64,000 bases of DNA from assembly GCA_963422465.1 (NCBI GenBank), contig OY730171.1:1550001-1614000 (forward strand). Reading direction: 5' to 3'. This DNA comes from Lichina pygmaea. Taxonomy: Eukaryota; Ascomycota; Lichinomycetes; Lichinales; Lichinaceae. A program made the position numbers and the translations under genes. The notes under the pieces are model-generated. The model saw only the letters and a list, made by a program, of their open reading frames with translations, searched no databases and had not been told where the DNA came from. Positions 1 to 64,000 of this stretch are shown piece after piece. Each line of letters opens with the position of its first letter. The first letter of the stretch is position 1.

Positions 1-253
1 CAGGGCGTGACTTTTGTCAGCGGCGGCTGTGCGATGGGTGGTACTTTCTTATCATATGACATTCCATTGCAGCGCCTTGTCCTCGATACTGCTCACGGAC
101 ATGGCATTAATGCATGTATGCCTGCACGCATTCAGTGTAGCGAAGCAACATACGCAGAGATCAGATGAAAAATCTCAACCACTATTTTTAAATTTTTTTA
201 GAAAAGTATCAACAGCACCACGCACATGAGACTGCGTCCCACAACCGATTATC

Positions 254-1839
254 CTAATCTTGAAGCTCCTTGATTCTGGCCTTGATGAATTCGAACGAGG
301 AGAAGAAGATGGCGTTGACGATGCAAGATCGGCCCATGGATACGCCCAGACCTGTTTTTTGGGCCCCGTTCCTGTCAGTGATTGGTGTGCCGGGTACGGT
401 GCGTTGGTCTGGTCCATGGTCTCGTCGACTACCTTGCCATCGTCGCGCGGGGATGGGATGAGCTTACCGCGATACATGGCCCGGTTGAAGAATTGAATCT
501 TGGGTGTCTTGACGTTGGTGCCGCGGCGGTGCGTCAGGCAGTTTCGCTGGTAGATGCTCTTGGCCGAGTCGATGGGGTAGATCTGAGAGGGAGAGACGGT
601 CAGCGGAGTGTCCCTTGTCCTGACGTCATCGCAACGAGAGGGGCTTCGCACGCAGGCCCAGCTGACCAAGCCGCAGAGCGCTCCCGCGACGACAGGGGCC
701 ACGGGCGACGACTGCGACTTGATCGTCGAAGCAGTCACCTGCTTGCAACTCTCATAGGTCATGAAGTAAAGAGCCGTTCCCAACGTATCCCGCACTGGAT
801 CGAGCAGGATCAGCGACGAGTTTCAAGGCCGATGCGCGGATGAGAACCCTATGCGAGAGGCAACGTCCGTAAGCTTACACAAGTGCAGATGAAAGCCCGC
901 GTACAAGCCAACGACCCCTTTGTGTCGGACAATGTTCGCGGCGGTGCCAAAGGTGCCCTTCTGCTGATAGCTGCGTCGGAGGGCGTCGTCCATGCTGCCG
1001 ACGTTGCTTCGCGCCATCAAGACCGAGGTTTGGGCGCTCAGCTTGGTCAGCTCAAAGGGGCCTAGTTGGACCAACGTAACCCAGTTAAGTCCAATCACGG
1101 CCATGAAATCCTGACAGATGGACCTCGGCTGCTTACACGCGATGGTCGTGATGATGCCACCGGCCGTCGCCCCGGCCGCTGCCGAGCAGACGAGAGTCGA
1201 CGGCGTGGGGTACGTCCCTGGCGTATTGATGATTGCCATCGGCGATCTGCCCGTGACGCGCTCGATCCAGCCTGAATAGGCGTATTTGGACTTTTGGTAG
1301 ATCGAGAACGACACCGTTCTGACCAAAGTGATGCTGAACAACGGAGCAGCGGAGCCTGTGCACCGAGTCCTGTCAGGTCGTCGTCCTGGGCGATCGGCGC
1401 CATACGCATGGCTCCACTCACCTCGCCAGAACCCTTTGGCCCCTTCGGTCTGGTACGTATGGCGGACGCAGTCGGTAAAGTGATGAAAGCCATACCTACA
1501 TCCTCATCAGCCAGGCAGGTCAAAATCGAGAAGATGGGACGAGAAGGGTACCCACGCCTGCATTCGAGTCTTCACCGAGTCCAGAGGATACTGATGAGAC
1601 GAAAGCGTTAGTGGAGGTATACTGGCAAGAATTCCCCCGACCCCGTCTACAGAGACCCTGTCATAGCATACCGCAGTGCAAGTCGACAGGACACTGCTGG
1701 CGCAAGCCGCGATCTCGGTCCGGTACGTCTTCAGCCAGGTCTGAGGGAGGTCTCCGGCCACCAGCTGCAGGGCCAGAACCGGATACCGGGGCCTAGCGGC
1801 TGATTTGGCATCATGCTGTCTTCTCGATGAGTCCGGCAT
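254..1839 (-). CDS. Mitochondrial carrier (SLC25) family protein
   Basis: Inner-membrane solute carrier; substrate not identifiable from sequence. Eight exons in transcript order: 1839-1672, 1590-1556, 1495-1422, 1355-1137, 1061-879, 794-652, 582-468, 351-254. They sum to 1035 nt, giving 344 aa, within the usual carrier size. The three carrier signatures PX(D/E)XX(K/R) are all present after splicing: PLDSVK near residue 58, PFELTK in the middle repeat and PIDSAK in the third. Typical surrounding text is seen (YPLDSVKTRMQAYGF, then LHLLRDTLGTALYFMTYES, ending GVSMGRSC then FFSSFEFIKARIKELQD). All introns are GT-AG, mostly GTAAGC/GTGAGT donors. The first exon is the least certain part: ATG 1839 is the first in-frame methionine, but another 5' exon is possible. 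The gene stands alone, with no functional partner next to it. Confidence 0.9.
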
Positions 1840-3486
1840 CGTCGCAAGACTGGATCGTAGACAGGTTCTGCTTGAAGATAGCGACGACGACGACGGTCCT
1901 CAACTGGGATGGCGGTCGTGTCGGGAGCCAGGGGTAGTCCATTAACATCACGCTCCCGCCGGACGCGCATGTCAAGTGGGAAGCTGCCCTAACGTTCCCG
2001 ACTGTCGTGGTCCGGAACCTGCGATATCGCGGGTGTGGGCGATGTCGTTCGTCGTGTTGTGATCAGGGTTTGCGCCGGGCTGAGGACAGCGCCGAGCCCC
2101 GCCCCTCTTCTCCTCTCCTGTCGCGGGTAAAAAGTGGCAGCCCTTTGCCCCTCCCTGCGGGGTCTCGCACTATTCGGTCACACAGTGACGGGGACGAAAC
2201 AAAGAGACCTTTGTTGGCGTTCGGATGAAATCATACGAGTATAGTGCTTGAAATATATTCCTGGACAGTTGATACAGTATATTATGCAAGGGTCGACCAG
2301 TTGAAAGAAGATCAGAGTAACATTCCAAAGCGAAGAACACGGATCAAAGAGACTATACGTCGTCGATATCGTAGGGACAAGCGCTCAAGGCAATTCGAAG
2401 CGTCCCCCTCCCAACGGTGCCACAACGGGGAGTACGACTTCTGTCAGACTCCGCTCTGAAATGCCATTAGCTCCAATAGTAACAGTCCTCGCCAATGCAT
2501 ACCCCACTTTTGGGCAGAGGTCACGTGGAGAAACGGTGGCGTCGGTGGCTGGGTGAGGGGTTTGGAATCTTCCCTGCCGTTACGTACGAGTACGCACCGG
2601 CAGACGGACTACGTAAGCACGTCTGTAGCGCCACAAGGGTCTCGATGCTTTTACCCCCGCGTTAGCATACTGTACGAGTAGACGTGGCCTGCAGTAGTAG
2701 TACGTATGTACTCCGTACGGACCGTATACTAGGCCTCTTTAGGCTACCACTAAATATCCCGTTGTGTGGTACGACCAGGATTAGTTGTTCAAGCCCCAGA
2801 GATTCAAACCAGCACCTGCACCGCACCTGATGAATCTGACAGGCGCAAAGACAAAAGACGATCCAGCAAACAGAAACTGCAGCCTTGACATACCGGGGAG
2901 GAGAATATAAGATTGTACTACAGAGATACTATCTAGGGAAAGGCTTGTGGATTGGCTCTGTTGATGTAAGTAGACGTTCTGCTTCGTTTTAGGAGTACTG
3001 ATATTGACGGTCTGGCATCAGAACTGTCCTGTACATCTGGTGGACAAGGGAATGGGCTTGTAAACGATTGTCTTTTGTGGCGTGCAGTCAAGATGATCTT
3101 GTTACTGATCTCAAGCACAACCATCTGCCGGAAGCCAAGTTTCTGAGATTGTCCTGATTCGTTATCTTACTGTAAGCATGTCATTGTTCATCCAGGACTC
3201 CTGCATCGCCATGTGGACTCGAGGGTATATCATCCATGTAAGGGCATGGCAGAGTTTCCTCACAGGCCTGGACTGTCTTCCGGCGTTGGGACGGACGGTG
3301 GGACAGATGAAGGAGAGAAAATAGCTGATGCTGTGTGCAAGATCGCCAACATTACATCCCGCCGACCCGCTCCCACGATGCCTCCATCGACAGAAATATG
3401 ATACAGGAATCGCTTAGATCCAGCAAGAGACATGTACAGCAGAGAGCAGAAATGACAAGATATTCACCGTCTGCCGGCGGTGGCGC
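1840..3486. other. Intergenic spacer, no supportable gene
   Basis: Upstream of the carrier and downstream of the DUF2293 gene. Only short, mutually overlapping open frames without recognisable domains. About 2580-2730 is rich in GTAC-type motifs (gtacgag, tacgtatgtac, ccgtacgg), like other spacers in the window. Confidence 0.6.
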
Positions 3487-5705
3487 TCACTCCAGCACGA
3501 TGATGCGCGGTGGCGAGGGCGGTTCCCGCCGAACGCTTGATGGTCTAAAGCGGTCGGTTGCTTCGTGATTGACGTGGCTCCGTGAGACGGGTGCAGCGGA
3601 CATGAAGCGATGGGTCCGGGGAGGTTCGTGCTCGACGATGTCGGCAGGGGTCCGAGGATGAAAGGGCAGACCAGCCGAGTAGGTGCCGCTGTGCTGCAGC
3701 GACGTATGATCGGAACGCGGCGGCCGTTCGGGCAGTCGGCCATCTACCGGATAAGTCAAAGACGTTGTGCGCCTTGCAAGGTCCTCCGATGATCGTCTTG
3801 GGGGCATGGGTCGCTGAGGGAGATGATCCAGGGGTCGCCGCTTCGAGGCGCGATAGAAAACCGGCGCTGTCGAGTTCCAGGTCGCCGAGGGTCCTGGCGC
3901 GAGGGCGTGTGGGGAAGAACGGTGCGAGCTTGGTGGTAGGATGCCCTGCCCATTCTCTGCCACATAAGAAGGCTTCCGGCGAGGTTTCTCCCGGTCCTCA
4001 ACTGGGATCAAGTAATGCGGCAATCGATGTTCGTGCGGCGAACGTCGATCATGATATGAACCGGACAGAACGCCGCGCGAAGGAGAAGAAGCGGAAGCAA
4101 GCGCGAAAGAGTCCCGACCGGACAGATCGGAAGAAGGGAAAAGAGATCTGGTGCCACTCTCTCTGACCGGCAAGTCAGAGGCTGTTCTGTGGGCCGGCAC
4201 GCTTCTAAAGGGCAACCGAGCAGTTGCTTCGTGAGGAGAATGAACATGCCCGCGGACCTCGTCCACGTGGCGCACCTGTGGACGGTGCCTGGAAGGATCA
4301 TCGGCTGGGGACAGAGGGTGAAGCCGCCGAGGCTGTGAAGAACCTTCGAAAACAAGAAAGGGAGATGCCGAGTCTCGTACGTACGGAGACGGAGGTGCTC
4401 CTCGGACAACATCCTCAACGAAAAAGCAGCCAGGCCCGGGCTTCCCATCAGAGCTAACCGGTGTGGCTACACGGTAGCGGTGGTCGAGCGGCTTGAGGTT
4501 GCAGATGCGCCGCCTTTCATCGGAAGGGCGGACGCCTGTCTCTTGCAGCCGGAACTCTTCGTATGCAGCCTCCGACGTGGATGCTGGTGCTGGTACTGGT
4601 GCTGGTGCTGATGGAGGAGGAGGAGGAAGGGGAGGAGGACGCGAGTAGGTACGACTTTCGCCATGAGCCCTGTCTGACGAGCGGTGTAGAGGCGCAAGGC
4701 CGCTTGTCGACCCCGCCTTCAGGGATCGGTGGGAAGTGACCGCTGGCAGCTCCCGGTCGGAAGGTACCACAAGGTCCCACGCCGGAATCATTGGTCCCAG
4801 CCCGCCTCGGGCACCTCTCAAGGCGTCGTCGTCGTCGTCATCGTCGTGTGAGCCGGTAAATGCGGAACCATGAGCGCGTTGCTCGGTCTCGCGATAAACT
4901 CCATCCAACGGCCCTCGGCTTTCGCACGAGAAGACCACGGGGATCCTGTCTCCCTCTGGTCGTTGCATGACCGGCTGCGGCTTTGGCACGTACAAGGGCC
5001 TGTCTGAAAGGACAGACGAGAAGACAGAATGAACGCGAGGATCTTTGAAAATCCTCGTTGGAGAACGCAGTCGGTTGTAGTTGGTCCCACGGTCCTCGGG
5101 TGCTACCGGAGCAGCCTCCAGACGCCTGGTCACGGTGGCGAGGCGGAGAAGGGAGTGATCGGTTTGCTGCGGCGGAAACAAGACGGACGACGGACGAGGT
5201 CTCTCCGGAAGGGGGTACCTGATTCAGAGGTCAACCTGGTGATGCTATCAACGACTGGAGAGCTACATACTTCGAGCCGGTAGCTGTATGTAGTCGCTGG
5301 TCTCCAGATGCTCCAGGACTTGGACGGTACCCAACACCCAGTGCGCCTGAGCTGCTGCCGGGCATCGCGGTGGAGCCCTCTGTACCCACGACCGGGGATC
5401 CGGTTGGGGTGGGGTTCTCGCCTTCTTGTAGTCGCTCAAAAGCGCTGTATCGATGAAAGCCTCGTCGGCTTAGACGAAGTCTCTTTCTGGCATCCGCCGA
5501 CGGCATACAGTGCGTTGCATATCGGCGCCCGCCTTCCGCGGCGTCGTCCAAGATGTACGGCTGGTCGTCATCGTTGGGACCGTCATCGAGACCGTGACCG
5601 CGGCTTGCCTGGGTGGGCTCGAAATCAAGCACGTGCACGACAGGGTTGCTGGAGATGAACTCGACGCTCGAGTCTCGTTCGGCGTTGCGCTTCACGCCCG
5701 CAGCT

Positions 5706-5746
<41 letters not shown>

Positions 5747-6761
5747 GTCGTGCATCTCTTCATCCGACTCGTCTTCATCGTCCGAGATGACGATGACTTC
5801 CCGCAGGATCTCTTCCATCTCATCGGCATCGGCCTTGTCGTTCTCATCATCTCCTCTCCACTCGGTCAGCTTGCGGAGGCATGCGGCCTCCACCCTGGCC
5901 CGCGCGTCTTGAAATGTGGTGCTCCGCAAGAGGCTATCGTATTTGGTATGAACGTGACGAATGTGGGCCACGACGGCTAGCTGCACCCGCCTCGGCAGCG
6001 GCAAATTGGCCGCGGTACCTACCTTGTTCTTGCCCTGTGCGATGGTCAACAGACGTACCCGATCGAGAGGCCGGGAAGACGGTCTACCTGTTTGAATGCC
6101 CGCGCAATGATCATCTTCTTGTCGTGCCTGGGGATCTTGGGAAACAAGTCCGCAAGAGCATCTTCCGCTTCGGCATTGAGCCGCTCTTGCGATACAGAAG
6201 ACTCACCGGCCGCTGCAGGGTCGTTCTGCTGGCGGTTCGACGGGACGGCGTTCTTCGGCGGCCCGAGGACACGGCCAGCGCGAGTGACCGTCAGATTGAG
6301 ATCCTGGCAGACTTGGTGAACGACCGTCGTCGCAAAATGGTAGCCGATGCGATGGACATGCTGGGTGATGTTCTTGGCGGCCTGATGAGAAGTCTAGCGT
6401 CGTCCAGTCAGCGAGGGAGTCGACCCAGAGGGGATTAGAACGCCGGCAGCCTACAGAGACGATAAAGACTTGCTTGCCGATCACGCGTGAAAGGTCTTTG
6501 CACCTCTGGGTCAGAGAGGGATTGCCGGCGGGAATGAAGGTGTAGCCTGGAGGGGCTTTTGCCCGAAAGGAAATCTATCGAGAGGCGGTCAACGGATCGT
6601 CCAAGCATCCTCGGTGGCAGGACATCTAAACACACGACCGTGCGGAGCTTTCTTCGTTTCTTCTCCTGTGAGATGGACTCAAAGACAATCTTATGACGAT
6701 GGGAGCCGCGGGGCGGCCGCTTTCCTCTAGCCGCCGACGCGGCCGAGTTCACCCGAGTCAT
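3487..6761 (-). CDS. DUF2293 domain protein with long proline/arginine-rich C-terminal extension
   Basis: Function unknown. Five exons: 6761-6636, 6574-6455, 6393-6088, 6034-5271, 5218-3487 (3048 nt, 1015 aa, phases consistent). The conserved part is residues about 40-230: APPGYTFIPAGNP, then a segment ending GKQVFIVS, then QHVHRIGYHFATTVVHQ, ALADLFPKIP and a C-terminal RRVQLAVVAHIRHVHT helix, the pattern of fungal DUF2293 proteins. A strongly acidic Asp/Glu stretch (about residues 285-320, runs of D encoded by GAC/GAT) follows. The last exon adds more than 550 residues of low-complexity, Pro/Arg/Ser-rich, probably disordered sequence with a poly-Pro run. Start ATG 6761 gives a basic N-terminus. 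The gene is divergent from the LYR gene, 427 bp away. The acid tract and basic tail suggest a nuclear protein, but that is inference. Confidence 0.85.
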
Positions 6762-7188
6762 CGCAACAAGATCAACGAGCAGGTCTCCTCGACCGCGACC
6801 ATCTTACAAGGAAAGCGCTTGAACAGGGACCACGCTGATGAAGCTGACGGTGATGATGATGGTGGTGCCGGCCGATGGTGGGAACGTCTGGAACCTGATG
6901 CGACGTCGCCGATGGTCATCTGTTGCTGATCTCATAGCCTCACCCTCGCCCTATCGCCTTATGTTCCCTGCGACGGTGGTGTTATCGGTACGAAGCACGT
7001 TGCGTACTCGAGATGCTGACGAATCAAAGCGCTTATATAATCACAAGATATCTTGGTCACATGACTTACGGTACACATGACTGCAGTCACGTGCCCCGTG
7101 CTTCTTATTGGACATTGCGGTCTCCGACCATATCTACAGTACGAGTACATACGCACTTGTTGGGATGGGACCATCACCAGTATCCCGG
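6762..7188. promoter_or_regulatory. Divergent promoter between DUF2293 and LYR-motif genes
   Basis: A 427-bp gap between two outward-facing start codons. It contains a TCACGTG E-box-like site at 7087-7093 and a second ggtcacatgac at about 7053. The left part has a short tgatgatgatg run (about 6837-6858). No gene is seen inside. Confidence 0.5.
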
Positions 7189-7619
7189 ATGGAGATTCTA
7201 CATTCTTATCGTCATCTGTATCGACATCTGTTGCGGGTTGTGCAGTACGCGGCGCCCGCTCGGCATGTTGTCCGCGATCGAATTCGAGAGAGCTTTCGCA
7301 GGTCCCAAAGGACCGATTTCGATCCGGACTCCATCGCAAGGACGCTCGAGCTCTTGCACAACGCCGCCAAGTGGACAGGATCGGAGCATAAGATCGTCAG
7401 GAACATCCTCCATCCGAGGTATTTCCTTCACAAGAGGGGCAAAGAGTGGGCATACCCATGCAAGTCTGCCATACGATCACTGGAGAAGGAAGCTGACTAT
7501 CCTCATTTTTCAGCCCCCTTTGGTGGACACAGAAGCATGATCTCGAGCGCAGAGCAAGCCTACAGCTAGATAGAGTTGTGCAACTTCTCAACGGTACTCG
7601 TGGTCTGTGCCTACGATGA
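7189..7619 (+). CDS. LYR-motif (DUF1763-like) small protein, probably mitochondrial
   Basis: Two exons, 7189-7418 and 7514-7619 (336 nt, 111 aa). Begins MEILHSYRHLYRHLLRVVQY, containing the L-Y-R tripeptide followed by the spaced basic/aromatic residues of Complex1_LYR helices, then RDRIRESFRR and a short helix LELLHNAAKWTG. The 95-nt intron has donor GTATTT, branch GCTGAC and acceptor TTTTTCAG. Splicing yields the C-terminus WWTQKHDLERRASLQLD...VVQLLNGT, ending LCLR, as expected of the fungal DUF1763 group. LYR proteins generally work in mitochondrial Fe-S cluster transfer or respiratory-complex assembly; the specific client here is unknown. In-frame ATGs at 7108 and 7165 could extend the N-terminus; 7189 is chosen because it directly precedes the conserved helix. 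Confidence 0.8.
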
Positions 7620-8616
7620 TGGTTCTCGCATGCTGGGAAGGTACCTCCGTACGGCGGAAGGAGGTTCAAGGTGCAGGTGCTGCGACGGCAGGCGTTCAAG
7701 CTCTCGGATCGTAATACGTTTATCGAATGTGTTTTCTGCAGTTGAACGCCGTCGCCTACTCGTACGAGTAGAAGCAGGCACAAGCCATGTACGGAGTATT
7801 CCGTACGTTACGTACTTACGTACAGTACGTATAGTAACGCACGGAGGTACGAGTAAGTACGTGCATATTTTACGTATACTCCGTACGTACCTCGGTACTC
7901 GTATGAGGTCGAAGCTCGCTAGTACTTTTGACAGTCAGGTATCCCTACGGAAACTTTGTGTTGGAGCTACCGGTACGTAACGTACATACGTACATACGTA
8001 CTCCGTACGGAAGTACGTACCTAACGATCTCTCGTGACCTGGCACAAGCGGTCGGATTAGACGACTCTCAAAGTAGTATATTAGTAAGCAGCCGCGGAAC
8101 AGTATGTCTCCGAGAGACGCAACCGAGAAGCATGTGAATATGTGAGCCCGAGGTTCGCTGATCGACCTTGACGCAGCGAACAAGCCGATGTCGCCGCCCG
8201 ATCCGGTGCAGCGCAACGACGACGAGACATTGGTCGGGGCCAGCATCCTACTACAACTACGGCAGCCGGTACGTAGTACGACAGCTCTCCAGAGCTAGAC
8301 GACCGTACTGTACCGTACCGCCACCTCCGCATCCATCACCGTCGCCGGCGCCATCACCGCCATCGTCTTCGACAGCGCTCACAATAAGCCCACTTTCAGT
8401 ACCTCTCAGTACCCTCACATCAATTCATCGAGTGAGTGCCCTTTGCGATCGCTTCTGCCCTGCCTCCGAGTATCGCGCTAGTGGTAACGAAACGTGCGTC
8501 TCAAGGCCAGCACCTCGGCACGGCCGTTTTATTTTCTTCCCTCCGGGTTGCGGCAAAGCGGGCTTCGCTCATCCTGTCGCCACCAAGTGGGGCTTGCCAT
8601 TTGAAGATCGCGCTGG
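7620..8616. other. Intergenic spacer with dense GTAC island
   Basis: No gene supported. About 7760-8030 and 8265-8320 are packed with cgtac/tacgta units (for example cgtacgtacctcgg and acgtacatacgtac), among the densest GTAC islands in the window. The right part is the probable 5' leader and promoter of the CHY/RING gene. Confidence 0.6.
7760..8030. repeat. GTAC island
   Basis: About 270 bp in which tacgtac, ccgtacg and gtacgag units recur every few bases. Not a clean tandem array; the unit phase drifts. Confidence 0.7.
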
Positions 8617-11399
8617 ATGACCACGTACGACTATATCTCTCTCTTTCTCATCGACCCCGTCCTCAGACACACTCGACGCTGGTCCGCCTTTGCTTTGTCC
8701 GAGCGGCCGAAAGACGTCTGCGCCGGTCAGGTCACCACGGCCGAGCATGCGACGGTGCTGGAGCATTCCGTGGATTGTTCCGAGTCGGTAGCCGAGGATC
8801 TGGTCGACCCTGGCTGCGCTCTCGCCGATGATGAAGAAGCCGACCGTGGCGGGTTGCTAGAGGTGCCCGTGGTGCCCCCGGACAGGGAGCGAGCCCTGGA
8901 TCCCACTTCGGACCCTGGAGGGGAGCGGGAGGAGGCGCCGGGGCGGCGGCGACATGTCCCGGCCGATCGCCCGGAGGAGCTGAGGCGGGACGAACGCGTA
9001 CCGGTACGGACTGCCCTCCGAGGCTCAGCTGGAATCGAGGACGGATCGAGCCACGCTTCACATGGCGTCGTAGAGCGCTTCGGGCCGCCAGGGTCGTCGT
9101 CCGGGGTGAGACCTAGAGCATCGGCCGGCACCAACTTCGTGTCGATGATGATGGTCGACGGTAGTGAGGCTCTTCCGAGGTCGGTGCCCGGCCGGGGTAT
9201 GTCCGAGCCTGGCAGCCCGGAGCCGCAGGCCAGCTCGTCCGTGAGCGAGATTCTGCCCGCCGACGACGGCCAGAGGGTGCTGCGGCAGAGAATCCTGAAG
9301 ATTCGCAACATGCCTGTCACCGCATCGGAGACGGCGCGCCTGATGCACGAGCTCATGAACGAACGGTATCGCCAGCTTCGGGCGGTGCATCAACGCCGTC
9401 CGCAGCATCGCAAGAGTCCGCCCGGTCCCTCGTTGTCCCCGACGCCCGAGGACCAGCGTCCTGCGCCGAACGCCGGCTCTGGCGACGGTCGTGAGGCGAC
9501 GCCGAGCTCGAGCTCCGCAGCTCCCGCTTCCGACGACCCCTACCACCTGACCGTCGACGACCTGAAGCGGACGTACGTCCCCGTCCAGAGCAAGGTGCCT
9601 CGTCACGGCCGCAGTCAGTCCTCTCACTCGGACCTGGACGACGACGGTGGCCAGGCCACGCCGCACCGTCTCGGTTGCCGCCACTACAAGCGCAACGTGA
9701 AGCTGCAGTGCTCGACCTGCGGACGTTGGTACACCTGCCGATTCTGCCACGACGAGGTCGAGGACCATGTCTTGATCCGAAAGGACACCGAGCACATGCT
9801 CTGCATGCTCTGCGGCTGTCCACAGCCGGCGGCCGAGACGTGCGTCAACTGTGCCGAGAGCATGGCGTGGTACTACTGCGCCATCTGCAAGCTGTGGGAC
9901 GATGACAGCGGAAAGAGCATCTATCACTGCAATGATTGCGGCATCTGTCGCATAGGTCGTGGCTTGGGCAAGGACTATTTTCACTGCAAAGTGAGTGCCC
10001 TCCTTCCCTTCTTCTATCCTTCTAGCCACCCAACCCTCCCGTGGGTTCGAGCTAGCAGAGTCGTTGACCGATTGCCTGGGCTCGCAAAAGACTTGCGGCG
10101 TTTGCATGTCCATCGCCATCGCCGACTCGCACAAGTGCATCGAGCGCTCGACCGACTGCGACTGTCCCATCTGCGGCGAGTACATGTTCAACTCGCCCGA
10201 GACGGTGGTCTTCATGCCGTGCGGACACAGCATCCATCTCAAGTGCTACTACGAGCACGTCAAGACGTCGTACCGCTGCCCGCTGTGCAGCAAGAGCATG
10301 GTCAACATGGAGACCTCGTTCCGGAACCTCGACCGCGCCATCGAGAGTCAGCCGATGCCGACGGGCTTCCGGGACACCAAGGCCCTGGTCTATTGCAACG
10401 ACTGCGCCGCCAAGAGCAGTGTGTCGTACCACTGGCTGGGTCTCAAGTGCGGACTGTACGCGCCGCCCCGACCAACTCCCATCCTACAGACGTGTGTCGC
10501 TTACATCTGCCGTAGATGTGACTCGTACAACACGGCGCAGATCAAGATCTTCAATGGGCCGGGTCCCGAGCGCACCCCGCTCACGTCGGCGCCATCCGCA
10601 ACCCAGGAGAGCGCACACCTCTTGAGCTCGTCTCTGCCCGCCCAGGGTCCTCGATCGCACACCGCATCTGGCGTCGTCGATGCTGGGTCCAGCAACATCG
10701 ATCATCCGTCCGCGTCGTCGCCGTCGTCCCAGTCCCGAGCTGGCCCCGCGTTGGGCTATGTCGAAGCAGCCGCGTCGTCGGTGGCAGCGCTGTCCAGCCG
10801 CCCGAGTGGTAGGCCGTCGCGCCTTCAGCCGCCTGCTCAAATGCCGTCTGATGCGCCTTCCGAAGGGGCTCCCGAAGCAAGAACTCGGGTGCCGACCATC
10901 GCGTTTGAGCCTCCCATAGCCCCTGACGGTTCTTCTTCCTTGTTGCCCTCGCAGGTTCCTTTGTCGGCCCCGTCAACGCTACCGGCAACGGCCAACGTAG
11001 ACGCCCGCATCGACGACAGCAACAACGACGACGACGGCGACGGTCGTCGACAAGGGGCCCACGACGAAGACGAAGACCAGGAGGAGATCAACTTCTGGGG
11101 TGAAGACGGCATCATGTTCGGCCCGATGACGGACACGGAGCTACTCAACAGCCACGTTGTCGACGACGACGAGGACGGAAACGTGTCGAGCCTTGTGTCT
11201 CTCGACGAAGACGATGAAGACGACAATGATGACCTTTACGATGTTACTGATGACGGTGACGACGATGACGACGACCGTCTTGATGACCCGGACGATGACG
11301 ATCATGCTGTTGCTGGTGTTAGTATCGATGGTGGTGGCAGTGGTGGCGGCGGTAGTAATGGTACCACCCGCGCCGTCCACAGCGCCAGCATCGTCCACC

Positions 11400-11430
<31 letters not shown>

Positions 11431-11458
11431 TATGATGGAATTGATCGGCCATCGATGA
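8617..11458 (+). CDS. CHY zinc finger / RING E3 ubiquitin ligase, RCHY1 (Pirh2)-like
   Basis: Probable RING-type E3 ubiquitin ligase. Exons 8617-9990, 10091-10455, 10516-11458 (2682 nt, 893 aa, phases 0 and 2). Order of domains: long variable N-terminus; a helical element RQRILKIRNMP...ARLMHELMNERY; CHY zinc finger from LGCRHYKRNVKLQCSTCGRW (about residue 350); CTCHY finger ending ICRIGRGLGKDYFHCK at the exon 1 end, continuing TCGVCMS; RING finger CPICGEYMF...CGHSIHLKCYYEH...CPLC (about residues 480-525); zinc ribbon CNDCAAKSS...KCGLCDSYNT across intron 2. The last 350 residues are Ser/Pro-rich and end in a very acidic tail with a run of 12 Asp. The catalytic fingers are certain. The N-terminal 200 residues and the choice of ATG 8617 (later in-frame ATGs near 9140-9200) are not. 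Confidence 0.88.
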
Positions 11459-11920
11459 GCCCGTAAGCCACGAGCCATGAGCCTTGAGCTCTGCGAGATG
11501 GGATGATATGGTGTACTCGCGAAAGGGGTTTCCTGGGGGACAGCGGTCGAAGAGCAACCACGAGTATGAGCTTCATACGGTGCTGTCTTTGACGCTGTTG
11601 TTGTTGCTGTTGTCATTGTGCTTGTTGCTGGTGCTGGTGCTGGTGCTGGTGCTGGTGCTGGCTGGTGCTGGCTGCTGCTATCAGGAACATGGGAGGCACA
11701 TGAGGCCCTGGAGGCACGTGAGGGTAGCACATAAAATTTAGAGAAAGTGGCGAGAATGAAGATCCCTAGCACGTTGGTCGACCATGGCTTTTAGTCCATC
11801 GTGACTTTTAGTCCATCCATCGTGATTTATAATCCATCGTGACTTGAATCCATCATAGTGAGCCAACAACACGACAGAAAGACGTCAAGACCACCCAACC
11901 AAGACCACTAGGCCACGGCT

Positions 11921-11958
11921 AGACCAGACCAGACCAGACCAGACCAGACCAGACCAGA
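11921..11958. repeat. (AGACC)n pentanucleotide array
   Basis: About seven and a half uninterrupted AGACC units. Simple tandem repeat in a spacer. Confidence 0.9.
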
Positions 11959-12342
11959 ACCAATACTGAAAATGGCAAAGTGAGGGGACATGTGAAAGCT
12001 CATGATCGTGGAATCTCAGGGCTGTGGGAAAGCTCAAGATTCGTGGGCCCTTCATGATCCTGAGCCGTCAACTATTGTGGACCCTCATCATCGTGTGGAA
12101 GCTCACTCGCGATCATCGAAGCGCATGATCGTGGAACTCTAGAACCTTGGAACCTGGAATCTGGAACATGGAATGTTAGGCTTGTGAACCATCGGGCTTT
12201 TGAAGCTCAGGGGATCGAGAAACACAGGTCTATGAACTACCGCAAGAAGTACAGGGCATCGAGTCGAGAACCGGCCTGACCCAATTTTCCGTGAGACGTA
12301 TCCTGGGCGTGATATCTGGATGTCATCCCCCGAGCCGCGGGA

Positions 12343-12445
12343 GGGGGGGGGGGGGGGGGGGTTGGGCGTGTTTTTCTGGGCATGTTCTTTCTGGGGGCCA
12401 TGGTTCCTGAGCGTGTGATCCCCCCCCCCCCCCCCCCCCCCCCCC
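12343..12445. repeat. Poly-G (19) and poly-C (26) pair
   Basis: G run 12343-12361 and C run 12420-12445, separated by 58 nt. The two runs are complementary and could fold into a G-C hairpin on either strand. Confidence 0.9.
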
Positions 12446-13108
12446 GAGTGTATTTTCCGGGCGATGATTCCTGAATTCGATTCCAGAGAGTGGATTCGGA
12501 GCATGGGTTGACGCTACTCACGACGACTTCTCGAGTCTCCTTCGTGGCGGGGGTTTACGGTAAGGATGTACCGTATGTATGTAGTGTATGTTCCGCACAA
12601 CGTTCATATCTTCCGCAAGTCGCTCCTTCGGCGATTGGCTCCTTCCGCAAATGGATTGTTTCCGTAATGCCTTCTTCAGCCATGGCTCTCCAGAGCGAAC
12701 TAGGAGCTTTCTACCTCCCTCCCTCTCGTTTCTTGGCCTCACGTTTTGGGCCTCACCCTTTTGGCCTCAATTTTTGGTATCACGTGAACCTCCCGAATTG
12801 AAAATTGATGGAGCAGCTGGATTGGATGGCTGGATTGGATATCTGGGTTAGAGACGGGCACGGCGAAGATAAGGAGGGGAAAAGAAGGAGGGGGAACGAG
12901 GGTTCAAGTAGATCAGACACTTTTTTAAGCGCTATAAGTACACGATACATAGAACAGAAGAGTACTTTGTACAGACCAACGAATGAATGAGATGGACCTG
13001 AGCAACTCTCCTAATTCGCATTCTTAGACATGACATGCACCGATCATCTTCTTCTTCTCCCTACATACCATGAGATCCTTTTATCTCTCCTCTCTCATCG
13101 AATGTCTT

Positions 13109-16100
13109 TCAAAACCCCGCCGCGCGTTTTCGTTTCCCTGGTGTTGCTTTTCCTCCCGCTGGCGTCAAGCTGATTATCGGTCTGGGGAAAGCGAGACGGT
13201 GATGTCCGCCGCCAATGCCGCGATGGTCGCCTTGGCCGCCGTGCGTGAGGTGCGTGACGGTTCGGCTCCCAAAGACACCTGGTTCGGTCTGGGTCATGGG
13301 TATGTCGCCGCCGCCGTAGTCGTCGTCGGCCTCGTGCTGCTGAGCTTCAGCGTTGGCTCGTCCGCGATCATGCCCAAGCTCATCACGCTGAAACGAATCG
13401 TGACGTTGAGCGGGTTTGCGCGAGATGTTTATCCTCGGTGTAGCGCCTGGGCCGTCGCCATCTGTTCCATTCAGCCGCCCCGCGCCGTGTACGTGTTGTT
13501 GCGACAAGAAGAAGGCGGGTGAGGGTGCGTCGGAGGGCATGGAGATTGGGCCCTTGCGTTGTTGCATTGCAAAGTTGGTCCTGAAGGGGTTAGTGGTTGC
13601 TGTTCTTCGTCCAGCCGTCGAGGGAGTGCGTGGTAGCTTTTGGAGGCCTCGTGGGCCTGGCTCGTCTTGCTTGTTTGCCGCGGCACTGAGAGCGGCGGTG
13701 GTGGATTCCCATGAATAGCCGGCGGGGTCTGTGCCAACGGTCCAGTGGGCGAGGAGAATCGAGACTGCCGGAGGTATAGGACAGGTCTGACGAGGCTTGG
13801 ATATGGACGTGTAGACGTGCAGACGAGCCAATGGATCGTCTTCTGCATTTTCAGAGGTATCATCCATTGCTTGTGCACTGGTTGAGCTTGATCTCGCGGG
13901 TAGTGGCTGAGATTGGATCTGTAAGAGATTGGACGGGCTTGTTTGCGAGTGGGAAAGAGTCTGGCTGGAGGTAGATCGACCAGTAGTGCCGAGCGTCAGT
14001 GATGGAGGTTCATATGCTTTCGATGACGCCCTGTTTGTGGGCGTGAATCGCGTAGCTTGTCTCAGAGAGCGCCAATGCACTCCAGCGGCCCTAGCTGGGA
14101 GTAGCTGAATGCTGAGGCTCGCAAGATACAGATGGACGGCCGTGTTGAGAGCAATGTGGCCACTGGATTCTATGTATGCGGTGGGCGCCGTGATGCGAAG
14201 GGGGTCAATCCAGTCTTCACAGAGGCGGCTGTGGATACGTGCGATCGAGTGACGAACGTTCTCCGCATTTGAACGGCCAACACCGGTGGAACCGTCCAGC
14301 AATGGTGGCCATGCAGCATGTCTCAAAACATGTTTCGACGGCCCTGAGCTTTCGTCCTCCGACTGCGAAGACTCGGCGAGCATGTCGATGAGGGCGGTAA
14401 CGAAAGAGGAAGCCTGATCGATGCTGGTGGCCGTCGGCATATTGCGGCATAGCTGGAACCTGAAAGGTGCATCAGCGACTGCCTGTGATGTGGGGATGGC
14501 AAAGCGTACAAGGTTAGATTTGGCCCTTCTTCCGCCCGGTTCTCCAAGAAACACCGTCTCGCGGCTCTTAGAACCCGCCGACTGCTTTTGCGCTCAGCTA
14601 GCGCATCGGCGTTCTGCTGTCCATTACGCTGTCCATGGGGTATATAATCCATCTCGAGGACGGCGTATTTATAGAGCCATTCCCATGACAGCGTCCAGAT
14701 GTCCTTATTGACGCGAGTGGTAGCTTTAGACGAGTTGCCGTGGCCGTCCCGGCCTGTTCCGCCAGGGGCTTCACAGGGGCTCAGATAATCATCTTCCACC
14801 ACGAACGCGTCGTCTTCAGCCTGCTCATGGCGCACCCTGCGGCTCAAGCTCGACGTCCCTGGGTCTGCCTGATTGATCACCTGGACCTTCTCTGCCTTCC
14901 AACGACTCCATTCAGCCGTCGTCAGACCGTTCTCGTACACACAACGATGCAGGCTCAGGTCGTTTGCTAGCACGAAAAGCGCGTAGATGTTTAGCTGATT
15001 TCCTCTGGGGATGTTTTTTGATCGTCTCGAATTGGTATTCAGCGGCGTTGAAAATTCAGTCGATACCAGCAATAGGGATGAGATATTCCGCTTTCTGGAG
15101 TTCTGCTCCTCGTCACAGTGCCATAGCTCGGCTGGGTATTCTATCCTGTATGGGTCCGACACTGAGCGTGGCAGAGTAACGTCGGCATCGGACTCTGCAA
15201 AACGAAAAACCGTGGTGAGGCCCGACAACCTCGAATAAAGTAACAACGATACGCCTGTGGGCCCATCAGTCAAGACGAAATCTATCGAGCCTCTCACTTA
15301 CTCACTACGCCGGCAATCTGTGACGGACAGCTGTAGACTCTTATCATCCAAATTCCTCGAATGCCTCCAAGAGAGCAGGACTCTGCAACCAGCAAAGCCA
15401 ACCTGCACGACGTCCGCTGCGACTGCCGGGACGGTGTCTAACCAGAAGACTTGAGATGTTGTCACAACAAAGACATGATTCATATTCATCGGGCTTCTTT
15501 GAACATCTAGTATCCAATGAGGTGTAGCCGCAAGACCGAGATCTGGGACTTGTAAACGAGGGGCCGAGCGGCTTTTGAGGTCTAAAACGGCCATTGACTT
15601 CCGGGAGAAGACAAGGAGCGTGTGGAGATTCCCAGTCCAGCATAGACGACCCCAGCCGTCTTCACTGGACTCGTGCGCCCCGATAGGTAGAGGCTCGCTC
15701 ACCAACCCACTACCCTCAAGCATTGCCTCGTACAAACGCCCGCCATGCTTCTTCCTCTCAATGTTCCACACACTCCAGGCGCCCTTCTGATCCAAGATTC
15801 CGACTTGGCGGTTATACCATGGATTGAAAGCAACGTCAGAGTGGGCAATTCCACCCGTTTGGTCGATAGATAGAGCAAGCACCGGGTTTGGGTTGATTAC
15901 CCGACAGGGCTGCCGTCTCGTTTCCGTTCGGAATGAAAGTCCTGGGGAAATCTGGCCGTACAGCGGCCGGAGAATCGTTGTTGAACCCAGCTGGCGAACC
16001 GCCAGCCATTTTCCGGGGCGCCCGTCTCGCCACGCAAAGCAGACTTGCTGCACAGGGCCGTGGTTGCCTGTCCAGTACGTTCCTCCGTCTACAGCCAAAT

Positions 16101-16656
16101 GCGGTACCCTCGGATCCGCATCATGTTGGGGTGTGTGGCTCTGACAGGAAAGATGGCGGTCCTGCACTGCGAGGAGACGCACGGAGTCCCGAGCATCTCC
16201 AGCGACAGCAGCCACAATAGGGACTGACGGGGCACATGATCGTGCGAGATCCACATTTCGCGCTTCTCCAAGTGCAAGACGACTTCCAATGGCAGGGTCG
16301 TGATGGAAAGCGACTTTCGTTACTGCCTCTGATATCTGTGCCAATGGTTGCAGAAGATGTGCTCCAGGAGCAACTTCTGGATAGTTCTTGAGTAAGTTTT
16401 TGATGGCACGATCTTGACTCTCTGAGAGACCTTCATATACCCTCTCTCCTGAGACGAGCACATCATGACAGTCAAGATATCGGAGGGTATGGTCTAGGCT
16501 CCTATATCAGCAAGCCACCTTCCATCGAATAAGAGGCGGTGCCATCTACGCACGTCGGCCGGGTTCACGAGAGAACCTCCAGGTCCTGTCCTCGCCGTCA
16601 TAGAGGGCTCGACCAACATGTCCGTAGGTCAGATCCGTCGTCCGCTGGCTATCCAT
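13109..16656 (-). CDS. RRN6: RNA polymerase I-specific transcription initiation factor RRN6-like
   Basis: Core-factor subunit that helps recruit RNA polymerase I to rDNA promoters in the nucleolus. Four exons: 16656-16550, 16501-15306, 15254-14510, 14459-13109 (3399 nt, 1132 aa). N-terminus DLTYGHVGRALYDGEDRTWRF matches the start of fungal RRN6. The beta-propeller part includes HWILDVQRSPMNMNHVFVV, FWLDT and VLLSWRHSRNLDD at the end of exon 2. The middle has LNIYALFVLANDLSLHRCVY. The extreme C-terminus is the basic KRKRAAGF typical of the family. The 49-51 nt introns are short; intron 2 uses donor GTGAGTAAG and joins DCRRS to VSLLLYSRLSGLTTV. It is divergent from SPC25. The Ser/Thr/Gln-rich exon 4 is poorly conserved. 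Confidence 0.9.
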
Positions 16657-17106
16657 TGGGTTCGTACTGGGTCCGGGGTCCACCGCTATCAACAGCTAGT
16701 AATTCCATTCCAAACGCGTCAATCTCAGCTGACTGTTGGTACTGCCCGCGAAGCCCTGGCATTATTAGCTCCCACGGCTCCATCACGCAAATGAAGCAGG
16801 GGTGGGCACATTACAACATGAAGATCGCATCTGGAACATCTTTCGTAAGTCGCGATACTGTCGCTTGATTTTTAGCTGTATGATGTACGTACTACTATTA
16901 CAATTTTTGTTACGCGTTTCTTGCGCAGTTTTGATTGTTGTCAGAGCAACTACCGGCACTGGGTCACGTGCCAAGCAAAGATACACAACATTCAAGTCGC
17001 ATCATCCGTTTCAGCGCAGTCCCGAATGCAGAACCCGATCCAGCAGATTGACTGATTGAGCAAATTCACCCAGCAGTGAAGCTTTGAACTCGGACTCAAT
17101 CCTACC
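16657..17106. promoter_or_regulatory. Divergent promoter of RRN6 and SPC25
   Basis: A 450-bp gap between outward-facing start codons. Contains a TCACGTG site at 16964-16970 and an AT-rich patch at about 16860-16925. No gene inside. Confidence 0.5.
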
Positions 17107-17967
17107 ATGGCATTTGAACCCTCCATGTCCACCAGCGCAATGCGCCCCCCATTCGCATCAGCAAATGCGCCCTCGATGGCCGACTCGCTGCCGAACATCA
17201 ACTTTGGCTTCGACGAGCTGCGAGACCGGATGGCGCGCTTCACGGCGAGATTCGACGACTTTATCGAGACAGGGCGGAAACGAGTGCTGGAAGAGAGGAA
17301 TCAGTTTCGAATGAACGTAGCAGAACTGCAGGGTCAGTGATTGCTGCCGAATGCCCCCGTCCCCGTGCCGTCCTAGGAGCATGACTCTGACATGGTCGAT
17401 CCCACAGAGGACCGGCGCATGAAGGCGAAAGACATTGAGATTCTGGCGCTCAAGTCCGCGACGCACGTGCAGGGTCTCGAGAAGGAGGCGCTCGAGACGG
17501 CCGAGATGGAGGCGGCGATTGCGTCGGTCAGCGCGCAGCACGACGCGCGCGCGACCGAACGCGACAGGCTCCGCCATCAGATCGAGGACACGCAAAAGTC
17601 GATCGGCCAGCGCGTCGAAGCGCAGCGCGAGCACGTGAGCCGGCTCGACGCGCAAGCGCGGTTCAACGTGCCGGAGCTGGACTTCTGGCAGAGCTACCTG
17701 TGCCTGCGGATCGAGGGCGCCGGGATGGAGGACCGTCTGAACTTCGTGTACACGCACGTGGACGAGCGCGACTGGGAGCGCGAGGCCTGGTTCGAGCTCA
17801 GCATGGGGAAGAGGGAGTACGAGGTCCTGCGATGCCAGCCGAAGCTCGAGCCGTCCGCGATCCAAAAGTCCCTCGATCGGCTGAACGAGGGCCGCAACCT
17901 CGGCGCCTTCCTCAAGGACATGAGAGAGCTCTTCGTGGCCGCGACCAAGCACGGCGGTAGGGGCTGA
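17107..17967 (+). CDS. SPC25: Kinetochore protein Spc25
   Basis: Subunit of the NDC80 complex, linking kinetochores to microtubules. Exons 17107-17332 and 17408-17967 (786 nt, 261 aa). Layout: short N-terminus with FDELRDRMARFTARFDDFI; long coiled coil through MKAKDIEILALKS to about residue 170; globular C-terminal Spc25 domain with NVPELDFWQSYLCLRIEG, then DRLNFVYTHVDERDWEREAW, a segment ending FELSMGKREYEV and NEGRNLGAFLKDMRELF. Intron 1 is GTCAGT...CACAG and splices AELQ to EDRRMKAKD in phase 1. Length fits fungal Spc25. It is transcribed in the same direction as MZT1, 504 bp downstream, and divergently from RRN6. Confidence 0.95.
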
Positions 17968-18471
17968 TCTCTCAACTCTGCAGCTCAGCTTGGTTCTGGC
18001 GGGGCTGGAATGCGGAAGATGGTCGACCTTCATTCGAACCTACCAGTCGTTGTGGTCTCTGGATGCATACGGTTGGGAAAGGATCCTCGACATTGTCATC
18101 CAGGGACAGCGGACCTATTTGTTTGTGCCATGTTTAACGACGCGAATCATGTATACCTATACCCGTGTTTCTCATCTGTATTCTCCACACGTACGATGCT
18201 CGACCATTTCGTCCGTAGCGATATTGCCCCTCTGCAGGTGCTTGAAGATGTCCAGAAACCATGTAACCGCTCCCATTCTGTTACCGCACGTCACGACACT
18301 CCCTCCAAGCTACTTCATATGGTCTCTACCAGCAACATAAAAAACAGCAATAGCGAAAGCAGCTCAGTATTTGCAGATCAGATCACCGTGAAACCCTTTC
18401 CGGCGACGTCAGGATCATCATCATCGTATTTCTAACGAACAGCGCGGGTCTCACTCTCCCGGCCCAGCACC
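17968..18471. other. Spacer between SPC25 and MZT1
   Basis: SPC25 3' region and MZT1 promoter/leader. Open frames here have no recognisable domain; nothing further seen. Confidence 0.5.
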
Positions 18472-19086
18472 ATGCCCCCACCTCCCGTTGCGCCGCCGAG
18501 AACAGGCACCAAGCGACTCGCAGCGCGCGAGGTGATTGACGTTCTACACGAGATGTCCGCTCTACTGGTCAGTCAGGTCGCAGCTCTACTATTTCGTCTA
18601 CGAGCCTCTCGACCCGTCTCCTATCGCGCAAATCTCTCCTTCGCATGCAGTAATGTGGGGTGTCGCAAACCCCAGAGGCTGATCGCAATCGTACTATTAC
18701 GTGATAGAATACGCATCTCGATAGAAGCCAACTGTCGTTGTGCGTCTCGTTGTTGGAGAACGGGATCAACCCCGAGGCTTTGGCTGTGAGTGTAGCTTGC
18801 TTCCTGATGTGACTATTGTTACTATTATTGCTACCACTGCTTGCGCTGGTGTTCATGCGGGTGCTTTCCACCCAGCCTTCCTACGTGTCTACAGCTTAGA
18901 TCTGCGCTGCCTCTCCTTGAGCGAGCCGGATCACGAGAAAGGGGCAGATGAATTGACCAGAACCGGTTCATTCGTCCCTGGCGCACGAGCTGACAGATCA
19001 TCAACTGACAGGCTATCGTCAAAGAGCTCCACGACGAGGGCGATCGTCGGCGGGTTACGCGTCTTGAGAGCGAGTACGGCCAATAA
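18472..19086 (+). CDS. MZT1: Mitotic-spindle organizing protein 1 (MOZART1)
   Basis: Small gamma-tubulin complex subunit that docks gamma-TuRC at microtubule-organising centres. Three short exons: 18472-18567, 18708-18785, 19012-19086 (249 nt, 82 aa). Exon 1 encodes [20 protein letters not shown] then [12 protein letters not shown]; exon 2 [19 protein letters not shown] then INPEALA; exon 3 [20 protein letters not shown] then EYGQ and stop. The helix [14 protein letters not shown] and the [10 protein letters not shown] segment are family hallmarks. Both introns are in phase 0 (GTCAGT...GATAG and GTGAGT...GACAG) and long relative to the exons, so no single open frame shows the gene. Length matches the family (about 70-90 aa). 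The third exon is less conserved but closes exactly in frame. Confidence 0.92.
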
Positions 19087-19618
19087 GGGGCTCCTTCTCA
19101 ACGACTAGAGTCATGCTTGGCAGATAGAAGTTGGGTACTACTCTATGAAATTGTCTAACGGAGTATGAAGACGACTTTGTCATGGTTGCCTTGCAGGCGT
19201 TCGACTGCTACTTACGGTCTTGATTTATCTCAACTTGATGATGATGATGATGACCATGATAAGGACCTTGATGATATGGGCTCAGGGCATATTAGAACTC
19301 GTGAGCTTGCATATAGAACTGGACACTGTTTCACCGAGGCTTGCCATATCATCTTCGAGAGAAGGTGAGAGCTTGATGAATCAAGCCTACTTGGGGAGAC
19401 TCAATCTGATCTGGCTGGCTCGCGAAGAAGTCGTTTCGAGCAGGCGATAGTGGGATGAAGTAGTTATGCCAGGTCACCAGAGTCGAGTCGTCGTAGTCCA
19501 ACCGCCAAATAACCACTACGTACGCGCCCACAACAGTATAAAGCCGACCGACCTCGATAAAGTGAACTGCATGAAGAATGGCAACGCACGACGCTAAGGC
19601 CACCACCCGCCTACCACC
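19087..19618. other. Spacer between convergent MZT1 and CUE5-like genes
   Basis: Holds a short gatgatgatgatgac run near 19235 and no supportable gene. Probably two overlapping 3' untranslated regions. Confidence 0.5.
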
Positions 19619-21179
19619 CTAGGAGTCTGGCTTGCCGCCCGAACCCACTCCTGCCTTCGGCGACTTTCCGATACTTTCGGCCATTGCAGCGGCTGAAGCC
19701 TTCTGCAGACGATCGGCATCGCCGTCATCGCCGTCCTTCGGGATGGCGGTCGTCGTTGTCGTCGAGCTTGTCTTGGCATCACGTTCATCGTCGCTGTCAC
19801 CGAGACTAAATGGGTCGTTGTCGGCCATCGGGCTTGGCTCGACCGCCTTGAGGGGCTCCCATTTGCTGTTCTTGCCCGCTGGCGATGGCCGACGCTCCGG
19901 CTGCTGGGACGACGGTGTGACGCCGATCTCGGCTGGCGGTCCGGCCTGGAAGGAGACCTTGCGCGAGCCTGTACCCGGATTGGTCGAGGTGGGCTTGAAA
20001 AGATTGGGGTTTGCGAGGGGACGCGACGATCGAGGATGATGCGCTTGCCGGAAACTGTCAGTGTCCGGAGGCATGTGCGAGAGATGACAGGGCTCACCGT
20101 CGTCGTCTTTCAGCTCCAGCGCGCCAAAATCGTCTCCAAGAACTTGAGGGTCTGCATCGTATCGATCGCGCTCTCCGCTTCTCCTGCCCGATTCTGCGCT
20201 CCTTCTAGCTCCGTAACCTTGCTGGTAAGAACCAGCACCGTAGCTTTGGCTTGGAGTTCCGCTCATCTCGTCCGATTCGTCCCCATCAATCTTCTTCCTC
20301 AGGTCGGTCACCCATCTGTTCACCTTCGACTGCGTCTCGAAGAACGTCTTCCGAATATTCTCCTTGATCACCGGAAGATCATCTGGTCGTACATCAACAC
20401 GCGACACCTTTGACGGTGGTAAGTGCCAGGCGTACCGTCAAAGAAGCTATGGTCATCTTCATCGAGCTCGCTCGGTTTGAGACCTGTCTCCCTTTGTCGA
20501 GCCGTTGAAGATGGGTACATCCGATCACCCCGAGACGTAGTATCTGCTCGACGAGCGACAGTTTCTCCATAGTGCTGGGCCAACTGCCGAGCGTAGAGTT
20601 CGTCTGCTTCCAATTGATCTCTAGGAGTGGTTGTGGTCGCATCCGGCACCTGTGGTGGGCGGTTCGGGCGAGGCGGCTGCGGTGGCGGCGTGGGCTCCTC
20701 TTGCGCTGTCGGATCGGACATGCCTGTGGAGGCTCTGTCAGCCCGTATCACACCTCACCAAGCACGAAGCTTACTCAGTAGTGCGTTGAACGCCGGCTCG
20801 ACTTTCCCACCACTGGCCACAAGGACTGCCCTGATGACTGCTGCGTCGATGCTCGGAAAGGCGTCTTTAAGCGTTTCCTCAGCCTGGTGACGCGGGCTCA
20901 CGGGCCGCGGTGGCTTCGGAGGAGGCGCTTCATCGTCATCACCAGCTTCTCGCGTGACGCCGTGCTGCGCAGAGCTCGTCCTTGATGGCGCGAGCCCAGC
21001 CTCGGATCCTGTCGCTTGAGCCGTGTTTGTTGGAGTTGCAGCTGGAGCTCCTGAAGACGGATCGATTCCTTCTGCAGCGCTGCCCACCTTCGGCTTCTCC
21101 TGTGGTATGGTCAGTCTTTTGCGCTGCGACGAGTGAAGACAGCACCTACTGAGAGCTCTTCGGTCTTTTCGTCAGCCAT
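19619..21179 (-). CDS. CUE-domain ubiquitin-binding protein, Cue5-like
   Basis: Likely ubiquitin-binding adaptor; yeast Cue5 links ubiquitinated cargo to Atg8 for selective autophagy. Exons 21179-21150, 21099-20775, 20723-20436, 20382-19619 (1407 nt, 468 aa). The CUE domain is EETLKDAFPSIDAAVIRAVL then ...KVEPAFNALLSMSDP (about residues 75-120), crossing intron 2. Downstream are ADELYARQLAQHYGE and DDDLPVIKENIRKTFFETQS then KVNRWVTDLRKKIDGD, both conserved in filamentous-fungal Cue5 proteins, and a C-terminal WEPLKAVEPSPMADNDPFSL then GDSDDERDAK. A possible fifth intron in the last exon (donor GTGAGC at 20101, 54 nt, in frame) would shorten the protein to 450 aa. First exon is only 30 nt (MADEKTEELS). 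Shares a 332-bp divergent promoter with DHX35. Confidence 0.88.
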
Positions 21180-21511
21180 GTCGTTCTCACTTAGTCCTCG
21201 TAGGCAAGAGAAGTCGTAGGTATGCGTGCGTTGGTGCCTCGTCCGTACGGCAGAGACACCTCCGACTGTAGGTTACGCGTACGTACGGGGACGTGGAGGT
21301 ACGTCACGCTTATCGATAGAGCATACGGTACGGTACGGCACGGTAGATCTTTCGGTAGACGTCGCGGTCCAGAAACGCAGCACGGTACGGTACGTATGGG
21401 TACGATACAGTACAGTACGGAGTACGGAGTACAGTAGAGTACGGTAAGGAAGAGCCGCACGAGCCGCCAATTATTGTCTCGTCACTCAGCGACAGCTCAG
21501 CAGTGCCCTCC
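21180..21511. promoter_or_regulatory. Divergent CUE5-like/DHX35 promoter made of GTAC-type repeats
   Basis: The 332-bp gap between two start codons is largely a GTAC island (21225-21450) with runs such as acggtacggtacggcacgg and gtacggagtacggagtac. Whether these are functional sites is unknown. Confidence 0.5.
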
Positions 21512-24082
<2,571 letters not shown>

Positions 24083-24719
24083 TAGGCCATGTGGATACTG
24101 TCGTGTATGTTACGGGCTTCTATTTTGGCTTGGAGGGGCTTTCTCGTGGGGAGCTTTCTGTGGGGGGCTTTCTGTGGGAAGGTTTCTGTTAGGGAGCTTT
24201 TTTGGTTTGAAGGGGGGGGGGGGGTGCTTGTCTTGGGTGAAGGGGTGTACGTGCGTATCTTCCAGTAGATGAGATGCTCGAGTTGGAAGTATCTGACTTG
24301 GGGATCTCTCTCTTTTCTTCCATCCCTTCCCCATTCCTTCCTGCTATGATCAGCACCCCAAAATCTTCCACGATCACCAGCCAAAAAATCCGTCAATGAT
24401 CAGCAGCAGACCAAAAAGAAGCCCTCTCGAACAAACCGTGCTTATTCGACTAAAGAAACCCCCTCCCCCCCCCCCCCAAACTACGTTACGGACGAAGAAG
24501 TTCTACCGGTGTGGGCGTCGATAGCAGGGAAGGAGCAAAAAGAACAAAGACGGGATGGGAGGAAATGGAGAAAAGGAAGAAAAGGAAGAGAAGGAAGAAA
24601 AGAAAGAAGAAAGGCTTCCTTTTTTTTTTTTTCTTCTCCTCATCCCCGACACGCCAGTCACCAGAATACATCTTTTGGTGCTTTGAGAGGGGCCGGAAGA
24701 GAGGATTCTTTTAGGCCTT

Positions 24720-24773
<54 letters not shown>

Positions 24774-25004
24774 GAGGAAAGGAAGGGGGGATAGGAGATA
24801 TCCTGGAATCATGACTTTTACATCTATAGCAGTATGTTGTTTCTCGACTAGGTCTCTTAAGAAGAAGGAGAGAGAATGACTCTTCAGAATGGGTATGCAT
24901 CTCTAGATATGAGTGTCTCCGGACGTGAGGTCAAGGTAGGATTGCATTGCTCCATGTCCGACGGACGACGACCCTGACGGACGACGACCGAGACGACGAC
25001 GACT

Positions 25005-25058
<54 letters not shown>

Positions 25059-25091
25059 CCGACGACGACAAAGAACAGAAAAAAACACCAC
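24083..25091. repeat. Microsatellite-rich spacer between convergent DHX35 and PITH genes
   Basis: No gene. Contains about five degenerate copies of a 16-nt unit like ggggagctttctgtgg (24133-24202), G13 (24212-24224), C13 (24465-24477), an A/G-rich stretch (24525-24620) followed by T12, (GA)23 (24725-24770) and an uninterrupted (ATG)18 (25005-25058) just past the PITH stop codon. Confidence 0.9.
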
Positions 25092-25949
25092 TCAGTATCC
25101 CTCCGCGTCGTGGCCCAGACCGGTGCCAAAGCCCGTTCGCGTTCCAGGCACGGGAGTGTGGTCCGAAGGATTGGCCGCGGCCTCGTACGTGACGTTGATG
25201 GGTTCGCGGCTCAGGGGCATCCAGTCGCCCTTGAAGCCGAGGAAGGAGAAGCGCGTGACGTCGTCGGCATCGCCGTCGTTGAAGTTGTCCGGGAAGAAGA
25301 GGGTGATGCTGCGGGTCGTGTTCCAGAGCGCGCGCTTGAGCGGCACGTCCTGGACCTCCGACGTCCGCGACAGCTCCAGCGTCTGGGTCGGCTGCGTGTC
25401 CGAGGCCGTGTCGAAGTCGAGGTCCTCGCGGTTCAGAAAGAGCTTGACCGTCTTCGGCGCGGTCCGGTCCGCCGACGACCGCAGCAGGATCGAGTGCAGC
25501 TTGACCTGACCCGTGAACCTGTGCTGTTTCTTTAGCGCGCTGCGCTTCTTTCTCGGCGCCTGCCTCGTCGGCTTGAGCCATCTCGTTTCGTGGCTTCGTG
25601 GCGTGCGATCGATGCCGCCTCCTCCTCCTCGAAGCACCCATGTGACGACCTTGTTCCAGAGCTCATGATATTCGAGGAGAGAGACTCACGGGAGGTACAT
25701 CAACAGCTGCTCGTCTGCATCGCTGACGAGCTCGGGGGTGGTCTCCATGCGCTTGTCCCAGCCCTTCTTGACCACGGCCGCGCCCGAATTCAGCACCGAC
25801 TCGTTGAGAGTGTTGATCTTGTCGAATTCAATCTGTCCGTACAGATAGCTCTGCAGGGCAGGCGTGATGTCATCCGTATGCGAATGGTCGTGGTCGTGGC
25901 CGCCATGGCCGTGGTCGTGATCGTGCTCGTCGCGGCAGTGGCTCGGCAT
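25092..25949 (-). CDS. PITH-domain protein (PITHD1-like)
   Basis: The PITH domain is the proteasome-interacting module of thioredoxin-like TXNL1; stand-alone PITH proteins are widespread and poorly understood. Exons 25949-25690 and 25518-25092 (687 nt, 228 aa; human PITHD1 211 aa). A His/Asp-rich N-terminus (HDHDHGHGGHDHDHSH) is followed by LYGQIEFDKINTLNES, KGWDKRMETTPELVSDADEQ, then across the intron PFTGQVKLHSILLRSS, FFPDNFNDGDADDV and FSFLGFKGDW, the core of the domain. Intron donor GTGAGT, acceptor GCACAG, phase 2. The His-rich stretch may bind metal, as inference only. Promoter side carries CACGTG at 26066-26071. Confidence 0.93.
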
Positions 25950-26110
25950 GATTTATGTTGCTTCCAGCTCTTACTGTAAGCTCCGGTTACGCATCGTTGA
26001 GGTGGGGTGGCACTGGCGGGGCACTGAAGGGGCGCTGGTGGGGTCGTTCGCCAAACCGCAACAGGCACGTGACTTTACAGACCTCCCAACCAGAAGTAAT
26101 GCTGCTTGAC
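25950..26110. promoter_or_regulatory. PITH gene promoter region
   Basis: Short region upstream of the PITH start with gcacgtgac at 26065-26073, an E-box-like motif repeated in other promoters of the window. Confidence 0.4.
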
Positions 26111-26455
26111 TCAAGCTTGCCTTGGATCAACAATCACCTGGCAGTAGTAGAAATCTGGACTGAAATGACTCGATGAATCCGCCAATTCAGTCCTCATACG
26201 GAGTGGCTCTCTTGACCTTCGAGTAGATCACTTCGCTGTACGGAAGGACTGCGCACCTTACCGTAATGACAGGGCGTTCTCTCCAAATGCGATAGCATGT
26301 ATCTCGATGGACAGCCTGCTTGATATCAAGTCCTCGACGGCGATCGGGAGCAGCTCCAAGACACGTGCCGAGTCCAGGCCTTGGCTACCCAACATGACAT
26401 GCCCGTCCAAGCAACCATCATCGGCGTCATACGTAAACTCCAGCGCTCGCAACTG
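26111..26455 (-). other. Unassigned coding-like segment (two candidate exons)
   Basis: Not recognised. On the minus strand 26455-26262 reads a protein-like frame (RALEFTYDADDGCLDGHVML, then DSARVLELLPIAVEDL, then EIHAIAFGENALSLR), ends at a GTAAGG donor, and joins in frame to 26159-26111 (PDFYYCQVIVDPRQA then stop) after an ATTTCAG acceptor. No convincing start is found: the frame closes just upstream, where the JLP2 stop lies at 26494. The first in-frame ATG (at GHV-M) would give about 60 aa. It could be a small gene, a relic, or an alternative 3' end of JLP2 transcripts. Confidence 0.35.
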
Positions 26456-26493
26456 CAGTGCTCAAACCATCCGTAGAAAAGCCAGCTCTCCAT

Positions 26494-27510
26494 TCACATG
26501 AAATCGTCCAAGAAATCCGCATCTCGGTCCTGGTTGCTCGACTGCGCCAGATTCTCCTCGGTGAACAGGTCATCGTAGGCGTGATCTCTCTGCCAGGCCT
26601 TCTCCTTCCGTTCTTTGGCGATCCTTGCTTCTTCCTTTTTCTAGAACGGTGCCACGAGCACCGAGTCAGCACGGACCCTAGCTCGCTCTGGCTCGATGGG
26701 CGGTGAAAGGAAAGTCATACCTTGTCCTGTCGCACCGCTTGCTCGCGTTTCCGCACCTGCCGGAGCCGGTCTTCCCTCTCCTGGTGCAGGTCGGGATACT
26801 TTTCAACCTTCGTCTTGTTCAGCCGGTTGACGATGGGGTTCTCCCGCTGTTTGACCAGGACCTTCTTGACCTAGACCATCATGAGTCTTCGAACTCGGGC
26901 CTCGATGGCGCGGCCATCGGATGCTTGGAGGGGCACCTTTTTGGGGTCTGTGAAGCCGACCTGGCCGACAGCCATGCTGCCATCTTTGTGTAGATTGGAC
27001 CACGGCGTGTAGATGACCGTCACGTTATCTTTCTTGTTGCCTGACGTGCCGGTCAGCATAGTGCCGTAATCTCCGGGCCTCGGCGTGATCGACCTTCGAT
27101 GGAGTTTGCCTTGGTCAATTGCGAGCAGTCGTCCAGCAGCTCTGACGGGATGTTCTCCCACGAGTCGCCCTCGTTGAGTCGGAGGTATATATGTGCGCTC
27201 GACAGCTTGTCGACGTGGAACTTTACCGGTCAACAGAGGAGCGAGCGGTGCCGGTGACGAACCCGCCAGCGGAGAGACATACCCTGGATACCAGTCAGAA
27301 GGTCGAGAGCAAAGCTTTTGGCTCCATGACGAATGATACCAGACATCCTCTTCAAGCCCGTACTTGATCAGTTCTTCATCTGGTGCGCGAGTTAGCCATC
27401 AACTTTGGCCATCTCGGGCTTGCTCAGCTCGACTTACTCTCCACCTTGTCCTTCCCGACGTACAGAAACGCAGAGGGTGATACAACGTTGGACGTGAAGT
27501 AGTACACCAT
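26494..27510 (-). CDS. JLP2: CCDC25 / Jlp2 family protein (NFACT-R domain)
   Basis: Conserved eukaryotic protein; yeast Jlp2 has no clear function, and human CCDC25 is reported as a DNA-sensing membrane protein. Exons: 27510-27438, 27379-27340, apparent 1-nt exon 27283, 27220-27094, 27040-26937, 26870-26721, 26640-26494. Total 642 nt, 213 aa (human 208). N-terminus [20 protein letters not shown] then [18 protein letters not shown]; then [20 protein letters not shown]; then [20 protein letters not shown]; a charged coiled coil with [14 protein letters not shown] and [17 protein letters not shown]-terminus [15 protein letters not shown], nearly as in human. Only inclusion of the single G at 27283 keeps VW-FHVD in frame with canonical introns on both sides. 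The alternative is a weak GTCTCT donor adding about 20 odd residues. Confidence 0.88.
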
Positions 27511-27831
27511 TGTTCCACGCTGGGTCGGGGAATGTGGGCTCTAAAGAAGCTGATGGCTAGACACGGCTTGAGGGTCGAGCAGTGAGTTTTCCTTCTAATC
27601 CCGTACTCGTCGTGGGTGTCATCGACAAGGCTAGAAAGGAGGAATAGCTTGTTACCGGTATAGGCGAACTCGCCGTCTTCGCATCGGTAAGGGGCAGCGT
27701 CTGTCTACTGGATCTACCGATGTGCTCTCATCTACGATACTAAAGTTGATGAGAGTAATGGAACGAAAAGACAAGGATACTGTGGATTCGAATGCCAGAG
27801 GCCTGATTCTATTCCGTGCGAGCGCGACTAG
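27511..27831. other. Spacer upstream of JLP2
   Basis: About 320 bp between the small Myb-like gene's stop and the JLP2 start. No gene seen. Confidence 0.4.
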
Positions 27832-28211
27832 CTAATCTAGAGTACTTTCCAATTTGGGCAATCGAGGAGCCAGTTCACCGACCGACCAGCTGCAGCAGCT
27901 GCAGCTGCCGAGGTGCACCGTCTCTAACAGCTGATACTAGACCAGAGCCCGAAGTACGACACTTTGCCCCAGGGCTCGGGGCACTTTATGGTCGACTTCA
28001 TGTACCTACCTTCATACTGGATGCGGTAGGCGGCGCAGGCGATGGTCTCGTCGCTCAGGCTCGTCTCGAAATACCTGTTGAAGAGCGTGGTCAGCTCGTC
28101 AAGGTCGGCTCGCATCTTTGCCATGTAGAAGAATATGAAGCGATCCTGCTCTTCCGTGAAGACAAAGGTGCTCGTAGAAGGAGCCGCGGGGGTTGCAGTA
28201 GAGCTCACCAT
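27832..28211 (-). CDS. Small Myb/SANT-like helix-turn-helix protein
   Basis: Family not certain. Exons 28211-28010 and 27923-27832 (294 nt, 97 aa). Exon 1 after a Ser/Thr/Ala-rich lead reads FVFTEEQDRFIFFYMAKMRA then DLDELTTLFNRYFETSLSDE then TIACAAYRIQYEG, which resembles the F-T-x-E-x-D ... L-x-x-x-F-N pattern of fungal Myb/SANT-like DNA-binding segments. The donor GTAGGT and acceptor TTAG give an in-frame second exon of 31 codons rich in Cys/Ser, which has no recognisable match. If the intron is retained the frame stops after about 95 residues. A short DNA-binding protein is plausible; expression evidence would decide. Confidence 0.5.
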
Positions 28212-29647
28212 CTCGAGATATGTCGCGGTGTTTATGGTTCCGCTTGTCGGACGTCACAGTGCTTGTGTTTGTGCTTGTTTGGATGCTGTGGTGTCTGTGT
28301 TTGCTGGGGATATAATGAGACCATGAGGATCTTGGGGAGGTTTATATATAAGAGTGGAGGATCAAGTCCACACATTGTCTTGGACATGCATGTCAAGTTC
28401 AGACACTGCCTTGGACATGGAGGATGTATTGTGCTGGCATATTCCAGTACGGGTGGGATGCTGGTTCAACTTCTGTGCATGAGAGATCAGTCTCCTACTG
28501 GAAGCTGAACAATATCAGGACGTACCGCCGTGGTCAGACAGAGTCACGTGACTTTCCTGAACAATGTTGATTTGATAAGCAGCCGTCATGTATTCCGTAC
28601 TCGTAGGCACTTCAGGAGTGGGGGTATTACCCATGGCACGGGTACACCACATTCGGTACCGAGCACACCTACCTGCCACGTCCACACGTGTACCGACGCT
28701 GTACTAGTACTCCCAGACATGTACTAAGTATTCCCCCCTGGTATGATCACCTCCACTGATTGCTTTCTACACAGATATATTCTTCTACCAGTACGCTAGC
28801 TACGAACAAGCCAGACTTTATAGACACTTGTACTTCCGTACAGAAGCACTCAAGCTTACTTCACAAGGTATGACACCGTACGGTATAGCCTGGAATCTTT
28901 CCATACCTGATCGCTAGTTCGAGGGACATCTGTGCGAGTTCCCTCCGTACGGTACTCCTCGTTGCCGGACTACAGTAGAAAAATCTCTGCAAGTCCCCCT
29001 TCCTGGACCGTGTCTTTGTCCTCCAGGGCCTTCCGGTCCCGGCCCCGAACCTGCCCGCGCTCTCCCGGCTTCCCCCGATCTTGCCTGACCGGTTTGGGCT
29101 TGTTCTGGAATCCTTGTTCTTCAAACAATTACCGGTTACGGTATCACAGTACGCATCCTACACCGGACCGGCCCCGGTATGATGATATCTTACAGCACCC
29201 TTCTTCAAATTCACATCTTCCACGGTATTGCACGTACCTGCTGTATGATGGAATCCATGAGGCAATATGATCAAGCATGCAACACTACAAACTAGTAGGA
29301 ATACAGTATCCCTTGATTGCCGATCGTCTGTCCAGCCATCCTTCCATCCGTTCAGCCATCCAGCCCGAGACGATATATACATACACATGTACTTCCGTAA
29401 ACACCACATATCTGACCACCCGTGCCACCTCACCTCCCAAGCAAAAGCTAAGCCACCCTTTCAATCCTCCGGCGGGGACAACAATAAAACCACCACCGGC
29501 TGATGACTTGACGAGAACTACGGTATAGACGGAACAAAGCCGTGCAGAGCGTGATACACTCAAAGTAGAGCATGAGACGCCCAGGCCACTAGTGGCAGCG
29601 ACAGTCACGTTCACAGCACAGTACAGCACAGCATCGGTGTTACAAAC
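28212..29647. other. Intergenic spacer, no supportable gene
   Basis: Between the small Myb-like gene and the PHO81 stop. Contains TCACGTG at 28544-28550 and scattered ccgtac/gtacggt motifs (28570-28700, 28870-29170). Open frames are short and overlap each other. Confidence 0.55.
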
Positions 29648-32600
29648 CTACCCCATCATCGGACCGAATCTCAGAATCCCGTTGTGTCCGAGTATGCCGT
29701 CGACTTTGTCATATCCTGGGTCGAGCGGGATCGATTGGCTGACTGCGGTTGCTGTTGCTGTTGTGGCTGCGGCTCCGGATGCGGCTTTAGATGCGGCCGT
29801 GGCTGCCGTGGTCGTCGTCGGTTGCTGTGAATCAGTGTCCCGTTGGTGGGGCGTTGAAGATGGTCGTGGTTGTGGTGGTAGTGGCAAGAATGACGGGGAC
29901 GAAGACGAAGAGGAGGAGAAGTCGGTCCTGTCCGACACGAGGACGAGACCGGCTGCTCGGATCGACTCGACTAATGCAGGAACCATCTCCTGATTGGAAC
30001 ACGCAGCACGTCAGAGCCGAGATACGTAAAAGTTGCCGTTGGGGATGAAGGCGCGGTGATCAGAGAGGGCCTGTCTACGCACCAGTAATCGCGAACAACA
30101 GATCAAGCCCATAAAGTTGTTGTTCTGCGCAATCTTGACGGCCTCCTTGATCGAGATGGAGCTGGCAGAGCCGAGATTGACAGCGTCCACTGCCGTTGTT
30201 ACTGCCGTTGTTGCTGGCGTAGCTGGTGTAGCCACTGCCGATGCCAGTGACGACCGATCGTCTCTGCCTAGGTCATTGCACAAAAAGACAGGATCTGGAA
30301 AGCCGTACCGGAAAGATCAGCATCGGTCCCACGTCCCTGCATGGATCTGCAGGCATGCTCACAGTTTGGTTGCTTCCAGTTCAAAGCCGTGCAAAAGTCA
30401 GAGCTGTAGGAGCTGAAGATGATCGACCGCATAAAGTCCGGCGACGTCTGTCGAAGCTGCCTCGAGTGGTCAAAGACGTCCGAGAGGATGGCGTCGGCGG
30501 ACTGGTTCAGGTTCGCGGCCGGCCGTAGACGACCTCTCTGTGCGTCCGGCCCCGAGGGGTACATGACGTGCAAGTCGACGTGGACGGTCGACGGGAGGAC
30601 CTTGAGCGCTTCTTTCAGCGACATGGGCGACTCGGTCAGCCGCCGCAGCGCATCCATCGACGAAGGCGCTCCGAACGAGCCTCCGAGCACCGGCAGATCG
30701 AGCAAGGTCCTGTTGACGCCGCCGACGGCCGTGAACTGCTTGTGGGTGAGCTGGCTCACGGGCAGCTCGATGTCGCCGTATCGGACGAAGCAGCGGGAAC
30801 AGAGAACGGGGACGAGGTCGCTGGTCAGCTGCACGCACACGCGGACGTGCTCGCCCGTCAGGCTCGACTCCGTGATGGGCGCCGTCGGCCTCGAGTCGAT
30901 CTGGGTCGTGGCCTTCCAGTACGTGGCGAAGTCGGTGATCTCGAGAGCGATGCCCTGGAACGGCTTGATGGCCTGGAAGCTGAAGCCGATCTGACCGACG
31001 GCTCGGAGCCGCGGGTCGAAGAGGGGCAGGCAGCAGCGGCCGACGCCGTCGCCCGAGTCGTTGAAGGCGTTGGGCAGCGCGGCCGTCCTCGCGATGACCT
31101 TGGCGCCAAAGGTCGGGAAGATGTCAAAGTCGATGGCGAAGGAGTCGAGGTTGTCCACCTGGAACGAGATGACGCGGGTGTCCTCCTGGAAGGGCAACAG
31201 GATGTTCCGCGGGATGAGGTCGGACGACTTGGACGAGATGGTCAGACGCGCGGCGGGATAGCGCCCGCCGTTGTAGAAGACGAGCGCGTCCGAGCCGTCC
31301 CCTTCGAAGACGATCTGGATGAACGTCTTCGAGTCGAGGAAGTTGTGGCCGTAGCGTCGCAGGGGGATGAAGGGCGGGGGCAGGGAGAGGTCGGGGATGC
31401 CGTCGACGTCCGCGGGCGCAGCGTCGGTCTGGCTCGTCGAGACGCTCCTCGAAGGCGCCGACGGGGTCGGCTGTCCCACGAGCCCCGTCACCGGGCCCCC
31501 GGACGCCAGCAGCGTCATGGCCCCGAGCCGGCCCTCCCAGGCGGCGTAATAGACCGCCGAGAGGTCCTTTTCGTCCAGGATGTCGGTGCGCGCGCCGTTC
31601 TCGAGCAGGGTGCGCATGCAGGCGACGTGGCCCTCGCTCGCGGCATGGAAGAGCGGCGTCCATTGCATCAGCTTGTCGGCCTCGTTGAGATCGGCGCCAG
31701 AGTCGCGCAGCATCAGGAGCAGGCGAGGATCCCGACCGGAGCGAGCGACGAGGTGCTGCGGGAACAGGCCCTCGGCGTCGCAGAGGATCCCGGCTCGGTT
31801 GGCGAGCAGGAGCCGTGCAATCTCGGTGAAGCCGTGCTGGCAGGCCATGTTGAGGGGGACGTGGTCCGAGTCGGAGCTCGGGTTGATGCGCGCCTTGCAC
31901 GTCAGCAGCTTCTGGACGCACTCGAGATGGCCGTGCACGATGGCGTGGATCAAGGGCGTAAAGTGATCGTGATCCATCGAGTCGACGGTGCCGGGTGCGG
32001 CCTCGATGAAGGCGTCGAGCACGTCGACGCGGCCGTGTATGCAAGCGTAGTGCAGAGGGATCCTTCCGTAGACGTCGACCCTCGAGACGTCCACGCCCCC
32101 TCCCAGGCCGGCCCGGAAGACGGGGGAGCGACCGTAGATGGCCGCCTCGTGCAAGCAGTTCCGCTCGTTGATCTCATCCTGGGCCTGGACGCTGACGAGC
32201 TCCGACCCGAGCAGGACCTCGAGGGCCTCGTCCGGAGCATCGGCGACGGCGGCCAGGAAGACGCGGTCGATCTGCGGTCGCGCCGTCGGCAGACTCCGCA
32301 GTCGGGTCATCCAGTCTTGCAGCAGGCCAATGTTCCCGGCGTTGGCGGCCTCGAGCAGCTGGTAGGCCGTCTCGTCCTCGTCCCTGGAGTGCGCCGGCGC
32401 GCCGACCAGCACGTAATCCGACCCGGCCTCCTCGACCTGGACCTTCTCGCCTTCGGCCCAGGCTCCCAGTTCGAGCAGGCTCGTCGTCGCCAGGTCCGAG
32501 AGCTCGCTGATGACGTCCCGGTTGAAGCACGGTTGCACCTCGACGGCCCGTGACAGGTACAACTCCTTCGTGCGCGACTGTCGAGACGGATCAGCCGTGG

Positions 32601-33582
32601 CTCGCTCGCGGCCCTACGAGTCAGAGACGTCCGCACCTTGGAGACCTTGTCCCACTAGCGGGAGATCGTCTTAGCAGCCGGCAAACCGGGAGGAGCATCT
32701 CGACACGAGCCATCTGCAACGAACCTTCTTGAGGATCTTCGAGAAAGCAGTCGCATTGACCTCGACAAATTGCTTTTCGAGTGCATCAGCACCGCATCAA
32801 GGACGAGCCAACGCAGACGGAAAAGGCTCTCCCGCTCGCACCTGCAACTTGTTCAGGTCGACGCCAAACTGTTGAAAGCCCTCCTCCAGCGCCATGAAGG
32901 TGGCCGAGACCTTCGAGGTGGCATGGTTGTGGGACTGCAACAACTTCTTCTTGTCGACGAGAGCCTTGAGACGCAGTTGAAGCTGACGGGTCCGTCAGCG
33001 GGCGAGTTCAAGGCGGCCTGACCTGCCCCTCCGTCACGAACCTCGGCCTCTTTCTGCAGGTAGAACTCGTTGACCTTGTCCAACTCGCGCTCCTGTTCGA
33101 GTTTGTGAGACCAGTCTCCTTTCTCCGTCCCTCTCGATCGAGCATCGAGGGTCGAGCCGTAGCGCCTCGAGGCGCGGCGTGGAGCATACCAAGCGGAAGA
33201 AGAAGGTGGCCTTGTTGGCTTGCAAGGCCGTCTGAGGGTCGGTGGACCCCTCCGCCTGAGACGACGCGTTCTGAGCGTGCAAGGTCGGCGTTGCGCTCAG
33301 CTGCTTGATGAGCTAATCGCAAGGTCCGGTCAGGCACATGGGCTCTGAACCAATGCTGCATCCTCTCCACTCCGACGACGGACCTTCTTGAGCGCCTTGT
33401 AGTTGACGAAGCTGGCCGCATACTCGGGGATGTCGAGCTGTCGCTTCTGGAGGTGTTTCCCGAATTTCCTAGACGGCGTTCAGCATCCTTGTTGCACGGT
33501 CGAGTGCGCCTGGCTGGGTCCAGCAGCGAAGACGTCGGGAGCGAGGGACCGGCCCCTCCGGTCCCCTAACGGCAACGTACAT
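29648..33582 (-). CDS. PHO81: SPX-ankyrin-GDPD-like CDK inhibitor, PHO81/NUC-2 homologue
   Basis: Phosphate-signalling regulator; in yeast and Neurospora it inhibits the Pho80-Pho85-type cyclin-CDK when phosphate is low. Ten exons: 33582-33581, 33468-33384, 33312-33190, 33092-33042, 32982-32842, 32772-32725, 32654-32637, 32577-30363, 30294-30083, 29989-29648 (3237 nt, 1078 aa; N. crassa NUC-2 similar). SPX domain: KFGKHLQKRQLDIPEYAASF, KALKKLIKQL, FYLQKEAE, QLRLKALVDKKKLLQSHNHA, FVEVNATAFSKILKKWDKVS and TKELYLSRAVEVQPCFN. Ankyrin repeats lie at about residues 290-510 (ERNCLHEAAIYGRSP, GRIPLHYACIHGRVDVLDAF). The C-terminal third is the degenerate GDPD-like domain with FCTALNWKQPNYPVFLCNDL, ending DGILGHNGILRFGPMMG. 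The ATG is split AT|G by intron 1; exon 7 is only 18 nt (WDKVSK). A Ser-rich/Ala-rich insert lies in the last exon. Confidence 0.93.
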
Positions 33583-33787
33583 GGTATGCGATGCCGGTTA
33601 TGGGTGGAGGAAGAATCGCGCGATGCAACAGCCCTCCGAGGAAGGATTGTCGAACCGGCGGAAGGCAAGGTACTTATCGTGCAGGTCGTCGTGGTATAGT
33701 AGGTCGAGGATTGGTCGAGCATGCAAGGCCCTTTCGACGTGAGGTCGACCTTCGGGACGGGGGGTGGCAGGGATACCGCTGCAAGAA

Positions 33788-33815
33788 GGGGGGGGGGGGG
33801 GGGGGGGGGGGGGGG
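33788..33815. repeat. Poly-G tract, 28 nt
   Basis: Uninterrupted run about 205 bp upstream of the PHO81 start codon (C28 on the PHO81 sense strand). Confidence 0.95.
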
Positions 33816-34267
33816 TGGCTGCAGGCCGTCCGCACAAGCCTCGCCGTTTATTGTTCCGAAACGAAGCTGGAGAGGATGCTGAGATGTTTCCGGGCGCCGG
33901 TCGAGATTCGTGACGTCCGACTAGGCACGCAACGCACGCTAGGCTCGTACAGCGACAGGACGTGCTGGGGTTCGCCTGATAACTTTAGCGTACGTCGTAC
34001 TGTACCTAAGTACGTATAGCTGCAAGGTGGGGCAACAGTGACCTCTAAACAGTAGGGCTACTGTGCATGCCAGTACGTACCGCGAAACTCTCCTCCTTTC
34101 GACCGGCCATCTCATGCAGAATTGACAGAAATGTTTCGGTGCCAAGAGGTAGGCCTATGCGGCTTCTATGTCCGTTGGAAATTTGCATTGTGGAAAGCCC
34201 GGGTGGGATCTCGTCGTCTCTGCGCAGGCCCAACCTCTTCCACCACCGTCGTACGGCGACGGAGAGC

Positions 34268-34293
34268 AAAAAAAAAAAAAAAAAAAAAAAAAA
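34268..34293. repeat. Poly-A tract, 26 nt, followed by C7
   Basis: Simple homopolymer in a spacer. No retroelement body is recognisable on either side. Confidence 0.9.
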
Positions 34294-35147
34294 CCCCCCC
34301 ACTTCAACACAGGGATCAGAGTCGAACGTCCCGATTAGGGGTGAGCAGCAACAGTCTTTGTAGTGGCATTTGCAGCAGATTACATGTTCAGACGCATCGC
34401 ATCGCCTCGAGTAGGAGTGGCACGAGTGCGTACTCAGGGCCAACCGCCTCGCCTGTCGGAATTGGAGGGCCGCTCTTCGCCGAAGATGGCCCCGAGGAGG
34501 GCTCTGAGGGTACGTAGCCCTTCGCCGCTTCAAAACAGTTGAACATCGAATGGAAACATTGCTTCGATGACGACAAAGGAGATGCTCTGACAGAGGAAAG
34601 ACCGAAAGGGAAATCGTTTTGTGCAGGCCTGGTACGTACGTAGATGGTAATGATGTGGCAAGATGCTTCCGAGCGCGCATGACTGAACCAAGCATGACCC
34701 GACATACCGAGCCCAATGCAAAGCGACATCTCCGCAGATGAACGGCGCTTGTGACATGAGAGACGAAAGGAGAGATTAGAGCGAGCGTACGTAAGCGGCT
34801 ACCGATGAGCCACGACTGTCGCGACGGAGGTCGCGAAGATCAGATGAACTGTGCTTTTCGTGACAACGCGCCGATCAGCGAGGAGCCACGGGAGGAGAGA
34901 TACGAAGGTCGTGGACCAGGAAGTGGAAAGGGCATGGACGGACGTGAGAGACCGCCAAGGCGACAAGGCTGATGATGAGGATGAGGATGAGGATGAGGAT
35001 GAGGATGATGATGAGGGTGATGAGGATGATGATGACGACGATGCCGAGGATGGAATGCGCGACGGAGAATGAGGCGGACGAAAAGCGTAAGAGGACGACG
35101 GCTCGATGTCGTCCCCTCGCGGCGTCGGCTGGGCGGACGATGGGGCC

Positions 35148-36717
35148 TCAGAAGTTCTGGGCGATGCCGGCGTTGCCCGGAGCAGGGTAGACGGAAGGGT
35201 TCTCGATGCGGGTGTTCCTCCGGGCTTGCACGTCGCGGATGACGGGTTGGCCGGGTCCGTACGGACCATCGTACGGCACCGGCGGCCGCGACATGTCGTC
35301 GTAGGGACCCTCGTGCTGACCGTAATGGTGGGCGGGGTAGCCGGCGTGGCCGGGGATCGATCCCTCGCCGGACGCGTCCGAGCGGTTCGCGACCGAGTAG
35401 GACGACGACGCGTTCGACGGCCCGCGGTGGATGTCGCGCCTGGCGCCGCCGCCGGCGACGGGCGCCCCGCCCAGCTCGCTGACGACCTCGGAGTCGGGCA
35501 GCTCCTGCGGTGTTTGTCCGCGTCTCAGCAGGGGATCGCCGGAAACGGTATCGGATCGAGAGGGGAAGGTCGGCGACAGGCTCGGGCCGGTCGTGGACGA
35601 GGCCACGCCGATGGGTGCCGGTGCCGGTGCGCCGCCGCCGCCGCCGCCGTCGTCTTCGGACAGGGCCACGCCGATGGGCCCGGTGCCGTTGCTCATCGTG
35701 CCCGACATCTTCCGCGACGCAGCGGCCGGGGTCGCGCCCCATCCACGGTATCCGGCGGGGTCCGCCTGCCCTTCGTCGTACAGGTCACCGTCGTCGTCGT
35801 CGGCGCTCCCCGCACCGCCGCTACCGACGCCGGCGGCGGCGGCGGCGGCGGGAGGCAGGTTCGGGTCTTGGTTCGGGTTGTACACATACTCCTCCATCTC
35901 CTCCCGACGCATCTCCTTGGCCGACCTCTTGGCCTTGCGCTTCTTGAAGAAGAACACGAGGCCGGCGACGATCAGGGCCACGGCGAAGAGCGGCACGACG
36001 ACGGCGACGGCGATGGTCCTGCCGTTCGTCGATCGCCCTCCCGTGCTCGTGGACCCGGTCGGGCTCGGAAGAAGGGTGGCCGACGTCGACGTCGACGTCG
36101 ACTCCTCGTCGGACGACGAGGTAGGGCTAGGGGTAAAGGGTTCGAGCAGAGACTCCGAGGTCGAGGTCACCGTGACGATGATAGGAGGTCCCGCGACGAC
36201 GTCGCTCGAGACGGTGGTGACCACGGTCACCGCTGCCGTCGAGCGACCCGCGGCGGTCGGAGGGTCTTCCGCTGATGGCGACGGCGCATCCGCGGAAGGT
36301 GGCTCGGAGTCGACATTCTCAGATGGCTGCTGGGGCGTATCCTCCGACGGAGGTGGTGCAGGTGCAGGTGCAGGTGCAGGTGCAGGTGCAGGTGCAGGTT
36401 CAGGTTCAGGTTCAGGTTCAGGTTCAGGTTCAGGTTCAGGCTCGGGTTCAGGCTCGGGCTCAGGTTCAGGTTCAGGTTCGGGTTCAGGTTCAGGTTCGGG
36501 TTCGGGTTCAGGTTCGGGTTCGGGTTCGGGTTCAGGTTCAGGTGCAGGTGCAGGTGCGTCAGACGGTGATGGCGAGGTCACGTCGTCCGAGGTCGACGGC
36601 TCGACCGCCGAATCTGTTCGTCGCCAGGATCGCAGTCAGCTTGTGAACGAGAAAGCGATCAAGTCCACGATCTCCAGCAGCGGTCACGGACACACGCTTA
36701 CCTGTCGAATTGGACAT
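35148..36717 (-). CDS. Single-pass membrane protein with Glu-Pro repeat ectodomain
   Basis: Family not recognised; architecture resembles fungal wall-sensor-type proteins. Exons 36717-36702 (MSNST) and 36613-35148; 1482 nt, 493 aa. No signal peptide is visible. After a short acidic/Ser lead comes a repeat of about 24 Glu-Pro units, flanked by Ala-Pro units (about residues 26-95), then Ser/Thr-rich sequence, then a single hydrophobic segment [20 protein letters not shown] at residues 205-228 followed by the basic stop-transfer [20 protein letters not shown]. The tail of about 260 residues is disordered, with Ala, Gly and Asp runs and a conserved-looking end ([20 protein letters not shown] then QNF). 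Tail predicted cytosolic by the positive-inside rule. The hexamer repeat keeps the opposite strand open for more than 600 codons, which is an artefact. Confidence 0.75.
36356..36552. repeat. Hexanucleotide (CAGGTN / CGGGTT) coding repeat
   Basis: About 33 six-base units encoding Ala-Pro and Glu-Pro on the minus strand. Outer units are caggtg, inner ones caggtt or cgggtt variants. Confidence 0.9.
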
Positions 36718-38510
36718 CCTGGCTGTCTCGGGAAGTTGTGCGGGCTAGTGCGACTGCGTCCGGTCGGACGGAGCCGTTCTTCGAGACGGCGACCGAGCAA
36801 GAGTCGCCACGATCGGAGCCGATGGCCGTTCGTGTTGGTCGTCGGTCCGTCGACAGGGCGGCCTCGACGATTCGACCGGGTAATGGGCCTTCCAGCCTCT
36901 GTGGTCCGTTCGAATTCCCTCTCGCGCGTGATCCGGATTCCCGCTTACGCCCCCAGCGAGAGTCTCGACGCTTCCGGAACCGTCGTTGCTCCTCCTCCTC
37001 CGTCCGGGCAGGGGTGGTTTGAGTTTGAGATCTGTCGTATCTTAGGGCGACTTGTGCGTGACCACCACGTTGACGTCGTCGGGTACAGTCGGTTCAGTCG
37101 CTTCGTCGGCAGACAAGGGCCTTGTTCGAGTGCATTTGTAGAGTTGCTGGTCGTCCGCCTATTGCTTTGGCTGCAGCTCAATGCTCCGAGAGCGAGGCAC
37201 TGCGAGGGCAAATTGAGGAGCAGGCACGGCAGGTTAGCTACCGACACACTACACTACAGTAGCGCGCTCAGTTGAATTTCAAGTACGTACCGTAAGCAGC
37301 GCAAAGAATCGCAGCAGTGCCCAGACCGGACAAAGGAACGAGAATATCAAGGATAAGAACGGGCCGGCCGAGAGCAAGTCTCGAGCGAGCGGAGAGAAGA
37401 GCAAAGCACCGGCTCCCAAAAGGCAAGAATCTACAAACTTGACACGGACGTTACTCCGCATACTCCGCAATCAAAATACGGAAGTACGTACGTTCCGTAC
37501 AGTACTCCGTACTTGTGACGGGCCTGCCTGGCAGGCTGTTGATGATGTAATCCGTGCGGTTTCTGCTGCCACCGGGCGGGGGGCCAAAGATAGAACACGA
37601 TCACGTGAGTAAGTGCGATGACGGCCAGAAGTCAAAGTACCCTGGTACCAGTAAGCCTGCGCCACGAGAAGATGATAATTACGAGTACTCTACGGAAGTA
37701 CATAGTACGTACGGAGTACGTAATACAGAGCTTGAAATCTGACCTCCCTTTCTCCAAGAGCAACCTCTATATTCTATGTTGGCTGGTATTGTCTCTCCTG
37801 ATTCTGCCCTGGTTCTGGTTTTGCCATGTCTGATCCACTTAATTCCACTATGTTAGCGTGGATGAGATGTGTTTGGATATACGTATCTAGATGTTTATGG
37901 ACAGTTGGTGAATGAAGAGCTGTGAATGACAGAACAACAACCAAGAGGCAATAGGCAACAGGCAAGAACCAAGAAAAGGTGCAAGAAGCAAGACAAGGGA
38001 ATGAAGAGAAGGTCTGCCGCAAGAGCTGTCCACGACAGAAAATATACTGTAAACTCTGTACATCCAGCGCATATGTTCTGCTGAAGAAGATAGCATGGAG
38101 ACTCCGAGAGACTGATACATACACTCTGGTTCCCACTGTCAGACAAACAGACAATGAACTTCTCATGGTCTTTTTGGCACCTTTCAACATCATACCTACA
38201 AATGTGCTTCCTTGGCATTAGAACAACAGGAGAAGAACGCGACGAGAAGAGAACAAGAGAAGACGTGAACAAAAATCAAGAAGGTGTTGGCCATGATGTA
38301 TGTAGAAAAAAAGAGAAGAGGAGAAGAGCGGAAAAGAGTGCGGCGCTCATTTGAAGGCTTATTGTCATGGTTGAGCCGGATGCATGGAACAGAACGATGG
38401 GCACATTGATGGGATATATATATGTACACTTGTGATGTTCTCTGTTCCCGCTTGTCGCTTGCGCGAACGAAGCGTCATTGTCGCTCTCTAGAACAGGGGG
38501 AGAGAAAAAA
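36718..38510. other. Spacer between the two membrane-protein genes
   Basis: No gene supported. GTAC island at about 37480-37725 (ccgtacagtactccgtac, gtacgtacggagtacgt) and TCACGTG at 37601-37607. The part 37740-38480 is AT-richer and holds only short overlapping frames. Confidence 0.55.
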
Positions 38511-40982
38511 CTAGAGGACGTCGGTCTTCAGATCCCAGGTCGGTCGTAACGAGGCCGAGATGTCGGCTTTGGTGCCGACGACTGCCTGAGGCAGGCGACT
38601 GACGCGGTACGCGCCCGCTCGCATGCTGTGCAGTTGCGACGCCGACATGGCCGTACCGCCGCTCCGTGCGCTGCGGATGCTCCCGGCGTCGCTGCCCGAG
38701 TCGCTGCTCTTGAACCGCGGCGGGGGCGCAAAGTCCAGAGCCGTGAAGGTGCCGGATTTTCGAAGCGCGTGTCTGCAGTCGAGCCGTGGTCAGGACTACC
38801 GCCGAGCGAAGAGAGGGGGGGGAGAGGAAATGGATCCCCGAGGGGAGCAAGAGTGGTCGGGGGCGAGAGGAGAAGATCTGTAGCGGAGCAAACTTACGGG
38901 CTTGGCATCAGCGAGAGGTCGTCGAAGGAAGAGGCGAGCGGAACGTGGACGGGCAGGGCCGGGGAGAAGGGCCGCATCTCGCCCAGGGGACTTTCGGGTC
39001 GCCCGGCCTGACGGTCCTTGTACGTCGGGGGCGGCGCAAAGTCGATGGGGACACCAAAGTATCCCTCCTTCATGAGATGCGGCGTCGGCAGCGTTCGGAG
39101 TGGAGCCGGGGGCGGTCCCAGTCTTTGCTGCGCGGGCCGCCCTAGAGACGCCGGACCGGGGCCGTACGCGCCCGAGGCGGACGAGAACGACCGCGGTCCC
39201 GGCGACGCGAAGCCACCCATCGAGTGCTGCGCCAGGTGCCCCGGCTGCAGCCTCGGCGGCGCACGCGGCGGCGGCGTCATGGCCCTCCGGGTCATCGGTT
39301 GCGCGAACGGCGCCCGTGACGTCACAAACTCGCCCGCACCGACGTCGTGGTAGGTGTTGCCGCTCTGGTGGTAGACATCGCCGTAGTCCTCGTAGTACGC
39401 CGGCGACGGTCGGGCCAGCGCCGGTTTCGAGTCGTCGAAGTACTCCTTGTAGAAGGACCGGATCCGGTTCGCGCGCTGCTCGGCGTTCTCCGACGGGTTC
39501 TCCGGCGGCAGCGGCCTCAGGCCGACGGACAGCCTTCGGATGTCGTAGCCGAGCGTGTTCACGCCGAGGCCGTCGTCGGCCGGGTCTGGCCCCGGCACCA
39601 AGATGGACGGCACCGCGGGCGGCCCCGGCGGTGGTTGTCTCGACGACTGTCGAGGTGGGAGGCCAGCCGAACGATGATGGAGGTCGTCGGCGGCGCCGCG
39701 GCCGGAGTCGTCCGAGAAGTCGGTGCTCACGGGGGAGTGGACGACGGATGCGTGCATCGAAAGCGGGGGCTCGGCGTGGCGCGTCTCGGTCGAGCCCACG
39801 GCCACCTGGCCGACGGACGAAGGAGGTCCCTCCGACGGAGCCCTTGGGATCGACTCGACCGAGGCGGCGTCGCGGCGGCCGCCCGCCGGGAGGTCGGCCG
39901 CGCCGATGAAGGCGCCCAGGTAGTCGTTGCTCCTTCGCATGTCGCCGCCGTCGCGGTCGATGTACGAGTCCCGCGGCTCCAGGCCGCCAGCGGACGACGG
40001 CGCGAGATGGGCTTTGGCGGGAGCCGGCAGGGAGTCCTGCCGCGCCGGCGTCGGATGTTGCCGTGACGTCGAGCGAGGCGGCGAGTGGTCCATCTTGCCG
40101 GCAAAGTCGAGCGCCGGCGGACTGTGGGTCGGAGGGGTCGTCCTCGAGGTCATGGCGGCGTTCTTCAGCAGGGCCTGGTCCATGCCATCGCGCGCGGTCC
40201 CGGTCGAGGCGGCGAAGCTCGAGGCGTCGTCCAGGTCGCCGGTGGAGCCGTTCGGGTAGGAGCGCACCGAGTTGTGGGCGTCGTGGGGTAAGAAGTTGGT
40301 GGCAGAGCGATAGCGGTCGTCCTGCTGGTTGATGGTGCGGGACAGGGAGTGCAGCGACTCGCGCGAGCCACGCAAACCCGGCGGCAGCACGTACGGACTG
40401 CCCATGTCCAGCGACAGGCCACCTTTGCGAAGATCCGCCGTCGACGCTCCGTGGACGTTGGCGCTTGCCATCTCCGGCCCGGCCTTCTTCTTGCCAGCCT
40501 TGTCATCGAACCCCTTTCCGAGAGAGTCGTCCATGCCAAAGTCGAGGGACTTGTGTTTGTCGTCGGCATCCTCTTTTCTCATCCTGCGAACGTACTTGCG
40601 GTGCAAGATGAAGCAGATCACGATGGCAATCGTCAGAGGGATCCTGTGGGGAATGCGTCAGCGCCCCATCGTCAAGGACATCGTCACGGTTCACTCACAC
40701 GACGCCGAGCACGATGGGGATCGTGGTGTTCCTCGGGCCAATCGGCTTCTCGCACCGCGGCGAGCTGTCCCCGGGAGTGCAAGAGCTCGCGGCGCTGGAG
40801 GTCGACGTTCCCTTCTCGCCTTCGGCCGCGCTCCGTGGCACCAGGTGGGCGCTCGGAGCCGGCTTCAGGATCAAAGGTGGATCCGAACCGACGACGGTGC
40901 CGGGCGGAGCATCCTCCTCCTGGGAGGATCCCCGCCGCGCGAGATGGAAGGCATGGTGCCCATGATGCGATCGGGCCCGCAT
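38511..40982 (-). CDS. Conserved fungal single-pass membrane protein (KSLDFGMD motif)
   Basis: Uncharacterised. Exons 40982-40699, 40643-38898, 38772-38511 (2292 nt, 763 aa). The N-terminal part is His/Arg/Pro/Ser-rich with one Cys pair (SSCTPGDSSPRCEKPIGPRN). One transmembrane segment TTIPIVLGVVIPLTIAIVIC then FIL is split by intron 1 (phase 2). It is followed by HRKYVRRMRKEDADDKHKSL then DFGMDD, a juxtamembrane basic/acidic block that I recall as common to uncharacterised ascomycete membrane proteins. The 600-residue tail is disordered with islands such as LGYDIRRLSVGLRPLPPENP, NRIRSFYKEYFDD and, in the last exon, GTFTALDFAPPPRFKS. An upstream in-frame GTG and an out-of-frame ATG at 40990 leave the start slightly uncertain. 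Same orientation and layout as the neighbouring EP-repeat gene. Confidence 0.8.
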
Positions 40983-43059
40983 CTCCACATACGCCCAGAC
41001 GACAACTCAACGCTACGCCGTACCATCAGCAATTGGGCTCCCGCGCTGCTCGTCGTCGCACGAAACAACCCCACACGGTCGCGTACCCAATGGCCCACGG
41101 TCAAAGCCCGAGAACTCGACAGGTCTCCGATCACCACGCCACAACCGAACTATTCGCTCATGGGACGACACAGTCGACGTCGAATCGGCGGCACTTCGTC
41201 GATCATGCAGCAGCACCAGGCGGCGGCGGAATCGAAAACGAGAACGAGCACGAAGAGAGCGACTGCGGTCAGCGTTGACAACGACGGACACGCCGGGCCC
41301 GGTGGCTTGAAGGTGGATGCTGGGCAATTAAAGGGACAGGTCGACGTCGCGAGGAGGACAAGAGACCGCGATTCCAGGTGCGAGAAGGTAAAGCAAAGGA
41401 GCGACAGCCAGATGAATGAATGGATGAATGAACGACGGACTGACTGAATGGACGAAGGAAAAGACCGGCGGTGGTGACAGCACGGTAAGTAGTTGGAGGA
41501 AGAGCAGGAGGAGGAGAAGAGGAGGAAGAGAAGAATTAATTACTACTGTGCCGCCCGGTATTGGCGACCAAGTGCAAGTAGGGAAAGAAATCGTGATAAG
41601 GATCGTCTAGACAAAGGTTGCGGGTGCGGTACGGATGTACGGAGTACCGGCAATACTACGTAGAGTACGAAAGTACGTTACGTAATACGTACTGCCGACG
41701 GGGCTCATGAATGCCTGTTGTGTCCCTACGAGTACGAAATTGGGCCCGGAGGCCCACACCCAGCCTTGGCGATTGGCAGACCAATCACGTGCGGACCATC
41801 CTCTTTAGGCCTAGTAGTGGCCGGGATCGCACACGCCTCGCTCCCGATTGGTGGAGAGAGCGAGGGGCATCTCGTTGGATGCTCGGATTCCCGTAGGCTA
41901 ATTAACCCTAAACCCACCGGCTGAAGATGGCCATTTTTGGATCACTTTCCTGTTTCCCAATGTGTTACGAGCCCACCGGAGCGAGCCGGGTCCATGTCTT
42001 ATTCTCGTGACAGAAATGCTGACTCTCGTAGAGCGTATACCCCCCGCGAATATCGACGCCGACTTGATCAACAGCTCGAGAGTGATGACCGCATCACGTG
42101 ATGAGCATCTCGCGATCTCGGCCTCCGCCGAAGGATGGGAACCGAGACGGCTCTGTCGGCCGCGGTAATCTTAGGTAGCATCGCATGCTTTTTCCCTGCT
42201 GTCCGGGCTGGCAAGCACCTGTTCCACCACCTACAGTGCGTAACATACAGCCCTTCGAATGTCGTTAAAAGCCCGCAGCAATCTCCGCCCTCGATGCAGA
42301 TAATTACAACCTGCACCTGAATTGCAGTGGTGTCGATGACGAGCTCAGTTCTGTCTGTTCTCAAGGCTCCGATTTCCACGTGATCGTCCCTGATGGCTAT
42401 TCTCGTACGTCTATACATCCACGCTCGGTCTCTCTTCTCAGTCAACATTCAGACTGATCAGAAAAGAAATCAGAAGTGACCAGCTATGTTCATGTAAGCA
42501 AATTGTTTTCAAGTCACGTGCCCATCACGGCGTCTACAATGTACGAGCGGTATTCTACTGTGAGGGTTCATGTACGAGGTACATACGTACGTATGTACGT
42601 ACCGTACGTGCGGAGTACGAAGTACCGTCGTCTTCTTTCGTCCTGTTAGCTCAGACTTGGCTCCAAGCAGCATCTCAAAGCAGCGTGAGACTTGCTACCA
42701 CTCCATATGGTACAAGGGGACGCCTCCGTAGTCAAGACCGTTGGATGACCAGTGAAGACTGGTCTTCATTGCAGGAGGATTTCAACAATAGCTTGTGATA
42801 CAAGGACTGCCTGATCATGGCCCTGTACTCTGTGCTGGTCTCTGTCTCTTCAATCGCTGAGAGTACTGATATACCACAAGGAATGACCGTCTACTCCGTA
42901 CAGTTCGTATAAGTAGAAGTTGATGCCAGCCATCACCATTTATGATCCTTCTATAGCAAGAACGGAGGATCTATCTCTTGCGGAAGTTACTGTGGCCATG
43001 CCATCTCTGACTTGAGCGATTGTATGACAGATACAACCTTTCTCTACTACTAGGCCTAC
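40983..43059. other. Intergenic spacer, no supportable gene
   Basis: Includes the leader/promoter of the preceding membrane-protein gene. TCACGTG occurs at 41785-41791, 42094-42100 and 42514-42520. GTAC islands at 41625-41700 and 42545-42630. No domain-bearing frame on either strand. Confidence 0.55.
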
Positions 43060-44014
43060 CAATCTCAACGCGTCATGTCCACGGCGGCCATCGGTACGCC
43101 GGTTCGGACGAAGACGTGGCCGGTTCCTCTCTGTCTCTTCCTTGCTCTCGCTCTTTCCTCGGGGGCAAATGGCTTGAGGCCTGCTCTTTGCCTTCTGCTG
43201 CACCCAAAGATGCTCTTGGCGGCCCAGGACATCACGCTGGGCGTCGACGATCCATCCAGCACTGGTCAGCACCATCAGCTGTTGCTCAGACGGAGCGCCG
43301 TTCTTGACTGCGAATCCGAACGCCGTGGAGAGATTCCTTCGGGTCTACCATTCCATGCCCATTGCGTCACCGCGCATGTGGCGTCCCTGGCTATCGCCCA
43401 CCCATGGCCTCTCCCACCTGCGTATCCGCTGTGGCTGGCGCCTCTCGAGCATCTGAAGAACGCGCCCTTGGGGGGAACTCGAAAGGGTCGTCCGTCATCC
43501 TGGTTGCTCTGTACTCCTGAGATCGATCACGCCTCCGGCTAGGCTCAATGCTGCTACGCTGATGGTCGATTGTGAAGGTGGAGATGTCTCGACGTTCCAG
43601 ATGTACACCGCCAAGAGCAGCGCGTCGAAGGTTCTGCCACATCCACCTCCGTCAATGGCATCTGCATCGTGAAAGAGCCCTGATCCAAGAACAGTGGTGA
43701 TGGCTGCCATCAGGTACGGGTCGACCACGTCGGCGAATCTAGGAGGTGGGCGGGCAGCTTCTCCATTCCGTAAAGGTGAGTGAAAAGCAATAGCCGCGCA
43801 CGAAGCGATACCGGCTGCAGTGGGACGGACCTCGGCGGATGATGCTGCTGCGAGCGAGGCTCGAGCGGCAGCTGCAATCGATAACATCTACTCGTATACC
43901 ATCACGATCGATCCCTTCGACCGTGGGTCTGAACCCATGCTCGGGCTTCGATTAGGCAGCGAAAAGCCTGATCTAGTCCATCGCTCCGTGACTATGCTAG
44001 ATCGGTCGCTGTAG
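43060..44014. other. Region with overlapping unassigned open frames
   Basis: Both strands keep moderately long frames here: plus 43075-43542 (begins MSTAAIGTPVRTKTWPVPLC, hydrophobic N-terminus) and minus 43495-43887 and 43065-43262 (the latter basic, SRRQRAGLKPFAPEERARAR). GC content is gene-like, but no domain is recognised and the true strand cannot be decided. A lineage-specific gene is possible. Confidence 0.3.
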
Positions 44015-44185
44015 CTCTACTCGTATACGTAGCTACATTCTTGCGTTGTAGCGGCCTCTGTCAACCATTCAGATGCTTGCCGGCTGCAGCGTCGTCTACA
44101 CCCGGAGGTTGGAATGAGATACCTCTACTTCCGTGCGGTAAAGAAAACTAGATGGACTCGACGCGACGAACACATGTTCTTCCCT

Positions 44186-44761
44186 ATTCTTGTTCTTTTC
44201 TCCTGTTTGGGACATGTTCACCAGAAGCCCACAGAAGAAAAACCTCAATATCTTCAAAGATTTGAGGAAGGCTGAGTCTAGTCTATTCCTCCAAATTCTG
44301 TCAGCAAGAATAGGACTGGCCAGTTTTCTTTTCAGAGCAAATGTTCCAGATTTCAACTCCCCTCTCTGCACCTGTGGTTTTGGAGAAGAAACAGCACAAC
44401 ATATCACTTTTTTCTGTCACAAATTTTCACACCAAAGACTACAAGCCCCATTCCCTTTACAAGATTTCTCATCTATCTTATTCTCACCTAAGCTACTTCC
44501 CAAACTTCTTTTCTGGGTTATGTCTTTGAAAAGACTTGACCAGTTCAATCTAGCCCACCAACTCTCTCTCTCTCTGCTTTACCAAGTTAACTATTTGTTT
44601 TAACAAATAGCTACATGTACAAATTTCCTTAGCTACTGCATATTCCCCAAGATCTTCTCTAGTCTCTCCCAAGCTCCAGTTTTTATTCCTTCAAAGGTTT
44701 TCTGGAGAAACAAACATATACTTAGAAGTTCTGCATGGCTCTACAGCTAAATCAGTGTAAG

Positions 44762-44792
<31 letters not shown>

Positions 44793-44803
44793 TTCTTGTT
44801 CTT
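44186..44803 (+). mobile_element. 5'-truncated LINE (non-LTR retrotransposon) with target-site duplications
   Basis: Insert 44198-44791 lies between two copies of attcttgttctt (44186-44197 and 44792-44803), a 12-bp target-site duplication. The body is visibly AT-richer than its surroundings. It keeps the last about 130 codons of the LINE ORF2 (frame open to the TAA at 44601-44603), including SSLFLQILSARIGLASFLFR and the C-terminal cysteine motif CTCGFGEETAQHITFFC (C-x-C-x9-H-x4-C) seen downstream of reverse transcriptase in Tad-like fungal LINEs. A 3' untranslated region follows and then a tail of about six AAAAT units at 44762-44791. Truncated at the 5' end, as is usual for LINE insertions. 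The near-perfect duplication suggests a fairly recent insertion. Confidence 0.85.
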
Positions 44804-45348
44804 GTTCTTGTTCTTCCTCTTCTTCGTCGAATTTCTCTGAACAGACGCCAATAGAAGCGCTAGTCGCAGGCAGCAGCAAAGGACAATCGGGACAAGCGAT
44901 CAAGACGGCGGCAAGCGTGATGTTGAGCTCGGCTTGTACATCCGCCGTTTCCGCCGCCAATCTCGGCTCTCGCGTGATACTCTTCCTTTTCCTGCCCCAC
45001 CACTGTGCTACGGTATCGCCGCAACTACTGCGCCACATCGCCGAACGACCTTAAGGCTACTGGATCAGTGGCAGTAGCGACTGGAGCATCCCTCAGCTGC
45101 TCTCGCTCCCTCTCATCAGAGTCATCCCATCGCCTCACTACCGGCGCCTCACCCGAAGGATACCCCACTTCAAGACCTTCTTCCACCATTTCGTCTTCCG
45201 CTGCCTGCCGAACCTGAATTATGATACACATCCTGTAACGGACCACTCGGTGGGCGCTTTGGAAGGACGCCGTGAATGAGTCTGATCTGTTGCACCTTCG
45301 GCTGCGAGTATCACGAAAGCTCGAGAAAAGCATAGCGCATCATTCACC
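44804..45348. promoter_or_regulatory. CRM1 upstream region
   Basis: 545 bp between the LINE and the CRM1 start. Begins with a ttcttg/cttctt pyrimidine run that is the LINE target area. No gene seen. Confidence 0.4.
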
Positions 45349-48300
45349 ATGTCGATATCCATAGCCGACCTCGACCAGACCGTCCGATCTTTCTACGAGG
45401 ATCGGGGCGAGTCTGTAGGTGCACCCATACTTTGTGGGATGGCCATGAGCGTCGACTCGTGATCCTGCAGGAGCTAGCTGACCTGTTCCCTTTGCCACAG
45501 CAAAAACAAGCGGAGGCCACCTTGAACCAGGTATGATCCGACGGGCGATCGGGCCGATCTTAGTCTACGTCAGGCCTGCTGACTTGGCCCGTAGTTCAAA
45601 GAGAATCCGGACGCATGGCTCATGGTCGACAAGATCTTGCAAGATGCTACATTTCCACAGACCAAGTGTACGTCAACCGCCATCGGTTGTGTGGCAAGGC
45701 AGCCAGTTCGCTGACTCTGCTGTCGTCACAGACCTTGGACTGCAGGTGCTGGACAGCGTCATCATGACGCGATGGAAGGTGCTGCCACGGGAGCAATGTC
45801 AAGGTGCGACGCAGGTCGTGTGTCGGAGCGCGTGGTGCGCGACTTTCTCATACGCTTCTAGGCATCCGAAACTTTGTCGTCAACTACATCATCGAGATAT
45901 CGACTTCCGAGGAGAGTCTCAAGACGAATCGGACGCTGCTCAACAAGCTGAACCTGGTGTTGGTCTCGATCCTGAAGCAAGAATGGCCGCACAACTGGCC
46001 GACCTTCGTCAACGAGATCATAACGTCGTGCCGCGCCAGCCTTTCCATCTGCGAGAACAACATGGCCGTCCTCAGGCTACTGTCGGAGGAGGTCTTCGAC
46101 TATTCGGCCGATCAGATGACGACGACCAAGACCAAGAACCTCAAGTCGACCATGTGCGCAGAGTTCTCTGCCATTTTCCAGCTCTGCTCCCAGATCCTGA
46201 GCGAGGCGACCCAGCCGACCCTCATCAGGGCGACGTTGGAGACCTTGCTCCGTTTTCTGAACTGGATCCCCTTGGGATACATATTCGAGACGGATATCAT
46301 CAACACCCTGCGTTCGAGGTTCCTCGAGGTCGCCGAGTTCAGGAACATCACCCTGAAGTGCTTGACCGAGATCGGAGGGCTGCAGATCGGACAGCAATAT
46401 ACGTACATTGACAAGCTGGTGGAGATGTTCACGTCGGTCTTGACCACCATCGCGAACATCGTGCCGATATCCGTCGACCTGAGAGCGACCTATCCGACCA
46501 GCAACCCCAGGGACCAGGAGTTTGTCCTCAACCTCGCCCTCTTCCTGAGCAACTTCTTTGGCATGCATCTGCAGGTGAGTCTAGAGCCTTGGAGAGGACG
46601 GGACAAGGCCAGCGCGATCGAAGGATTCTGACATGCCTGCTCACGGCGACGGGTAGCTTGTCGAGAACCTTCCGAACCCCGACTTCATGATCCACGGTCA
46701 CTACTACCTCATTCGAATCAGCCAGATCGATGACCGCGAGATCTTCAAGATCTGCCTCGAGTACTGGACGAAGCTGGTATCGGAGCTCTTCGACGAGATG
46801 CAGAACGTCCCAGCCGGCGAAATCAACCAGCTCGTCAACATGGGCGTCAGCGGCCTCTCCAACAGCGGCGCCCACCATCCCAGCCTCATGGAGAACTACC
46901 CGCTGCGGAAGCACAAGTACGCGCAGGTGCTCTCCAACCTCCGCGTCGTCATGATCGAGAAGATGGTGCGGCCCGAAGAGGTCCTGATCGTAGAGAACGA
47001 CGAGGGCGAGATTGTGCGGGAGTTCGTCAAGGAGAGCGACACGATCCAGCTTTACAAGACTACCAGGGAATGCCTCGTCTACCTGACCCATCTGGACGTG
47101 GTCGACACCGAGGGCATCATGTCGGACAAGCTCTCCAAGCAGATGAACGGGTCCGAGTGGTCGTGGGCGAACTGCAACACCCTTTGCTGGGCCATCGGTT
47201 CCATTTCGGGGGCGATGAACGAAGAGACGGAGAAGCGCTTCCTCGTCACCGTCATCAAAGATCTGCTGGGCCTGACCGAGATGAAGCGTGGCAAGGACAA
47301 CAAGGCCGTTGTCGCCAGCAACATCATGTACATTGTCGGCCAGTACCCCCGCTTCCTCAAGGCGCACTGGAAGTTCTTGAAGACGGTGGTGAACAAGCTG
47401 TTCGAGTTCATGCACGAAACGCACGAGGGTAGGTCTCTCGCACGAGCCATGGAAGTGGTGCACGTCTTCCACGCTCGGGCGCTGACCGTCTCTCTTCCTC
47501 TCCTTTCCTCTAGGCGTACAGGATATGGCGTGCGATACGTTCATCAAAATCGCCAATAAATGCAAGCGGCACTTCGTCGTGCTACAACCGGGCGAGACGG
47601 AGCCGTTCATCGACGAGATCGTTCGCAACCTGCAGAAGATAACCCTTGATCTGTCCCCACAACAGGTGCACACCTTCTACGAGGCCTGCGGCCACATGAT
47701 CAGCGCTCAAGGGCAAAGGAGCCCGCAAGAGAGGCTGATCCAGGACCTGATGTCCTTACCGAATCAAGCCGTGAGTGCCTTCCCCACCAAGCGATGTGTG
47801 CCGCTCCAGCGCACTTTCGACATTGCTCAACTGTGCCGGCCACTAGTGGGAGCGCATCATATCGGACGCGAGTCGAGACCCTTCCACCCTAGAAGATGCC
47901 GATCGGATCAAGATTATCGGCAACATCATGAAGACGAACGTCGCGGCCTGTAGCTCCGTCGGGAGCTATTTCTATTCTCAGATCGGTCGCATCTATCTCG
48001 ATATGCTCTCCATGTACAGAGCGACGAGCCAGATGATCTCGGAAGCCGTTGCCCGAGACGGTGAGTGCCGTTCGTGACCGATGCGATGAGTAGATGCAGC
48101 GACTGAAAGTCTCCTCGCAGGCCCCGTTGCCACCATGATGCCCAAAGTTCGCGGCATGCGTACGGTGAAGAAGGAGATTCTCAAGCTCATCGACACGTAC
48201 GTTCAAAAGGCAGACGACGTCGAGATGATCAACGGAACCATGGTACCGCCGCTCTTGGACGCCGTCCTGGTCGACTACAGCCGGAACCTACCGGATGCGC

Positions 48301-49419
48301 GAGACGCCGAGGTGCTCAACGTCATCTCGACCATCACCAGCAAGCTTCATGTTCGTTGCACCCCTCACGCGACGAGACTCGTGGCCGGGTCTCGTCCTCC
48401 ACCGTCCGTTGCTCACACCCCGATCTCGCTGACTTGGCGGCAGGGCTTGATGGAGGACAAGGTTCCGATGATCATGGAGAACGTGTTCGAGTGCACCCTC
48501 ATGATGATCAACAAGGACTTTTCCGAGTACCCGGAACATCGTGTCGCCTTCTTCAAGCTGCTCCGGGCCATCAATTTCCACTGCTTCCCGGGTGAGCTTC
48601 ACCTCCACCTTCATGCAGGAAGGGCCTCGGCGTCTCTAACGATCCCCTAGCGCTGCTGAGGCTCGACACCCGACAATTCAAGTTTGTGATCGATGCCTGC
48701 ATGTGGGCGAGTAAACATGACAACCGCGAGGTGGAAAATGCAGGCCTCGGCATGTGTATCGAGCTGATGGACAACATGATCGGCACCCAGCCCGAAACGT
48801 CCAATGCGTTCTTCGAGCAGTTCTTCATTCACATCCTTCAGGACGTCTTTTTCGTGCTTACTGACTCCGACCACAAGGCCGGTGAGTCCGGGAACGATTC
48901 GGACGGGGGCGATTCGAAGGTCAACCCTGCTGACTCTGAGGCTCAGGGTTCAAGTCGCAGTCGATGTTGCTGGCCAGGATGTTCTACTACGTCGAGACCG
49001 GCAAGATTCGGGGGCCGATCTACCCGGCCGACAAGACCCCGGCAGGGACCAGCAACAAGGCCTTTCTCCAGGAATTCGTCAGCACTCTCCTGCAGAACGC
49101 CTTTCCGAACCTGCAGACGTACGTTGGCGCTCTGGCCGGTCGCTCCGCGGGCATGAAATACTGACGTGGTAGTTGCAGGGCGCAAATCCGGACGTTCGTC
49201 GAGGGGCTCTTCAACCTAAACGAGGATCTGTCTCGATTCAAAGTTCATCTGCGCGACTTCCTCATCCAGCTCAAGGAGTTTGGCGGGGACAACGCCGAGC
49301 TGTACGCCGAAGAACGCGAACAGGCTCAACGGAGCGCCAGAGATGCAGAGCGCGAGCGTGCCATGCGGGTCGGAGGCCTGCTCAAGCCGGCCGAGCTCGA
49401 CCAGGATGAAGAGCTGTGA
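45349..49419 (+). CDS. CRM1: Exportin-1 (CRM1/XPO1)
   Basis: Nuclear export receptor for leucine-rich NES cargo, working with Ran-GTP. Thirteen exons: 45349-45414, 45501-45530, 45595-45667, 45732-45803, 45862-46574, 46657-47428, 47514-47770, 47847-48060, 48121-48350, 48444-48591, 48651-48881, 48947-49118, 49179-49419 (3219 nt, 1072 aa; human 1071). Importin-beta N-terminal domain includes [24 protein letters not shown]-repeat landmarks: [125 protein letters not shown] and [18 protein letters not shown]. In the NES-groove segment [17 protein letters not shown] residue 525 is Thr, where human (C528) and S. pombe (C529) have the leptomycin-reactive Cys. The six short 5' exons are closed by 50-100 nt introns in consistent phases. 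Confidence 0.97.
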
Positions 49420-50394
49420 CTCGAGGCGGAGCTGCGAACCGAACTAGACGTCCGTCAGACGAGTGTGGACAGCGGAGGCGGAGATGACGGAGGCGAGCCC
49501 GGGCCCACTAGGCGTCATGGCGACATTGAATCTTCTGCACTCGATGGATGGGCGTTCTATGGATTGACATAACAGTGGTACGTTCCACTCGCTGCATGGT
49601 CAGAGTTCTGCTAGCGATCCGTATTCTCTGCTTATGACATTGAAAGTGCCTAAACCACTCGTGTCATCCCACGCGACTGTTAGAAGAGCATCTCCTTCCC
49701 TCTCTCCACCTGCCACCTTCTTTTCACACAAGCATAAAGACCTCAAATATCTCTCTCATCCTCTGTCCTTTGTCTTCCACTACCCTTCCTGCACTCTCTC
49801 TGTCATTCTGTCATCCTCTTTCTCTCTTGGACAGAATCACACGCACTTTACAGAAAAGCAACAGAAGCAAGCTTTCACTGAAGAAGAGACAAAAGGCCCA
49901 AAAGCACCAAACCCACTCTCTGGCACCGAGTCTGACGGACTTAAAAGGCCACGGCAGTCCATCACATCACCTCCTTTTGTCGATTTTTTTTCTCTCCCTG
50001 GGTCCCCAGCCCGACTTTGCCTTCTTGTTCTTTCTACCACGACGATACCATACAGTCAGTGTGGCGCAGTACAGACTACGTCTAGTAGAGCCATAGCACA
50101 ATAGAAGGCATACAAAGCACGATGGAATTCAAAGTGTAAAGGTGGTGGGGTGAGGGTCTGGGTGCCGGGGACAGAGAGAGTTGTTGTTCTGTCTCTTCTG
50201 AGACTGTTGGGTGAATTATATCCAGTCTGGGGTGTGAATGGTACTGTAGAGTTGTCTTATCAGCTCAGCTGTCTTGGCTGTGGAATGTACACACTTCTGT
50301 ATATGCATGCTGTGTCAAGCTGGTCAAGCTGGACTTGTGTCACGCGGTGCCGTACGGAGTAGGCTAAAGCGGAACTGAGCCAAAAGACTACTAT
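49420..50394. other. CRM1 downstream spacer, AT-richer
   Basis: Pyrimidine-rich (ctctc) stretch at 49690-49830. Short frames with no recognisable domain. Nothing else supportable. Confidence 0.5.
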
Positions 50395-50498
50395 GTCTGG
50401 GCTTAGTGCCCGACATCTCCGTACTAGCGATAGATAAGTGCGGCTGCACCCGCCTGCCTAGTCAGGATCTAACTGACTAAGCGCCCGGTCGGGCAACT
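50393..50498. repeat. Cluster of three short inverted repeats
   Basis: Adjacent hairpin-forming palindromes: tgtctgggc / gcccgaca (50395-50416, one bulge), tagtcag / ctgacta (about 50459-50479) and gcccggtcgggc (about 50483-50494). A TATA-like agtataaatact lies 150 bp further on. Purpose unknown; may be part of an old mobile element. Confidence 0.6.
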
Positions 50499-50910
50499 AG
50501 CTCCTGACACTTGCCTGGCTCAATACATATACACACTGTGTCAAGCAACCCCTGGTTAGTCTTGACAGTCACATAGTTGTCTCCTGTGTTGTGTAGCCTG
50601 GTACTCTTTCTTGATATCCTGTCTGTAGCTTTGTGAGTATAAATACTGTGTTCTGTCCTGGGTTGTAACACCTCTGTCCCCTCTGACACTAGTTGAGAGA
50701 CCAGTTGTCAGTTTCTATCCATTGAGCAATACCCTACAGGCTTACTTGACAACACCTTTCAGGTACCTTCCAGTAGCCACCTAGGGAACAGGCCTTTATC
50801 ACAACTCTGTCCTGCTAAGACTCCAGCACTCTTACAGGTGGAGAGATGCTTTAGCTGACAACAGTCAACTGTGTACAGAAGTAGATTTGTCTCACTTCCT
50901 AACTACCAGT

Positions 50911-51207
50911 GTCACGGGGCAGACCACGAGCACGTGACCACACGACAAGTCAGCTGACTTCGTGTGACTTTTCATATTTTTACCCACCTGTGTTGCATTT
51001 CTCTTCTGTAGCTTTACCTTCTTGTACGATAGGAACCTATTGATCGTCATCGACGTCTAGCCCTTGACAACCAGTAAAATCTAGGAGAAGAAAACTCTGC
51101 AGACTGTCACGTGCAGACAAACAATTTAGCCGTCACTCAGGGGGAGGCTGATCTCTGAACCCCTGCAAATCCTCGGGCTATCGACTCCCTGTCGAGTCCC
51201 TGGTTGA
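50911..51207. mobile_element. Possible old LTR-type terminal repeat (fossil)
   Basis: A 297-bp stretch that begins TGTCACGGGG and ends GGTTGACA, so the ends are the inverted TGTCA/TGACA pair common in fungal Gypsy-type LTRs. No second copy, duplication or intact internal genes were found in the window, so family and completeness are undetermined and the call is tentative. Confidence 0.25.
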
Positions 51208-52763
51208 CACCAATATACAGTGAGAATTCTCTTCTCTCACGTGAGCTTGGCTCTAGCAGCGAGCGAGGACTGGTCTTCTCACTCCTCCGGCTGACACTTG
51301 TGAACCCAGCCTTGAAGACCCTAACAAGAAATAAAGAAAATCACAAGATACGAAGTCGAAGAGACAACGACTTTAAAAAGGAAGTCGTCAAGCTCGCTAT
51401 TTTCCGACGAAGGCCTGCCTCAGAGCGTCGCTGGTCTCGCGATCATTGTGCTTTGCCATCGAACCCGGGGGAGAAGAGGCCGGACGAGAAACTAGTCGCA
51501 ACTATAGCCCGACAAGTATACCCGCACCTGGCAACCATGACAGGTGGCTTGTCGAGACGAGCTCGGGGAGATTTGCACCCAGATGATGACTCTTTGGCCG
51601 ACTGGCTGGGCTAGGTCACGATCGATCGGGATTCGATACGCGACTGTAATAGCACAGAGAGTCTCGAGGGCGGGGTGACCGGAGGGTAGTCAACTTATGC
51701 AATGCATATCGCAGCTTCCGCTGTATCATACGTCGATGTTGATACCCGTCATCAGTGCCAGACTCTACAGCGTCTATCTACTCGCAAGGGCTACTCGACC
51801 AGCTTAGGAAGCACCAGAAGTACGGTAGCGAAAGAAACCTTCCACCACATGCTAAAGCCATTTGCAGCCACGAAGAGAATCTCAAGGAGGTAATTACACG
51901 GCGACGAGCGATGCCGGAGACGATTTCCCGACACCCTGTACCCGAAGGCATGGATTCTGCTGTCGAAAAAGGCTTAGGAACAAGATGAGAGATCTGGCGA
52001 TCAGGTGGCAGAAGAGTACGGTAGGGGGGGGGGGGTATTGAAGACTGCGAGCCGGGGCTCTCTACGACAGGACTCGGCTCAGAGATCTATGGGGTCGGAA
52101 GCATCACGGTCCTCTTCACTCACGGTCGAAGAGGATCTGCCCCTGCATCCGAAAGTGATTCAAGTACAACGTGCGCTCGTCAAAGCAGGTCAGGATGAAA
52201 CAAAAACAAAAATTAAAATAAAAAGGTCTGAAACTGGTCGAAGGCGCCGCTCAGAACGCTAGACGGCCTACACTGCAGGCCGCTGCGAAATGAAGCTCTC
52301 GCTGGCACGACTGGCCACCGGTACTCAAGGCTCTGGATCGAAGGGAAAGGCTCAGACGAGGGAACGTGATCGGCTCTTACTGGAAAGGGGGAAGCAAAAG
52401 GGACGTTCTACGGGTGCGATGACGTGCAGGTCGTTACAGATGGAAAGGCACTGGCTGGACGCAACTTTGGCGGGAAAGATTTTTGGGAGAAGGGGGTAGG
52501 ATAGTCAGCATCGTGGCAAGACACTACACTCTACCCGGTGATCGCCATCAAAAGTGCAAACTCATCGTGGCTCTTTTTGGTCTCTCTAATCGCAAACTCG
52601 GTGATACGGTCCCTGCTCACATACATGGCCTGATGTGTTTCGTGACCCTCCCTAAGAAGAGGCGTGAATATGAATACCAAGGGATGTCCAGTGCTGATCA
52701 GAAAATTACAACGTATATATCTCACCGCTCCTCACTCCTGAGCCCTCACTGCTGAATCCTCAC
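51208..52763. other. Unassigned spacer, possibly decayed mobile-element sequence
   Basis: Open frames at 51204-51614, 51755-51988 and 52005-52262 have charged, low-similarity products and no recognisable domain. G12 at 52024-52035 and an A/T-rich aaaattaaaataaaaa at about 52208. Nothing can be assigned. Confidence 0.4.
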
Positions 52764-54490
52764 TCATCGCTGTGGATCAGACGGAGTAGATCGAGCAGAA
52801 GGCTGAGAAGGAGGTTGGTAGCCGGCTTCGATCAACGCTTCCTTCAAAGCTTGTAGGGCGTTCGTAATGTCCTCTCGTTTCGGATCGGTCTATTGCGGAG
52901 CATTTGTGTGAGCTGTTGTGTGTCGTGGGTTTTCTTTCGGGGCGGGGATCACTTCCCCCCCCCCCCCCCCCCCCCCCCAAAAACCAGAGGTGGAGGGGAA
53001 CTCTAGCAAATTGGAGGAAGGAAGGAAGGCGGAGAAGAGCAGGATGTGTACGAGCAAGCTGTAAGAAAGCGGAGCAAGGAAAAGGAAGCGAATCGGATGG
53101 AGGGGAAATGAGATAGAAACATACCACGCTTATCCCCATATGCCCTATCCTCAGGTACCTCGCTTTTATGTCCTTGTGTAAGCCCGCGGCGATGATGACG
53201 CCCCGCGTCGCCAGCTTGGGCAGGATGTCTGTGGCCTGGAGTCCATCGGGGATGTAGAAGGCCGTCATGCCGTTGGCTTGGTTCTCCGGTCGATCGGCTA
53301 ATTGTCGCAGACCGAGGTCCTGGCCAACAAACGCCTTGACCCGGTGCGACACCGTGCGATGGGCGGCGAAGCGTGCCGCGAGGATATCGGCCGTCGACGC
53401 TTGCGCCCCGGAGACGTCTGATGCGGATGACGATGCTGATGTAGGCGGTCCGGGGGATAGAAGCTGTACGAGAGCCGTGTGTAGCGCCCGGACCAGTTGC
53501 GGCGATGGCGTCGCAAAGTACGCAGGCTTCTTGGACTCGTAGGATTGCATAACTATTCGCGGAGATGAGAAATAGGGGTTGACGATAACTCGTGCTGCGG
53601 GCACGTACTTGGCAGCCAGTTCTTGAATGATGCAAAATAGGACCCCGGCGGTGTCTTTCGTTCGCTGAAACGCTGCATTGCTCGTCCGCTGACCATCATG
53701 ATGCTGAGACCGGCAGGACAACCGATACCCTTCTGACTGGCCGTCAGAACGACATCTAGATCCCACCCGTCGAATTGGATCTCCTCCGATCCGACGCTGC
53801 AGACGCCATCCACCACAATCAGCGTATCTGGTGAAACCCGGCGGACCAGTTCCGCGAGCGGCTGGACTTCGCTGAGCACGCCTGTCGAGGTGTCCACATG
53901 CGTGATGGTGACCATCTTGTACGGCCCTCCTCGAAGAGCTTGTTCGATTTCCGGCAATTGCGGCCGCGATCCGATCGGCGCCTTCAGCTGTGTCGCCCGG
54001 ACCCCGTACGTCTCGAAGCAGTCGGCGAACCCATCCCCGAAGTAACCGGTGTGCAAAACGAGCACCTCGTCGCCGGGCTCAACCAGGTTCGCGGCAACCA
54101 TGTCCCAGCCCAAGGTTCCAGAGCCGGAAACGACGAACGGTTGAGACGCAGGATCATTTGTTTGGAAGAGTTTGCGCAGCATCGACAGCACGTCGCCGAA
54201 TACAGACACGAATGGTGCGCCGACATGGCTCTCGCTAGGATGCATGTTAGTCGGATCGCATCCCGGCATCAAGGCGCTTGGTAGCTAAGTTCTAACCTGT
54301 AATGGCTCATCGACTCGAGGACCGCATCGTCAAACTCGATCGGCCCGGGTATGAGCAGAGTCGGATGGGGCGGTTGATGATACATCCTGGCTTCCGCCCT
54401 CGACGGCAAAGACTGCTCGTGCGATTGGCTGGTGATAGCTGGCTGCTTCAGCTTCGAGGATTCGCGCTCGATGGAATATGGCGTGTTCAT
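52764..54490 (-). CDS. AGX1: Alanine-glyoxylate / serine-pyruvate aminotransferase (AGX1-like)
   Basis: PLP class-V aminotransferase, converting glyoxylate plus alanine to glycine plus pyruvate. Exons 54490-54297, 54234-53609, 53552-53125, 52889-52764 (1374 nt, 457 aa). Landmarks match yeast Agx1: TLLIPGPIEFDDAVLESMSH, SHVGAPFVSVF, SQPFVVSGSGTLGWDMVAAN, VTITHVDTSTGVLSEVQPLA, IVVDGVCSVGSEEIQFDGWD and the PLP-lysine segment LTASQKGIGCPAGLSIMM (Lys near residue 233), then MQSYESKKPAYFATPSPQLV and AGLHKDIKARYLRIGHMGIS. Compared with yeast there is an N-terminal extension of about 35 residues and an inserted Ser/Ala-rich loop around residue 290. The ATG at 54385 (MYHQPPHPTLLIPGP) would give a yeast-like start. 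No C-terminal SKL. Intron 3 contains a 24-nt C run (G24 on the transcript). Confidence 0.92.
52955..52978. repeat. Poly-C tract, 24 nt, in AGX1 intron 3
   Basis: Uninterrupted C run on the plus strand. The AGX1 transcript carries G24 in this intron. Confidence 0.95.
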
Positions 54491-55256
54491 TTCCAACGGC
54501 AGTCGATTGTCAAGATGGCGCGAGATCAGACTGAGCCGTGAACTTGGCCGTGATGGAGCCACGGTGCGAGCCCAGGTGGGGACAGGATGCTGCTTGTAAG
54601 CGCTGGAAACAGCCTGGAGTCGGGTCTGTCATGTGCATTGTCGTCACTGGTCTCTGTTGAAGTTTACCCGTGAGTTATGGAGTGCTTTGTGATGCATGTG
54701 TCACTGTCATGTGATCGACCCCACCAATACCTACAAATCACGTGACATATTTGCATGCTCAAGTCTTCGACCGACATCTCCGTGCCAGCGGCCTCGAGCC
54801 TGGCCGGCGCTACTCGAAATTCTTGCTCATTTCAAACTACACTAATGCAGTGGTGCAGCAGTTACAGACACTCTTCAGCCAATCGACTATCCAACAGAAG
54901 ATAGACTTCCAAGAGTCTAGGCAGCAATCTTCGTTGTTGCGCCCACACGTGCCGCGCATCCACCCCTCATTGTCGACCCGGACATTGCCTATAAGTTAGC
55001 AATTCTCACTTCGTCTCTCTCGACCATGTTACAAACTGGAGCACATACTCGAGGTACTACCCTTGTGCTTTATAGTAAGATCTTCAGCTAACCATCAGCA
55101 GGCAAGCGAAATAACAGCACAGTACGCAAGGGGACACACCGAAAGACTTCCCTTCCCCTCCCTGGGCACCCTGACCGCAGGCGTACTGGACATACCTCGG
55201 CGTCTTCCCTCCCGGAAACAAGACCGATAGAGCCCTGTCGTGTCTCGTCACGGCAA
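54491..55256. promoter_or_regulatory. Divergent region between AGX1-like and DUF7924 genes
   Basis: Contains TCACGTG at 54738-54744. The AGX1 frame stays open upstream of its first ATG to about 54630 without a methionine. On the right a possible first exon of the DUF7924 gene starts at ATG 55026 (see that entry). Confidence 0.45.
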
Positions 55257-56927
55257 GTGCCCGGAACGCAAACAGTCCCACCATCCATATGTCGGAAGAG
55301 ATCTCTCGACATCACAGAGACTGTTGAGGATATCCCAGAAGGTCCCAGTTCGAAGCGACGACGAGCACCTCCTCCCTCGATTAAGCCACCGCCCGCCGCA
55401 GTCGATGACGAGCTTGATCCTGTTGCTTACTGGGCGCGAGAAGGACGTTGGCCACAGCGGCTTAAGAACATGAATCCCAACATGGAGCATCTTTATGCCA
55501 GGACGAAGTCTTCGTCAACGCTCAGCCGCAAGCGGTCGAATTCCGACCTGTACTTGACACCAAGCGATCAGAAGCCAAGGGAACTGAAGAGCACGCCATA
55601 CCGCGACCCCCGATATAGTACACTGCTTGCGACGAAGGGTAGCTTCATGGAAAAGTCGGAGTCTGGTATCACAGATGAAAGTAAGGCTCTCTGTCGCAAA
55701 TTGCTGGACGAAGTCCAGAAGTACCCTCAGGATTCGCTGTTCCGCGACGACGTTTTCGAGACAACATGCAGCAAAATCGCCTTCAAGAACGAGTCACGAG
55801 TCATCCAAGACATTTCTCGGCTCATTGTGCCTTCGGCTGAAAGCTTGGCCACGCTCGGAGCCAAAGATCTCAAAATCCTCACGGAGGGTGTCAATGAAGG
55901 CTGGAACAATTCAATCCCTCTGACGGGCACTCGGCCCCAACCGGACTACTCGGTGGGATTTCGACGAGAGGCGTTCACGAACGAGCAGCTCCACAAACTT
56001 TCACCCTTTGTTGGGGATTTTCTGGCTGGGGATCAGTCGTTTTTCATGGCCACGTACTACATGTACTTCCCATTCTTGACCTGCGAGGTCAAGTGTGGTA
56101 ACTCCGCCCTACCGATTGCAGACTGTCAGAATGCCCACGGCATGACGCTCGCCGTCCGAGCGATCGTTGAACTCTTCAGGCTGGTGAAGCGCGAGAGCGA
56201 GCTCAACCGCCAGATCCTGGCCTTCTCCATCTCACATGATAACCGAGCCGTACGGATTTACGGTCACTATCCCGTGATTGACGATAGCCCATCTGGGGGC
56301 GAGCCTCTCTTTTCCGCAGCCGCGACGAACCACACCAAGTATTACCGCCACCCCATTCGCGATTTCTCTTTCACAGAACTCGAGGGCCATAATAAATGGG
56401 CAGCCTATCGATTCACGAGGAACGTCTACGATACGTGGATGCCGGCACATTTCAAGAATATCTGTTCAGCCATCGATCAGCTACCAGATAAGCTGGATTT
56501 CAACGTTCACTCGATGCCAGAAAGCGGACTTTCGCAAGAGCTGGAAAACCACCGTCTCTCGCCGCCAGGCGAAGACCCTTCGCCGGCAGTTGCTCAGTTA
56601 TCAGCATCAACACCTGCGTCAGCTGAATCCATCGCCAGGGGCGAGCAACCGTCGGAGCCGAGCCAGGCCCGGACGGTATCTACCACTGCTGCTCCGTCAA
56701 AAGACGTCTTTAAAAAGCCAAGGCTGACGCCGACGGGCTATCTTAAGGAGGAGCTCGATCGTCGGTCGCAGGAAAACGAGAAACTCATGGATCTGCTGGA
56801 GAAGGTGAGGCAACAGAGTACCGAGCAGCTCGAAAAGCAAAGACAGATGATGGAGGAGAAGATGGAGCGACAGAAGCAGGAGATCATGGACCTCTTGAGA
56901 GCATCGATGCCGGCGCGGGGAGGCTAG
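55257..56927 (+). CDS. DUF7924-type fungal protein with PD-(D/E)XK-like motifs
   Basis: Function unknown; member of a family I recall as widespread and multi-copy in filamentous ascomycetes. One long open frame (556 codons from 55257), but codon 55257 is GTG and no in-frame ATG precedes it, so a 5' exon is missing. A candidate is ATG 55026-55053 spliced at a GTACTA donor to 55258. Basic N-terminus (SSKRRRAPPP) resembles a nuclear localisation signal; LDPVAYWAREGRWPQRL and ARTKSSSTLSRKRSNSDL follow. Core: LIVPSAESLATLGAKDLKIL, EGVNEGWNNSIPLTG, RPQPDYSVGF (D230), FFMATYYMYFPFLTCEVKCG (E277, K279), DCQNAHGMTLAVRAIVELFR (Q291), ILAFSISHDNRAVRIYGHYP, YYRHPIRDFSFTELEG. A C-terminal coiled coil (residues about 490-545, EKVRQQSTEQLEKQRQMMEE) ends the protein. 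Residue numbers count from 55257. Confidence 0.82.
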   Translation: MPGTQTVPPSICRKRSLDITETVEDIPEGPSSKRRRAPPPSIKPPPAAVDDELDPVAYWAREGRWPQRLKNMNPNMEHLYARTKSSSTLSRKRSNSDLYLTPSDQKPRELKSTPYRDPRYSTLLATKGSFMEKSESGITDESKALCRKLLDEVQKYPQDSLFRDDVFETTCSKIAFKNESRVIQDISRLIVPSAESLATLGAKDLKILTEGVNEGWNNSIPLTGTRPQPDYSVGFRREAFTNEQLHKLSPFVGDFLAGDQSFFMATYYMYFPFLTCEVKCGNSALPIADCQNAHGMTLAVRAIVELFRLVKRESELNRQILAFSISHDNRAVRIYGHYPVIDDSPSGGEPLFSAAATNHTKYYRHPIRDFSFTELEGHNKWAAYRFTRNVYDTWMPAHFKNICSAIDQLPDKLDFNVHSMPESGLSQELENHRLSPPGEDPSPAVAQLSASTPASAESIARGEQPSEPSQARTVSTTAAPSKDVFKKPRLTPTGYLKEELDRRSQENEKLMDLLEKVRQQSTEQLEKQRQMMEEKMERQKQEIMDLLRASMPARGG

Positions 56928-57688
56928 ATGGGGTGCCTCCCTCGCGCCGCCGCCTTTCCAGGCCGACCAAGGGCCCGTCCTATGACCCTGGGTAATCGGC
57001 AACGAAACACGATGAGCTGGACGATGCTATCCCATGACCCATGGCGGCCCTGACGTCCTCGTCCGAGATCACTTGGGTAGCATCGAGCGCGTTGCACCTA
57101 GCGCGCATGTATGTACTGGGAGCTCGGTCAACCATACTTTATGGCTAAGGTTCCTCCTTTTAAGTCGTGTTCTTCCTGTTTGGCTTTTCACTGCAACAGC
57201 TGCTCAGTTCTCCAGTACGAGGTCGATCTCCGATAGTCTTCGCGGCTTGCCACAGACTATCCAAGGGTAGCATCAAAGGACATGAAATTTTCAACTCTCC
57301 AGATATGGTACGTGCCCATGAATGCTTATATGTAGCATCTTCTGCTCTATAGGAACAGAAGGGAAGTGAGAAGCGTAAGAAGTTGAAGCGGTTTCATGGA
57401 TTCTTATCGTCGGGAGGATGTCTAGGACAGCTGAGGAAGGAGAGGTCGATCTACTGTACTCCGTAGAGCGCGATGTATATATTCTTCCTAGAGATATAAT
57501 TGCATCATCTTGGGAGTCTCGTGCGAACACGAGGGTCCGGTTGTGGTGTGGAAGCTCAACCATGCCGTAGGCAGGGGAAATCAGAATCATTCCAGCTCTG
57601 GGGCTTACATAATCTTCTGGGTAACCTTATTCACGCGTTACAGCAGTTGTCCAGTGCGTCACGTTGCGGCCATATCTCAAGGGCAGCC
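56928..57688. other. Spacer between DUF7924 gene and VPS29
   Basis: VPS29 promoter side. Only short frames; nothing recognisable. Confidence 0.5.
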
Positions 57689-58538
57689 ATGTCCTCGAGG
57701 CTGGTGTTGGTGCTGGGAGATCTGTTCGTGCCGGATAGAGCTCCAGTAAGTCGTGGCTCGATGAACGCCTTTGACGGACCGTTGACGGGGCCGAACAGGA
57801 CATTCCGGCAAAGGTACAGCAACATCGCCACGGAGCCTGTTAACGGCGACGACGACAACTGCCCCCTCCATGCGCTGACCGGTGCAGCACAGTTCAAGAA
57901 GCTCCTGACGCCCGGCAAGATCGGGCAGATCCTGTGCCTCGGGAACCTCACGGACAAGGACACGTACGAGTTCCTGCGGTCGATCGCGCCCGACGTGCAG
58001 GTGGTCAAGGGCGACTTCGACGTCGAGGCGCCCAACCTGCCGCTCTCGAAGATCGTCACGCACGGCAAGCTGCGCATCGGCTTCACCCATGGCCACACCA
58101 TCGTGCCGCCCGCGGACTCGGACAGCCTGCTCATCGCGGCCAGGCAGATGGACGTCGACGTCTTCCTCTGGGGAGGCACCCACCGCTTCGAGGCCTACGA
58201 GCTCGAGGGCAAGTTCTTCGTCAACCCCGGCAGCGCCACGGGCGCGATGAGCACGGGATGGGGGTGGGAGACGGAGGAGCCGACGCCGAGCTTCGTCTTG
58301 ATGGATGTAGGGCTTCTCTTCTGGATCGTTCACGTGTTTGCTTCCGTGTGACGCCTGTACGAAGAGGCATCTGCCTGCCAAACAGAGGTACTAACAAGAG
58401 TCATCTCGATATATCTAGGTACAAGGAGACGTGCTCGTGCTCTACGTCTACCAGCTACGAAAAGACGCGAACGGGATCGAGAACGTCGGCGTCGAAAAGG
58501 TTTCGTTCCGAAAGAACGCGACGGCGGCAGTGTCATAG
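57689..58538 (+). CDS. VPS29: Retromer subunit VPS29
   Basis: Phosphoesterase-fold scaffold subunit of retromer, acting in endosome-to-Golgi recycling with VPS35/VPS26. Four exons: 57689-57745, a 15-nt exon 57799-57813 (DIPAK), 57893-58306, 58419-58538 (606 nt, 201 aa; human 182). N-terminus LVLVLGDLFVPDRAP then DIPAKFKKLLTPGKIGQILC; LGNLTDKDTYEFLRS; VVKGDFDVEAPNLPLSKIVT; GFTHGHTIVPPADSDSL; FLWGGTHRFEAYELEGKFFV; NPGSATGAMSTGW; FVLMDVQGDVLVLYVYQL. The GD, GN, GDFD and GHT-type positions of the metallophosphoesterase fold are kept in the modified retromer form (THGH, GGTH). Introns have canonical ends and phase 0. Confidence 0.96.
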
Positions 58539-61500
58539 CCGGTAGCCCGGGACAGGACCCGCAACTACAAGAGGGCCGTTCCATCTGTTTACCGGTGTTG
58601 ACGATCAGGGTATGGGGATCTCCGCCGTTGTCGACGGGGGCAGAAAGTGTCCAGCGGTGTATCATGTATGCTACACCAGTGTACAATGTCGAAGCACATG
58701 TCGCTCCGTCGAGGACATGCGGCCCAACCACCGTGACGTTATCTGTCCTCGATCCCACAGATGGCCCCCCTCTTTCCTCTCCTCTTGTCACAGCTCAAGC
58801 TGCATATGCTGTTCCTCGTGCAGCTTGTCATCTTAACCCTCGACCACGGCGCTTGCGTTTCAGCGAGTAGGCCCGCCGCTTGTTTGGTCCGGCATGTCCC
58901 CGGTCCACCGGGCCTGCTTCGCCGCACTGCTGTCGATGCCAGTCATCCCGTCCGAAGTGGCAGCGTTGGGTGGCAGCATGCGGCGGGGTTCGGGGGTTCT
59001 TGCCTCCGACATAGCACAGACCTCCCGGCCCGGTCCGTCATCTCCCGCTGTCGTTTTTCCTCTTGGATCGGCCAATATCATCTCGAGGGACAAGCTGCGG
59101 GAGCATCATCATCGGTACTGTACATACGTACGGTCACAATCGCCATTGTCACGCTCATCGTCAGAAGACCGGCCTGAGTGAGTGCTTTCTCCCGATCCCT
59201 GTTCACGACAGCTAATCCTGGCCTTGGAGCTCTGTAGAGAAGTCTGACTTGCAGCGCTACCCCCAGTAGCATTACAGCTACTGTACGTACAGGCCACTTT
59301 GACGCATGGCTCTAGACCCTCAACGGTCCAGATAGATGGCTTACGTACTGCACATGTCATTCGTGGGCCAACATGTTCTCGGGCCTCCTGGTCCCTTGTC
59401 AAGGAGTCTTACGTGTGTGTTTTTGTTACGTACTGTGATGTACAAGGGCACGGAGGGCTCGGTCTGCGTGCTACGTGACACGAACGAACCGTCGCCAGCT
59501 GTCACACCTGTCATGGCCTGTCAGATTCCTTTCTCTTGGGGCCTCTGTCACTTTTCCTCTGCGCGGTTTTCTCTCCACATCTTGCTGTTGACGCTTTCCG
59601 CCATCCGCTTTCCGCCTTCCGCTTTCCGCCTTCCGCCTTCCGCTTTCCACTTTCCACCCTTCCGCCCTGCACCTTCTACAGTACTGTATCTTCCGGCTCG
59701 TCATGTCGTGTCCTCGGGTCTGCTGTCATGGGTTCAGACCTGCTGTCCTAGGAAGATGTATAATTTAGTGTAAACAGTGGGCTTTTTGGATGTAGTGTGA
59801 GTATCGGAGATTTTCAGCGATTGAAGTACCCCTGGCAAGCACATGCCGTAAGTACCCCGTACGAGGTTCGCAAGCAAAAGAGACTGGAAGATTTCCGGTA
59901 CGGTACCGTACAGGATACCTGGATTGATCCTTCCGATCAGCTCAGGCAAGGCTAGCCCTCCGGACCAAAGTCCCCATTCTTCTGGTGGTGTCTCACTGAT
60001 CAATCACCACTCTGCCATCTACGACAAGAGCGGTGCCATTGGTGTCCCCCTGGGACACGTGATCTTTGTAGTGCTCAGATCTATCACCAACAACACACAT
60101 CTGTCGTCTCGACAGCTCTTACGTACTTCACTCACCGTGTTCATGGCTACCTACCATGCTGGTGGCAAGCTCTTCTTCTTCGTCTTCAAATGGCAGGTGC
60201 ATCATATGTCTATTTGTACATATGGTGCTTGTATGTTACAGTATGTACATGACATACAGAGTGCAGCATGCAAACAACTTGCCTTCCAGCTCTTTGCTTC
60301 TGCATCCTGCCTTCTTTCCATGTTGATAGCTGCTTGATTGACAGCTGCGTTGTACGCTACATACCAGGATTGGTGTTCGTGCGCCCAGTCTATCTTTCCT
60401 TGTGCTGTACGGTACGTACACCACAAAACATCTGCCTACAATACTTTCTAGATGCTAGAGCGGACCTCGGGATGTCTCTCTGCTTTTCGGCAAAGTTTGA
60501 CAGCTACTGTATGACCACGTAGCTCCCGGTCGTTCTGCCTATCCTTCTCCCCGTTGATGTCAGGATGCGCAGACATGGCATGGCCATGGAGCACGCCCAT
60601 ACGTCGTCGGACCTGGACGAGGGGGGTTGACCTAGTTTCCTTTTCCAATCAACTGCATCTGTCAACAGTCGTTGACCAGAATCCCTAATACCAGTACGTA
60701 TGTACGTAGGTACAGCTGCAGGTAAAGAGGAAGAGGAAGCTGGTGCACGACATGCCAATTACGTATGTACGAGACAGACTGTCACACTACGTTGGTGATC
60801 TAGCCCATGACAGCTGTATCAGGGAACGAATGTCGGCAGCAACCGTGGAACGAAGCCAGACTCACCCTAATCAACGCATCGAATCCAGACCCGGATACCC
60901 GCCGTCCACTACGAAGGTAGGTTTGTACGTATGTACTGTACACCGTCCCCAGTCCCGATCGTCCTTCGAGAGATGCCTCCAATAAGCCACGTACGATCCG
61001 CCGACTCGTATCAAACCCTTGCTAACGTAACGTACGTATCGTACAGGAAATCGCAAAGGCCGTCCCGGTCTCCGCTCCCCTGCGGCGCGGACCGAGCCGA
61101 CCGGCGCTGTGGAAGCCATCCCACGGGGGGCTACAGGCGTAAATTGCCACTGGTCAAGGAAGTACGTTGCGTACATACCGTACGTACTACGTACGTATGC
61201 TGTTCAGCTTTCGGCCCCACGCGCACGGACGACCGGAGCCCACGCCCGCGCTGCCGTACGAGTAGGTTAATCAACCACCCTTGACGTCCCCCACGAGATG
61301 AGGTGCGGCAGCATCGCGGTTCAGTAACGATGGTGGCTGCGCGTCAATGCACTGCTTGTTCCCTTACGAGTAACTATGCGAGGGATTACCCAACCGAACC
61401 CTGGCCTTGCCTTGCCTTGCTTTACCGTACGTACGTGGCTTTGCCTGGTCTTGGCCAGAGCAGTCTCGAGACCCTCTGGGAGGAGGAGGAGGGGGGGTTT

Positions 61501-64000
61501 CCGGCTTCCGTTTCCCCGGGGGGGGGGGGGGAGGGGTGGAGAGGTGGGGCTGGATCAGCTAGACTTCTTTCCCCGCTCGCTCATGGATGCTGCTGGGGCT
61601 GGCTGGCACACGAGGAATGGCCCAGCAACAGGTGCTGATAGGCCGAGACACGACCAGCCAGATACAGGCTTGACGTGAGGGTGTTTCACGACAGGGGAAC
61701 GACGGGTGGCAACTTTTTTTCATTCATGACAGGTGCTGACTGTCGTGTCATATATTGGTAGTGGTTCGACTCCACTTGGCGCTGGTCTCGGTAGCTCCAT
61801 TGTTTCACTTCTCTACAGGTGTTCTCCGTGGCGACTTTTTACGTCCGGTTTTCTTTTTTATTCTTGTTTTTGGACGGAGGGGGTGGGAGGGTTCAAATCT
61901 GGAGGGGTGGGGTACAGGTACTGGTACACGTAGCTCCGTACTCGTACGAGTACTCGTAGTGATCAGATAGCTACAGTACAGATACCTCTCGTATCTGCCT
62001 GTCCACAGCTGCCTTCGTCAAGCGAAGACTGCATGTACTTTAGACCATCCCTGACCACCACGTCTTTTCCGATTCCCCGAAACATACGTATCGTACTTCC
62101 GTACATGTGGAAATCTCCATGAATGGTACATATCTTTGTATGTACATAGTGCAGTACAGAGGTACATACGTACACCTCCATGACCTCCCAGAGCATGATG
62201 CCCTTGTATTTTCATACTATATGGAAGCATGTTGCTGTACTTGTATATTGCTGGATGCCGCTGTACAGATCCCGTATCGTAAATGGTCAGTCTTCCCTCT
62301 GTTTTTTTCTTCAGCGAGGGAGGCTTCATCCCTCCCAAAGGTGTCATGTACAAGGTATGTACTTCCGTATGGGTACAGTAAGTTGTGTAGGACACGGTCA
62401 TAAAGATAACTCTGGGTGATTGTGTGTGAACAATAGTTGTCCGTGAGCCATCAGTCGATTACTACTTGTACGGGAAATCTACCTTGCCACTTATGATTAT
62501 CTGGTTAGTAAGCAAGACCTGACCTGTTCAGACTTGTGTCATGCCACTGTACCATGTATGTTCAGCCACGAACTAGCCAAACAGAGGTGGACACAGAGGT
62601 GAGCAGAGGTAAACGGAGGTGGAATAGATCTACAACAGAGAAAAGAAACATGTGTTTCACTCCTACCCCCCCCCCCCCCCCCTGTGGCGCACACACTTGT
62701 GAAGTTGGTGTGGCAGGTGGCGGTGGTGGGTTGGTGCAGGAGCGCGAGAAGGTTTCTTACTGCATGTAGTACAGTAGTTACTTGTTAGGATAGAATAATT
62801 AGAATTCTCCCGGCCTCCTCTTTCTCTTCTCAACCCCCTTCCCCACTGATCGGGTTCTCTTTACAGAAGTATTGTAGCATGCTCTGTTTGACAATACTGT
62901 AAAGAGCTACATATATCTATATGTACTGTATGTCGGAGGGACTGTATGCTTGACCAAACTTGGTGCAAGTCTCTCCTCCCTGCAACACCCTCCAACACCA
63001 CGCGAACACTCCACAATTGAAGCTGCTACAGTACAGTACCCTCGTACATACGTCGGCTCCTGCACGCTCTACATCCGTTCGTATCTAGACGACTCGGACG
63101 ATCGGCTTCACCTATGCAGCTGTTCCCGGGGCCGCGAGCCATGTCGTGTCGTCTATGCGGGCGTAGGCACGTTAGAGTACGAGTATTCAGACCCTAATTT
63201 TAAGCTAGAAGAGAAGATCCCGGTTACCCGACGACGACACCCTGGTCTCCCTCCTGCCTTCCCAACCCCACTCTCCCCCAGCCTCCCTTACCTTGTTTGT
63301 ATTGACGGACGGGACATGACAGGTTTAACAGCTTTGACAGCAACAGGCGACTGACTTCAGGGCACATATCTCCCCCTAGAGTAATGTAAGTACGCGGGTA
63401 CTGTTGGTACGAGTTCCTTGTACAAGATGCCTCTGTGGCTTGTAACAGTGGCACGGGTCCCAGCCTCGAAAGCCTCCCACAGCTAGAAGATCACAAGTCC
63501 TGCGTACCCAGGCCATGCTTGCAGGGAGGACGCCGCATCGTGCGGAAGGACGCTTGGTAGTCGCATGGGATCCCTTGTTTGTAGTATGGCAACCGTATGC
63601 AAATATGCACCCAGAAACCATGCCATGGTACTGGTATAGTGTTCCCATGATACTTCCACGCAGGCGAAAGTAGTAGCCACCAGTATCTTGAGATACTGCA
63701 ATGATAACCTCTCGACAGTTGTGATCCCCGGACTTTCGAGACTGAGCCTGATAGCCCCACCATGCCATGCGCGGCCAGGACGGATGGAAAAGCGGCTGCT
63801 GAGGGCTCGTATATCCACGTCTCGTCGTGCTTGTCGACCTGCCACAGCATGGGTCCATTGGAGTCTGCGTCGATCAAGAAGCTCATTCTGCTGGTACCAG
63901 GAGATGATCACATGCAGTCAAGAGACAATCAAGAGAGCGGCCTTGATGAGAAGCTGGATTCTCCGGATGAAACCCGTGAGTCTCGTTCGTATCGGTCTTC
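58539..64000. other. Long gene-poor region rich in GTAC motifs
   Basis: No supportable gene over 5.4 kb. GTAC islands at about 59840-59920, 60690-60790, 61010-61205, 61925-62180 and 62340-62380. A pyrimidine-rich imperfect repeat cttccgctttccgcc at 59595-59665; G14 (61518-61531); C17 (62666-62682). A minus-strand frame begins at 63886 (MSFLIDADSNGPMLWQVDKH) and could be the first exon of a gene, but has no recognisable domain. Confidence 0.55.
61010..61205. repeat. GTAC island
   Basis: Repeated acgtacg/gtacgta words, e.g. aacgtaacgtacgtatcgta and ccgtacgtactacgtacgta, interrupted by a GC-rich segment. Same word set as the islands near 7.9, 21.3, 37.6, 41.7, 42.6 and 62.1 kb. Confidence 0.7.

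Follow-up and report, generated by a model that had tools for sequence, protein, structure and literature searches.

The window analysed here is a 64,000-nt stretch of Lichina pygmaea genomic DNA (contig OY730171.1, positions 1,550,001 to 1,614,000 of the forward strand), and all coordinates below refer to it unless stated otherwise. Its minus strand carries, from 27510 to 26494, a gene that by sequence similarity is the JLP2/CCDC25 orthologue. The predicted joined protein matched PF05670 (NFACT-R_1) with 112.8 bits (cut-off 29.8) and human CCDC25 (7eof) with an E value of 2.2e-60 across residues 1-180; the alignment gave 56% identity to the human protein over 180 aa. A second NFACT-R_1 gene is present elsewhere in the genome (locus L001, G000:C3:1944345-1944647, minus strand, 108.9 bits, open frame of 663 aa), and we take it to be probably a gene for an Rqc2/NEMF-type protein. 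No relatives were confirmed in the viral contigs and prokaryote genomes scanned.

The JLP2/CCDC25 gene is modelled as seven exons, a single letter included, and six introns. Exon 1 (27438-27510, 73 nt) starts with the ATG, its open frame aligned to human CCDC25, and it is followed by an intron of 58 nt (27380-27437, GTAAGT...GGCTAAC...CAG). Exon 2 (27340-27379, 40 nt) ends in GTC TG. Beyond it lie intron A (27284-27339, 56 nt, with the weak donor GTATCA and the branch site TTCTGAC), the putative one-nucleotide exon G at 27283, which would complete the Trp codon TG|G as its third letter, and intron B (27221-27282, 62 nt, with the donor GTATGT and the branch site TGTTGAC). Exon 3 (27094-27220, 127 nt) opens with TTC CAC GTC GAC. 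The next two introns have the off-consensus donors GTCGAT (27041-27093, 53 nt) and GTGCCC (26871-26936, 66 nt), both at positions supported by the CCDC25 alignment, and exon 4 (26937-27040, 104 nt) lies between them. Exon 5 (26721-26870, 150 nt), a last intron (26641-26720, 80 nt, GTATGA...TAG) and exon 6 (26494-26640, 147 nt, stop codon included) complete the gene. By eye, the 66-nt intron, whose length is a multiple of three, has a single in-frame stop, a TAG at its extreme end. The original prediction was exact in its coordinates and letters for the end of exon 2, both introns, the lone G and the start of exon 3, and its length of 213 aa was reproduced by the joined frame.

Introns A and B are each complete GT-AG introns with a branch site of their own, and the AG of the one and the GT of the other stand a single letter, G27283, apart. 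The distance from branch site to intron end is 10 nt in intron A, counting the CAG, and 8 nt in intron B, counting the AAAG. To score the sites, a gene model was trained on 264 kb, starting from consensus seeds. It held 40 genes and 73 introns; the site models were built from the 63 introns whose two neighbouring exons each measured 40 nt or more, and the other 10 were dropped. Two strict intron finders yielded 6 and 14 introns and were set aside. Because the 63 introns stem from a consensus-seeded gene model, the site models are rough and lean towards strong donors. Donor A scored under all 63 model introns, and its pairing with the U1 5' end (-4.2 kcal/mol, as against -6.2 for donor B) was weaker than in about three quarters of them. 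Acceptor A scored at least as high as 55 of the 63 and branch site A as 42 of the 63; for intron B the figures were 43 for the donor, 25 for the branch site and only 10 for the acceptor. Weak donors may be tolerated in this gene, since GTCGAT (27093) and GTGCCC (26936) are off-consensus as well.

We enumerated all ways of joining exon 2 to exon 3 through GT-AG or GC-AG introns, with a minimum intron length of 40 nt. There were 1,793 such joins (185 with a single intron and 1,608 with two), and 492 were open (53 and 439, respectively). Against human CCDC25 the join that retains only G27283 ranked at the top of the 492, with an alignment score of 514.7, and it ran without a gap through an 11-residue block identical in the human protein. 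The runner-up (501.7) also kept the single letter but took a different donor for the first intron and inserted three residues. The highest single-intron join (488.7) took the donor GTCTGG at 27344 and lost V-W, which brought the Pfam score to 102.5 bits. The conserved frame depends on this letter: when G27283 was skipped, a stop followed after 72 codons. The original prediction held that only inclusion of this G gives the correct protein, and among GT-AG and GC-AG introns this is so; the claim fails for single 118-nt introns with GT-AA, TA-AG or AT-GT ends, which yield the same mRNA.

The joins were also ranked in the absence of homology, by splice-site scores and codon statistics trained without JLP2/CCDC25, under four intron penalties. 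At all four penalties the G27283 join was second of the 492, and by splice score alone it was second of the 439 open two-intron joins. The join ranked first had the same acceptor, the same G27283 and the same donor B, with intron A starting from 27363 and YGLEEDVW deleted. The homology-free ranking favours the one-letter exon and counts to some degree against the donor at 27339. Exon 2 had a low coding score (-1.57 per 60 nt), its own frame still being its best.

To estimate how often such a junction arises by chance, we searched 96.5 Mb of random sequence of order 2 for a branch site and acceptor matching or exceeding those of intron A, then one letter, then a donor matching or exceeding that of intron B. 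The junction occurred 2 times when both sites had to be as good and 8 times when only the summed score counted; the second figure is slightly low, as the scan passed over donors weaker by more than 4 units. With 29 places allowed in a 119-nt intron, each part having at least 45 nt, the expected number per intron was 6e-7 to 2.4e-6 at a spacing of one and 1.4e-6 to 1e-5 with spacings 0-8 pooled. On both strands of the real 264 kb a single place at a spacing of one passed the thresholds, namely the observed junction; other spacings contributed 1 place with both sites as good and 3 places by summed score. These statistics strongly favour two canonical introns over one 118-nt intron.

Taken together, these data make it very probable that G27283 is a constitutive one-nucleotide coding exon between two ordinary short U2-type introns; the splice sites in use, and G27283 as the letter retained, we infer from the sequence. 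Several other readings were weighed on the same evidence. If a single 58-nt intron ran from the donor GTCTCT at 27278 to 27221, 61 nt would be retained and 20 residues would stand between W and FHVD. The original prediction had singled out this donor as the one competing fit; its open frame and its insert of about 20 residues were borne out, but it is not the sole open single-intron option, as 53 of the 185 were open. The frame, together with the other off-consensus donors of the same gene, is what such an intron has in its favour. The inserted residues, however, look non-coding: the 61 retained letters had a coding score of -7.21 per 60 nt, under 901 of 903 coding windows, and 42 of 54 introns scored at least as high. 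GTCTCT pairs with U1 at +0.7 kcal/mol, while a GTATGT sits 4 nt upstream, and the insert breaks up the 11 residues identical in human, with an alignment score of 484.7 against 514.7 and a Pfam match of 101.9 bits, in two stretches, against 112.8. We regard this join as extremely improbable. A one-letter exon with a different main donor for intron A is very unlikely: the donor at 27363 (GTACGG) does rank top without homology at every penalty, and that at 27330 (GTCATG, with YHS inserted) is second by homology, yet both harm the block in common with CCDC25, and GTCATG pairs with U1 at just -1.5 kcal/mol.

Two further readings do away with the exon altogether and meet a common difficulty. In one, the G would come from a border of one 118-nt intron whose ends are non-canonical (TA-AG, GT-AA or AT-GT). 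All three deletions result in an identical mRNA, donor A is weak, and 12 of the 63 model introns have a length of at least 118 nt; but introns with these ends are very rare, and the internal branch site, CAG, G and GTATGT, with a chance of about 1e-6 to 1e-5 per intron, would be left unexplained. This reading we also hold to be extremely improbable. In the other, the assembly would contain a one-base error, or the gene a fresh one-base deletion, and the true gene would have at this place one GT-AG intron of 119 nt, following TGG for instance. A single added base would indeed restore the frame of one intron, but the internal junction is likewise unexplained and the frame is intact in the remainder of the gene, so that we consider it highly improbable. 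Ribosomal frameshifting or RNA editing after a single 119-nt intron was rejected as it too leaves the internal junction unexplained; no slippery heptamer was seen by eye.

Other arrangements were also set aside. The original prediction offered a true one-nucleotide exon, stepwise (recursive) splicing or a stwintron. The one-nucleotide exon was upheld at the sequence level. A stwintron does not fit, as introns A and B are both complete and lie side by side, neither interrupting a splice element of the other, nor does a zero-length recursive exon, as one G remains between CAG and GTATGT. Stepwise splicing in the plain sense, with the two introns probably removed in succession, may hold. An introner-type repeated intron was rejected when the 141-nt stretch matched only itself (E <= 1) in the organism's own genome (32.47 Mb, 8 contigs). 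A hairpin pairing CUGG with CCAG across the ends of intron A (27284-27343, minus strand) was dismissed, 45 of 200 shuffles folding as well; folding of the 141-nt stretch gave z = 0.75. On a possible origin of intron A by duplication, for which we make no claim, the 8-mer CTGGTATC occurs twice, with starts at 27342 and 27294, and no 9-mer recurs. Neither Rfam families nor tRNAs were found in the window.

Other genes and open frames were noted in passing. An exportin-1 (CRM1) gene lies at 45349-49419 on the plus strand, with 11 predicted introns and 4fgv as its best solved relative; its alignment to 4fgv breaks near residue 808-835, which points to a further intron near 48350, free of stops, that was retained as coding in the gene model. 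The Vps29 gene (57761-58538, plus strand) has 7blp and 5w8m as its best solved relatives, and 13 residues of its model have no counterpart in 7blp; they are probably part of an intron. All these structures are from Chaetomium thermophilum, and on this ground the source genome was taken to be that of a filamentous ascomycete. Outside the window, long open frames at G000:C3 about 1397251-1400500 (minus strand) and 1405631-1408468 (plus strand; loci L008-L009) start alike and have third-position GC of 0.37 and 0.39, compared with about 0.7-0.9 in many host-like frames. We presume that they resemble LINE-type elements.

How a single letter could be spliced in may be pictured as follows. Each intron would be recognised across itself, that is, by intron definition, the mode described for Pezizomycotina in the available part of one account (PMC6616335), and under intron definition exon length would have no lower limit. 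Acceptor A (CAG) and donor B (GTATGT) are probably too close for simultaneous binding. Because they stand one letter apart, one intron would probably be removed before the other. Either order of removal would give the same product, TG|G|TTC or Trp-Phe, since the remaining intron would retain complete ends. Retention of intron B brings a stop after 57 codons, of intron A after 91 and of both after 124, and the 213-aa frame was obtained only with A and B both removed and G retained. From this we would venture a wider proposal that, taken as a whole, we regard as unlikely: that JLP2 is made all-or-none, that ordered removal of A and B could be a switch, that the gene is, to the extent of our searches, a second nuclear fungal case, and that such exons are widespread and overlooked where introns are short and intron-defined. 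The switch is proposed on account of the weak donor at A and the weak acceptor at B.

If real, the exon supports the view that under intron definition exons may be of any length, however short, and it belongs to a kind easily overlooked by gene predictors and read mappers. It would lie in a gene whose conservation extends from fungi to man, and in which the argument from frame is strong. A matching cDNA would prove the join and not the one-letter exon, since the letters at the join recur at the borders of the introns; more generally, such a cDNA alone need not prove an exon of this kind when neighbouring intron borders share its letter.

One-nucleotide exons, with RNA support in Fusarium and in plants, are already known from only a few genes, namely plant APC11 and VPS55 and Fusarium CYP621A, and the comparisons that follow draw on the accessible portions of the reports cited. 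None of the literature matches listed, most subscription journals being outside the coverage, described a one-nucleotide exon in JLP2/CCDC25. Exons shorter than 3 nt are said to be prone to false calls (PMC8831610). A stwintron is defined by an internal intron that interrupts a splice element of the external one, which becomes functional only once the internal intron has been excised (PMC5639578). The JLP2 locus resembles Pezizomycotina stwintrons in that two short canonical introns leave one place in a filamentous ascomycete, but the stwintron order is fixed, whereas the JLP2 introns are both complete, with a letter left between them (PMC5639578; PMC6616335). A single exon letter between two introns is also found in ascomycete mitochondria, in Ophiostoma/Ceratocystis, although those are group II introns in mitochondrial rRNA and the JLP2 introns appear to be spliceosomal (PMC12308204). 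Also comparable are plant APC11 (PMC4674806) and VPS55 (PMC8831610), in which, as proposed here, a constitutive one-letter exon stands between two spliceosomal introns and the frame needs the letter. In APC11, unlike JLP2, the letter is A and is conserved among land plants, and the Arabidopsis exon was proved with reporter constructs in which the letter had been altered (PMC4674806); the VPS55 exon occurs in Zygnema as well (PMC9915684).

The one-nucleotide exon of the Fusarium P450 gene CYP621A, which its authors call the first in a fungal gene and suggest to be a cryptic exon rescuing a one-base loss (PMC12940212), offers a close parallel, to judge from the available part of that paper. It is backed by 20 orthologues and by RNA reads in two species, whereas the JLP2 exon is predicted from the sequence, and its G is the second letter of a Gly codon, whereas the JLP2 G would be the third letter of Trp (PMC12940212). 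In both cases the gene is nuclear, belongs to a filamentous ascomycete and has, within a conserved motif, one exon letter, a G in AGGGT, flanked by two short introns of the spliceosomal type; phase and homology require the letter (PMC12940212). If the exon is real, JLP2/CCDC25 would, as far as literature searches show, raise to two the number of nuclear fungal genes in which a one-nucleotide exon is known.
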